Positions 1-64,000 of a stretch of DNA of 64,000 nt are shown here, in pieces. A model generated the notes under the pieces. The model was given only the letters and a program-made list of their open reading frames with translations, had not been told where the DNA came from and searched no databases. The DNA comes from Neckera pumila (Eukaryota > Streptophyta > Bryopsida > Hypnales > Neckeraceae): contig OZ018412.1 of assembly GCA_963969595.1 (NCBI GenBank), positions 14,076,501 to 14,140,500 on the forward strand. Direction: 5' to 3'. How positions within the stretch are numbered: the first letter of the stretch is position 1; the number at the start of each line of letters is the position of its first letter. Position numbers and translations under genes: made by a program.

Positions 1-137
1 AATTTAAGCATAAGTCTCACCACGAAATATCAGAGCTAGATCCTCAATCAATAACCACAATCTACGTATATGCAGGATAAGCTCAAATAGTTGCAAGTTG
101 GACGATCATTTTCCTTTCACATTCACTCTCTGATCAC

Positions 138-1997
138 CTGGAAAGCAAGGGAATAGACGGCGTCCTTGAAGCAATTCATCCAATTCCAACAATCCAACAG
201 CCGCCGTTCAACCTGCCCACTGTATAAACCCTGTACGAAGAACAAAAACATAAGATGCACTGACATGTGCTCCAACTTCTGGACAGAGATAATATTACAG
301 CCAACAAAGTTGAAAGTCCGATAGAGGAGCACTCAGTATTAAGCCATACTGCAAACACCTGGAGAAGAAGATGACATTCTATCAATTCCAGCAAAGATGA
401 CTTCCAAGTATTGAGCACCATAAGACTAAACGAGGAGTAAGCACAAAGACCACAGAAACTCCATCTGATAACCTGTAAAGCGACTTGTTCAAGAATGGTC
501 CGGAAGATATTGCTTCCACTAGTGATAGCCCGCCGAGCCACTGCTGGTGCCACATCTTGCAGAAGAGTGAGTAGGACGGGAACCATGATTGGCACAAAGT
601 CCACATGCTGCATACCAATGCTTTCAATCATCCTGTGCAAACAGCATCACTTGCTCAGCTAAAAATCGGCCAGTTTCAAGAAGGATATCATTCACTCGTG
701 TCTTCCAAAAAGGCAGTCCCACATGCGTGAATTAAGTGCTGACCAAGAACATTCACTTGCGTCTGCATGTGACTGGTGCAAGTGCTCGATGTACCTTAGT
801 CCAATTCCTCCATTAGCCCTTCGAAATTATCACTTGTAAGTAAGTAAAAGTGAGCGTATTTAAGGTTTCTTCTGACGAGATCACTGCGAGCTGAGTCATT
901 ATAAACAATGACAAGGAATATTTTACCTCCTCACACTAGTGTCTTCTAGAAATGACCAACCACAGCAAAGGTACGATTTACGAAGTCATATGTTGTACAA
1001 TTGGCTTGTCCTAATTACCATGCCGAAGATATAGATTCAATCTTTTGGCTCAAAGGTACCCAGGCCACTTGAAAAGCATAAAGGCATTCATTCAACTTAA
1101 ATCCTTCAGCTACTCAGTAAAGTGGACCAGGAAATAGGGTAACCTACAGCAGGATAGGAGGTGGGGATCCAAAGGTAATCAAAATCTGAAAAATAGATCT
1201 AAAAACGTTAACCACTCGGAAATAACAATACACCTTATTATCCAATTGCTGAATAAACAGATAAAATCAAGTCGATCACGCTATTGGAAGCGAACAACTC
1301 TTCTGTAAGCAAACTGAGTAGGCCTGGTACTGCAACAAACTTCAGAGATAAACGATGAAACTGACAGGTTCAAGGAAACTATAGGTCTTAAATACCATTG
1401 AAATCTTCACAACCTGGACGGCACTGCGCACATCGCAGCTCGCGGAAGCAATACGCGGAAGCAATACGCTAGCGTTGTGCCGGCGGAGATTTCATGATAG
1501 CGACCAAATCCATTGCACCTTTAATGATAGCACAGTTGGACCCCGACGTATGGACGCGATACGCTAGCGTTACAAATTGGAAAATAGATAGAAATTCGTG
1601 ATTGGAAACAAAAAAGTTGAACCTAAACTGGCGAGAAATTATTAAAGTGGATTGTACACTGAGTCGAAAGAACAAACGCCAATTTCTTAGCTTCGACCTA
1701 GCACAATGTAGCGCGACTACTGCGCACCAAAAACAAATTGACACAGTTAAAAAAAACAGGTGGAAAGAGAGAGACTCACTCGGCCAGGTATTTCCGGATG
1801 GGGCTGCCATGCTCTGTCTGCAACTCCATTAAGTACGGCACAAACTCAGGCAGCAGCGTCGACGGATCGCGATGCAACACGAGCTCCATGAGAGTTTTCA
1901 ACAAATCCACTTTGGTCGAGGTCTCTCCCGTCATTTTCACCTCGTTCAGAAGCGCCACAGCTTGGTCCCGAATCCCAGCCATCCTCTCTTGCTGCAT
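138..1997 (-). CDS. Symplekin, 5' part (exons 1-3), gene continues beyond left edge
   Basis: Symplekin is the scaffold of the mRNA cleavage/polyadenylation machinery in the nucleus. Three exons are readable on the minus strand: 1780-1997 (from ATG at 1995-1997), 473-632 and 138-230. They join with matching phases at GT-AG junctions: donor GTGAGT after exon 1, acceptor TTTGCACAG before exon 2. Exon 1 has an N-terminal helical repeat (DLLKTLMELVLHRDPSTLLP). Exon 2 contains VPVLLTLLQDVAPAVARRAI and exon 3 contains WNWMNCFKDAVYSLAFQ, both strongly reminiscent of the DUF3453/HEAT N-terminal region of plant symplekins. The rest of the protein (about 1,000 residues in the family) must lie left of the window. 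Positions 1-137 show no clear exon. No damage is visible. The identification rests on remembered family features, not on a search. Confidence 0.82.
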
Positions 1998-2850
1998 TGC
2001 TAGTAGCTCTTCTCCTCCACTTTCACAACAACAACAATATTACCGGCGCGCTCTATATATACATCCTACTCCTCCAACAACGACCTCATGCCACCAATTT
2101 ACGAATAAGCTTAATCCTCGTATACAGACGCGAAAAAACTCCATTCCCAAGGTTGCCCTCTTGCAAGTAAGTTAAGTCCTCCGCAGCAATGCAAAAAATC
2201 AGCCAAAAACTGGCCGTCGGTCTCGAATCCGAGTGAGAAGAAAGTGCGAGTCAAACATGGCGGGGCCGTGGGGGACGGGAGAGCTAGAGGAAGAGCAGGA
2301 GCGTTGGAGGAGCGGAAGCATATTTAGGGTTTGAGGCTGCCATCTCTCCCGCCCCCGCTCGCTCGCTGGCTCGCCTTCCTTCAATTTTAGTTTTGCGGAA
2401 CAGAAGCGTTGTAATGCCTTGCCTTGACTGCACTGCCTATGGTGGGACTCTACCTTGGCCGGCCTGGAACCCTCTGCTGGCCGCTCCCGCGCGTCATGGA
2501 ATGCCCAGCCAGTTCGCGTTCAGTTTGGGCCAGGGCTTTTTTTTGGTTGGCTTTTTAAGGTGGAAGCACCCAAAACCGTCAAAATAAGGAATTCAGCATA
2601 CTTGGAGGCACCATTTCAAAAAAAACATAGTTTAGTGGTAAAGGTGAGAAAAAATCATGTTTTGTTGTTTTTTTAAATGATTTTTTGGATTTGGCATGTA
2701 CTTTCTATGAATTTTCAAAGTTGCAATCCCCTAGACCACTAGAACCATCTTGTAGGTGAACTTAAATCCGAATTCTGACAAATTCAGCACTTACCCAATC
2801 ACAATGAAGAGAGGAGAAAACTTTATGACATATGTCAAAGACCATTCAAT
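1998..2850. other. Symplekin 5' UTR/promoter region
   Basis: This stretch upstream of the symplekin ATG is less AT-rich than the repeats that follow, with a CT-rich part near 2,260-2,390 as seen in plant 5' leaders. No TATA box or transcription start can be fixed from sequence alone. From about 2,590 the sequence turns AT-rich. No gene is supported. Confidence 0.4.
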
Positions 2851-2860
2851 GGAAGTTTAA

Positions 2861-4213
2861 CCCCTAAAGGACCAAGGCCTTTTTTCTGCCCAAAAACACT
2901 CAAAACTGCCATTTCTATAGCAAAGAGTTAAAAAATTTGAAAATGATCTTTTTTGAACATCTAACCGTAGGATCCTACACCTAACTAGTATGAGAATGTG
3001 CGGAAAAAATTTCAGAATTTTTGACCGCACAGATTGCAAGAAATCTGCATTTAAAGTGAAAAAAGCAAATTTTTCAGCACATTGCGAGACTAGATTATTT
3101 GACTTCCAACCTTTTTGACTTAAATTTTTTGCACTACAGAGTTTTGAGCTTTAAATCTTTATGGTGGAGAATTGAATTGAGAATCTAGGAAAAAAACAAA
3201 ACTTCAAAATACTTAATTTTCATACTTTAGAAAATTGCTAAATAGAAGTAGGTACAAGATAGAAGGAAAATCTAAGATATTAATTCTTTTATATGGAATT
3301 AAAGTGCACTAATCCTAATGGTGAGATTGTTCTAGCAAAAAAACTAAACCATATGAAACTTTTTTTTTTTAAATTGTAAAAATTGCATTCAGAATTGAGT
3401 TCTACAAGTTATTTTTTTCAGGAAGATGCTCTAAGTGTCCGAAAAATAAGATTGTCCATAACTTTCTCATAACAAATTCAAATGGAATGAATCAAAGCTT
3501 TTCAGATAGACAAAAATATAATTATGGGAAAAAAAACAAAAATTTTAAAAAAACTTGCAAAATTTTTTTGTTGCCCTCAGTCCCCTTTTTTGAGCTTATT
3601 TGCGCATAACTTTTTTCCCGAGCATCGATTGAAAAAAAAATTATATTCCCACAAAGCTTATCAGTTTTTCTATCTTTTAAAAAAGTTTCAAAAAATCAGA
3701 ACAAAAATTTAGCCTGTAGATGAGGTAAATCAGTCCATTGTAGTCAGGTGACCCATAGTGGACATCTAATGATCCCATGACAGTTTTTGACCACAATCAA
3801 TGTCTAACCTGACACCAATGGAGTGATTAGTGACCTCATTAGAAACACCTGCTTTTTCAGGGTAAATCATTGCAAGAAGTCACTTTTCATGGCCTTCTAC
3901 ATTAGAAATTATTCTGACCACTTTAGGTTATTAAGAAGAGCATTTGGATACAATTTTTGTTGGTTATGGAATAGTCTACTGACTCTTTTGGACAGATCGT
4001 TTCAAAAATCCATAACAAATTCATACTTTGTTTGAAAAATATAAATTCAATTGCTCTCATTATTTCTCACATTTGTCTTCATGTGGAAATTTTTTGGAAA
4101 ACTTTCAGCAATGGCATGAGGGTAGACTCCAAAGTTTGACCACAACGGGCTGGTTTACCTTACTTGTCCGAAATTCCATTTGTCCGTTGAACGGACACTT
4201 GATCCTTTAGGAG
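2861..4213 (+). mobile_element. TTAA-flanked non-autonomous DNA transposon, family A (interrupted)
   Basis: The left end is TTAA (2857-2860) followed by CCCCTAAAGGACCAAGGCC. The right end is CCTTTAGGAG followed by TTAA (4214-4217). A TTAA target with C-run termini is the hallmark of piggyBac-type transposition. No transposase is encoded. Internal sequence (around 2,900-3,700) recurs at 11,047-11,968 and, reversed, at 9,532-12,860. A different MITE (3724-4159) sits inside. The family name is inference. Confidence 0.7.
3724..4159. mobile_element. MITE with GGTAAA termini, copy 1 (nested in family A element)
   Basis: Terminal inverted repeats of about 25 bp: GGTAAATCAGTCCATTGT at the left and its imperfect reverse complement ending GGGCTGGTTTACC at the right. 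A second copy of about 440 bp lies at 21,540-21,979 and matches through the interior (for example a TTTGACCACAA motif near the right end). No coding capacity. Trinucleotides next to the ends (TGA/TTA here, TAA/TTA in the other copy) would fit a PIF/Harbinger-type target, but this is not certain. Confidence 0.7.
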
Positions 4214-4765
4214 TTAAGGACAGTTTAATGTCCATCTAGGAACAAAGCTTAGGTACAAGGACGCTATTGGGTGTTTCTACCTTAGTGCCAGATTGCACCA
4301 GAAAAAAATAATTTGGCGAAAAAATAATGACAAATTGTAAAGTTTTTCTCCAGAAGACTTCAAATTGAAAAAAATCTTAGATGAAATCCTTAGATTGTAG
4401 ATGAAAATAGAATTATAGATATGTGATATGTGCAAATGTGATTTTTTCTATCCAATATGTAGATGAATGTTGAAAGAGCACATTGTAACATTTTATACCG
4501 CCACTTTGGCACTTCATATAAAATAAAATAAAAAAGCTCAAGTTTAGGTACATGCTTCACTCAACTAGAGTTTTTGAACTAATGATTTTTAAATTTCTAA
4601 TTTTTTATGCTGAAGACTTGAGTTGAGAGTCTAGGAAAAAAAGCTAAGAAAAAAAACTTAATAACTATAAAAATAACTAGATATTAAATAGAAGTAGGTT
4701 CAAGATTGAAGGAAAAACTAAACTGTTAAATGTTTTGAGATGGAGATGGAATTAAAGCACACTAA
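4214..4765. repeat. AT-rich fragment of a family A TTAA-type element
   Basis: Sequence from about 4,300 to 4,765 and again from 6,539 to about 6,960 resembles the interior of the 2,861-4,213 element (for example the GCACTAATC..CAATGGTGAGATT block split by the CACTA insertion). It appears to be a degraded copy into which the CACTA element jumped. The ends of this older copy could not be placed. Confidence 0.5.
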
Positions 4766-4940
4766 CACTAGTAGAAAAACCATGACCAAATCAACAGAAA
4801 ATCAACTGATTTTTGTTCATTTCTGTTGTTTAGAGCACTATAGGGACTTTCTGTAAAAGCCAACAAAATGACCAACCGCTTGTTATTGATTTACATAGTG
4901 CAATGACCAAATCAACAGAATTTCAAAGAATCTTGGATCT

Positions 4941-4980
4941 TTTTGGAATCTTTTGGAATCTTTTGGAATCTTTTGGAATG
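4941..4980 (+). repeat. Tandem repeat, TTTTGGAATC x 4
   Basis: Four consecutive 10-bp units, the last ending in G instead of C, inside the CACTA element. Probably slippage; no function is inferred. Confidence 0.9.
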
Positions 4981-5809
4981 TTTTTGTTTCATTGTAGTAA
5001 AACAAGGTTAACGTATTGAAAACCTTATCAATTGCAAGATTGTGTCGCTTGGATTTCAAAAAAAATACTTTCAACCCTTCTCAAATGATTAATTAGATTT
5101 TATCATTCGTGACAAACTTTTTGGACAAAAATGTGTAGATCCAACAACTTGTTGTTGTCCATAAGATATTGAAGAAATAAATTGGAAATAAATGAAAAAT
5201 ATTTCAAATTTTTTTTTTCATATTTATGCTTGAAAAGAATGTTAAAAAAGAAATAGGGTATGATTTGAAATACTAAATTGTTAGCAATTTAGTTACATAA
5301 TTGAAAAATTCCAATGCCAATGTTTGTAACGTTGTAATAAATAATCTACATCCAATTTTTATTTTTTTTCAAATATTGCAAATTGAATTAAATAAAGGAA
5401 CTCAATGTTTAGTTTTGAGTAAAGATTCCTTAATTGCCTAGAAAATAAAACTCCTCATACCTTTCTTCTTAGTAGAAATGCAATGATTTTAAGCTTTTGA
5501 AGTACATATAAATCTAGGAAACCAAGTTTCAATTTTTTATTCTTAAGAAAATGATTTTTTTAGTTGCCCAAATTGCCCACTAAGCAATTAAAATTATAAA
5601 ACTTTGCCCACATGTTATGTGAAAATTTTGAAGACAAAAAAGAAAAACGAGAAGAATTTGATTCGTAATAAGCTGCATGCCCACAATTATTGCTAAGTTG
5701 CCAAAAAAACGCCATTTGGTCCTCCATGAGTTAAAACACCATGGTTGGAATTCTATGCACAAGTGAACTTTTTATTAACTTAATCATTTGCAATTTGTTT
5801 CTTTTTAAA

Positions 5810-6165
5810 ACTTAGCAGACTTTAATGGCCATTTTGGCATAGTAAAATAACATTTTTCAAAAAAATTTAAACTAGAAAAAGTTGGTAAATCAAGTTAAGT
5901 TTTATCTCCAAAAATCCATATGAGATTTCCAATCAAAAGTATAAACAAATTTCAGAGAAGATGTTGGAAGGAACATTTTCTTTGCCATTTTCAAACATCT
6001 TCTCTGTAATTTGTCCATAACTTTTAATTGGAGTCTGTAGTTCTCAAACAGATTTTTGGAAATGAAACTTAACTTGATTTACCAACTTTTTCTAGTTCAA
6101 AGTTTTTTTGAAAAAAATTGATTTCCCATGCCTAAAATGGCCGTCAAAGTCTGCTGAGTTAGAAA
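5810..6165. repeat. Foldback (long inverted repeat) element, copy 1
   Basis: Left arm from about 5,815 (GCAGACTTTAATGGCCATTT) is the imperfect reverse complement of the right arm ending about 6,160 (AAATGGCCGTCAAAGTCTGC). The arms are each over 150 bp with a short loop near 5,980. A related foldback at 28,270-29,160 shares the AAATCAAGTTAAGTTT block and the CATAGTA..AATAAC motif. RNA from it would form a long hairpin. Confidence 0.75.
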
Positions 6166-7310
6166 ACACAGAATTCTAAATGCATAAGTAAGAAAAGATT
6201 ATATATATGTCACATGTGATTACAAGTGTGGTGTGTTGATTAGAGCCTTTGATTACTAAGCCGCAGGTCTTGGGTTCAAATTCTATGGACAATCGGTGAT
6301 TGCTAGGGCTGCTCAAAATTTCCGGGCAACATGAAATTTTTTTCTGCTGCCCAGAAATTTCGGGCAGCAAAAAAAGGTTATAATTTTTATTTATTTGTTT
6401 AGTTATCTTCCCCTCCCTTGGAATTGACCAATCAACAGAAATAATCAACAGATTTCAGTTGATGATCAACGCGACCAAATCAACAGAAAAAAACAAACTT
6501 TTTTGTTGATTTGGACGTTGAGTTTTCTACTAGTGTAATCTCAATGGTGAGATTTTTCTAGCAAGAGATCTAAACATTGTGAACCTTTTCTTTGAAAAAA
6601 TGTAAAAATTGAATTTATAAATGAATCCTGCAAATTATTTTTTCAAAATAATGCTTTGATTGCCCAAAAAACAAGATTTTCCATAACTTTCATATAACAA
6701 ATCCAAATGGAAAGAATCAAAGCTTCCTATGTAGATAAAATTACAATCTAAGAAAAAAATTTAATTACATTTTTTTTTTTTTTGGTGACGGGGGGTATCT
6801 TTAGCTTGCTGCACTCCAACAAAGGGCTTTTTGTGCCATAACCTTTGCTTTTGGATACCTATTGAAATAGAAGATTATATTCCCAAAAAACTAATGTGTT
6901 TTTCTAATAAAAACTTGCATAAGTGAAGAATGTATGTCCATAATCTCTCAAGTTATAATGTATTTTGCCTAAAAAGTTCCAAATCAATAATCCCCCCTCT
7001 ACCATGAACTTTTAGGATTATGGTAGACCTACTTTGATATATTGTATTAGTGAAGGTGCAAAAGTAATGTCACTACAAATGGATTTTTTTTGTAAAAATT
7101 AATACAATTTAGTGATATTTCAAACTATACTAATTTAAAGTAGTGAGGCTTTGGTAACTTAGTGTCACACACATTCATGAGACAATCAAAGGTATCAAAA
7201 CCATTCATTGAAGACAATTAATTTATATAGATTGAGTCACAAATTACATTTGTAAGTTTGTTTGTTTGTTTGTTTTACTTGTAGACAAATAAAGATCATA
7301 AATATTTTAA

Positions 7311-7975
7311 CCCCTAAAGTTCCATGACTATGTTTTCAGTGAAAACGCTCAAAATTGCCATTTTTAGTACAAGTATCCAATTTTTGAAAAAAAAACTTTT
7401 TTAACACATGTAAGCATCCGATCTTGTAGTATGCTGACTTGAGAATATGTGGTAAAAAATTCAAGAATTCCCACCATGTGGATTGCAAGATATAAGCATT
7501 CAAGTTCACTAAAATCATTTTTTTGCCCCTACAAAAAACAGGGCAGCTGCACTTCACAAGCTCACTTTTTGATGTAAAAATGTCCAAAACGATGGTACTT
7601 CTCTGGGTTCTTTTTCCTAGACAAGTTGGCTACATGTTTGAAAATTTTCACTTCATTTGGAATTGTACAACATATCCAAGTGAGCTAGTAAGTAGATTGT
7701 AGTAGAGAATGTTCCAAAATACTAAATTGTCAAAAATTTAATCATGAAATTGTAAAATGCCAGTGGTTACAATGTTTGAATAAACAATCTACACCCTAAG
7801 ATATTTTTTTTTCAAAAATATTGAAAATTGAGTAAGACAAAGGACTTCAAAGTTTATTTTAGAGTAGAAAATCCATAACTGCCCGCAAACTAAAAATCTT
7901 CATAACTTTTGACTCATTGATCAATGAGTACTCCTAGGCATAAGATTTTAAGTAATAACCTTTAAGGTCATTACT
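7311..7975 (+). mobile_element. TTAA-type element, family B, right-truncated
   Basis: It starts after TTAA (7307-7310) with CCCCTAAAGTTCCATGAC. Interior blocks (GGGCAGCTGCACTT..CAAGCTCA, CCATAACTGCCCGCAAAC) recur in the complete relatives at 10,196-12,345 and 49,972-50,724. The expected right end (CTTTAGGGGTTAA) is missing; the sequence changes near 7,930-7,975 into another repeat. A short TTTG run lies just left, at 7,258-7,274. Confidence 0.6.
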
Positions 7976-7977
7976 TA

Positions 7978-8290
7978 AAACCTTACTAGTGTGCCCTTGT
8001 GCCGTTGCCACAGCCAAAATCATAGTAAAAACTTTGAAATTCAATATCTTTCAAATTGTCATTCCAAATGCCACAAAACAAAGCCCATCCATCCCTCCTC
8101 GCCAAGAGCTTTCCAATGGTACCAACAACGCGACCAAAATCAAAGTCAAAATATTTTTTTTAATTTTTTGACCTATAAATACTTTGAAATTCAATAACTT
8201 TGGCACTGTAGGTCCCAACGCCATGAAACCAAGCCCGTGCACCCCTCCTCGCCGAGGGCTTTCCGATGGTACCAAGCACGCCCCCCGGGG
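7978..8290. repeat. Dispersed repeat with an internal ~155-bp tandem duplication
   Basis: The block starting ACTAGTGTGCCCTTGTGCC is followed by two similar units, each with TTTGAAATTCAATA and a downstream CCCTCCTCGCC..GGTACCAA segment (about 8,033-8,125 and 8,190-8,275). The same leader (CACTAGTGTGTCCTGTGTCG) and repeated TTTGAAATTCAAT units recur at 54,128-54,400 inside an intron of the O-fucosyltransferase gene. No coding capacity is convincing. Confidence 0.55.
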
Positions 8291-8371
8291 ATGCATGGTC
8301 CGGGAGATCTCAACGTAACAAACAAAACAAACAAAGAGCCAAACTTAAGTTATGGATGTCTATGACTATAT

Positions 8372-8603
8372 TTAACCCTTGAACGTCGAGGCGGATGTTC
8401 TGCATCCGATGAATGACAAGAGAATCTCTTGTGTAGGACAGAAATGCAACTATTCATCTTCCAAATTTTGTTGTGAAAAGGAAGGTCCTTTACAGTAGTT
8501 TGACTTCCAATGAGTACTTTTTCATTTTTTTAAGCCAATTGTTCCCACGGTTTTGCAAAAGGGTGATTTCCACGGCCACCGGCCTGGCGTTCAAGGATTC
8601 AAA
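8372..8603. mobile_element. Small TIR element with TTAACCCTTGAACG ends
   Basis: Left end TTTAACCCTTGAACGTCGAG pairs with the right end GGCGTTCAAGGATTCAAAA as imperfect inverted repeats about 230 bp apart. It may be another TTAA-type MITE with a decayed right target copy. No gene inside. Confidence 0.45.
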
Positions 8604-9528
8604 ACTCACTTAAAACGTCTCATTCTCTTGTAGTAATTAAACCTTTGAATTGAGGCACGGTTTTGTTTCTTCTTGCCAAATTGACAACAGTGGACAAGCG
8701 GTTGCAGTCAAGCACATAAGCTGCAGCAGTAGCCGGAACTGGTGGACTGCATTCAAGTGAGTTTCAACGCCTTTGATCTGTTTTCTGTCTTGTCTCCGCC
8801 GGAAGTACGCTAATCGCTCCCTTGTGCTATGCTCCGCTGAATTTTATGTGCACAAAGCTAGCTAGCCTCCCCTGCACTCTCGAGTGACGCGCCTGAAGGA
8901 GCAGTGTCGACAGTTGCCTCTCCCACAATCGATTCAATGCGACACATTCAAGAATTGCAAGTTGCTGGAGACGTCTTCCTATGGGCCACAACACTTCTGC
9001 AACGACCACCTTCTCACCTGCCATAGACACTCTCGCTCTCCCTCACTGCGGCAACGCACACGACGACATGAACCCGCTGTAACCCCTCCCCTCCGGTCTA
9101 AAAGCATTGCAACAACTTCTCTAAACTTCTGTAAACCCAGCCTAACATCAGTTGTCAAATTCAACCCAAAACAGCATATGTAAACACCACGGTCACAGTA
9201 GCCCACGTAACAGGGGGACAACACACACAGACGCCAGATACCGCCGCAGTCCATGGACTTTGACTGCATTACCCTTCTAGCAACGATGCTCCCAAGCGCC
9301 AGGTGTGAAAGCACTCTTACTTTTGATTCATCTCAATAGGTCCTTCTCAGTACTTATTCCTTATAACTTACTTTATACGGAGTAGTCGTATAACTAGTGA
9401 CCTTAAAGATTATGTCTTCAAAAGATTTTGCACATAATCTAATCCTAACTTTCAAGTAGGAAAATTATAAGAAGACAAAATATGAAGAAAATATGTATTG
9501 TGACATTTTAACACAAAAAAAGACATTT
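8604..9528. other. Intergenic; GC-richer island without recognisable gene
   Basis: About 8,680-9,320 has clearly higher GC than its surroundings and open frames on both strands (for example 8,979-9,314 minus). None shows a known domain, a splice pattern or biased composition. It could be a remnant of a host gene or promoter. From 9,330 on it is AT-rich. Confidence 0.3.
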
Positions 9529-10337
9529 TAACCTCCAAAGGCCCATTGTCCCTTTTGACGGTCAAATGGGATTTTGGACAAGTACCTACGGGCTGAATTT
9601 TTGTTCTAATATTTTTAAGAATTTTTTACAGATAGAAAAATTGATTAGTTTCATGGGAATATCATTTTTTTTCAATTGGTGCCCGGGAACAAAGTTATGT
9701 CCAAATAAGCTCAAAACAGGGGAAAGGGGGCAACAAAAAAGAAATTGAATCTGAATTTTTTTTTCAAAAACTAAGAAACCTCATAGATTATATTTTTGTC
9801 TACTTGGAAAGATTTGGTTAATTCCATTTGGATTTGTTATGAGAAAGTTATGGACAGTTATATTTATTGGGCAATTAGAGCATCTTCTTGAAAAAATAAC
9901 TTGTAGGATTCATTTGTGAATGCAATTTTTACAATTTTTAAAAAAAAAAAAGGTCCACATGGTTTGATTTTCTTGCTAGACCAATCTCACCATTGGGATT
10001 AGTACATCTTAATTCCATTTTAGAGATATTAATAATTTAGATTTTCCTTCTATCTTATATCTACTTCTACTTAACAATTTTTTAAAGTATGAAAATTAAG
10101 TTGTTTTGAGTTGTTGTTTTTTCAGACTTTCAATTCATTCTCCACCACAAATATTTAAAGCTCAAAACTCTGTAGAGTGTACAAAACTAAGTTAACCCCT
10201 AAAGTTTCATGACTACCTAATCACCAAAAACGCTCCAAAACTACAATTTCTAATACAACTACCAAATTTTTGGAAAAGAAACAATTTTTGACACATGTAA
10301 CCATAGGATCTTGTAGTATGATATTTTGAAAACATGT

Positions 10338-10637
10338 CATTAGATGATCTTTGGAGGTCTCGGAGGGCCGTTTCAGGCCCGTTCCCTAATCTACCCAGAT
10401 TCAGTGAACGCCGGTACAGGTGTGTCAGAAATTTAAAAATAAAAATAAAAAATAAAAAATATACCAAAATATCGTTTTAAACAAAAATTTATTTATGTTT
10501 ATTTTTATTTTCAAAAAATGACGTGGCAGTCGTTGTGCCACATTAGCCAGCTGTTGCTACTACATTCCTGCAGTCTGAGAACGCAACAGATAGCAGGGGA
10601 ACTCGGAGCCCTCCAAGACCCCCGAATCTCATCTAAT
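10338..10637. mobile_element. MITE with CATTAGATGA termini, copy 1
   Basis: CATTAGATGATCTTTGGAGG at the left pairs with the reverse complement at the right (CCCCCGAATCTCATCTAATG). Related copies are at 12,479-12,734, 15,288-15,596 and 28,757-29,063, with a remnant at about 50,955-51,007. All share an internal motif around TTCACTGAATC or its complement and a segment around GAACGCAGCA. About 300 bp, no coding capacity. Confidence 0.8.
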
Positions 10638-11046
10638 GGGTAAAAATTTCAGAAAATTCCACTGTGTGGATCATAAGATATAAGCATTCAAAGTCTTGAA
10701 AACCATTTTTTCAATCCTGCGAAAAATTGGGCAGTTGCACTTTGCAAGCTCACTTTTCAATGAAAAAATGCTGATAAAGGTGGTGCTTCTTTGAATTCAA
10801 ATTCCTAAACAAGTTGTCTATATGCTTGAAAAACTTCACATCATTTGGAATTGTACAACATATAGGAAAAAAATAGTAAATAGAAAGAAGTAGAAAATGA
10901 TTCATAATACTAAATTGTTAAAAATTTAATCATGGAATTTAAAAATGCCAATCCCAACAGTTGTAATGTTGTAATAATCAATCTACATCCTTGGATTTTA
11001 TTTTTTTCCAAAAATATTGAAAATTGAGTTGAATACATGACTTTAA

Positions 11047-11968
11047 CCCCTAAAGGACCAAGGCCATTTTTCTGCCAAAAAACTCTCAAAACTGCCATTT
11101 CTAGTGCAAAGAGTAAAAAAATCTGAAAATTGTTTTTTTTGCACATCCAATGGTAAGATTTTATACCTAACTAGTATGACAATGTGCGGAAAAAATTTCA
11201 GAATTTTTGACCATACAGATTGCAAGATATATGCATTTAAAGTGAAAAAAACAAGATTTTCAACACATTGCGGGACTAGATTTTTGGACTTTGAACATTT
11301 TTAACTTAAATTTTTTGCACTACAGAGTTTTGAGCTTTAAATCTTTTTAGTGGAGAATTGAGTTGAGAGTCTAGGAAAAAAAAAGAAATTCAAGAAAACT
11401 TAATTTTCATTCTTAAAAAAATTATTAAGTAGACGATAGTACAAGATAGAAGGAAAATCTAAAACATTAATATCTTTTAGATGGAATTAGAATGCACTAA
11501 TCTCAATGGTGAGATTGTTCTAGCAAGAAAACTAAACCACATGAAACTTTGTTTTTGAAAAATTGCAAAAATTGCATTCCAAAATGAATCCTACAAGTTA
11601 TTTTTTTCAAGAAGATGCTCTAATTGCCCGAAAAACAAGATTATCCATAACTTTCTCATAAAAAATCCAAATGAAATGAATCAAAGCTTCCCCAAAGGCA
11701 AAAATATAATCTATAAGGAAGAAAAAGAAAAAAGAAAAAATTTAATTTTTTGCAAAATTTTTTTGGTGCCCGCTCTCCCTTGTTTTGAGCTTATTTGGGC
11801 ATAACTTTTGTTCTTGGGCACCGATTGAAAAAAAAATTATATTCCCATGAAGCTTATTAGTTTTTCTATCTTCAAAAAAAGTTTCAAAAAATCACGACAA
11901 AAATTCAGCCCATAGGTACCTGCCCAAAATCCCATTTGTCTTCCGAAGGGACAATGGTCTTTTAGGGG
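11047..11968 (+). mobile_element. TTAA-type element, family A, complete copy (innermost of the nest)
   Basis: It is flanked by TTAA at 11,043-11,046 and 11,969-11,972. The left end is CCCCTAAAGGACCAAGGCC and the right end is GGTCTTTTAGGGG. At 922 bp it is a tidy non-autonomous element. Removing it plus one TTAA restores sequence like that of the related family B copy around 7,845, which is direct support for the 4-bp target duplication. Confidence 0.85.
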
Positions 11969-12478
11969 TTAAAGTTTTTTTCAGAGTAGAAATTCCATAA
12001 CTGCCCGCAAACCAAAAACCCACATAACTTTTGACTCATTGACTAAAATGGAATGATTCAAAGCTTTTTAAGTACATATAAATGTAGAGAACCAATTTCA
12101 AAAAAAAATCTGGAGAAAATGATTTTTTCTGATCTGCCCAAACTGCCCAGTTACGAAAAAAAGTAACATATTAGGTTACAACTTTTGACTCATATTTCAA
12201 AATGTCATGAAACTTGATACACATGAAGATATTCCTTGCCCCCACCTTCTATTAAAATTTCAGCCTCAAATATAAATATCTCTAGTCACACCTACCTGCC
12301 CAAAATTTCTATACGGCCAAAAAACGCATGTTGGTCCTTTAGGGGTTAAGAAAGTTCAATGTCATATAATCTAGTCCCGTATTGTGTTGAAAAATTGATT
12401 ATTGTCCACTATAAACGGAGATATCTTGAAATCTATGCAATTAACAATTCTGAAATTTTTTCCGTACATTCTCATACT

Positions 12479-12734
12479 AATTAGAGGACATTTGAAGCCT
12501 CTAGAAGACTGTTTCAAACCCGTTCCCAATGCAGTCCTGATTCTATGAACAGCTGGTACGGGCTGTCAGATTTTTTTCCCAAATATCATTCTAAGCAAAA
12601 ATTTTTTTTTTTTTTTTCCCAAAAATGATGTGGCATGGTGTCAGCCACATTAGTCAGCAGTTATCCTGTGCTCAGGCAGTTTGAGAACGCTAGATAACTT
12701 GCAGTCTTCTAGAGGCCTCAAATGTCCCCTAATG
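12479..12734. mobile_element. MITE with CATTAGATGA-related termini, copy 2 (diverged)
   Basis: Left end TTAGAGGACATTTGAAGCC is inverted at the right (GGCCTCAAATGTCCCCTAA). The interior keeps the GTTCCCAATGCAG and TCTATGAACAGC segments of the family. The empty site is inferred from the parallel family A sequence near 2,960-2,995. Confidence 0.65.
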
Positions 12735-12860
12735 AATTAGGTAGAAGATCCTATGGTTAGATGTACCAAAAAAACAATTTTCAGATTTTTTTACTCTTTG
12801 CTATAAAATTGGCAGTTTTGAGTGTTTTTTGGCAAAAGAAAGGCCTTGGGCCTTTAGGGG

Positions 12861-13346
12861 TTTAGAAGTAAGATTTGAATTGGCCATTTTTAACAATTCT
12901 ATGGTGAAAAGAACCATATTGCATTCTTGAAAGATTTAGTTGTCTTTTTCTATACCATTTTGTTATAAAAGAAGGATTCTTGCTTGAGATTTTAAAATGC
13001 TGTTATACTTTTAACAGATTGTAACATCAAAGTACCTATTTCTTGCAATTTTGCAATTTTTGTTCTCTTCTTTGTAAAACAATTATGTACTTGATTTTAT
13101 ATACAATTTTCTTGTATGTGTGCAAATTTAGAGGTATCTTTTCACTTATTTAAAAAACATCTTTTACTATAAAGTGATTTTAAAAAATCACAAATCCTAG
13201 AGCAAACACAATAAAATCAGCAAGTCTTTTTTACAATCACACAAATTTAAAACTATAATTATGTTTGAGATTCATGATTTTAATCAATTATAAAAAATAA
13301 TGTTAGATATTTAGGATGTAAAAGGAAATCTAAAATTGAAGAATTG
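12861..13346. other. AT-rich intergenic, nothing recognised
   Basis: Strongly AT-rich sequence without open reading frames of note, inverted termini or RNA gene motifs. Confidence 0.4.
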
Positions 13347-15062
13347 TTGGTTTATTAATCCCTAAGCGCTCAAACGACCATTTTTGGGTTGCTGCCCAAC
13401 TTCGGGCAAACTTTTTGGGTAGAAAAGAGCTTTGTAGTCTGATTTTGTATTTGTTTTTTTGCCGATTGGTAGTTTTGGTGACAACTTGTATAGTTTGCCA
13501 ATCGGGAGTGTAGTTACTAAGTTGTATGTAGCGAGTTACCAATTGGGAATGTGTATGAGGGTACTGGAGATGTAAAAGGATTTAGATCCAATTGTTAGTT
13601 GCAACCACTGTAGTGGTCTAGCCTTTTAGATGGTGATTTTCCAATTAGCAGTTCAGTTGACCTTAGTGAAGTAAGAATTCCTTCTCGGCTGGAAGTAAAA
13701 AACAATTGTGTATCTTTGTGTTTTTGTAAATGTTTCTATGAATATAAGAATGATTTGCAATCGGAAGTGTTTGTGTGTAAGTGTGTACAATTGGAGTTTA
13801 TGCTATGGCTATATATAAAAAAGAAATACTAATCGAGTGGAGACCTATTGTTGGCTAAGTGTTGAGTAGGTAGAGTAGAAAATCAGAGGGATGAATCTGT
13901 GATGAATTGTTACTGTGAAGTGTCTGTGAGGCTAATTGAGAGATTAGAAACAATTAGAAAGGAAAAGTAAGAGACTATGAGAGATGGATCGATTAAATTG
14001 AAAATAATGTGTGAAGCAATTGAGAGTTTAATTTAAGGAAATACAAAGATTGTGATTAAGTAAAATTGTGAGAATCAGTCCAATTGGGATAAATATAAAA
14101 TGATAAAAGAAAAACTGTAAGAATAAATCAATTGATAAAGAATATAAATTGAAAGATGATGTTGTGAATGAGAGTCATGAATGAATATAAATCCCGTATG
14201 TTGAAAAATAATTGTAAGTTTTGTAATCAGACCAATTGGAGGGAGTTAAGATGTACCAATAGAGTCATTCAAGAACAATTGGAGTTGCAGTTGATTCAAA
14301 GCAAAGAGAAAAGGAAGCAATTGGCGGATGCAAAGAAACAAAGGATAGAGAGCAAAGTTATTCAAATTCAAAGATAAAGACAATTGGAGAAAAGCTAGAA
14401 GATTAATGGCAATTGGAATTGATAATAAGTGGTTTTAAGACCATAGCCTATGGATATACTAGAAAGAATCTATGGATTTCAAAACCATGCATTTGGTGTT
14501 TTTTGGATTAATAGAAATTCCGGTTTAAATAAATTGACCTCCTAGAGTTTGAATTCTACTTTGGTTTATTTTGGAGAAGAAATAAAATACCCGTTTACAA
14601 GCTTTTTCATTTTCATTTTTCCAAAATAGTGGGTTGTCTTTCAATATTCATATGTAAAACTAAGATCACTACAGTCAAACAAAATTATAAGAGAAATAGC
14701 GCAAAATGTTTAGAATTTGTTTATAGTTGAAAAACTTACTATTTGCAAAAGGTGTTGGTGTTCTCATGACTAGATCTTATGCATTTTTTCACAAATCAAT
14801 AGAAACCACAGTTTTGACCATTTAAAAAAAATTCAAATGCTAAAGATAAAAATTATATTTTTGATGAATTCTTGAAGTTATATCTTCAAAACTTATTTGA
14901 AGAGAATCTAAAAGTAATTTTATAATTTTGTCTGTACGGATATTTTCTAATTTTTATGCTTCACATTATCTTCTTTGATGCAAACTTCAAAAAGGTTATA
15001 AAACTTATATCTCATAACATTTGTATTTTGCCCAAATCCCTTGGGCTTTTAGGTGTTTTAAT
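13347..15062. repeat. Possible degraded TTAA-type element carrying a CAATTGG-rich block
   Basis: The left boundary TTAATCCCTAAGCGC and the right boundary GGGCTTTTAGGTGTTTTAA resemble the TTAA/CCCCTAAAG ends, so this may be one old element of about 1.7 kb. Between about 13,440 and 14,430 the short motif CAATTGG or close variants recurs irregularly, and the plus strand is purine-rich. A 69-residue Lys/Gln-rich open frame at 14,168-14,377 lies in it but looks like a by-product of the composition. Confidence 0.35.
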
Positions 15063-15287
15063 TCCAAACTTTATAAATTATAAATAGTGGCAATAACACT
15101 TATCTAGTAGGCATGCTAATTGTATAAATGTGAATTAATTTAAAATCTAATCTTTTATCTAAACTACAATAGCAAAGTATTATTCCATTCTCAATTTATA
15201 ATTGATCTCTATCAATCTCTATACTAAAATGAGTTTGAAAAATTGAAACAAGTCAAAGGAAAAGAAAATTGTACAAAGTTTTTGCAG

Positions 15288-15596
15288 CATTAGATGAGAT
15301 TTGGGGGTCTTAGAAGGCTCTGAGTTCCCCTGCTGTTTGCTGCGTTCCCAGATTGCGGGAACGCAGCAATAGCAGCTGGCTGACGTGGTCGAGCGACTGC
15401 TACGTCATTTTTTGAAAAATAAAAATAAAAATAAAAAAATTGCTTAAAATGATATTTTGGTAAATTTTTTATTTTTTATTTTTTTTAATTTTGAAAAAAA
15501 AAATTCTGACACACCCGTATCGGCGTTCACTGAATCTGGGCAGATCAGGGAACAGGCCTAAAACAACCCTCCAAGACCCCCAAATATCATCTAATG
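15288..15596. mobile_element. MITE with CATTAGATGA termini, copy 3
   Basis: CATTAGATGAGATTTGGGGG at the left is mirrored at the right (CCCCCAAATATCATCTAATG). It is nearly identical to the copy at 28,757-29,063, including the block around TTCCCCTGCTGTTTGCTGCG, suggesting the more recent members of the family. Confidence 0.85.
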
Positions 15597-16589
15597 TATT
15601 CTTCCATTTAAATTTTTAAGTTTTTTGAAGATCCAATGTACGTATATGAATCCAAATCAATATATATGTTGGTTAGGACAATTGATAGGACATTTCGATT
15701 TGGACAAAAGTCAACACATATATTCACCAAAAAATGCAATCTAAAAAAAAAACTTTTACTACCAACAAGAAAGGACAAAAAAAATTCATTAAAAGGGCGA
15801 TTATAATATGCATATATTTATTTGAATATCTTTTATAATATTTTTGAATCCAATAATCTAATAGGCAAATGCTATCTAAACCTCTCCATCAAATCTACTA
15901 ATCACTTACTAATTATGTCTTTTACCTCAAAGATATTGAAGGACTTCAAATCTCTAATATTTAAATTTCACTACTTGATGTAATATTCAAAATATTGATT
16001 TTGTACCACCAACCTCATCTCCTCCTCTTCATAGTCCACACTACAAATTTCACCTACATTTCTTTTATACCTATCAATGCCTTCGATTGCAACCAACTCA
16101 AAAACAACGTCCTTCATAGATGGCCTCCTTTGTCGACAGTTTGCTAAACATTTGGATGCTAATGTTGCCACTTGTTGCCTCTTAGCTAGGATTCTATGAG
16201 ATTCACTTGGATCTTCATTGAACAACCTCATGTCTACGATAGCCTCTACATTGCCCATTTGTATAAATGGTATGTCCGTGGATTTCAAGTTTATACCTTT
16301 TCTTCTCTTTAAGTCAGTAGGCTTCAAAGATGTTATAAGTTCTAACAATACAATGCCAAATCCATACACATCACTTTTATCAGTCAAGTGGAAGGTTTGG
16401 AAATATTCAGGGTCAAGTAACCCTGGAGTGCTTTGCACACCAAGTGAGATGTGTCCGGTTGCATCAACCTTTGAAAGCCTGGATATGCCAAAATCGGCAA
16501 CCTTGACATTGAAATTATCATCTAACAATATGTTGGAAGTCTTCACATCACAATAATAGATGGGCGGATTGGCAGCAAAATTAAAAGAC

Positions 16590-17632
16590 CTAAAACAACA
16601 ACACCAATAAGATGCAAAATGGTAAGTAATTTGGTATAAACATCAAAATTATGTCAAAAAAATTAGATTTCCTTATTATTCTACATACCAAATTGCATTT
16701 AGATACAATAAGTACCTCTTTGAATTATTTCAATCAACATCAACTTCTAAAAGCTAATATATTTCTATGACAGAATCAAAGCATTCTAACTTTTATGCTA
16801 ACTTTAAATTCATGCATAATTAAGACACCGCACCCCTATCATGTAATACCATGCTGGGTCATTGCAAGAAAGACCATTCAAAAAGTGTAGTGTTTTTCAT
16901 AGGACTCATGTTTTCTTTTAGTAGTACTTAAAAATTTGAAAAATAATTTAAAAAAAATGTGGAAAACATATTTAGTGTATAGACCTTTAAAAAGAAGGTA
17001 CTCTAGGAAAGAAAAGCATAGGAAATTTTTTAAGTAGGAGAATTAGAAAAGTGCAAAATCCGCCAAAAAGATAAACTTGCACTATAATTTCACATTTTAA
17101 TTTGTAAAAAATAAGAAAAGCAATTTAAAAAAAACCCACTAAAAACTGGCCATTTGGAAAGAGTTCATAGTGATGAGATTTCACCAAAAGACTGATCTTA
17201 GAACCATTTTCATTGTTCACAAATTGCGTGCAATGGGAGTACTATTTGCACTCATGTGGAGGACACAAATTAATATATTTTTTTATTCAATTTGGTAAGA
17301 ATATGCTTTCCTAGTACTATGTAATTTCAGCTCTAAATCATTAAATTTGGGTATTCCTAACGTAGTAAAAAAACCTAAATTGCACCGTGTGATAAATTAA
17401 CAGAAATGATTTTTAAATATAAAATGATTTTTGTTAATTTCTAAAAAGTAAGGGATCTGATTATTATAAAATTTGACATTTCCAATAATAATTTCATATT
17501 CACTAGACTTTTGCTTCAAAAGTTATAGCAGATGACAAAAAGGGTACCTTCAATGTGATGGGAAATAGGACCGGTCTTTCTTGCGATCAGCTTGCTTTAA
17601 TTATGAAATCAAATGTTGAGTTTGGTTCAGAC
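16590..17632 (-). other. Large intron of the receptor kinase pseudogene
   Basis: The donor at 17,632 (GTCTGA) and the acceptor before 16,589 (TTTTAG) join the N-lobe to the catalytic loop in frame. The intron is AT-rich. No further gene or clear element was seen in it. Confidence 0.6.
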
Positions 17633-17954
17633 CTCAAGGCTTCCGCAATATCAATGGTAATTTGCAATCTTTTGGCCCAAGGTAATGGCATCCCCGATCG
17701 TTCACCTTGCATTTGGTCTCCATTAGGGACATATTCATATACAAGCATAGGAACCTCCCTTTCAAAGCAACACCTATGCAATTGCGCCAAATTGCGGTGA
17801 TTCACTTGCGAAAGGAACAATACTTCATTCACATATTGCTTGGATTCCTTCCTGTCTATTCTGTTCGCCTTCTTGATTGCCACTTCTATGCCATTGTTGA
17901 GAGTTCCTTTGTACACTATACCAAATTCCCCTGATCCATTACAAGAATTTTGAA

Positions 17955-18173
17955 CCCTGCAAGGGGCTGCGAGTTTTTGATTTTCGGCACCTCTGCAGTG
18001 CAATTACAGAAAAATAAAATAATATTAAAAAAAAAAAATTTGACGTGGTGCTGACGTGGCACCAATAGTGCTATGTCAGCACCCAACTTTTTTAAAATAA
18101 AAAATAATTATTTTTTTCTATTTTTTTCCCTAATTGCACCTCGGGGGTGCAAAACTCGTGGCCCCTTCAAGGG
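17955..18173. mobile_element. MITE (CCCTGCAAGGGG ends) inserted in the kinase exon
   Basis: About 60-bp imperfect inverted arms: CCCTGCAAGGGGCTGCGAG at the left, with the mirrored CTCGTGGCCCCTTCAAGGG at the right. A second mirrored block follows inside (GCAGTGCAATTA / TAATTGCACC). The core is AT-rich with GACGTGG repeats. Flanks TTGAA/CTGAA may be the target duplication. It splits the glycine-rich-loop exon and so inactivates the gene. Confidence 0.75.
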
Positions 18174-19266
18174 CTGAAACTTTTCCTAATGCTAGTTTGA
18201 AATCATTCAAAAAGTTTTTTGTTGCTTTCTCAAACTCCTTCAATGTGTACAATGTTGTGCCTTGGGTTTTGTTTTCTTTCATCTTGTTGATATTCAGTTG
18301 GGTGAAGTACTTTGCTGTCATGCTTGAGTTGGATCGACAATTTGCATGACAGGCACAAAATGCCATACAGCTTCCCACAAGAAAAGACTCACCAATTGCA
18401 AGAAACCAACCAAGTAAAGTATCTGCAAATGCTCACACACAGAATTCATGAGTATCCATTCATGAGTATCCATTTGTAAGTTATCTGTACGAGCATAGTA
18501 CTTGATTCTCACATAAGCATGTAGCATTAATAAAGAAATAAATTTTAGTAGCTCTCAATATAATGATTGCACATGATGCCTTTACAATGTATGGACATTT
18601 TCATTTTTCGAAGATTAATAAGAGCGGCATCCTTTAAAATTGATAAGTAGACTAAAGTAGAAATTAATTAATTAAACTACTTTAGACTCTATTTTAAATC
18701 CACATAACCAATTGAAGAAGATAATGTTTCAAAACAACAATAATCAGTTGAGTCTTATGTCAGTCATATAAAACACCAAGTGCAAAGGTTAAAATTTTGA
18801 GCTTTGTTTTACGTAGTTTTGCCATCTAAATCTAGTATTTAAGGAATTACTGTAAGCATTAAGTATCAATCAATTGTTCAATAGCAAAACGCAACAAATA
18901 CTACAAATGTCTCAAACAATTGCCCTACCCTGGTCTTTTACTTGCAAGCTCACCTTGGAGTGTCGTTTTCTTCCTTTTGTACCCATTGCTTTCAGTTCCT
19001 ATTGCTTGAGAATCCACTCCATTTGGTGCTGGTGCAAGAGTTGGTGATGTCGGAGGTTCAAGAAACAATAAAGCTACAAAAAGAGTAAAAGGCAATTATT
19101 CGTAGAACCAACATCCGATCCAATTTGTTCACAGAGGACATGATGTCAATCCAAACGTAACTTAATTACACAATCCGCCCCAAACATATAAGAATTAATC
19201 ACCCGTGTTATACGTCTAAATTGAATTAGGTGTCCAATTAGGTGTTCTAAATATCAATCATGGTGA

Positions 19267-19992
19267 GGGTCGTTGCAAGATCACTTGTCCTTTTTGGTGT
19301 CCCCTGGGCCTTGGACACATATATTTTCACTCATAACTTTTGCGTTGTATGTCCTTTTCTCATAAAATTTGAAATGAGGGTACATATGGTAGTTTCAAAC
19401 ATTGTATAATTTTTTCCAATTTTTAAAATTAGTTTATTATTTTTAAACTGCCCCCAATTGGATGTCTACTTCGGCCATTTTGGAGGTTTTTAGTACTATT
19501 TTCAACTCAAAAATGCAAATTCGAAGGTGAAAATTGGTAATTAAGGAGTTCTACTAAAATCACACAAGCCTAAAAAGAAATTTTTCAAAAATAATAAAGT
19601 GTCCACCTTCCACATATGCTCAAAGTGTACTACCTTTGCACATGTGCAGAGAATACAATTTTTTTTTCCCAAAAGTGAAAATGGTTGAGGAGAAGCACCT
19701 CCAAGTTAAGAAAAATGTATTTTTTCCTTTAATTTTTTGATTTTTTTTACTATTTTCTAAAAATAAAATCCCATACTATGTATTTTCTTGCATTTTCCAT
19801 CACTCTTAGAATGTACATAACTTTTAGAGATAGATTTTTAAAGATCTGAATTTTCACATATATACTTATTTGAGTGCTTTACAAATTATCCATATTTTAT
19901 TTTATTTAAAAGAAAATTATTCCAAAAGTCACAATACTCCAGTACTAAGGCCGTTTTGAGCCAAAACCGGCAGGTGTTTCTTGCAACTACCC
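19267..19992. mobile_element. MITE of the GGGTNRTTGCA family, copy 1 (4-bp TSD GTGA)
   Basis: It begins GGGTCGTTGCAAGATCACTT and ends GTTTCTTGCAACTACCC, and is flanked by GTGA at 19,263-19,266 and 19,993-19,996. The ends match those of the 14.4-kb element at 31,105-45,477 (GGGTGATTGCATGAA). The interior contains a TTTTTAGTACTA block also seen in that element near 31,330 and in the copy at 25,458. 726 bp, non-coding. It lies in an intron of the kinase pseudogene. Confidence 0.85.
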
Positions 19993-20890
19993 GTGATGAA
20001 AGAATGGCAGAGACAGGTATCTTCAATGCCTCTATCTATAAATGGCAGCTACAGCTCAACATCCATTTTCCTCATATTAAGCATAACCTTCAAATCTCAG
20101 ATCCTCAACATTAATAGTAAATGCTGATTCAAGTCGCAGCAAGTAGCAAACGATGCAAGCTTTCACAACTGCGAGCAATTGCTACTGACTACTGCACTAA
20201 CGAAAAAACGTACAAGAAGCGCATTTCAACCACACACTTTTTGTGCAAAATTGATCCAAGCACAGCCATTCACTAGTGAGACGCACTGAAAAAGCATGAA
20301 ACGGGTTCCGAATCAGTGTAGTTTGGAGATAGTAGGGACATACTTCTATCGCCTTCAAACTGAAGCACCAAAGCTGAAGATCGAGCTTGTCATGTTCAGA
20401 CCCACTGGGAGAGAACCATCGATCAGGTGGCAGGAGCTGAAATTCTTGTCCGCAAAGTTGCGCAAATTTATCGAACAAAGCCACCGATCCCCACTTGGAT
20501 CCAACACCCCTGAACCAGTGTTATTACAAGTGTTGCTAAAATTGGCCCGAGAAGATTTCTGACATTGAGAGTTGGGAATTAATTTGGTTGGGGCAATCCA
20601 GATGCAGGGTCGATGTATTCGTGATTTTCAGACCTCCGAACCTGTTTGCGTCAAAGGGTCGGCAGGTAGCTTCGCTCACATCTGGTCCCAGTTGAAGGCT
20701 TTGATTCCAGTAATCTATGCCCACAACCTCGTACTCATCCCGGGACAGTAAGTTGTTCCCAGTGAAGTTGAGGAATAAAACCCGTTTCAAGCACTAAACT
20801 CAAATTCGGGGTAACCTGTGTAGCATCGCCCTTTCATGACGTCGTCCTGTAGAGCAAAAGGATACCGGACCTCCACTTTAGCATTACTTC

Positions 20891-21539
20891 GACCGCAAGC
20901 TTATCAAGGCATTTACCATGGCCCATGCACGAGCAATCTTCAGACCAAGCGCAACCATGGCGAATTTTGTTGAAGTCACTAAGTCCCGGCACAGCGATAA
21001 GGGATATATTCCAGACAAAGAAAACTCAATACCTCAGTTCCTTCGATGCAAGTTTCCTTCACTCCGTGACATCCAAGCACGAAACTTTGTTCAACACTAA
21101 TTAGTTGACTGCTCTGTTGACTACTGTGATGTCTACCAAGGGAGGAATTCGAAGATCTTTGCCACGATTGAAATGCTGCAAGAGAAGAAATGTAACCTGG
21201 CATATCAGATCGAGATGCACGTTACGATGGATAACGTCTACAGTAGAAGCTTTAGCTGTCGGTGAAATAAGGATATAATATTATTTTGTGAATTTTCTGA
21301 GAAGAGAAAAAAAAAAAAAATTCCGTTGACGTTATTTGAACAAAGTCAAGCCTGTCCGAGATCGATGAATGTTGACTGGCTGATCTTCCCGTTTGAGACT
21401 TACTGTACTGATAGTTCATCAGACATCTAATGGCCATCCCGCAAGTAATACCTCCAAAGTACTGGTAGTGAAACAAACACAGGATCGGAGATAAGTGATT
21501 ACTGAAAGGCTGGATTCCTCAAACAATCAAAACTACTAA
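20891..21539. other. Region 5' of the kinase pseudogene, no gene recognised
   Basis: Moderate GC with short open frames on the minus strand (20,979-21,203 and 21,252-21,476) that could belong to leader or signal-peptide exons of the broken receptor kinase. None has a recognisable motif. A homopolymeric A run lies near 21,308. Confidence 0.3.
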
Positions 21540-21979
21540 GGTAAAAGGCCCCATTGAGGTCAAATGGTCCATGATGGACACCTAATGACCCCATTGTGGT
21601 TTTTCCAGACCACAATCCATGTCTTACATGGTAGTTATGGAGTAATTAGTGACCTCAATAGGTACTTCCAACTTTTTAGTGTAAAATTCTTTATAAAAAC
21701 TGATTTTTTAGATCTTCCATGTTTGAAAATGTTGTGACTACATTGGGTAGGAAAATGACCATATTGGAATTAGATTTTGTTGGTCATGAGGTGGCCTACA
21801 AACCCGTATGAGCTGATCACTTCAAAAATTCAGAACTAATTCATACTTGGTCCAAAAAATATAATTTCAAATGTCCTCACTGTCTCTCACACTTATCTTC
21901 GTGTGGGAAAAAATTTGAAAAATTTCAGCAATGACATGAGGGTAGGCTCCAAAGTTTGACCACAATGGGCTGGTTTACC
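21540..21979. mobile_element. MITE with GGTAAA termini, copy 2
   Basis: GGTAAAAGGCCCCATTGAGG at the left mirrors GGGCTGGTTTACC at the right. It is homologous along its length to 3,724-4,159. The termini are flanked by TAA and TTA. Non-coding. Confidence 0.75.
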
Positions 21980-22037
21980 TTACAGTAGCCCCAAACCTTC
22001 GCCTTGGATCTCCAAACAAAAATATTAGACCTCTATA

Positions 22038-22200
22038 AACGTCAACTTCGTTAAATTGGCAATACTCCGATACTTTCGCGCCTGGTCCAGAAACCCAAAT
22101 ATATACGTTTTGTAGTTTGTGGCCTGACATTAAGCCATTGTGAAGATATGTGTCACAATTTTGGCTGGTGGAATATCGCTAATTTAACGAAATCGACGTT
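22038..22200. mobile_element. Stowaway-like MITE (TA target)
   Basis: AACGTCAACTTCGTTAAATT at the left is inverted at the right (AATTTAACGAAATCGACGTT), with a further matching stretch (GGCAATACTCC / GGAATATCGC). TA flanks both ends, fitting a Tc1/mariner-type target. 163 bp, non-coding. Confidence 0.75.
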
Positions 22201-23500
22201 TAAATCCTTTATCGACACATACTGGACGCACCATCGACCATGCGTGCACCGCCGGTCAAGTATCGATGACAACTGAATCAATTGCTTCCTCCAAACCGAA
22301 GGATAACCAGGACTCACAAAGTAACGAGATTCTCACGTTGTTTGAACATCGATCCTAAGAAAACTTTCCTGCGGTGGATCGTGTTGTATCTCGATCGAGA
22401 AGCCTCAAGTCAGTGGTTCCTCAAATTAAAAGTCGGTAGCCCTCTAGACATCCAGCAAGCGGCTTGTTCAATCATCACCTCCACCATTTGGCATGCGAGC
22501 ACCCCTCGCCTTCCCTTGGCTTCCCAAGTCCTTGTGAATCTGATGATCTCTTCTAACTTTACAATCTCTGTGTGTTTGTCTGTGCTGTAATGGCCAGCCG
22601 CCTTTGTATCTTCGTTCCTACTCTGAGGGAGGCCAGCCCAATGAACGGGGAGTACCGGCATTTAGTTATGACCTAGCCGAATTTTTCTGAGAATTTTTGA
22701 ATGAGATAGAATAGTTTAGGATGAGGTTCCGAATGAAAAAAATAGATTTTCAAAAATGCACCAAGTAAGAAAATTATGTCTTGACATTTTGGCCGTCTAT
22801 CCTTGGAGCATGTAGGAAAATTACCGATTCAAATTCCTTTTTCTTGGCAAGCAGCCGACTAGGCACATACTTTCTAGGAAATTTTTATTACTATGTGCAT
22901 AGTATTTTACTGCACCAAATTACCAATTATCCTTCATTACTGGCTTGAGTTTCAAGTTTTTGTTTACCTGCTTGTCAGTGCACAACACATTGATCAGATG
23001 GATCGTAAAGGAAGATGCTTTTCATTGGTAGATTCAGTTCTGAAGAACCTCTGTCTAGTCAGCCTGCTCACTCCCGCACTGACTGTCACGGAACTCTTGA
23101 CTTGTACTTTCAACAGTATTACAAGCAATAACAAAATAGTTTGATTTGATTCATTTATTTCATAAAATGTTTTAAGAAAAACATTATTTGTAACATCACA
23201 GCATTCTTTACTTAAATTCTTAGCCAATTGAAGACCTACTGGCTACAGTATTGAATGCAATAATTTGACTTGGTGTTAACCTTGAAGTGCTCCAACGTCC
23301 ATATTTTGGACGATGAAGGGAGGGCTTGCGAGCCTTGTTTCATCCAACTAACTTCTCATTCATCCAATGCAATATTTGAATCTAGAAAAAACAATCTTCC
23401 TTAATGACCAAATTCATGAAATTCCGGTAAATGATATTTTTGTACAAAAATATAAGCAAAACCGTGCAAAAATTCAAAAAAAGATTAGCATTTTTCAATT
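22201..23500. other. Intergenic, no recognisable gene
   Basis: Two open frames at 22,282-22,590 (plus) and 22,410-22,661 (minus) overlap each other and show no domain. Near 23,276-23,300 a TTAACCTTGAAGTGC start may be one end of another TTAA-type element. Nothing else can be supported. Confidence 0.3.
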
Positions 23501-23519
23501 CCATAATTAAATTCTTCAC

Positions 23520-23974
23520 GATTTTGTATTTTGAATCAAAAATAAATAATCTACATCCTAGGATTTTATTTTTTTCAAAAAGTATTGAAAATTGAGTAAG
23601 ATAAAGGACTTCAAAGTTTATTTTAGAGTAGAGAATCCATAACTGCCCGCAAACTTAAAATCTTCAAAATGGGATGATTCAAAGCTTTTTATCTATATAT
23701 AACTCTAGAAAACTAATTTCAAATTTCTGTTTTTGAAAAAAGTGATTTTTTATTCTTTATTTATCTGCTGGACTACCCAGTTACAAAAAAAGTAACATAT
23801 TAGGCCATAACTTTGACTCATATTTCCAAATGTCATGAAATTTGGTGCATATGAAAGATATTCCTTGCCCCCACCTTCTATTAAAATTTCAGCCAAAAAT
23901 ATAGAAATCTCTAGTTGTACACGCCTGCCCAAAAATATTATACGACCAAAAAATGCATGTTGGTCCTTTAGGAG
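23520..23974 (+). mobile_element. TTAA-type element, family B, left-truncated
   Basis: The right end GGTCCTTTAGGAG is followed by TTAA (23,975-23,978). Interior blocks CCATAACTGCCCGCAAAC and the CTTGCCCCCACCTTCTATTA segment match the family B element at 10,196-12,345 (near 12,000-12,260). The left end is missing. Confidence 0.6.
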
Positions 23975-23978
23975 TTAA

Positions 23979-25457
23979 GTTGTAAACAAACTTGGAAGAG
24001 GCATTGTTTTTTCAAAAATCTTTTGCTAAGGCTGTTTGTGCAGGGTTGGATGCATGGTTCAAGGATAATGATATTATTTTTTGTTTCAAAATTCTAAACC
24101 TTATTAACATGTCTTCAAAGCAGGTGGGCTTGTGTGTTGCTGAATTAAATAGTCTTTTGGCTCATTATGGGGCTTAGCCAAGTTCAACACCTGTCAAGGA
24201 TACTGGAAAAAAAATGAGAAAAAAAACAAAACCGGCCCCCTTTTCCATATTTAGGAAAATTGACAAATGGAAAAAGAAAAATCCGGCAAATTGACAAATT
24301 ACATTACAAAATGGAGGTTTTCAATTGATAAAATTTTCACTCTTCTGGTTGACTTCCCGGTGAAATTTCAAAAATTTGAGCCAGCTTGGAGAAACTAGGA
24401 AATGATTCAATTTTTGTACAGAACTCCCCGAACTGTGGGTCAGTCTCATACAACCCCCGATATTAGAGAAAAAATTAGCCCTTGGGAGGGCCGTTCCAAA
24501 TTGACATGCCATGCTACTTCAAGCATGGCCTATCAACTTGGAAAAGTGCCTTTGGTGAGCAGTCATAGTGTAAGACTGCTCGCCAGAGCATTCAAATTTT
24601 GCAGATTTTTTCTTTTAAAAAATGTTTTCTTAAGATTAAAAAATAAATAAATCATAGCAATTTCAGCTACGCGGAAATAGGGGAAAATATATTTTTTTAG
24701 CCCCTTAAAACTAAATTTCAGGGTACTGAAGGGGTCTATAGAGCAGCCCTCCGAAGGGCTGATTTTTTCTTGAATAACTGCTTTCTGCTTCCAGTTTGGA
24801 GTTATAGCAAGGGCTGTTCAAGGTTACCATAAAGGCAAATTGTGATGCCGCATGTGTGCAACCTTTGGATGTCAATCTAGTTATAAAATTGTGGCATGGA
24901 TTTTCTCGATCACGCCACCTTTGTAAGCTTATTTCTGAGTATTTCAAAGTTGCTGAAATAGGCTATTGCTTAGTCCTTGGGTCCGTTGAGGATGAAAGGT
25001 GCTTTTAGACTGAAAAGTTCTTAAAGTCTTGGCACAAGAATAGATTGAGGAAACACTTGCCCCTTGTGGTGCACATATTTGGCCAGAGCTATTTTTCCCT
25101 AGAGAATTTTCTATATAAGGAAGCAAGTAATTCTTAGAAATTTGCAGTAAAGGTCGGTAGGTAAAGAGATCTCTAAACTAGTTGCAGACTTGCAGTAGAA
25201 TAGTATCCTTTTTTTAGTATCCATTTCATTTCCTTAGTTTTCATGAAGTTTTGCCAACCTAGTCACTCATGTCTCTTTGACATTGGATGGGCTCAGTTGT
25301 GACAGTGCAAACGGTGAACACAACATCAGCAGACTTCTGATGTGAATTAGAGTTCTAGACTTTTGCTGCAAACTGTACTGCTTGGTGGTGGAGCTCTGGC
25401 ATGCTATGAATGCGGCGTGCCGAAGTCACTATTTTCTTTTTTCTAATCTTTTGATTA
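23979..25457. other. Intergenic, no recognisable gene
   Basis: Mixed composition with several short overlapping frames (for example 24,321-24,512 minus and 24,402-24,650 plus) without motifs. A small hairpin CAGCCCTCCGAAGGGCTG lies near 24,743-24,760. Confidence 0.3.
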
Positions 25458-26197
25458 GAGTGATTGCAAGAAACACTTGTCCTATTTTTTTGTCACACCC
25501 TATGTTCCTTTTTGTTTTTTGGCCATAACTTTTGCGTTCTGGCTCAAAATGATTCAAGATTTATAGGGAAGGTACTCATGACTTATGACTATTATACACC
25601 TTGTCTAATTTTTTGCTTTTTTCAAAAATGTTTTGCTAAATAAAAACAGTTTCCAATTTTATGTCATAAATTCCAATTTGGGGTTCTTAGTACTATACAA
25701 GTACCCCCAAAAAAGAATTTGGAGCCGAAATTTGAAGGAGATGCTCTTCTAGTAGAGTTATAGCTACGGTACAAAGTATTTCTAAAAATATTTAATTTTA
25801 TGTGGTGTAGAAGTCCACAGAAAGAGCTTCATTTAGCTTGCATTTTGAAACATATAAAACATATTTTTGGTGGTTCCTTTGGTGAATGACCATCTCTATA
25901 GAGTTGTTATAAATGACCAATTTTTATTTTATTTAGTAATTTTTTTTCCTATTTTTAACTAATTAAAACATCAAAGTATCTATTTTCTTGAGTTTTGGCA
26001 CTTTTCTACTTCTCCTACTTAAAAAATTTTCCTAGTTTTTTTCCTTTGGTGGTTACCTTCATCTTAAAGATGTATACATAAATTATATTTTTTTTCTTTA
26101 AAAAAATTTATTTTTCTAATTTTAAAGTATTCCAGAAACAGTCATGAATATTGTTACAAAACGCAACAAATAGTATAAGTGTTTCTTGCAATCACCC
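25458..26197. mobile_element. MITE of the GGGTNRTTGCA family, copy 2 (4-bp TSD ATTA)
   Basis: It begins GAGTGATTGCAAGAAACACT and ends AGTGTTTCTTGCAATCACCC, almost perfect inverted repeats. It is flanked by ATTA at 25,454-25,457 and 26,198-26,201. Interior motifs (CATAACTTTTGCGTT, TTCTTAGTACTATA) are shared with 19,267-19,992, and the AGTACTA block with the 14.4-kb element. 740 bp, non-coding. Confidence 0.88.
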
Positions 26198-26201
26198 ATT
26201 A

Positions 26202-28262
26202 ACGTGGCTTGTTTGCAAAACACTAGCATTGCATTTGGGCAATCTTGCATATATGCAAGAAGGGTTCAATTCCCTTGTTAATGATCTACCCAAAAAACAC
26301 TAATTTAAGAACCATCCTTTACACAAAATTGCAAAATCTAACACTTGAATACTTCCAAAACACTTTCACAAAAATCACAAATTGTTTCACATTTCTTTCT
26401 ATCACATAGCAATTCCAACGATTGCAAAACACCAAAAGGGGCCATCAATGTTCTTCTCAAATTTGTGTAAGATTGCAAATTGGCACTAGTGGAAAAAAAA
26501 TGGGAGTAAAATTGCCACCTTTTTCCACCAATTTTATATGCCTGTTTTTACCAAAAAAATGACTGGTCATGGAAATAGTGACTCTTTCCCACGGCTATAG
26601 CCAACCCTGCAAAACCACCTATAATTGTTTTGGGTTCGCTAATGAGAAGCCCGTCTAATTCAATTTAGAATTTACAACGGTCAAACTAATGTAATGATGT
26701 ACATTTAAGGCCAAATCACTAATGCCATATTATATTGCATTTGAATTTGTAGGTGAAGGCTTACTGCATAACTTTGCAAATCCAAAAAGCAATTAAAGAA
26801 GAGGGACTTTCCATGGAGAGGGACTTGTGAAAATGACCCGGTTTTCATTCAAATTCTCATAGAGAGTTTTAATAAAGTAGAAGACATTGTTATAGATTGC
26901 ATCCACAGGGTTCCATCTCTACTACACAATAGATGCATTTTGCTAAGTTGGCACTTGCATTTTTTATTTGTTAATTGCAGTTTTCAATAGGTCTTTGAAT
27001 ATATTAGTTGAAAATCTAAATGGTGATTTTCTTAACAAGAAAGAGCATTCATATTTGGAGTGGAAGACATTGTGGTCCTTGAATCAGACAAGGAAATTTT
27101 TTAGGACATTCTTGCAGGTCTAAATGTTCCTAGCCTTTCCACCCATATCGGGCAAAATAAAAAGAAGGACTGAGCACCATCAAGCGAGAGTGTTAGTGAG
27201 AGCTCAATGAAGAACAAAAAGCCAAGAGTTGCACAAAATCATTTGGGTTTGTAAGTTTGGAGGAAAATACAAAACAATCGATGATGTTGTAAGAGCTTGT
27301 AAGAGCTTGTAACATTGCCTTCATTATGGAAGAGCTCTTCATCACTTGTCATTTTTTTGTCATTTCCTTTATTTGCAGGTTGGTGAATTTGGTGGTAAGC
27401 CTAGCCAAATTGCATGTGGTTCCTGCCCTATTTTGCGGAGGTGACTGCAATTGTTGCAATTGTGGTCAAATCCCTACTCCCTAGTGCCTAATTTTGCAAA
27501 GGTCAAATACTATCATAGTGTGTTTAAGTCATATGGACTTGGAGACTTGGAGGCCTCCAATGCTTAACATATGAAGACATAGGCAATGAAACCAGTAGTA
27601 AGGTAGGAGGTCCATAAATTGCTCATTTAAGAGCTGAAACTGATTTTGGGGAGGTGAATGTCTCAAAATATTTTTTAGTAAACTTTCCTTGAAAGACAAG
27701 AAGAACTGGCATCTAACTCAAGTCGTTTCATATTTTTTGGAGCTTTTTGGAATTAGTTATGAAATTTTGAAGTTGAAGTGGCATAGGGCTCTAAAATTGC
27801 CTACCCCCTAAAATGTACATTATTTGTACATTGCTGAAGGCTATGAAAAAGAAACATATACAAGCAGTGTACATTTGAGTAGGATGGGTGATTTAAGAGC
27901 ATGTGCAAATTAAGAACCTTCTACCTCAGTTCTAGTAGTTCTAGTAGCAACTCTTGTTCATAGCAATTAATAGCAAACAGAGAGATTGCCTTCCTATGGA
28001 CAGAATGATGTGGAATATCCACACCCAAATTAGCTAAAAGCCACGCATCAAAAATGTCAGAACTCTGCTCAATGCCAAGGTCACAACTGCACAATATGGT
28101 TATAAGAGATTTAAAGACTTTTACTTAAAACACATTACAAAATAGCAGCTTTGAACAATATGACAATCAATTTATTGAGGTCCATAATTTCAATGTTTGA
28201 ATTTTTTCTTTTTGATTTGTAAGCCATTCATGTTTTTTGATTTGAAAATAGAATACAATTCT
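26202..28262. other. AT-rich intergenic, no gene recognised
   Basis: No long open frame, splice pattern or inverted termini were found in this stretch. Confidence 0.35.
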
Positions 28263-29165
28263 TTATATACTCATGGGGTGGTAGGAGGTTAAACAACCCA
28301 TGTGGGATATGTAATTTAGTATTTGTACTTTTTCAACCCTTATAGTTAAGTCTAAAGTAGGAACTGTGTTAAAACTATAATTTTAGACCTCATTCGGGCA
28401 TAGTAGAATAACTTTTTCAAGACATTTTGAACTAAAAAAAGTTTGGAAATCAAGTTAAGTTTCATTTCAAAAAATCCGTATGAGAGTTTAATCTTCCACT
28501 CAAAAGTTATGGACAAATATCATAAAGGGGTTGGGAAGCATTTTTTTTTGACATTTTCAAACCCTTTTATGATATTTGTCCATAACTTTTGAGTGGAAGA
28601 TCAAAATCTCATACAGATTTTTTGAGATGAAAATTAACTTGATTTCCAAACTCTTTTTTAGTTCAAAGTTTTTTGCAAAATGTCAATCTACTATGCCTAA
28701 ATGAGGTTTGAAATTATAGTTTTAACACAATTCCTACTTTAGACTATAAGTGGTTGCATTAGATGAGATTTGGAGGTCTTAGAAGGCTCTGAGTTCCCCT
28801 GCTGTTTGCTGCGTTCCCAGATTGCGGGAATGCAGCAGCAGCAGCTAGCTGACATGGTCGAGCGACCGCCACGTCATTTTTTGAAAAAAAATAAAAATAA
28901 AAATTTGCTTAAAATGATATTTTGGTAAAAAAAAAGTTTTTTGTTTTTGTTTTTGTTTTGAATTTTTTTTTTCTGACACACCCGTACCGACGTTCACTGA
29001 ATCTAGGCAAATCAGGGAACAGGCCTGAAACGGCCCTCCAAGACCCCCAAATATCATCTAATGAAAGCGGTTGAAAAAATACTACTATAAGCAGTTGAAA
29101 AAATACAAATTCTAAATTATATATCCCACATGGGTTGTTCTACCTCCTACCACCCCATGTGTACA
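28263..29165. repeat. Foldback element, copy 2, with a nested MITE
   Basis: Outer arms GGGGTGGTAGGAGGTTAAAC (about 28,275) and its mirror GTTCTACCTCCTACCACCCC (about 29,136) enclose a long inverted repeat centred near 28,540: CCATAACTTTTGAGTGGAAG and its mirror flank the loop. The right arm is interrupted by the CATTAGATGA MITE at 28,757-29,063. It is related to the foldback at 5,810-6,165. Confidence 0.75.
28757..29063. mobile_element. MITE with CATTAGATGA termini, copy 4
   Basis: CATTAGATGAGATTTGGAGG at the left mirrors CCCCCAAATATCATCTAATG at the right. It is very close to the copy at 15,288-15,596. It interrupts the right arm of the foldback, so it arrived later than that element. Confidence 0.85.
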
Positions 29166-29956
29166 AAAAGAGCTTCTTTTCTCTGTAGAACACTCAAAAT
29201 AAGTTATTGATGGCAAATGGTTAGATTAGTTTTGGTACAAAGTACACAATGGATTCTTTGGGGTTTGGCAAACCATCAATCTTTATAATTATATGTTGTT
29301 TGTATTTTTTGTTTTAGAATTAGCCAAAAAATTGGAACACCCTATGAATATACTGTCACTATCTCGGTCCTCAAGCTTACAGTAATAATATATAGATAAA
29401 ATTCGTGGATGAGGAGCCTGGAGAGTAAAAGGCAATCTCATTGAATGCTACTAAATGTTAAGCTTGCAAGATTTGAATGTGGTGTTGATTTTGATTCCAA
29501 ATGTGTATTTATTATTTTATAATTTAAATAAAGGGAAACACCTTGTGCATTTCCTTAGAAGATGTTGCCTCACATTGCTAGATTTTGAAGGTAAGCTCGC
29601 GCAGAGAGAAGGATGATGCAAGTTGTATTGCTTGTATTGTTTCACTTGAATTGCATGTGAAATGAGCATTTGAAGCCTCCAAGTCATCCAAAATTTGAAT
29701 CATGTCCAATGCAACCAAAAATGATTCAATTACTGGATGAATTGGTACATCCTTCATGATAATGATGATATCTAAAAGTCATTCATCAAACATGCGGGAA
29801 TTGGTGATTTACTAGTCATATTCCGCTTAAGGTAGTCTGCTCTAAAAGCAACCAAGATCTCAATGCAACCCCATCACTGATAGTAGAAGATATTTCAAGC
29901 AACATATTAGTCCTTCTTAGACAGGATTGCAATTAGAACTTTCAGAGCATACTACC
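29166..29956. other. Intergenic left of the LTR retrotransposon
   Basis: AT-rich without recognisable genes. The last five bases before the LTR (TTAAG, 29,957-29,961) are the retrotransposon target duplication. Confidence 0.4.
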
Positions 29957-29961
29957 TTAAG

Positions 29962-30441
29962 TGTTACAAAGAAGCTTCCCTAGTCCGAAATGGCTGTCAA
30001 CGCTCCATGGATTTGGTTCCGAACTCCCAATTGCCTACGTTCAGGTTTGCCCTTACACGCCTAGCTCCAGAGTATGCTCTTGGTCCCAATGTCTCTTCTC
30101 CCGCCTTGATCTTCATGCCGGTGCGAGACAAACCAAATGACCTCAACAATAAGCTTTCATCAGCCTGATTCCTACAAGGGCGATTCAATTCCACGGCTCA
30201 ATTCAACCAGGTGCAGCGAGGAGACGACCTCCAAGCGGTATCTCGTGAGACCAAAAGAGAAAGGAATATCAATGATCTAGGCAACATGATTCCCCAACTT
30301 GCATTCCTTCAAATTACAATATGTTGTGTGAGGGACAATCCTCCTTCATTGGAATTAAGTATCGCTCTCACTGCCTCACTGTAACCATTGTAACTACTGT
30401 TGTTGGTTACCCATATCCAATTGTATGATGGAGCCATGACA
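29962..30441 (-). repeat. 3' LTR (left) of the gypsy element
   Basis: 480 bp, aligned along its whole length with 49,383-49,861. They differ by scattered substitutions (for example CCCTAGTCCG versus CCTTGGTCCG near the start). The level of difference means the retrotransposon is not brand-new. Confidence 0.93.
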
Positions 30442-30455
30442 TTATCCCCCCTTAA
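30442..30455 (-). promoter_or_regulatory. Polypurine tract of the gypsy element
   Basis: On the minus strand AAGGGGGGATAA lies directly before the 3' LTR, the position of the plus-strand primer in LTR retrotransposons. Confidence 0.8.
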
Positions 30456-30459
30456 GGTC

Positions 30460-31100
30460 CTGCAGTTTCCTTATGTCCTAATTTGTTGACAAAGTTCAGC
30501 CATTCGGTCCTGTTGCCTCGAGGTAGAGCCTGTAAAACTCTTTGACGACGTCTGGGGCGTTTTTCAAATTCTTAAAAGGTTCCCATGAATTTTGCTCGGG
30601 GCCATATCCTTCCCATTCCACGTACAAGATATTGAAGCTTCTTCCCGCGGCCAATTTTTCTGGAATCTAGAATTTTTCGGACCTCCCACCTGATGTCTCC
30701 TTTGAGAATAATAATTGATGGAGGTGGTTGAATTCGGCGTCCTATAATTGTGTCTTGACAATACCTTTCAAGTAGCGATATATGAAATACATCATGAATA
30801 CAAAGTGATTTGGGTAGCTTAATTGGTAGACCAAATCTGACATTTTAGCAACCATTAGAAATAGGCCCAAGAATCGTGCAGTCAAAGTCTTTGATGGAGC
30901 TGTGGTGGCAATATTGTCATAGCAGAGCAAGACTTTGTTGCCAATGTTGAAAGAAGGTTGTTTTTGAACGCCTCTATTGTAATTTTGTTTAGCATGTTCA
31001 GTTGCAATTTTAATGAGGATTTTGACTTCCTCATGTATTTCCTGTAGTTGTCGGATTCTTTGTTTTGCTGTCATAACCATTGACGTCGTGGGTGTTGTGA
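30460..31100 (-). pseudogene. Gypsy integrase C-terminal part with chromodomain
   Basis: The minus strand encodes the integrase C-terminal barrel region (FNIGNKVLLCYDNI, LTARFLGLF) followed, after shifts, by a chromodomain-like segment (VEWEGYGPEQNSWEPFKNL, around 30,590-30,650). A one-base frameshift lies just before that segment. Chromodomains on integrase define chromoviruses and in studied cases bind H3K9-methylated histones to steer insertion. The upstream half of the same integrase is at 45,482-45,770, separated by the DNA transposon. Reading continues in frame across the junction once the insert and one TSD copy are ignored. Confidence 0.82.
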
Positions 31101-31104
31101 TTGA

Positions 31105-32231
31105 GGGTGATTGCATGAAACACCGGTATTGAAACATTGTCACAAAAAGTGTTGTCGATGTATTACTTGTTGTAATTTTTTCACAAGGAAGAGTTAGAAG
31201 TTGAAATTTTTGGTGAACGTAGCTCTGTTTAGTACTATTGTGATGCATGTTTTTTATATTTTTAGAAAATTACAAATTTTTTTCTATGTAATTTCAATAA
31301 TTTGTCACGTTTTGAGTTTTGGGGGTTTTCAGTACTAAGGAGTACCCAAATTAGAAGATTAAGACTTGAATTTTTGGTGCTTTCTTCCCACAATAGGAGG
31401 GCACCCCTCTACAAAGGGGCGCTTGAAAATACTTTATTTTATGTCCTCTACGCTTGTCGGATTAGGGCTCCGTTGTGTGCAAATTTCTGGGCAATGACGA
31501 TGGTCTTTGTCGTATAAAATGAGTGGAATGTGATCAGAAGGAAGTCCCTGGAAATGGCATTTTCCATTTTTTTTTCTAAGGTATTTTAAATTTACTACAA
31601 ATTAAAATGTGAATGTATCATTTTCGGGGTAGAAAACTGGACCCTGGATCTACCTAGTACTGCTGGGTATTGATTAGTACTACCTAGTACTGAGAGCAGG
31701 ACCCACAGACCCTGGCCCATGTCAACGTGGCATGCTGACATCTCTGTCGCCGCCGCATCCTCCAATTTCATTGTTCCTGAATCGACGGCAAGTCATGCAC
31801 AAGGCGTAGCATGGATGGCGGTTTAGGATTAGCTGAAGTCGTCGTGCAGGCGACCTAGGGTTCTTCGGTGCTAGAATTTGGAGAGAGGAAAGATGAGGGA
31901 ATCGTTTGCCTGTGCAAGCAGTAGCATGGTCCGGAAGTGGGTACTTTGGAGCATTGTGTTGCACTTGAAGGTCAGTCGTTGGTTACATGATCGCTCTTAA
32001 AATCTCTTCAAATGCAGACAGCGAGTGTGTCTGCGTCGCGTGGAAGACGACCGACCCCTTCACGTGCAGATCCAAGTACAAGACAAGCTGCAGTGGAGGT
32101 TCAGCAGCAAGAAGAACGATGGCGCAATGTGGTGCGGCAGCAGCGCAGTCGTGCTTCTTGGAGTGTTGTTGGTCGAGACGAATAAGACGGCACTGCACCT
32201 CCACGTGATTGATCTTCATTTCGTACCACAG
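31105..32231. other. Left subterminal region of the 14.4-kb element
   Basis: It contains the left TIR, a TTTTCAGTACTAAGGAGTACC block shared in part with the two small MITEs, clustered AGTACT motifs (31,657-31,700), and a GC-rich part 31,700-32,230. That part probably holds the promoter, leader and first exon(s) of the transposase gene. No start codon can be assigned with certainty. Confidence 0.5.
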
Positions 32232-35200
32232 TGAAGCGGCTTGCGGACCGAATCTCCGTCACGTTACTAGAGCTTCTGGAGGACGTTGATTGCCCACAAC
32301 TTTGTGCTCCAATTTTGAAAAGGGTCTTCCGTTACGACCGGGTCCGCGAACTGCTTCCTGCTGATTATCCGAGTCCAGAAGATGTGAAAGTGCAGCAAGA
32401 AATTTTGAAGAATATCCGTGCTCAACTAGACCTCCTGAAGATTCCAAATGCCGCTGGCAAATTGGCACGTAAGCGCTCCATTCTTGAAGCTGTTGTTTCC
32501 GAAGCAGATGCTGACATTAGTAGTTTTCATTGCATTCTTGGTACGCGCAAGAGCAACTTGACCGGAGCAGTTGAGCGCCTGCGTTCATCTTCAAGCGACA
32601 ACGGTGACAGATTATTGGTGCCCCGCCGAAGAAAACGTGGAGGAGGAATTCCAGATGCCGTCAAGTCTGCAGTGACGAGTTGGTGGACCGAGGAGACCCA
32701 TGTTAGTCCAAATAGAAAGGACATTTGGAGGAAGCGACTAGGCCGAAACTTGTACAACACTCATGCGGCTCATCTTCTATTGGAAACCCAGGTTCAAGCA
32801 TCCCTCTCAGTCGTCCTTTCATGTGTGCACTTAGTCTGCCATGTCGCATGTATTAGTCCATGGCTGTTTCGATTTATGCACTTCTCGTTTCTCCACTTCA
32901 TCCGTCACGTGTATTACCGATAGTATATAGTATCCCAATATGCCCTCCTTGCTAAGCACTTTGGTGTATGTCTTGTGCATCCCAAGTAGATTTTCCCGTC
33001 AGTACTTTGTATCAGCATCTACTTCCCGTACTCTGTCATGCAGTACTGTAAGTCCATTTGTGAATGAACTGTATGAACACTTTGTACCATCAGTCTGTAC
33101 ATTGCCGTGGCACTAAACTTAGAATTCCGTCTCAACGTTTATTGTCCGTCCCCAATGTACTAGAAGTTACATCTTTTCATGGAGGTTTGACTCCCGTCGT
33201 CATGAAAGTTCGGTGTGCTGTACTAATACAAGCACTGGTCACTACTGTGTGCTATTGAAGACTACCATGACTGTAGTTGAAATGGCACATACTTTCAGTA
33301 TCGTTAGTGTTGGTAAGCACTGGTCTTACTATAGAAATACATTAGGACGCAAGAACGTACTCATAGTACTGTTATGCAGGTATCGGAGTACACTGTGCAA
33401 ACTATCATTGACAGTCTAGTACTATGTTTTCCTTCGTAGAGTTCAGTAGTACAAGTATAGTCCTCACTTCTGTCTTCTGTACTTCTGAACATGTCTACCA
33501 CTGACATCAGTACTTCGTATACCTCTAGTACTTATTAGTACTCATCAGTACTCTCAAGTCCTAGTTAGTCTTACTTAGTACTCAAGAGTGCTAGAAATAC
33601 TTACTAGATCAGCACAAATGTGTATTCACTTGTTGTTGAAGAATTCGAGTACCCACTTCGCACGCCATAGAACCTGCTTTCATAGTGAAATTCATACACG
33701 ATTACTTGTATGCATCTTTCATAATTCACCATCTTCCATTTCACTAAATTTTTTTACCGTTACTGTGCAGAAGGAATTGTACAACCGCTTCGTTGCTATT
33801 CATCCATATTGTGTCATTATGCAACGAGCTTTTGTTTACTTGCGCCCTTCCTTCATCATCAAGTGCAACAAACGTGATGTATGCTGTTGTTGATACCATG
33901 TTCAGATTCTTTTCCTCCTGGAGGCCCTCAATGCATTTAGGCACCCACAAACCGGTGCACACTTCCTTATACAATGCAATTGTAAATGCATTGTCTGTGG
34001 AGACAGCAACGATGGTGTTTGCAAGGCTGGTGACCATCGCTTTGTGGGGGTCACGGCATTGTGGGAGTCCTTGCTATGTCCTAAGTTGGATGACTCAGAA
34101 TTCCATCGGCTTGAATGTCTGCTGGGAACATACAGCATGTGTGGCGTCAGTTCCTTCAGACTTTGTCCACATGAAACGTTGGACGTTCCTGCACTGACCA
34201 TAAATTGGAAGCAATTCCAATATGAAGTAGTTGGCTCCGGAGCAGATGGTAGGCCCAAAAAATGGATCAAGGAGGTCCTACGCACTACTCTATTCTTCGA
34301 GTTTCTGGAATTCTTCGAACCAACTGTTCAGCCCTTCATTTGGCACAATTTTGAAGCTCGTTGGCAAACTGAACAAGCTAAGGTACTTTGGCAATGCTTG
34401 CAAGAGGGCACGGTCCTCAGCCACATAGACTTTGCTGAAAACTACACCTTCCAGGTGCAAAACGAGATTCACTCGATGTATTACAACTCCACTCAAATTA
34501 CCATTCTGGTTCATGTGACCTACTACATTGCCACTGTTGAAGTAGACGGTGAACGACAACCTTCCCTTACAAGAGAATCTCACTACTACATCTCTGATGA
34601 CAGGACTCATGACACTCTATTTGTGCAGCATTGGCAGTGGTTCTCCTCAAATCACTTCTCACCTCATACGCACATCGTCTTCAGCAATGGGTGCTCACGC
34701 CAATTCAAAGGGGCTAGAGCCATGTACTTTGCTGCAAGGTGATATTTTTCAGAACTAACTCTAAGACCATTTCATTTTGAATGTACTGTGTAATAGTTAC
34801 TGTGTCACACGTGTAGCTTCAGTGATTCTGCATTGTAGTACTTCGCAGTACTGCAAAGTATCGTTTCCTGTCCTCGAATGACTAATTGTGCATGCGGCTT
34901 TCACTCCTTCACTACTGTAGGTACCCATCATTGACTGCTGGGTGTAAAATGGTTTGAAATTTCTTTGGCTCTGGACATGGAAAAGGTGAATGGGATGGTG
35001 CTGGAGCTGTGGTGAAGCGCAAGCTGCGGTCTGAGCAACTTCATCATGTTGATCGCACTCTGCAAAATGCAACGGACTGTGTCACTTTCTTGAATGTGTC
35101 ATTGGGTGACCAAGTTCCCAACGGACGTGATCGACTCAGGTAACATGAAAGCACTTTCTTTCTGTACAAGTTCCCACCTTCCTAGATTAACATTATGTAC

Positions 35201-35975
35201 ACGGTTTTTAAAAATAAAGCCCTCTGCATTTGAACATATCTACTGCTCTTACACGGTAAAATATACTTTACTTATATCTGTATTTCACGTCGTCAGGTCA
35301 TACAGGATTTTCCACTATGTGGGCATTGAAGATGTCCCGCGCAGCACCCCTCATGCTTGTGATCCTATACTGGGTTCGTCCACATTCCACTCCGTTTTTG
35401 CTGGAGATGAACATGATCCAACAAAGCTTTTTGTGAGAGAGTTGTCTTGCTTCTGCGGTCCGTGCTTGGAAGAACATTTCAGTGACTGCGAGAACAAGGC
35501 ATATGTCAAACCTTGGAAGGTGCTGAAGATTGAACCCCAACATTTGAGCTCTTCCCGGTTGCAGGACGTGCAAGACGATGGAGAAGACCCTTGGGAGTGG
35601 GACTACACAAGGGAAGGCATGTTTGATTTAGTGCAGCCAGGAGATAATTTTGCCGTCCCTGCTGCTCCGGACAATGATGAGGGGGTTTCATTCTATGTAT
35701 TGCAGTGCCAAATGCCTAAGTCCATTGTGTGTGAAAGCTTTGATTGCACTTGGGGAGGGCACTTTGAAGCGGGAGACTCTGTCATTTCCGGGACTTACTA
35801 CCAGAAATGGGGTCGACACGACCTTCATAATTACGTGTACTTGGCGAACTCACAAGTTGCGCATGTGGATGCCAGCATAGTCCTCGCATGCAAATTTCAG
35901 ATGATTCCAAGAGAACACAGGGTGAAAGGTGGTCAACGAGTCTACAGCTTATACTATAAGAAATCCCCGTTTTAG
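32232..35975 (+). pseudogene. DDD transposase-like gene of the 14.4-kb element (four visible exons, decayed)
   Basis: Exons 32,232-32,791, 33,771-34,738, 34,921-35,139 and 35,297-35,975 join in frame at GT-AG junctions. The first likely follows an upstream exon (acceptor ACCACAG at 32,225-32,231). In order: helical N-terminus with KRKRGGG-like basic patch and TEETHVSPNRKDIWRKRLG; Cys/His-rich region (CNCKCIVCGDSNDGVC); RNase H-like core with HIDFAENY (Asp codon 34,428-34,430), HIVFSNGCSRQFK (34,686-34,688) and GHGKGEWDGAG (Asp 34,994-34,996); C-terminal zinc-binding-like RELSCFCGPCLEEHF. This motif set is known to me from transposase-type proteins of invertebrates and lower plants. Damage: TGA at 33,891-33,893 and 34,955-34,957, and the second catalytic position reads Asn where Asp is expected. 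Splice sites are otherwise good. Confidence 0.8.
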
Positions 35976-35978
35976 GTG

Positions 35979-36195
35979 ACAAGCCTTAATTTTTTATGAC
36001 GGATTTTAGGTGATGTCAATGTTGACAATCCAAAAATTTCATGTCAACAAAAATGTACTATGTAACATCAATATTGGCAATCCAATGTTTTTATGTCAAC
36101 ATTGATGTAACATTGTGCATTTTTTTTGACATAAAAATTTTGGGTTGTCAACATTGACATCACCTAAAATCTGTCATAAAAAATTAGGACTCGTT
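35979..36195. repeat. Foldback/MITE directly after the transposase stop codon
   Basis: The arm TGATGTCAATGTTGACAA (about 36,011) mirrors TTGTCAACATTGACATCA (about 36,147), within ~60-bp imperfect arms reaching TTAATTTTTTATGAC / GTCATAAAAAATTA. The interior has further GTCAACA-type repeats. It starts four bases after the stop codon. It may be an inserted MITE or a structured 3' end; no convincing target duplication was found. Confidence 0.7.
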
Positions 36196-36934
36196 ATCTA
36201 AAATGGAGGTTTCTTATAGTGTTACCCGATGAAACTGTGGACGTCATCCACAGTGCACTCGATTGCCTATGGCTGCCATTGTCACTACATGACGATTTAC
36301 TGATCATGTAAAGTTTGTGCCTGACAAAATGAAGTGCCACTACTAGTACGGTGCCTAGTATCGCTTTTAAGAAATAGTAATCCTGTGGCAGTGATTCGTG
36401 GTACTAACTTCAATGCTGTGCAACACTATGACAGAAGCAATGCATACTACTCAGTCATGAAGAGTACTTTGCAGTACTCACGAGGACTGCAAAGTACTTT
36501 TGACTCTAGTAAGTACTTAGTTCTGCACACCTTTACCAACATTTAGCAAAGACAATAGTATGAATTGAAGAAAACTGTAAGGATTACCGTGTACTAAATG
36601 CGTCGTTCATTTCAAATGTGGTCTCAGGCAGTCCTTCTTATACTATAACACTGTCCACTTACTACTTCACAGTTACTAGGCAGTGCCAGTACATAACAAA
36701 ATTTGATGAACGCATGGTTGTTATTACAGAAGGAACAAGGCTTAACCACTCAACTTTTTAATTCACAATATGAACACAATTGTGCATGGCATTAATATAA
36801 TAGGGACAGACACATCACTGTCTGGGCTGAAGGAAGGACCTCCCATTACATCTATGTACATGGAGTTGTATGTGCCTACTTCGGTTTCTCTGTACTTCAT
36901 AATTGAAATCTAAACTGCACAACTTTGCTGGCAC
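36196..36934. other. Spacer between the convergent 3' ends of the two element genes
   Basis: About 740 bp rich in AGTACT/GTACT motifs (for example 36,473-36,510). No open frame is supported. It probably holds both polyadenylation regions. Confidence 0.45.
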
Positions 36935-37862
36935 TCATCGTCCTCTATAGAGCGAGCTACCACAGTGGCAGACAAATGCGGGTGGCTCTTCATCAAAGAC
37001 AATGCCATAATCCCAGGTCTGCTCCTCCCCAGCTTGTATGGTGCGGTCCGCAAAGAAAGCTACCTGTAGGACAACCGTGTACAGGAATTAGTACATAAGA
37101 CTTTCTTGATTCACAGAAAATGGTCAACAAAGAGAGAAAATGTACTGCAATGTGAACACTTGCATGATATACCGTTGGACTTCGCATGTCGACCCAAACG
37201 GGCATGTCCATTAGATTGGCATCTCCACATCTGTCATAGACAACAGCAAAGTCTCAGTAATAAATAGGGGAAACAATTATCAATGACGTTCTCAATTGCA
37301 TGACATTCAGAAGTAACAGTTCAGCTCCCCTGCCTATGATTCAACCACCTCGCCACGTTGGTCATCATAGATGCATCAATGGAGTGAAGGCAGCTATCAT
37401 CCTGCAGAAGCTCGGACTGCCAGTCAGCATCTAGAGCGAGGGCAAACTTCATGCGGTCTCTTCTTCTAAGCAACTCAGAGTTGCTAACCACTTTCCCAGC
37501 ATATTCGAAGAGAAAGGTTCCCGGCAGCATAGTCTCCACTCTGCAAATTCCCCAACCTTTGGAGTCATTCACATGAAACACCTAAACAAGAAAGGAGGGC
37601 AGCAGTGATTAGTTATGGAACTCATGTGCGTTAGTGGTTCAAGAAAAAAGGACATTGTTGCTTTCACCTGCAACTTCACACTGAGTCCTTTCTGGACTAC
37701 TCAATTCAAACAAGACGGAGGGCAAGTACAGCTGTAGTCACACTCTCGAATGTAAAGCAGAGGAACATGTCCATCACACTGTTTGTTTCTGAGCTCAGGG
37801 CATTGGGGCTTGTCATTGCAATATAGAATTCCTCTTCTACAACCTCGCCGTCTTTCAAGGAA
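36935..37862 (-). other. Pre-SET C-terminus, SET and post-SET exons
   Basis: Four exons carry the best preserved part. 37,862-37,668: Cys-rich pre-SET end (YIRECDYSCTCPPSCLN, then a TGA where Arg is usual). 37,581-37,334: SET start (GWGICRVETMLPGTFLFEYAG) through NVARWLNH. 37,230-37,173: completes NHRCGDANL across the splice. 37,063-36,935: ADRTIQAGEEQTWDYG and post-SET Cys residues. In SUV39-type enzymes NHxC and the Tyr of DYG belong to the active site, and both are kept; the position before DYG, usually Phe or Tyr, is Trp. Confidence 0.82.
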
Positions 37863-38599
37863 CTGCAGAATGGAATGGAACGTCAGCACTGAATGTCAAC
37901 ATGCTATTCCGGTGTTTCCTTGTTTTTTGCGAAAAACTCAGTGCCCTCTCTGGCAACCAGCAGCGGAAAAAAAATGTCATTAAGCCTAAAGGATGCCTTG
38001 ACAGAGCCACTGGAAACTCCTAGGCATGTGCGTAGCCCTTCATTGTGGATTTTTCTTGCACAACATACAATGGAATATTACTCAAGAAACCCACTTTCAG
38101 CATGAGGTTGGCCCAAAGAAAACATACCTTAAGGACTAGTCGCGGATGCAGCAGACCTCCCCGAATGTATGCACACTGCGTTCTGCCAATGTTGCAACAA
38201 CAGTCTCCAACATTGGCAAGGCAGCCGTGCTTACCAATGGCATAGTGTTCGGCCATGCACAGGTGCCCCACAGGCAGGTCATGCGCTACGACAGAGGAAT
38301 GAATTCCAGTGGATCACACATACGTGTACAATTTGTCCAACACAGCGTATGAATTCCCATCAATGCCCTCGTCGAGGCCAACGGGGACTCTTTCTAGACC
38401 TTTAGACACGTCATACTCAATGGAGTCCGTAGCTTCCTGTTCAAATGCGGTCATCATACACAAAGTGGTCCATAGGAGTTTGACACAGATACTTTCATTA
38501 CAGAAAACAAAGTACAGATGATGATATGCGTGCATGTTCTTGTGCACCGCCATGGAGGTCAGTTCAGAACACTCGCTATATGAGGTAGGATCCACATAC

Positions 38600-39043
38600 C
38601 ATTTGCCAAATTCACATGTGAAAACACGGATACTCGTGTTTCCATCGTCGGGTTCCTATTCCGGACCCCTTCTGTCGGCCTGAAGTTACAGTCCGTAATC
38701 TTTGGCCGACATGCCTCCAATCAGCAGACCCTACTGTAGGAGGCCCACAGCTGTCCCGTGGGCCTTGGAGCACTACGTGAAGTGAAAAGGAAGGTCATTC
38801 CCTGAGGTAGCTGTGAAAGCATAGTGGGGCAACCGCAGTGGAGGAGGCCAGTGCCACTGGCTGAGTCCCACGGGACTCCCGTGGGACCTCGACCACTGCA
38901 TACGCCCTGAGTACAATATACAATAACATGTTCATTGTCCAGTTGACAAAGATGAACATGAACATTCCAGAGGTAGACTCTTTGGAGGATTGATGGCAAA
39001 GTCATCTTACTGAAGCATTGTTAACTTATTTCTTAGAACCCAC
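38600..39043 (-). other. Intron-like stretch of the SET gene with a GC-rich, palindromic patch
   Basis: Exons 39,183-39,044 and 38,436-38,128 join in phase across it. The patch 38,720-38,910 is GC-rich with TCCCGTGGG and CCCACGGGA palindromes, possibly a small insertion. No exon could be justified. Confidence 0.4.
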
Positions 39044-39928
39044 CTTACTATTTCTGTTCATTGAACCAGCATGATGAGTAGGTGATGAGTTCTGAGCTGC
39101 TGCTTTTACTGCATGATGTCGACCTCGAAGGACTCTAGTTGGGGAAGCAACCTCAGCTACATCCTTGACCTCTGCTTCGTTCACTGCACATGCATTTACT
39201 ATATAAGACAGAGTAGGGAAGCAACATGTAATGACAATACTATGAAGCATAAGAGCACAATGCATTCTAGTACTGCTGCAGTACTGCAAGTCGTTCGTGG
39301 CAGCATGTTCGTAACACGAAGCAGTACATAATACTGACAGACAATACTATTTATTGCTGACTTCTCTTACCCATTGGTTGTAGGCACGCGGCTGAGGTGG
39401 TAGGCACACTGAGCACCTTCATCGGTGATGTTGGAGATGGGACTACAGCATTGTTTTCCACATTTTTCTTTGGGCATTTTGATGTCCGGTCATAAGTGAT
39501 AGCATACGGGTCCTCTTCACAATCTGATGCATTTGTTTCCTATTCATTTCATAGGAAAACATTTATAAGAGGACTGGACGTAGAAGGAATCCCGGGGACT
39601 TGAAACAAAAAAATTGCATAATCTGAAGTTGTGATGGCAAATCAAATATTTGATCTGATGTCAACGTAGGGCATGGGGCTAAATTTGAAATGGAAGGAAA
39701 CAACAAGCAGAAGTAATGATTGAATTTGCACTTACTGGCACCGGAACATTGACTTCAGGACTTGCAATTTCAGTATCCATGGCATGGGCCTCATCCTCCA
39801 CAGGTTCAGCATCCCTAAAGCATTCATCTTGAGTTTGGATGTCCAAGTGCTTGCTTTGCTCTTCACAATTGTGGACAACGAGACCAGTTGACTGAACTCC
39901 AGTGTTGTTACCAATGCTAGAGAAAGGG

Positions 39929-40301
39929 CAGGGTTGTCTTCCCTGATAGACGAACAATATGATAGACAAATTTTTGTTCGACGTCCAGTAGAGTGAATAG
40001 ACCCCCCATCTGTCTAATAAAGTCAACTTTAAATTTGACTTTCAAATAACTTTCAATTAAAGAATTATCTCTTTATAAATCTTAACATATTAAAGTTCCA
40101 TTTTATTAAAGTGTCTCAATTGAATTAACACTTATTACATTTTGAATTTTGAATCATACTTGAAATGAGATTTCTATGAGCAATCAGCTATGTAGAGGGC
40201 CTTATTAGACATGGTCAGACAGACAAATTGTCATATAATATGCGACATCAGACGTCTATCAGACGCCAAAATCCAAAATTTTGTCTAACAAGACAACCCT
40301 G
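39929..40301. mobile_element. hAT-like MITE inside the SET gene
   Basis: It begins CAGGGTTGTCTT and ends AAGACAACCCTG. It is flanked by AGAAAGGG (39,921-39,928) and GGAAAGGA (40,302-40,309), an 8-bp duplication with two differences. CAGGG termini and 8-bp duplications are typical of hAT. The 373-bp AT-rich insert stands out from the GC-richer exon around it, and the reading frame is meaningful on both sides. Confidence 0.85.
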
Positions 40302-41144
40302 GGAAAGGAGAGTTGCTTTTCCCAAGGACATCAGCATCTGCACATGTCTTTGGCGTGCCCTCCTATGTAGCTGATATGTCCAATGGCGACGTGTCAGTGC
40401 AGGTCTGCTTGAAATTTGTTGATGGAATTAAGAGCTGGGATGCAAAGGCATTACATGAACCATCAATGTCTGGCTATACACAAGCTGGACTGAAGTCAGA
40501 TCCTTCATGGCCAAACTTCATGATCTTTGGGATGATGACCTTGGTGCCTTCTGGAAAGCGTTTCGACACTGTGCTATTTGTAGCAGATGTACTTGGAGCG
40601 CCATCGCATCCTCGGGAGCAACCTACAGAAGTAAGACACAGTGGAGTGAGTCATGCCATGACTATGGAATTCAGTACATTAGACAAAGCAACACCAACAG
40701 AAATTCATATGAAGTGAGAGGAACAACCTATACTTGCTTATGTTAGTATTAATGTTGTTTACAAGATGGTTTATGCAATGCATAGTGCTCACAGTACTGA
40801 CGGTAGTGTAGATAGGTACAAGAACAAGTACTTCAGGAGCATGGAGGAGACAGTTTGTCATGTCATGAAACAGAAGACAACAAAGTGCACAATGCGTTTA
40901 TGGTGCACCGAGTACAAGTCAGACACCGTTGCAATATTTGAATTGCAGATACTATAGACTCTGTGTGTTACGATTGCGAGCAAACTATACTATTGCCCTG
41001 TATAGTGTTTCAAAATGTAGACCACAGTAGTTCTTAACATGCTTCACAACAATTGAAAGAGTATCACGAAAATGAAAGTAGCCTTCTACCTGTGCAAACT
41101 GGAGGGTAGTGATCATCACTGAAGGGACTAGAAGTCATCATTAC

Positions 41145-41888
41145 CTACAAGTGCCTTCCGCTGCCCGCAAATTTGTGTATCCCAGGCTACACTTGTAGAA
41201 GTTCCTTGTTGCACATCGTCTGCATGGCCAGCACGAAGTTTGTTGTATTGCCCGAAACCCCAACTACTGTACCACATAGGGGGAACAAGACCACAATCGG
41301 GCACAGCACATTCTACAGTGCTCCTAAACCAGTGACACACACACCATGGATGGTAAACATGGGTGCAAGGGCAAAGAATGATGTCCTAGAGTGGGAAACC
41401 TTGGAAGCAAAGGCAACACTCCAGAGTAGGCGGCAGCATAGGTTCAGCATTAGTGGGAACCAGAACATCCTCACTGCTGCTGGATGGCCATGGACGCATC
41501 ACACATGTATCCTTCCCTAGAGTGAGGTCCATCAAGTATGTTTTCAAAGTGCCTAGGCGAGTGATGTTGCCCTTCAATGCAGTAGAGGCTTCATGCAATT
41601 GACTCTCCAATGCATTCTTAGATGCTTTGAATGTTGACAATTTCTTGACATTTGAATAGAACATCTTCATAATGGGCGCCATGCTTGCCTCATTTGGAGG
41701 AGGACAGCTGTCATCTCCAGCAAGGACAATGCTACAATCATCTCTCGCCTCAGTCAACGATGACTTGAACTGCTCTACAAGGTGGAAGGAAGCCTCCCAC
41801 TGCATAGCAGCTTGAGCAGCCTTGGCCTTAACGTTGTTCACTTCCTGCTGTAAGCGCTCCACCTCAGCCTCCACGATGTGGACAAGTT
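41145..41888 (-). other. Coiled-coil and RING-like exon of the SET gene
   Basis: The acceptor is AATAACAG and the donor GTAATG. The exon encodes a long heptad-like helix (ELVHIVEAEVERLQQEVNN and on), a linker and a zinc-finger-like cluster: CCLC, CPCTHVYHPWC, CAVPDC. The spacing resembles RING/PHD-type fingers, so a role as E3 ligase or protein-interaction module is possible. A TAG at 41,386-41,388 lies inside the cluster. It splices in phase to 40,622, which is why I treat it as the same gene as the SET part. Confidence 0.65.
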
Positions 41889-43911
41889 CTGTTATTTTCC
41901 CTTTTTTGCATAACAAAGACATGTCACACAGAATGAGGACAATGACAGAAGACCATAAGACTATTCATTGACCACAACAGTAGAAGAACAGTACGAACAC
42001 GTTTGCCAGGTGACATTAACGTGCAAGTGCAGACCAGGAGAAAAGTGTATAGGGTGCACGACAATTGGGAATCCGTGACCTCGTACTTGTGGTACTCTGG
42101 AGGACTGGACAAGTACATGAAAGGACACACCACAAGTACTTCAAGTACAATGTTCAGAACGGCTACCGCGGCCCAGTGTACTCTTAGTGCACTGAAGGAC
42201 TGAATTGGCTACAGAAGAGCAGTGCGTAAGGGTGAAGGTCAGTACTGAGAAAGAGTGGAAGTGCTACAACGTAGTTGGCGAAGGACATGGAACCTGTGCA
42301 TGTCGTAATGTGAAGGTCTATTTCAGCATTATTTGAGCATGCCGTGCACTACAATGGCTGCGTCGTGTACCACAACGGACACGGGAGTACTGACAGGGAG
42401 AGGGCATATTTGCTATGAAGACCCGCACTAAAGTTATTCTACTCTACTGTTACTGCTCTATACTATACACATGATAGTTTGAAGCACTTACTACACAATG
42501 TACCAGTGCAGACCAACAGTGACTGAAAATGTGAGCACCAGGAGTACTTGCATGCTAAAAGTACAGGGCAAAGTACCAGCGACTGAACATGCAGCAAGTA
42601 GGCAACATCCACTACATTGTAACGCACTCATTTTATTGAATTCTCTACTGGACAGTACTGCTACCAATGCTTATGTACAACTAAAAGGAAATGTTCTATA
42701 CAAGAAACAGGCATGTCATTTCATTTACAAGTACAACGCAAACTTTCTGCTCACAAGTGGTGCGCACGCATGCTTCATAGGAGAGAAGTCAAAATCAGGA
42801 GAGAGTAGTACCTGGCTGTGACCTCCTCACTGTGGGTGTTGGCATCATGTTGTAGAAAAAAGAAGGCTTCCTGTCGGCAGTTGCTGTGCCCTCTGTAGTC
42901 ACTCCTGCGGACAAGTCCAGCACTTGAACTTTCTCACCAACAGCATCCGCATACTCCATCAACCCCTCTGCAGCGTAAAGATCACGTACTGGCACGTCGA
43001 GGACTTTGGCCAATCGTTGCATGCAGGCCTTCAGTCTTCTGCAGTAGGACTTTCGCTGGAGTGAATTCGTCTCCGCCGCAAACTCCGCCCAATTGACCTT
43101 CTCTTCTTTCACCTTCTCCAAAACAAATCCAATGGCGAACTCCTTTGCCACAAGAGTGGATGGCTGCGTCTTCTGGTAGTACTTGCAATAAAGTTCCTCT
43201 ACCTCTTTCCGCTGAGATTGAGACAGTTTCTCAATCAGAGAACCCATTTCTGGATTTCTCTGGACCAAAAACATCTTCTACCTCCTCCAAGGTGATGTTC
43301 TTTCCAATCTTCAATCTATGGGTGTTCGTTCCTTCATTGTGAAGGTCAAAAGCTGATGCAAAATGTGTGGAAGTCATCGCTTGAGGGGGCCTTTTGTCGT
43401 TGGCGGCCAGTGACGCCAACTCCTTGCGGCAGTCATATTCGGAGTAGTCCTCCTCTCTTTTCTTGGTTCTCCGTGCAGGTGCAGCAGTCGCCCTTGTGAT
43501 GACGACATTGTCCTCACTGTGCACATCTTCTTCACCCTTTGCCTGACCATCGGGAGCACCCTGACCACCATCTGATGAGCCTGAAGAAGTGCTATCGCTA
43601 CGTGCCACAGAGGTGACCTTCTTCTTTCTTGGAGCAGTGGCCTTGTCCTTTGTGGAAGTGGTCCGAGCAGTGACAGCCGAGACCGTAGACTGCCCAGACT
43701 GTCTTTTCCTCTTCTCGCCTGCATGACCTGATTTTGATGGAGGCAAGGTAGTTGACTTTGCCTTCATTGTAGCATCCTTCTTTGGAAGTTTCTTCTTTGC
43801 ATATACAATGGCTTCCTCCGACTCTCCGCTATCATCTGATCTCTCATCCTCCGACAGCACTTCTTCCACAACTGGTTGTGGCCGGATTGGAGTTCTCTTC
43901 ATTTTTCCCAT

Positions 43912-45477
43912 ATCAAATCCTTTGTTGCTTCCGTTTGTCTTTCAAATGAAAGCAAGACATGAGCGGCTGACATGATTGGCAGAGGAGAACCATATCACTA
44001 TGAATTTGCATGACCAATTAAAAAAATAGAGGAAATCTGTAATCATTGTAGGTTACCAAAACCGCTGACATGTAAGGAACAATGAAGGTTGAGTGACTAT
44101 GGAATGGCAGTGGCAATAGGACTGAAAGTATTAAGTAGTACTGCAGCAGACCGGACCCTAGTACCTCTTAGTACTTTGTGCATCCTGTATGCATTGAAAA
44201 CCCTAACTTGCAGAAAAACAAAGAAGCACTTTTCGTTCAAGAGCGCAACAAGGGACCTTTGCATAGCAGTTCTGAAGTCCTACATTGTCGTCCAGTCTTC
44301 CCACTCACAACAGCACTACGCTCAAAAACCCTAAACCACGGCGTACAACAGACCTGCAGTTGGTCGACCTCCAGACTAACATTGGGTGGAAACACTAAAA
44401 CAGGAAAAGTAGAGGACAACCACGACAGCACTACATCACCACATGACAGCATACAAGCTCTTCCAAGCCGACTGGATGCGGTTATGCCTGTGAGGAAGGG
44501 TAAAACGACAAAACGAACTCAGAAGACCACCACATCGGGCGTCGTTGAACCTTCTACCAGTGATAGTTGCACGGGAAGGCCATTCCTCTGTGCATCTGAA
44601 CATGTACCTATTTGGCCAAGAAGGAAATCCCAAAAGAAAAGGGACAGAAGTTTGGCAGAACTTACCTAATGCCTTGTCCTTCGAAGTCGCCCTCTCACAG
44701 CGCGGACGACCACAGCTCCAGCGTTGTCGACGCCTGAAAGGTCTGCCCTCCCTTACTCCGTGAAGCCTAAACCCTCCTCGAACGCCGCGCACTGTAGACT
44801 CTTCCAACGTTGCGCCCGCCCTACCGCCCTTAGTCCTGAACTCTGAAGCAAGGAACCCTAAACCCTAACCCGCGACAATAAGAGCACTTCTACCCATGTC
44901 ACTATGTTGTTGTCCCACAGCGGAACCACATTGGTACACGCGCGCACTCAAGCATGAAGCGGAAGATCTTCCAACAATCAACCGCGTCAAGAAACTACAG
45001 ACCATGCCCTCTCACGCTCAACACTGCAAACCTCTCCGATGTCCGAAACCCTAGTCTCCCCACTTCAACAACAACAACGTTGAGCAATTCGAGAGAGACG
45101 AAGTGAAGAAGGCCGGATGAAAGTCGGCGACTGAATCCTTCCCTCCGGAAGTCGATGAATTTCATTGTGCCTTCAACGACTCCCGCCCCATCCAATTGTT
45201 TGAACGGCAAAGCTACAACCGCATGACACGTGTTCACATCCTGTAGACATTTCAGTTTCCACAGCCTTGAATGGCGGCCACATTTATTCCACGGGCCACC
45301 ACCATGCGACACTTGTCCAAAGCGCAGAAGATCTGTATTGCCATCGACAATTAGAATTGTGTCCCAATTTCGACAAGTAGTACAGTTAGTACTCCTAGTA
45401 CAGCCGAGTACTGTCCGCCAGAATGCCAATTTCAGCCAAAACGGAACAAAAACGTGAAGTCATTCATGCAACTACCC
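43912..45477. other. Right subterminal region of the 14.4-kb element
   Basis: Region 5' of the RING-SET gene. An open minus-strand frame at 44,995-45,429 has plausible protein composition (VSHGGGPWNKCGRHSRLWKL) and could be an upstream exon or a relic, but no domain is recognised and the first residue is not secured. The rest holds AGTACT motifs (44,140-44,175, 45,380-45,415), CCCTAAACC-like short repeats (44,330, 44,860) and the right TIR. Confidence 0.4.
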
Positions 45478-45481
45478 TTGA

Positions 45482-45770
45482 TAACACAGGGTTGTATCCA
45501 TAAGTTGCAAAGAAAGTCAAATGTCTTGTGGCTGAGTGCAGGGAATTATTATATGCGAACTCGGCTATAGGTAGGAGATCCAACCAGTCGTTTTGTCTTC
45601 TAATGGTGAATAAACGCAAATATTGCTCCAACGTCTGGTTGACTCTTTCCATTTGCCCGTCTGATTGTAGATGAAAAGCGGTGGTTGGAGAAGGTTGGAT
45701 GCAAAGACGTTCATAGACTTGTCTCATAAATTTGGACACAAAAACCGGCCCCCAATCTGATACCATCTGT
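45482..45770 (-). pseudogene. Gypsy integrase core, C-terminal half, cut by the DNA transposon
   Basis: The minus strand has the integrase segment with SDWGPVFVSKFM and the QSDGQMERVNQTLEQYLR motif containing the conserved Glu of DDE, then AYNNSLHSAT. The frame runs straight into the transposon end at 45,481. The remainder is at 30,460-31,100. Confidence 0.88.
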
Positions 45771-45900
45771 TTAGGTGTTCCGTGATGTTTCTAAATATTC
45801 TAGAGGTATAGCATGGCGGTCTTCTCTTGTAGTATCCATTCGTCTTGAGAGCATGTCTGCTCTTTTGTTCAATGATCTTAGTCTATGTTGAATTTTGAAG

Positions 45901-46950
45901 TTAAATCCGAAAGTAGCTCGGACCATCGAGCCTAGTATCAATTAAGCTGTTTTGTACTTTTGTTGTTAAATAATACTCGAGTTTTTTGTGGTATAAAATT
46001 ACCCGGATTTGATGGGGGGAGCCTTCAAGATATACCCGCCAGTCTTGAAATGCCAATAAAATGCTTAACAATTCTTTGTCATAGATATTGTAATTTTGTT
46101 CTGCCGGTGACATTTTCAAGCTCTGGTATGCACAAGGATATAAATGCCTGTCCTCTCCCCATTGTGATAAAATACCTCCGATTGCAAAATCCGATGCATC
46201 AATTTCAACTATGAGACCTTCAAGACCTTCGCATACAACCCATGTTGTTATAGTCATAGGAGAACTTCTCGCACCACTTCTTGGTGTTCTTTTAAATTTT
46301 TAAAAAATATAAGAATATCATCCAAATAAATGACCACGGAAATATCAAGAAGGTCTCCAAAAATACTTTGCATATGTGCTTCAAATTGAGCTGGCATGTT
46401 CGTTAAACCAAACGGCATGACTAAATATTCAAACAAGCCATACCTGATTTTAAAAGCTATTTTAATTTGTATTCCCGTGCCATTTGTACTCAATGATATG
46501 CTTGCCTTACATCAAGCTTGGTAAAAATGGTGGCCTTCACCAACCAATTGGTGAGCTTGGGAATCAAAGGTAATAGGTAGCAATTTCTTACCGTCATTTT
46601 ATTAAGGTTTCTAAAATCCACACAAACTCAAATGGAGCCATCTTTTTTTTGAGCAAACATAATGGGTGCTGAGACTAATGATTTGGATTGCCGAATCCAT
46701 TTCTTTCCCAAATTCTCTTCAAGATATCGTCGTAGTTCTTTTAATTCTGCTGATGACATTGGTTGTAATCTCGTATTGCGAGGTTCCTACCCTTCTTTGA
46801 ATTCATATCTGCTAGACCATGGTTTGGGAGCTCATTAGACACTTCCTCACTAAAAGCCTCTCGGAAGTCTTGATATTCAAAAAAGACTTGCTTTTCAATT
46901 GATTTGGCCTCATTGTCACTTGATAAATCTGACACCTCCAAGGTCAACAG
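45901..46950 (-). pseudogene. Gypsy reverse transcriptase and RNase H
   Basis: Minus-strand pieces: YQDFREAFSEE linker (about 46,880); RT palm with [11 protein letters not shown] and the catalytic [10 protein letters not shown] (about 46,330-46,440); RNase H with EIDASDFAIGGILSQ and IYDKELLSILLAFQDWR (45,960-46,220). Several frame breaks and stops lie between, so no full-length enzyme is encoded. The motif order and spacing are those of Ty3/gypsy. Confidence 0.88.
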
Positions 46951-47209
46951 CTCCGCCTATTTTGCAAACAAGCAGAATGCCGCAGCCGAGACCATTGCAA
47001 ACTTTGGTGCCTCCAACTTAGCTTTCACCTGGCTTGCCTATGGGGTTAGTTGGGAAGACCCGGCCCCACCCTACACTTTTTTTTTATTCCAAATGCGCCT
47101 TGCCTTTGTATTCTCCCTCAGGATGCCGCAGGCAAGTCTCCCAACATTTATTCAAATCAAATGTTACTTTTTTCTGGCTCCATCAAATAGTGGGATCATA
47201 AAAACCTAA

Positions 47210-47630
47210 TCAAGGCATTTCCAAAATGCAAGGATGCCTTCCCGTGCTCGTTATGTCAACAACAAGCAGCTCTTGATGACCGCCAATATCCAAGTTCAAA
47301 ATAGCTTCATAAATAATGAGGCCAAAATTAATTCTTTGGTTGTCAATCACCCTCACTTCTCTTAGATGGATCTTAAGCTTGATTTTTGTCTGACATTCGC
47401 AGGCAAATTGAGGATGCACAAAGATCCCTATAGCCCCAGAATCCTCAAGGCTGCAAACTTTCACCGAATTGATCGTGTACTTCAAAGTTAAATGTAATTC
47501 AGGAGCAGTCACAGCTTGTAGATATAGGAGTAAACCTGGCTCCTCTTGCTGTTTGGAATAGCTGATTGCCTCCTCTTTCCATACCTCGTCACCTTCATGC
47601 TGGTACAAATTATCATCCTCCAAGCCCTAA
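47210..47630 (-). pseudogene. Gypsy aspartic protease region
   Basis: A minus-strand frame contains SLEDSGAIGIFVHPQFA, matching the D-S/T-G-A active site of retroviral-type proteases, followed by a beta-rich tail (NFGLIIYEAILNLDIGGHQ..). It lies between gag and reverse transcriptase as expected. Confidence 0.8.
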
Positions 47631-47639
47631 TGCGGCTTT

Positions 47640-48840
47640 AAATCTATCCCAGCCCCTACCATATCCCATCCCTATGCAGTAGCTGTTGCAATTTGAACTG
47701 GACCCAAGTACCAAGAAAGTGCACTCATTCCTGGACTTTATCTTTTCCTGAGTTCGACATTTCTTCACTTGTTGTTCTTTGTGCGGAGATGGACAAGGAT
47801 TTGGAAAGATTGGTCGGGCATTTGGCTCAAACATACCCCATTTGCCCACAACCCCAAGATTTACCTTGTTGTTGGTATTCGACGAGCTCAAGCAGTCCTT
47901 GCTAGCGCTGTTGTCACATGCACTGCATCAAGCTCTATTGGAGTGGACCAAAATCTTTTTGTAGCATTGGAGCGCGTATGGCGCGGTCTCTTAAGTTAGA
48001 GATGGGAAATGAAGGACGCCTATTTTGACGTCGAGACCACAATCATTCATCAATTTGAGTTGCAATGGCCATCCATTCATGAAGCTTGCACAACTAGATT
48101 TTGGTTGTTGCTATCGAATCCAAAATCTTGTCCTTGAGGCCTATACAAAATCTCACCACCAAACTCAACTCATTCCAATCCACTTATCCCGCATGCTCAT
48201 TGAAGGTAGAGATATATGTTGACACCTATCCTATTTGCAAAATCCTCCAAAGGCAATCTTCAGCTTTGCTCTGCTAATCCATATCTCCATAAACCAAAAT
48301 TACCGCATCTCGAAAACCATCGTAATTATGCAATAAATCATGGGAGTGTTCTTCATCAAACGCCTGAAGTATGGGCATCGCCCAATATTGTGTTGCCCCC
48401 ACCATATAGGAGAGAGCGTAAGCAATTTTATCTTCATCACAACAATAGGTTGGTGGCTTATCCCTGAAGACCAACCAAAGTTGGGCAAACCACTTACATA
48501 CTTCCCCACCTTTCTTGCCAAAGAAATATCAAGCGCCACCACTTTAAGCTCCCTTCTTTCAAATCCCAAATTATCAAAACCATCCCCTCCACGATGAGCT
48601 CAATCATCATCTCCCCTCGGAACTGAAGAAGATGCATGATTCTGCACTTCTGCCCCCGTAGCTGCATGTTCCGAAAGTTGCTGAACAAGTTGCGACATGG
48701 CCTCACAAAAAACGGATTGTATCTGTTGCTGAATAAATGCCGCCCAGTCAGGTCCAATCCCTTCTCATAACGGAGGACCTGCCTCACCCCCAGACCCTTC
48801 CCAATCCATAATAATGCAACAGCGATAATCGGTGACAACG
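47640..48840 (-). pseudogene. Gypsy gag region (frame-shifted)
   Basis: Minus-strand frames around 48,274-48,570 give capsid-like sequence (ALSYMVGATQYWAMPILQ) broken by a shift at about 48,470. The N-terminal part reaches about 48,840 and a degraded tail extends to 47,640. A CCHC zinc knuckle was not found. Confidence 0.6.
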
Positions 48841-49382
48841 ATGTTTCCCTGATGGTATGTACAAAAACACACTGACAATCGTCGGACCCGGAATCAAAAT
48901 TAACGGTTCATCTTCTTGCTCCAAAAAGTGATCAAACCCCCCAAATCGGATTTCCCAAATTCAAAACTCTCGTGGCCAAATCCTCACACCGAACGCTCTG
49001 TGAGCCAAGAACTTCGCCGCAGAGACCTACCAAAAGGTTCACAGAACTTTCTGAGCAAAACCGCCGCAAGGATCGCAAATTCAAATTCCACCCGGACCTC
49101 CACAGGGATCTCGCGTTACTGGATTCGACGTCCAATGTCTTGACCGCTACACTTTGGGAACTGCGTCGTGATGAGTGGGGTCTGGTCCGAGAAAATCGAC
49201 GAGATCATCTAGAGCAGGGACCCGCATTGTGGTGTGTGGGGTATGACCGGGAAAATCGACAAGATTTTTTTTCCTTACTGTTTTTTTAAGTCCGCAGTCT
49301 GGCATGTTGACAGTTTGATGAAGGTCGAAGAGTGGGAACACTGTGCGTATTGACGAGCGTGGGCATCAATGACGCAACATAA

Positions 49383-49861
49383 TGTTACAAAGAAGCTTCC
49401 TTGGTCCGAAATGGCTGTCGACACTCCATGGATTTGGTTCCGAACTCCTGATTGCCTACGTTTAGGTTTGCCCTCGCACGACCAGCTCTGGAGTATGCTC
49501 TTGGTCTCGATGTGTCTTCTCCCGCCTTGATCTTCATGCCGGTGCAAGACAAACCGGATGACCTCAACAATAAGCTCTCATCAGCCTGATTCCTACAAGG
49601 GCGACTCAGTTCCACAGCTCAGTTCAACTAGGTGCAACGAGGAGACGACCTCCAAGCGGAATCTCGTGAGACCAAAAGAGAAAGGAATATCGATGATCTA
49701 GGCAACGTGATTCCCCAACTTGCGTTCCTTCAAATTACAATATGTTGCATGAGGGACAATCCTCCTCACTGGGATTAAGTATCGCTCTTACTGCCTCACT
49801 ATAATCATTGTAACTACAGTTGTTGTTTATCCATGTCCAACTGTACGACGAAGTCGTAACA
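49383..49861 (-). repeat. 5' LTR (right) of the gypsy element
   Basis: 479 bp, partner of 29,962-30,441. TTAAG follows at 49,862-49,866. For the minus-strand element this is the promoter-bearing LTR. Confidence 0.93.
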
Positions 49862-49971
49862 TTAAGTGTCTTTAAAGTGAGTTATATATGGATCATATTT
49901 GACTAAAAGTCTTCATTTGTGTTTAAGCCTGGTACTTTCTGTTGAGTTCTTGTGATCATCGAATGGTTTAA

Positions 49972-50724
49972 CCCCTACAGGTTTTTTACTATGTTTTCAC
50001 AAGAAATGCTCCAAAATTGCCATTTTTAATAGAAGTACCAAATTTTAGAAAAAAATTTGGGCACACATAGCCGTAAGATCTTGTAGTGCGCTGGTTTGAG
50101 AAGAAGTGGAAAAAGTTTCAGAATTTTCTATTGTGTAGATTGCAAGATATTAGTGTTTGAACTAAGAATTTTTTTTTTTTGTCATTGCAAAAAATTGGGC
50201 AGCTGCACTTTACAAGGTCACATTTGTATGAAAAAATGTCCAAGATGGTGGTTACTCTTTGGATTCGTTTTTGAAGTCAAGTTGGCTATATGCTTGAAAA
50301 ATTTCAGATCATTTGGATTTATACAATATATAAGAAAAAAATAGTAAGTAGAGAGAAGTAGAAAATGATTCAAATTTCAAAACACTAAATTGTTAAGAAT
50401 TTAATTACAAAATTGAAAAATGCCATTTTGTTCAAAGCTTTCCATGTATATGTAAATCTAGAGAACCAACTTCAAATTTTTATTTTTTTTAAAAGTGATT
50501 TTTTAAGAATTTTTTGAGCTGCCCGCCAAGCATTGAAAATCACATATCATAAAATAACTTTTTAACCATACAATCAAAAGTTATTAAAATTGTTGGGCCT
50601 TAAAGATACTTCTTAGGAGAATGTTGTGTGAAAATTTCAAAGAAAAAAACTAAAAAAACTCCACTCGTAGCAAGCTGCCCAAAAATGGTATGTTCTCAAA
50701 AAAGCATATTCGGTGCTTTAGGGG
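49972..50724. mobile_element. TTAA-type element, family B, complete copy
   Basis: It is flanked by TTAA at 49,968-49,971 and 50,725-50,728. Ends are CCCCTACAGG and GTGCTTTAGGGG. The interior matches family B (GGGCAGCTGCACTTTACAAGG and GCTGCCCGCCAAG). 753 bp, non-coding. Confidence 0.8.
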
Positions 50725-50728
50725 TTAA

Positions 50729-51650
50729 ATATTCATTGTTGAATATGTAAAAAATAGTAGTAGATCCAATCAAATGGATATATATGATAAGGGACTACCA
50801 ATTATTATACCCTCAAAGCAAGTTACCAAGGGTGGCACTTGTGTGCCAAATATTTTAAAGCTATTAAAAGTTAACTTTAATCTTAAAAGATGCCATATTT
50901 GTGAACATTCCCCAAATTTTATTTTATTTTATACAGATCTCTTTTGAGAAAATAATTAGGGTTTAGGGGAACTCACAGCCTTCTAAGACCCCCGAATCTC
51001 ATGTAATGCTTGGAATTTGCTCTAAATTGAATAAAATGCCAACATTTTGATAAGCTGTACCAATTTTTTTTGAATTGTAACTGTACAAATTCAAATTGGA
51101 CATGTTAGAGATCTCATAGGAAAAGAAAACACAACAACATCACTTATGGAGTGAAAGATTATAATGTTTGACCATGAGGGTGCTAAAATTGCAAAAATCT
51201 TTCAATCTTCTTTACACAAGTTAAATCTAAAAAGTTGATGACCACAAAAACATGAGGGTAAAGGACCTAATTTGTATAATCCCAATCAATTTATGGCTTC
51301 TTAAAATCTACTCTACACTTTTTTTAAATGAGTTTTGAATGTGATTTTTTCTCCAAGATCTAGTGTATTTGAGACTCATTTCCAAGAGCTCTCAACACTA
51401 CATGAAGTGAAGATTGCAATGGATACCCTTGTACAAAAACTTGAATAGAAAAATCACTATCATTTATTTTCAAGATCAGATTTTTGATGCTAAAATTAGA
51501 CTTCAAGAAGGGCTTTGTAAAAATATAAACTACTAAAAATAGCAACTTCATTTAGGTTTTATTTAACTTCAAAATTTTGCAAACACCAGATTTGGGTGCC
51601 TCGGGCATTTAGGGGTTAAAAAAACAAAAGTTTCCATTGGAGGTCAAACT
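50729..51650. repeat. AT-rich stretch with MITE remnants
   Basis: It contains a remnant of the CATTAGATGA family (about 50,955-51,007, GACCCCCGAATCTCATGTAATG) and an orphan right end of a TTAA-type element (CATTTAGGGG before TTAA at 51,616-51,619). No gene. Confidence 0.5.
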
Positions 51651-52034
51651 ATTGTGCAAGATTTTCCCTTTTTGCACAAAATTTCGAAGATGAACAAATT
51701 ATACTTTTGTCTTACACAAAAGAATTCTTTATCATTCATCTGCCAAAAAACGGACGCAGTGTCATCTAAGGTTAAGTGCAAAAAAATGCAAGTGTCAAGA
51801 AGAGACTACTGTCCGGTATGTGCCATATGTAGATCAACCCCAATTCCTCAAACAGCTGTCACCACTCATGTCTGGTGATCTGGTCGGTAGCCCCCCTTTG
51901 TTTTTGCCTGAGGACTTTTCATGGCAACATGGCACTTCAACTTTATGCATGCTTTCGTCTTCTGCATGTTCAGCTTCAAGTTTCACCGCGTCAAGGTATT
52001 ATTCCACCTGGTCTCCCCATGCTCAATTGCATGC

Positions 52035-55000
52035 TCAGGTGCGTCCAGTTGGACACATACAAGGTGTCAGAGGATTTTCCCAAATGTCATAGCTAGGGAA
52101 GGTTGCTTCGGGTAGCCCCGTGCGCCCCTTGTGCATCTCTGCCACCTCACGCATGAAGTGCGGCCAACTCATGTAGGGATCCCCAAGAGCATATGCCATC
52201 AGTCCCTTGTTGGGCTTGATTGATTTTTGGACATGTCCACGGTACCGACGAGCGCCGATGACTAGTTTCGCAAAGTTGCCTCCGTGGGTCATCACGTACA
52301 CATCTGATTTCAGGCATACTAGGAAATCTAGTGCTGCTAGAGAGGTGACGTGTTGTTGAAAAGGTGCCAATTCTTCCCTGCTTGCTAAGTCATCCTTTCT
52401 GACCTGCACAAACCAAGGAAAGCTGCTGTGAAACACAGTCTTGGGTCGATTAGATTTGCTACACCTAGGATTAAAATGAAATAGGAGTTGCTTTTCTGAC
52501 AACTGAATCTATACCAAGTTGGGGAACATTCTCTGCAGTGGGCGCATCCTAGCATTTCCTCCATAGACAGGTCCAGATGCCACGTAAATTTGAGAAGTTT
52601 TGCTGTAGCCCATTCCTTTGAGAACTAGGGCAATTTCGCCAGGTTCCATTGGGCATCTTCCTTGCTTCCGTTTGCAGAGGGCTTCCTTCCACATGATTGT
52701 GTCATTCTATGCAATGATCAATATTGTTGTCAGGATCATCTGGAACAAAGTAGAAATTATGCATGAAAGGAATTGCTAGGGCCTGGAGCAAATGTTTTAT
52801 AAGAGAGAGAGAACCCTCAAGATATTAGAGGAGATGAGGAAGCACAGTATATTTGTTCACACCTTAAAGCGTCTCGGCCATTCCTTCTTTCTGTATTCCC
52901 GAAGTGTTCCTTTCTCTTCTCGAGTGCCAACAAAGTCACAGAACGACAATCCCACCATTCCTTTCTCAAATCGCAAATGCAATGCTCTGACACAAGAATA
53001 TTTCCTCTCTTAAGAAATTCCTTACTTATCCATGCAATGCCATTGAGGACAAGAAATGCATTCACAAGCTAGTAATATTAATGCAGATGTTGGCGCAACA
53101 ACATTAAATCTGAAATATAGTCTGTCCAGAAATGAATCCAAATGCTTAGTTGTTAGAATGTTAAAACAAGAAATGAGAATACCATGAATGGATACAATTT
53201 TGGGACAATTTCATTACATCTTCCAAAACAGATTATTTGTTGTATATAAAGATGTCCACATTGAATGTGAAATGATGTAAACTCAGCTCAAGACTGGATT
53301 ATACATTTACATCATTCAAAAAGTGATACACTCAGAAATCCCTCCAGCAACCCTGCTGATTGTGAAGATTACAAAATTGCTATACAGTGAAATGAGCTGC
53401 AGTAGATTCTTTGTTTTAAGTGGTTACAGTTGTTGTAGAGGACCTGGTAGTTTTGACGTCATTTTCTACCCAGGCACAAAAGTGATGAATGAAATAGGCA
53501 ACAGTGATATAGGTGCAAAAAGCGTACATGTAAGGATGTAGTTTACCCGTCCGATTGTGCATCCGTGACACAAGGATGTCTGCCATTTGTTCCGTTTCAG
53601 GAAGAAACTTGAGGGCATGATAGTTCACACGGCATCGTAACTTGTTTATCTCAATTGGCACATTTTCATACCTGCATTCAACAAAATGATATGAGTAATT
53701 AGAGTAATATTCTGGACACCAATGTAAGAAATGCTACTCATTTATCTGAATTCAATCAGGTTTAATTTGTGGTCTGAGGTAGTGCACACTGCTCAGGTTT
53801 CATGACTTGTATCAGCTTGCAACATTAATACAGAAAAATCTGCAACAAAGGGTACCCAAGTCTATCAACAAAGGGCTTGAGAGACATGAGTTTGTTTTTC
53901 TTGATTCGTGGAAGAACATTCTGTAGATAGAATTGAGCACTTGCATATTTGGGGATGTCCTTGATGGTAAACCTGCTTACCCGTCAAGTATTATGTTACA
54001 TATCTGTCAAGAAGCGAGGCTCATCACTATTGCGAGTATGCATTAAGTATGTTGCTGTTAGAAACTTAAATGTTGAATTTTATTCATTTGCTTTCAACTG
54101 GACATGGTCTGGGCAACTACCTCTAAGATACACTAGTGTGTCCTGTGTCGTTGCCATAGCCAAAATAAAAGTAAAAATAATTTTCTAATTTTCTAATTTG
54201 AATAAAAACTTTGAAATTCAATATCTTTGATGCACAAAGGAGTGCAAGAGATTTGTTTTGTGGCGTTTGTACATGCGATGTGAAAGTTATGTTTTTTCCA
54301 AAATAAAAGGAAATTTAATTTAATTTTCTAACTCATAAAAACTTTGAAATGCAATAACTTTCACAATGTATGTTGGATGTGAAAACACCCCTAATAACTC
54401 ATGGACCTGCCTTAAAGATTGCAAAGGTCGTGTGAGACCAGAATCTTGAGAAATGATCTATTTAGGAAATGAAGAGTGAAACTCACCTAATGGAGGAATA
54501 AATCTCTTTATGGTGAGGAATCGAATTTGGAGGATCTCTCAATATGCGAACATCAGCTTTGAGGTATTGTATGAAGTGATCAACGTCAAATACATCTGCA
54601 AGTTGTCTACAAGACGGCATTCATGTCAGTAACTGTTAAAAAACCTGTTGGCATTGCCATATTAAGTAACTTGTGTATGTCTTGAAGATCTGTAAATGGC
54701 CCATAAGTTAACTGTCCGTATCTAAGCATCCAGCTCTGATCGTATTTGAAGAGAAATTATGAACTTTGGACTTAAGGGGCAGAGCTGGGTTAAAATGAAA
54801 CATACGTTGAATCGTTCCAAATAGAATCTTGTTTGAAAACAGGAAGGATGAGAGTGCAGTTCATGATGCGCGCTACTGCAACGGCGTTGATTATCTGCGA
54901 AATAGCCATACCCTTGAGACAAATCTGATGGTAGGTACTCAACAGGTGAACTCACGATATATACCAGGTACATGAGTAAGTTGCAATTTCGTTAAGGAAT

Positions 55001-56036
55001 TGAGGTGTACTCCAAACATATCTTCCAATGCTGTTGTATCCCTCTAGAACGAATGAGAGTGATATTGAGTGCTGCGTGGATCTATCCATTGGAAATACTT
55101 GTTTACCGCAAAAATGACATACAGAAATTCTCTGCTGATTCAAACCGCCCTCGGCAATTATGCCAAAATATCCATTACCCCCGTCATCACCTGGTGGAGC
55201 TAACACTGCACACCTCAATAAATAGTCAGTAATACGTCCACTACGCGACGTATCCAGGTAAACAGACTGACCGAAAATTTCTAAATCTTCTGCACGTCAT
55301 AGCAGAAATGTCCCCTGAATTCTACAAAAGATACCAGCACGAGAATTTTTCTTCGCAAAATCCAACACTCTAATGCGCAGCACATGCAGCAAATATGATT
55401 TTCTGCAGTTTTATTTCGCAGAGAAATATCATGATGTGATTCCCGCAAAGTAGGTCGTAAGAAGTTTACTATTGTAATCGTCAGGAACTGCTTCTGAGCA
55501 AGCTCTCCAATCTTTGGTCGCAGCTCTGGGATTCTCCCAGACAGATTCCGCCTCGTTGAGCTGTGAAAGCCATATATTATTGTTATGAACGATTCTGAGA
55601 AACGTAGGGAGACTCGAGCACATGAATCAACATGTATTATTATTTGGGTGTTATTATGTTTTAAGCAGTCCTTACATGAGGGCAACGCGTCCGGAACTCA
55701 TCTTTTACGCAAAGAAACGGAACTGGTTTCTGCCACGTGCAATGCAACTTAAGGTTAATGATTCAGTTAGCCAGCTAATTCTATTTGACTAAAAGTTTTG
55801 CGCAACAGATGAAATGGTACAAGTATTGTCGTCGTACAGAGATTAGGTACAAATATTGTCGTCGGACAGAGATTAGGTACAAATATTGTCGTCGTACAGA
55901 GATTACGTACAAATATATAATTTCGTAGGTGTGGGAAAGAAACGATCATCAACATTAACAAAATGCCCACACCAATGGTCATAAGCAAGAGGAACCACCA
56001 CCGCAAGCCTAGCGCCCTTCTTCTCAATCCTTTCAT
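52035..56036 (-). CDS. GDP-fucose protein O-fucosyltransferase family protein (plant type II membrane protein)
   Basis: These Golgi/ER glycosyltransferases transfer fucose from GDP-fucose; plant members act in cell-wall and glycoprotein biology. Minus-strand exons: ATG at 56,034-56,036 with an Arg-rich start and a TM anchor (WWFLLLMTIGVGILLMLMI); 55,560-55,470 (VWENPRAATKDWRACS); 55,205 to about 55,094 (NGYFGIIAEGGLNQQRIS, the conserved GGLNQ motif); 54,595-54,487 (FDVDHFIQYLKADVRILRD); 53,972-53,856; 53,671-53,547; 52,986-52,863 (LHLRFEKGMVGLSFCDF, the family's nucleotide-binding HxRxE-like motif); 52,706-52,515; 52,403-52,035 (LAALDFLVCLKSDVYVMTHGGN). Most splice phases agree. The segment 55,094-54,980, where an exon completing the GGLNQ domain is expected, is ambiguous, so exon 1 end and exon 4 are not settled. 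The catalytic region reads intact otherwise. Confidence 0.82.
54128..54400. repeat. Dispersed repeat in an O-fucosyltransferase intron
   Basis: CACTAGTGTGTCCTGTGTCG and repeated TTTGAAATTCAAT/TTTGAAATGCAAT units match the repeat at 7,978-8,290. Intronic position, no coding. Confidence 0.55.
55817..55913. repeat. 30-bp tandem repeat (three units) in exon 1 of the O-fucosyltransferase
   Basis: Three near-identical 30-bp units (GTACAAATATTGTCGTCG core) encode a 10-residue repeat of the form NLCTTTIFVP just after the membrane anchor, if the exon extends that far. It may lengthen the lumenal stem, or lie in the intron if the donor is earlier. Confidence 0.7.
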
Positions 56037-57830
56037 GGAGACGATCAATGCTGTTGTACTAGGTGCCGCACTCCTCACCAATAATCAGTCTATAAAGTCT
56101 GCGAGCTGTATACCCATACCAGAAATCACAATGCAGCCAAAAATTTCAAAGAGTAAAAGGTGAAGGAATCTTTTCCTCCTGAAGCTCGCATGTAAATGAT
56201 AATTCAAGAGGCAACAGTGGTCTCAAGCTATGCCGACCTTCAAATCACATACAAGATCACCTGTACGTAACTTACCGCAAATCCAGCATTGAATGATGTC
56301 CGAACCAGGGACAAGAGCAGCTTTCATTCGAAGAGCAAGGCAAGCCAGGTGACTCTGTCCTCATGCCCTGATGTGCAATTTTCCAGCCCAACTCAATGTT
56401 TTCGAGGTAGCCACTCACGAAGAGTCATGATGCGAAAAAGTCAGTATCCTTTAAATTGGCAAGTTTAAATTTAGTAGATATTTGAATAGATATTGACAAA
56501 TTTCCGATTGCCAAATATGAGACGAACAAGTGTTTTTTCCATTGATAACTAGGAATGGTAATATTTATCTTTACTGCAATTGCACTAAACTTTTGCCAAT
56601 TTAACGGAAATTCCCTTGAAACAAGTGGAAAATATTTTCAGAACACTTTGATTTTGGCGAATATTTCACAACGTATTTCGACTTTCTTTCGTCACTGCAT
56701 ACGAAAATTTGGAAATTAAGCCAAGATTGTACCGAAGAGTGAGGCAATCTCCTTCAATGCCCTTGGAAGGGGATACAATGCCAAATGTGACCCAGTTTTG
56801 TAGCCCTATCAAAGAGCAGAAGCATCTTTGAAGCTTCAGGAAACACTCTGTTCAGGAATTGACAAGCCCGAACAAAGACCTGCTCTCAAATTACCAGTTC
56901 TCCCTCGGCCAGAAAGCTGTATCGTCGAGAGATCGGATTTTAAAGAAATTGGCATAACGACCTCTCACTACAAGAAGATCTACAGATTTAATTATCCTTA
57001 TCAAGAACTGCTGTAGCTAGGTCACTGAACTCATCACGGACCTGTCCAAGTTATAAGTTAATACTTTCTGTCGCATCAACCGTCAGTAGGAGAGGACTCT
57101 CAAGTCTCAACAAGGATTTCCTGCATGGATGCTTGTCAGAATGCCAGGGTTCCTCATCTTTAGACCACTCAAGATAGCAATTATTCACGACAAAAAGAAA
57201 ATCACGAATTCGAGCATTGGAACATCGAGCTATTTTATCAATAAATATGCCTGTCAATGGCGTGTTGGAGGCCTACCTTTGGTTCGCATTCCGAGTTTCC
57301 GACATATGTTGCACCGCATGGCGCATGCGGCCGCTTTCGTAGCACCCTAAATAAGCACCTTATAGTGGACCTGATTGCATGGCGCCTATCGTACTGTACT
57401 GTCCTGTAGACGCAGCAGAGGAAAGGGAGGTACGTTTTTCGTGAATCCCGCTGCTCTCAGGTCAGATAGGCAGGACACCTGCTCTGCAGAATGAAAATGT
57501 ATATGAAAATGGTTGGCCAGAAGAATGTTGTTTGGAAGACCAGTAACGGCAAGCACCAAAAGGGGGAAAAAATTAGTACAGGGAGCGTTTCCTGCGTGCA
57601 GCAGCAGCAGCTGCTGCTGCTCGCGCCAATCGATTGAGGCCAGGGGAAATTGAGGCCAGGGGAAAGCAAGAGCCGGGGAGAGAAAACACATTTTAAAAAG
57701 GACATTGGAAACGGGAAAGGCAAAAGGGCGGGGAGAAAACAGGTTTGAAATGTACTTGAGTAAGAAAGGAAAGGGCGGGGAAAAAGAAAAATGGACACAA
57801 ATATGTTAAAGGTATGTGCACCCATAATTG
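56037..57830. other. Upstream region of the O-fucosyltransferase gene
   Basis: It holds the putative promoter and leader. A 22-bp CAG/CTG palindrome is at 57,600-57,621 and a purine-rich run at about 57,650-57,790. An open frame at 56,828-57,016 (plus) has no recognisable domain. Confidence 0.35.
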
Positions 57831-60075
57831 ACACTAATTGGTATACTTATTACTTATACTACTATGAAATCATTAAAAGATATTTACTGGAAATTGTTGG
57901 CATGTAAAAGAGGATTCTAACATATTTTAGCATGCATTATTTGGACATTGTATGAATGCATTGTGAAATTCCCAAGTATTGGGTGTAGGTGTATGGTTCA
58001 AACCTTCAAGATAGGTGAAAAATTATAGAATACTAAAATTTTGTACATTATAACGGTGAGCATGCTGAGAGCATTTCCCCTTTAGAAAAACACGCAAGGC
58101 CTTGGATGATTTTGACCTTGCAATGCAGATGATACATTGACATTTACAAATTTGCATTCTAATTAGGAGAAGGGAAGAGCAAAAAAACATCCCAGGTGAA
58201 CCACCACCCTTGTTTGTCCTCTCAAAGTTCCAAACTTTTTTCCCAAGGGGGCATGTTAAGAAAAGGGCCCCCTATTTTGTACTTGATTAATCTATTTTCT
58301 ACACCACTCTTAGCTAATTTGGTGCCTTTTATTGCAAATATGAATTCTAAATTTCTAAATTTTTTCATGCATGGCAAATAAAAAGGTCATGTATTTTTTC
58401 TAGTATTAAAAACCAGGGACTAGTGAAGGGGTCGGCCAGAAAAAACATCTAAGGCAATAAGAAAAAAGAGGATGTAGAATTTGCTCTTAGCAGTAAAATA
58501 CTTAGAAATTGGCCACAATTTATATAAAATTCAACATGTAATAGGCACCACCACTTTTGTGACATCAGCTACTATGTTTTTTCTAATAAATTTTGTCTTT
58601 GTTATCATATTTTACAAAATGTCTACCAAACTTTTGTTTCTATGCTTTATGGGCAATGCATTGCAAAAATGAAGACCCTACCAATCTCTACCCAAGATCA
58701 TTGAATTCTTCAAGCTTCATAGGTTTCAAGTACCAAAAATTTCTTGCTAATGATCTTAATGTGTATAAACAAATTGAATATTTGCAAATTTTTTCAACCT
58801 TTCCAAGAACCCACTTGGATACTTGCATTCTCAACTCTCTTGTCTTTCACTAAGTACAAAACATTCATCATTTTAAAATATTTTCACTAGCAGATTTGCT
58901 CCTTCAAAGTGCATTGTTTTGTTTTTCCATTGACCTGAATAAAACTTCAAACTTAAATATCTACTAAAAGTGTGTGGTCAAATAATCTAAATTTTTTTGA
59001 GGTGTTCACTCTCAATATGAACTTCAAGATCCTATGCTTACATTCTATCCAATCTCACGAAAAAATGAGCAAACAAATTGCTCAAGTTCTTGGCAATTTT
59101 GGACTATTTTGAAAGTACGCCACCTTTGGGTCATTAAAAGTTAAGGGAGGATCAAGCGTGTTCACCAAATTGAGCCCTAGAAAAAACTTTAAATTTGTAG
59201 ATGCTTGTTGCACTCTTTCCAATATGTGAACATTAAAAATATGGCACAAGTTTAGAAAATCTACCTATTCAAAAAATATTTCAAATACAAGGGCATTAAG
59301 ATAAAACAACGGTCTATGTTGCTATATTCTATCTACAATTGCTAATGCAATCCCATCCTCTCAATTCCAAAAAAAATAAATTTCTTCCATTTTTTGTGTA
59401 CAACAATATGAAATGATGCATACTAACACGTCAAGGCACAAAAAGTTTTTTTGGAGTTCTAAGAAAAAATTTACAAAAGACAAAGTAATTCCAAATCATG
59501 GTCAACAAACTGAGTTAGACATGGCTAACTTTGAAATTAATTTTCTTTCAAATTACAACTAATTACAACTAATTTTGGTAATGTGTAGCATGTCACATTA
59601 CAACTTTCGTTTTCAAATTTGTACTCAGTTTTGATTGTTACTCAACGTCTGTCAAATTTTTCACCACCATATGCAAATCATATTTTCAGAATGTTTTCTA
59701 GAGTTTCTTAGTTCAGAGGCCATCGAATGATTTGTAAACAACATTTGGAATGAAAGTCTAAAATACATACAATCAAATCATAGAGAATGACAAAAAGTTT
59801 CAGTTGCATGCAGTCGAATCATAGAGTTTGCTCCTTTGTTTAAGCGAAGGTCCAGAGTTTGGTCCCACCCATGCAACATTAAAACGACAAAAGTTAAGGC
59901 CCAAATTGATTGGACACATCAAATGACGCAGTTAAAATTTTTGCTAAAATTTTTGCTCAAAATTAAATTTCACAAAACTACTATAGGTTACATGCATGAG
60001 AAAGGGGATGAGTGTTGAGGACAGTCGACAGGCACACAAGATCATTAAATCGACCCATATTTATGTTCTGAAATT
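57831..60075. other. AT-rich intergenic, nothing recognised
   Basis: Short open frames only (for example 58,196-58,381 and 58,593-58,853), no domains, no inverted termini noticed. Confidence 0.4.
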
Positions 60076-60789
60076 TCACATAAAACACTGGTGAACATGC
60101 TTATGAACTCCTTCTACATGTAAATTAGTGGGTCCACCCCCGATGTCGAAATCAGAAGTCCACGCCGACGTCAAAAGGACGGAAGCAAATCGTCGGAAAA
60201 AGCTCAGGAAAATGATAAACTTGGGGGACAGCAGATGTGAAACACTACAGAGTGCCAAAACTTCTAAAATGAGTGCTTCAGCGAACGCCCCCCAACCTCT
60301 TCGGATACCATGCCTCTGTTGACTCTCATTCTTTGCCATTCTCCGACACGGGAGAAATACTGCGTTCGGCAGCTCGACCCTGAAACACATACAACAATCA
60401 ATGAGACCACAACTGTAGGAGGACTAATATCTATAAACTTGCAACTGCTCTATAAACAAAAAAACAAAAAAACAAAAGGCAGGAGAAAACACTCAAAACC
60501 TGCCGAGAAAGGCTTAACATTATGCAACAAATGACCCATTCCCAACCTTGCACCCTAACCGAAACTTGAAACATATGAGGACAAACGTGGTTTAATATTT
60601 CCAGTGATTCTCAATTGCCAATGTAATAAAAACAGTCTCACGTGTTGGTTCCACCCCAAAGTATGCGGAACTGCTTAACGTGTTGGTTTCAGATTCCACC
60701 TTAAGTTAAACACAAGGTCACAAAAACCATATTCCAAACTGACTAAAAATTAGGAATTGAAAACGAATTGAGTCATGGAAAAGCCTCAC
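60076..60789 (-). other. Region 3' of the SR gene, possibly its last exon and 3' UTR
   Basis: The last assigned coding exon ends at a good donor (60,789, GTGAGG), so a terminal exon should lie here, but no acceptor/stop combination could be chosen. Without splicing, the frame would end about 75 bases later. Overlapping frames at 60,076-60,390 have no domain. Confidence 0.35.
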
Positions 60790-63280
60790 CACGTCTGCCT
60801 TGGGACTCAAACTCACATCCTTTTCAGCATCACTGGAGCTCCTCCCGTTAGCCTGTTGGTACAGAAGAAGACATTAGCACTGAGAGAATCGCCCTCGAAT
60901 CTCCCTTGGAACTATATTTAAAATACACTTCAGCACCATCTTACCACGGCAACTGGAGACTTGGAGCGGCTTAAGCTGGGGCTACGACTGTCTTTCTTCA
61001 AAGGCGATACCTGAGCAGGGGAGGGTGATCTTGACCTGAAGAAAGCGCACCGACAAATGGTAGAGAATCAGTTACAGTTCTAATTCCTAACGGCTGAACA
61101 TTCAACTGAATCAAACGCATTGATATACACTACTAAACCATCTTTTGTGCCTTCATAGGGCGAAGCTTACTTGGAGACCGATCGGACAGAGCGTGAGCGT
61201 GACCTAGACACAGGAGTCGCAGACCTCGGTGATCGAGAACGTGATCGAGGAGAGCGGCTGCGTGGAGACTTGCTGCGAGGAGAACGGCTGTGGACAGGAA
61301 CATCGAACAATATCAGATCTGAGATAAGAAAAATGCATATAGTAAACCTTGTTGAGAAAACCATGTACTGCTAGACTGTGATTCACTGCGGCCACTTGGG
61401 GAACCTGAAAGAGGTGTGGAAGGGAAACTTTCAGACAATGTGGAGAAAAAATAGACCAACACAAACGACTAGGGCAGATAACAAAGCATACCTACGACTA
61501 GGCGAACGGCTTCGAGTGGCACTCCTTCGAGATCCAGAACCCTTGTCCTCCTTTACCTGATAAATGACTACAGAGTCAGTTGTGTAAAAATGAACAAAAG
61601 GACGGAGCCAGCAGGTTTCCAATAAACCAAATTTAAAAACTATAGAAGGTTTACTTACACGGATATAAGAGCGAGAGAATGGGTTGCGAAACTCCGAGTC
61701 ATCCAGTTTACGAATCTGCAAGCGTACGTGCAATTAAAGACAGAAGCATAAAATGTTGTAGGAATAAAAGAAAGTACCCTGATAGAGAAATACATAAACG
61801 CAGCAGATCCAAAACTTACTGCATATTTCATGTCATCATAGTTGGTGAAGTCAACAATGCCCATGGTTCCAGCTGCAGAAGAACAGAATAAAAATAAATG
61901 CTAAGTAAAACAAACCATTATCACCCAAAATCCGGATGGTTTATATCTCAGAATACAAAGCCAGCAAGCTGCGGTAGTCTGACAAGAAAAAATCCAGAAC
62001 TATTACAATCTTGAGTTTCTTACCAGACCCATCGCGGAAGACTTGAGCAAAGCACACATCCCCAGCCCTCCGCATGTGATCCTGCACATATTGGGAAGGG
62101 TCCAGATTCATCAGGGACAAGCTGTGTACAAAACTTGAAAAAATCATAGTCAAAAGAGAAATAATAAACTAAGATTGTTGTGGAGAATGAAGTACAAACT
62201 GGAAGAATTGAATGAAAACACCGGAATCAGTATCTACCTTCAAATCTTGCCATGATGCAGATGAGGGTAATCCGGTCACCGTCACTGTCAAATAAAGGAT
62301 ACAACATGTCAATGACATCTCCAGGAAATTGTGCATTCAACAGACCAATGAGCTGAGATAAAAACAAGAAAAAAGAAAAACAATACCTCTATATTCTGAG
62401 CGCCTAGAAACACCTCCTGCGCGACCACCGCTATCTGCGGCACCCCCGCCTCCTCGCCCACCACCACTGCTGTAGACGCTGTACCGATCGACCGCAGGTG
62501 GAGGCCCGCGTCCGCCATGGGCGATTTCCACCTGTTAAAGCAGCTCAACAAAAAACTACTGTCACAAAACTACATTTTCAACCCACAGATAAATAGTCAA
62601 TTTCAGTGAGCTGGCTAGAGAAGCAAACTTGCATCTTCATGAAAGTAGAGACAGCTACATCAGACCGCAGGTGATCTGTTCGAAGGAAAGGCCATACCCG
62701 GAGACGATTTCCATCAAAATTATATCCATCCCGGCCACGGATAGCATCTTCGGCATCTCTAGCATCCTCATACTGCAAGTGAAGAAAAAAATATAAGAGA
62801 GAAATATAGCATCACCATACAGAAACAATAACAGTTAGATATCAACTTAACTAAACTAAAACACATCCACTTCAAGCCCCAATTCCATGAATAGATGCCT
62901 CGAGAACTGAGCCAACATATTACGTTCTAAGGAATATTCGATAGGAGTCATGACGGAAGAAGGGTAACAACGACAACTGTGGCACTGAAAATACCTCGAG
63001 GAAGCAGTAGCCAGGTGGGCGAGGAGGTAACTTCAAGTCGATGTCCACAATTCGTCCATACTGCACCCACACCACAACCACAAGTTATTTAATGCACATA
63101 CAAACTCGCGTAATGTTGTCGAATAGTGATAGAAAGATTATTTCTCGAAACCAAACTCATCGAAGAATCTTTTCTCACAATGCAGTCCATTACCTTGTAG
63201 AAAAGATCCTCAATTTCTCGCTCCCTCACATCACCAGGAAGGTTTCCAACATAAATCGTTCGACTGGCACGACTGCTCAT
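60790..63280 (-). CDS. SF2/ASF-type serine/arginine-rich splicing factor (SR30/SR34 class)
   Basis: Nuclear SR protein that binds exonic enhancers and guides 5' and 3' splice-site choice. Twelve coding exons on minus: 63,280-63,194, 63,060-62,995, 62,772-62,698, 62,531-62,387, 62,284-62,238, 62,081-62,024, 61,872-61,820, 61,715-61,659, 61,556-61,492, 61,287-61,171, 61,035-60,945, 60,852-60,790; a terminal exon may be missing. RRM1 has RNP2 (TIYVGNLP) and RNP1-like GYCFLEY; a Gly-rich hinge ([16 protein letters not shown]) follows; RRM2 is the pseudo-RRM with the signature SWQDLKDHMR; then an RS domain ([19 protein letters not shown]). ATG at 63,278-63,280. Introns are 92-222 bp with GT-AG ends. 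All motifs are intact. Such genes are usually autoregulated by alternative splicing, but that is family knowledge, not visible here. Confidence 0.93.
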
Positions 63281-63900
63281 GGTGTTGATTACGATTGATG
63301 TCTCTCCTCAGTACGCAAAACTGGAGAAAACAATCCACTCGTTAGAATATAAGATATACTTCAGGTTTAGGAGGTGATCATATGCAAAAAATAATTTACC
63401 AACTGACAAAATCAGCGGACGCCTGCTAGACATGAAAACAGAAAGCTATGAGGCCAACCAAGAGCGACATCTTTGGTCCAAGCGAAGCCCCTCAAGCTCC
63501 ACCGCTCCCTCCTTAGCTCCAGGAAGCTCCACAGCTATGCACGACTTAGACACGCCACAATCCCACTCTGCCCTCTCACTCTCGTGCATTGGACACAGAC
63601 TCATAGCCACCCCTCCCCCAGCAGGCAATTGACGCATCCAATCCCTTATCCCTCCGATTCCCCCTCCCTCCACTATAGGATTCATTATTTACGCTCCCTC
63701 CAGCTCCACGCAATCTAATTCCAAGCTTGTCCATGCTCCACGCAGATATCTAATTCCAAATAAGCGAAGGTTGGCTGTGGGAGCAAGGTGTCGGTCTCCC
63801 GTTGTACCTTACCGCTTTGTTTCCGGACCAAACGACCGCCACCGTCGTCGATGCAGATCAGGGCCTCGACAGATACCACTGCACAGAGCCACACGTTCTT
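63281..63900 (-). promoter_or_regulatory. 5' UTR with intron and promoter region of the SR gene
   Basis: A leader intron from 63,399 (donor GTAAAT) to 63,321 (acceptor TTTTCTCCAG) separates two non-coding leader pieces. Upstream sequence is C-rich on plus and contains CTCC repeats (63,600-63,700). The transcription start is not determinable. Confidence 0.6.
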
Positions 63901-64000
63901 ACTCTGCCTCTAAACCACACTAACCCCAGCCAGGCATTGTACCCCTTCCAACACGTTACAAAAACGCCAACACGCTACAAAAACGCCATTACTTCTCGCT

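Follow-up and report, generated by a model that had tools for sequence, protein, structure and literature searches.

Transposons are normally targets of H3K9 methylation, and the question raised by this locus is why one of them should carry a gene for an enzyme of the class that writes this mark. Positions 31105-45477 of the 64-kb window (the whole stretch of DNA analysed) are occupied by one DNA transposon of 14,373 bp, the family-1 element of this report, with the following features.

31101..31104, left target site duplication TTGA
31105..31119, + strand, left terminal inverted repeat GGGTGATTGCATGAA, 15 bp
32213 to about 35951, + strand, DDD-like transposase gene, convergent with the RING-SET gene, in the four exons below
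32213..32793, + strand, transposase exon; splice sites placed by eye, start codon or upstream exon provisional
33771..34741, + strand, transposase exon with the first catalytic Asp (34428-34430) and catalytic position 2 (34686-34688)
34922..35140, + strand, transposase exon with the third catalytic Asp (34994-34996)
35295..35951, + strand, last transposase exon, up to an insertion found only in the window copy; other copies continue from the equivalent of 36222
35952..36221, secondary insertion, a large imperfect inverted repeat, absent from 7/7 other copies reaching this position
41922 to 36938, - strand, RING-SET gene, convergent with the transposase gene, in the exons below
36938..37581, - strand, SET and post-SET in three exons (37581-37333, 37229-37173 and 37063-36938)
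37668..37862, - strand, cysteine-rich exon directly before SET
38128..38436, - strand, cysteine-rich, pre-SET-like exon leading into SET
39029..39539, - strand, tentative further RING-SET exons (about 39539-39370 and 39202-39029), from open reading only
39737..40623, - strand, middle RING-SET exon, split by an insertion in the window copy
39932..40292 (limits approximate), secondary insertion inside that exon, absent there in the other six aligned copies
41131..41922, - strand, RING exon with a predicted coiled coil and a RING-H2-like finger
42795..43911, - strand, gene A, with a basic N-terminus and a conserved C-terminal half; either a gene by itself or the RING-SET gene's first exon
45385..45477, terminal 93 bp at the right end, which can be aligned between families
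45463..45477, - strand, right terminal inverted repeat GGGTAGTTGCATGAA, 15 bp
45478..45481, right target site duplication TTGA

The host sequence at the insertion site is the integrase frame of a gypsy element, which the transposon splits. When the transposon and one TTGA were deleted in silico the integrase read in phase over the junction, and the frame was broken if the second TTGA was left in. The earlier note had described a 14.4-kb transposon with inverted ends and a TTGA duplication within an integrase frame, holding a DDD transposase-like gene and a convergent RING-SET gene, and this description was borne out. Exact matches to the end pattern GGGTRRTTGCAWGAAAC number 1068 genome-wide compared with none for a reversed control, which is more than chance. 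Two small elements within the window also have 4-bp target site duplications. The segment 16856-19992 was rejected as a single element as its flanks differ (TGCT/GTGA); its right part, from 19267, is a separate small element flanked by GTGA/GTGA.

The same genome (339.5 Mb) was searched for further copies. At least 10 close large copies were found, and seven of the copies are end-to-end at different loci with both genes, the pattern that the earlier note had named as decisive support. The target site duplication is an exact 4 bp in six of these seven and has one mismatch in the seventh; the sequences include TTGA, CGAG, AAAA, ATAT, TTAA and TAGA. The boundaries agree in all seven copies with both ends aligned and do not shift, and SET lies within the ends in 8/10 close copies, so it is not limited to the window copy. 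A diverged family 2, with a SET core 80% identical to that of family 1, repeats the layout, against a one-off capture of SET in a single copy, and gene A is present in both families examined. Both ends were seen in two family-2 copies, one flanked by TTCT/TTCT (C3) and one without a matching duplication (C4). The transposon has moved as one unit with 4-bp duplications, and its gene content is common to copies and families. Comparison with the other copies also shows that the stretch with stops at 39.7-40.6 kb is an exon that holds an insertion. One copy (C3a) has an insertion 94% similar to 39932-40292 about 190 bp away, and another (C2a) has a 3.2-kb insertion at the same place.

Genome-wide, 31 of 50 SET loci lie no more than 10 kb from a transposase, and all 31 are convergent with it (chance mean 0.8). 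No SET was detectable within 10 kb of 78 of the 109 transposase loci, including 47/47 of those below 45% identity, and the cargo is therefore not needed by the wider group. A tree built from eight SET cores joins the SET of one element on C11 to the host gene with 77% support, so capture of SET may have happened more than once.

The transposase matched no Pfam family. Four homologues were compared with NCBIfam; three gave no match and the fourth gave one weak, chance-like match. Foldseek returned no match with an E value under 0.001 (the best was NurA, 1.1e-3), while a second structural aligner indicated an integrase fold, and the protein is classed as a DDD-type, RNase H-like transposase. Viral contig scans with one homologue and with the homologue alignment confirmed nothing, and homologues are present in Klebsormidium and Calypogeia. 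Together with the CHG decay and the SUVH- and SUVR-like genes described below, these homologues suggest that the host is a bryophyte or another streptophyte, probably a plant without flowers. In the window copy the catalytic position 2 is Asn where the consensus has Asp, in-frame TGA codons replace a consensus R (33891-33893) and W (34955-34957), and there is a 15-base gap. A frameshift considered near 33890 was ruled out, the in-frame stop being there instead.

The protein and its 4-bp duplications fit the published description of Sola, a superfamily known from moss with a DDD transposase, 4-bp target site duplications and terminal inverted repeats of at least 11 bp, and the size of more than 13 kb is within the published range (PMC10741241). 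A Sola element with a Fanzor cargo has been described (PMC3627910), whereas SET and RING cargo is not among the Sola features given in the portions of these accounts that were available. Kolobok was ruled out by the variety of family-1 duplications listed above, as its duplication is TTAA-specific (PMC9587614), and MuDR/VANDAL by its duplication of 7-12 bp (PMC10741241). The 4-bp duplication and the lack of a Pfam transposase match also led us to reject HarbingerS, although a SET gene inside a DNA transposon is a feature of both. HarbingerS has a Harbinger-type transposase and a 3-bp duplication. In the oomycete Phytophthora a gene for a SET histone methyltransferase is present in DNA transposons of the HarbingerS type and in certain MuDR elements (PMC12730594), so SET-bearing DNA transposons are not new as a kind; these elements differ from ours in superfamily and host group, and the available part of that report does not mention a RING, gene A or AGTACT arrays. 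The earlier note knew of no standard plant DNA transposon superfamily with this cargo; the backbone fits the description of Sola and SET cargo is in print for Phytophthora. Our literature searches, which are not proof of absence, showed no plant SET-bearing transposon among the entries listed.

Assignment of the SET domain is firm, Pfam PF00856 giving E values of 1.7e-12 on the window pieces and 4.6e-16 on the family-1 consensus. The best PDB matches of the window pieces were EHMT1/2 (E 4e-29), and the catalytic and post-SET motifs are invariant across the two families. Many cysteines ahead of SET are also invariant, and Pfam Pre-SET gave no match. The SET core is 51% identical to that of an unlinked gene in this genome, taken as SUVR-type, and both readings have an interruption at one common point, after LNHR; the element protein differs from plant SUVR in its RING, long N-terminal part and transposon location. 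The motifs and EHMT1/2 matches agree with the SU(VAR)3-9-type SET named in the earlier note, but the domain is nearer to this SUVR-like gene than to two SUVH-like genes of the same genome. The RING assignment is modest and rests on Pfam scores and on eight ligand positions, all identical in the two families. The zf-RING_2 E value was 0.0053 for the window piece, below the Pfam cut-off, and 0.0019 for the family-2 protein only, of two proteins scanned. Among the matches listed in protein-database searches there was no RING-SET relative outside this genome, the matches being one SET protein of another class and one SETDB1. Gene A matched no Pfam family, and the predicted fold of one piece of it was of too low confidence (pLDDT 50). 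The window copy is dead, with transposase, RING-SET gene and gene A all broken, the RING exon by a TAG at 41386-41388, the cysteine-rich exon before SET by a TGA at 37701-37703, and gene A by a 2-base gap; the two stops are not the only lesions of the RING-SET gene. All seven family-1 copies that were aligned, the one in the window included, are decayed, and not one has an intact transposase or an unbroken RING-SET gene.

DNA transposons often carry host gene fragments, and a piece of a host SUVR gene might have been taken once and carried as a passive rider, as in Pack-type elements. Resemblance to the unlinked gene, with its shared interruption, is in keeping with such an origin. Between the families, however, synonymous sites are near saturation and pN is 0.16 for SET and 0.16 for the transposase; judged by these values SET is under long-term purifying selection, about as strict as that on the transposase. 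The family-1 consensus gene also reads through to the post-SET motif. The repeated layout, the equal pN and the uniform convergence already largely refute chance capture, which we regard as highly improbable. That SET is retained about as strictly as the transposase points to elements that control the state of their own chromatin.

In noncoding DNA of both families no 6-mer is more over-represented than the palindrome AGTACT, an unexpected finding, and the exons checked contain almost none of it. The right terminal 93 bp contains three, 9 and 10 bp apart, in both the family-1 consensus and the family-2 copy C4. The motif is a candidate address for an element-encoded protein. The C6 locus, which belongs to a third family, has SET and only five AGTACT in 20 kb, and motif and SET therefore do not always go together. 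In family 1, AGTACT was intact at 209/257 sites compared with 2531/3095 for words of the same letters, a like decay; with CG/CHG sites left out it was slightly more decayed (94/115 compared with 1490/1709).

On balance we favour a decayed Sola-like cut-and-paste transposon with a DDD transposase and a convergent RING/SUVR-like SET gene, whose RING-SET protein would be an active H3K9-type methyltransferase made for the element's own benefit, and this reading as a whole is probable. The enzyme would work in trans on element chromatin, to which an element-encoded protein reading noncoding AGTACT sites would bring it, and it would thereby govern the expression and mobility of the copies. Regulation of its own chromatin seems likelier than an attack on host genes or a choice of target sites. 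Guidance of insertion into heterochromatin by the methyltransferase or its mark would agree with the window copy lying inside a gypsy element and with 30/109 transposase loci being on C11 (12.3 of 339.5 Mb), but no family-1 or family-2 transposase (at least 70% identity) is on C11 and the duplications differ between copies, making it improbable.

The direction of the push on chromatin would be either self-restraint or escape from the host H3K9me2/CHG loop. Decay in family 1 is 12.4% at CG and 9.4% at CHG compared with 2.2% at CHH, and the copies have therefore probably met this loop. An anti-silencing role is possible though less likely than not: a SUVR-like enzyme would convert the element's H3K9me1/2 to H3K9me3, or tie up host SUVR partners, so that the H3K9me2-CHG loop is starved, with ubiquitin from the RING stimulating the step. 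In Arabidopsis seeds H3K9me3 seems to be a permissive mark (PMC13017857), and the arrays of the motif in noncoding DNA are similar to the targets of VANC (PMC5735166), but one review gives the ubiquitin effect in two inconsistent ways, and the heavy CG/CHG decay suggests that the copies were methylated in the end regardless. Its most specific form, in which AGTACT arrays in the noncoding DNA of both full-size and small copies attract RING-SET and a RING-stimulated, SUVR4-like conversion of H3K9me1/2 to me3 breaks the loop, silencing being escaped by adding methyls, is doubtful. Self-restraint, in which the enzyme places repressive H3K9 methylation on copies as their number rises, is rather unlikely; the kept catalytic and post-SET motifs accord with it, as do the few large copies beside the 1068 end-pattern matches of the wider group, but copy number says little and, as a general argument, selection on single copies could hardly maintain such a trait.

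VANC of the Arabidopsis VANDAL elements removes silent marks, and its motif YAGTATTAY is tandemly repeated in noncoding DNA and absent from two coding probes (PMC5735166). The likeness is in a short noncoding motif and a silencing-related element factor, the latter putative here, as is AGTACT binding; VANDAL is MuDR-type, VANC removes marks, and a SET domain is not mentioned in the available part of that report. SETMAR (Metnase) also has SET together with a transposase, but it arose through the arrival of an Hsmar1 transposon next to a SET gene, whereas here two convergent genes lie in mobile copies.

This transposon lineage has long been a carrier of an H3K9-class writer, with synonymous sites near saturation and selection on it as strong as that on the transposase. 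Its AGTACT arrays are a candidate address in the DNA to which a histone methyltransferase could be guided, and the question of why a silenced parasite keeps a silencing enzyme is now directly testable in one genome.

The earlier note had proposed a DNA transposon with a histone-methyltransferase cargo, cleanly bounded by an integrase frame. The element and an insertion within it lie as follows:

31105-45477, family-1 element; its inverted ends are 15 bp long and TTGA flanks it on either side
35953-36220, inverted repeat in the last transposase exon, with 127-nt arms that are 86% complementary; an insertion present in the window copy only

The clean bounding is borne out: an in-phase gypsy integrase reading was regained when the element and one TTGA were removed, and was not regained when the extra TTGA was kept, so the boundaries are exact. 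Assignment of the family to Sola rests on its DDD transposase and 4-bp target site duplications (TSDs), set against Sola by description. The window also holds a 740-bp non-autonomous relative (25458-26197, ends GAGTGATTGCAAGAA/GGGTGATTGCAAGAA, TSD ATTA/ATTA), a 726-bp small relative (19267-19992, ends GGGTCGTTGCAAGAT/GGGTAGTTGCAAGAA, TSD GTGA/GTGA) and a solitary left end at 16856 (GGGTCATTGCAAGAA), for which the nearest right end found (19992) is part of another element.

The family has been mobile. One genome (339.5 Mb, 18 contigs), in which the window is C5:14076501-14140500, was searched with the left 596 bp and 40 of 1127 candidates were scored, giving at least 10 close copies (89-100% identity) and at least about 30 more distant copies near 69%. 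Flanking DNA was examined for all nine close copies besides that of the window (10 kb only for copy C6b). Of the ten, seven can be aligned over their whole length (13.5-16.7 kb, pairwise identity 92-95%), six with exact duplications (TTGA, CGAG, AAAA, ATAT, TTAA and TAGA; the first base of the ATAT copy is changed to C) and one with a single mismatch (TCGT/TTGT), so the proposed transposon exists as several full-length copies with 4-bp TSDs at different loci. The C9 copy carries large insertions and its right end was located by a separate search; no matching right end was found for C6a or C6b in the DNA fetched around each. Nor is the SET gene confined to the window copy, the SET region being present in 8 of the 10. 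On contig C6, two truncated copies (C6:21812124 and C6:21845514) lie about 33 kb from each other in opposite orientations and have an identical left flank, which suggests an inverted duplication of a segment.

Genome-wide searches gave 109 transposase loci (121 matches) and 50 SET loci (117 matches). A transposase lies within 10 kb of 31 SET loci, convergent in all 31 (random mean 0.77, maximum 4, 500 runs), and two further SET loci face a transposase at 10.4 and 12.2 kb. SET accompanies 8/9 transposases with at least 85% identity to family 1, 7/7 at 70-84%, 8/13 at 55-69%, 8/33 at 45-54% and 0/47 below 45%. RING is wider than SET: 43 of 67 RING loci have a transposase within 15 kb, 40 of them facing and 26 with a SET match between (random mean 1.9, maximum 7, 300 runs). 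Weak E values, down to 1e-3, are common among the distant RING matches, yet their placing relative to transposases is non-random. Some families therefore have RING where SET was not found. At such loci, for example C11:1982180, a RING match stands in its usual position, convergent with the transposase, and no SET was detected between the two; a diverged SET may be hidden there, SET being either diverged or replaced. SET loci at C9:1715220 and C9:18161534 (68% and 63% like family 1) have a RING match nearby and no transposase found within 10 kb, and are likely remnants or separated pieces. Contig C11 (12.3 Mb, <4% of the assembly) holds 30 of the 109 transposase loci; it is possibly a sex chromosome or a heterochromatic one.

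Gene content is conserved in a second, diverged family, whose C4 and C10 loci keep the family-1 order of transposase, SET, middle exon, RING and gene A (which lacks a Pfam match). TTCT flanks both ends of the C3 copy. Both ends of the C4 copy were inspected and no matching duplication was found; its left end is degenerate and an extra inverted 40-bp left end lies past the right end. For the C10 and C2 copies the left end only was seen. Between the family-1 consensus and the C4 copy, synonymous differences (pS) are near or beyond saturation (SET 0.78, transposase 0.74), and differences are given as pS and pN rather than dN/dS because pS exceeds the correction's limit in places. With pN of 0.158 for SET and 0.162 for transposase, SET has thus been held by selection as tightly as the transposase. 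The other parts gave 0.275 (RING), 0.292 (gene A), 0.394 (middle exon) and 0.358 (pre-SET exon), and values with the C10 copy were similar.

Within this genome, the element SET core shares 51% identity, and a break of reading after LNHR, with an unlinked gene at C1:47273000; its identity to two single-exon SUVH-like genes is 35-36%. On the basis of motifs, the former gene is presumably SUVR (NHRC.DANL) and the latter two presumably SUVH. The closest solved structures are EHMT1/2. In a tree of eight sequences the SET of a C11 element clusters with the host gene (77% support), so SET may have been captured more than once.

The noncoding DNA carries arrays of AGTACT. The family-1 consensus has 38 sites, none in 5259 masked exon bases, against a noncoding first-order Markov expectation of 2.7 (maximum 9, 300 runs); the commonest spacing is 10 bases (8 times). 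Family-2 copies have 41 and 33 sites, one exonic in each. Noncoding DNA of the two families is barely alignable save near the ends, yet site numbers are kept and three right-end sites are conserved. AGTACT ranks first among 6-mers in each noncoding element set and 594th in the window outside the element. The genome contains 397 triple clusters, against 113 of the reversed pattern. Of 24 on the first 31.7 Mb of C1, four belong to the family-1 copy there. Eight of the remaining 20 have an exact end match no more than 1.5 kb away (random 0.2, maximum 3), and one of these eight sits between paired ends. Further relatives, probably small ones, thus carry clusters, as would be expected if the sites were recognised in trans. 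Four small elements that were inspected have 1, 2, 0 and 2 single sites. Two observations count against reading AGTACT as an address: a third-family C6 locus has 5 sites in 20 kb, about chance level, and sites in dead copies decay neutrally or slightly faster.

In family-1 copies, C-to-T changes from the consensus affect 12.4% of sites in CG, 9.4% in CHG and 2.2% in CHH context. This fits CG and CHG methylation of plant type, and the copies were probably silenced by an H3K9me2-reading loop. SET cargo is already described for HarbingerS and MuDR of Phytophthora (PMC12730594), which the element resembles in its cargo, and noncoding motif arrays for VANC/VANDAL (PMC5735166), which it resembles in its AGTACT arrays; SUVR4 is described as converting H3K9me1 to me3 in vitro in a ubiquitin-linked manner. 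By analogy with these systems we favour the RING-SET cargo as a putative self-directed chromatin regulator, whose predicted enzyme activity, H3K9 specificity and binding would benefit the element and whose effect could be in either direction.
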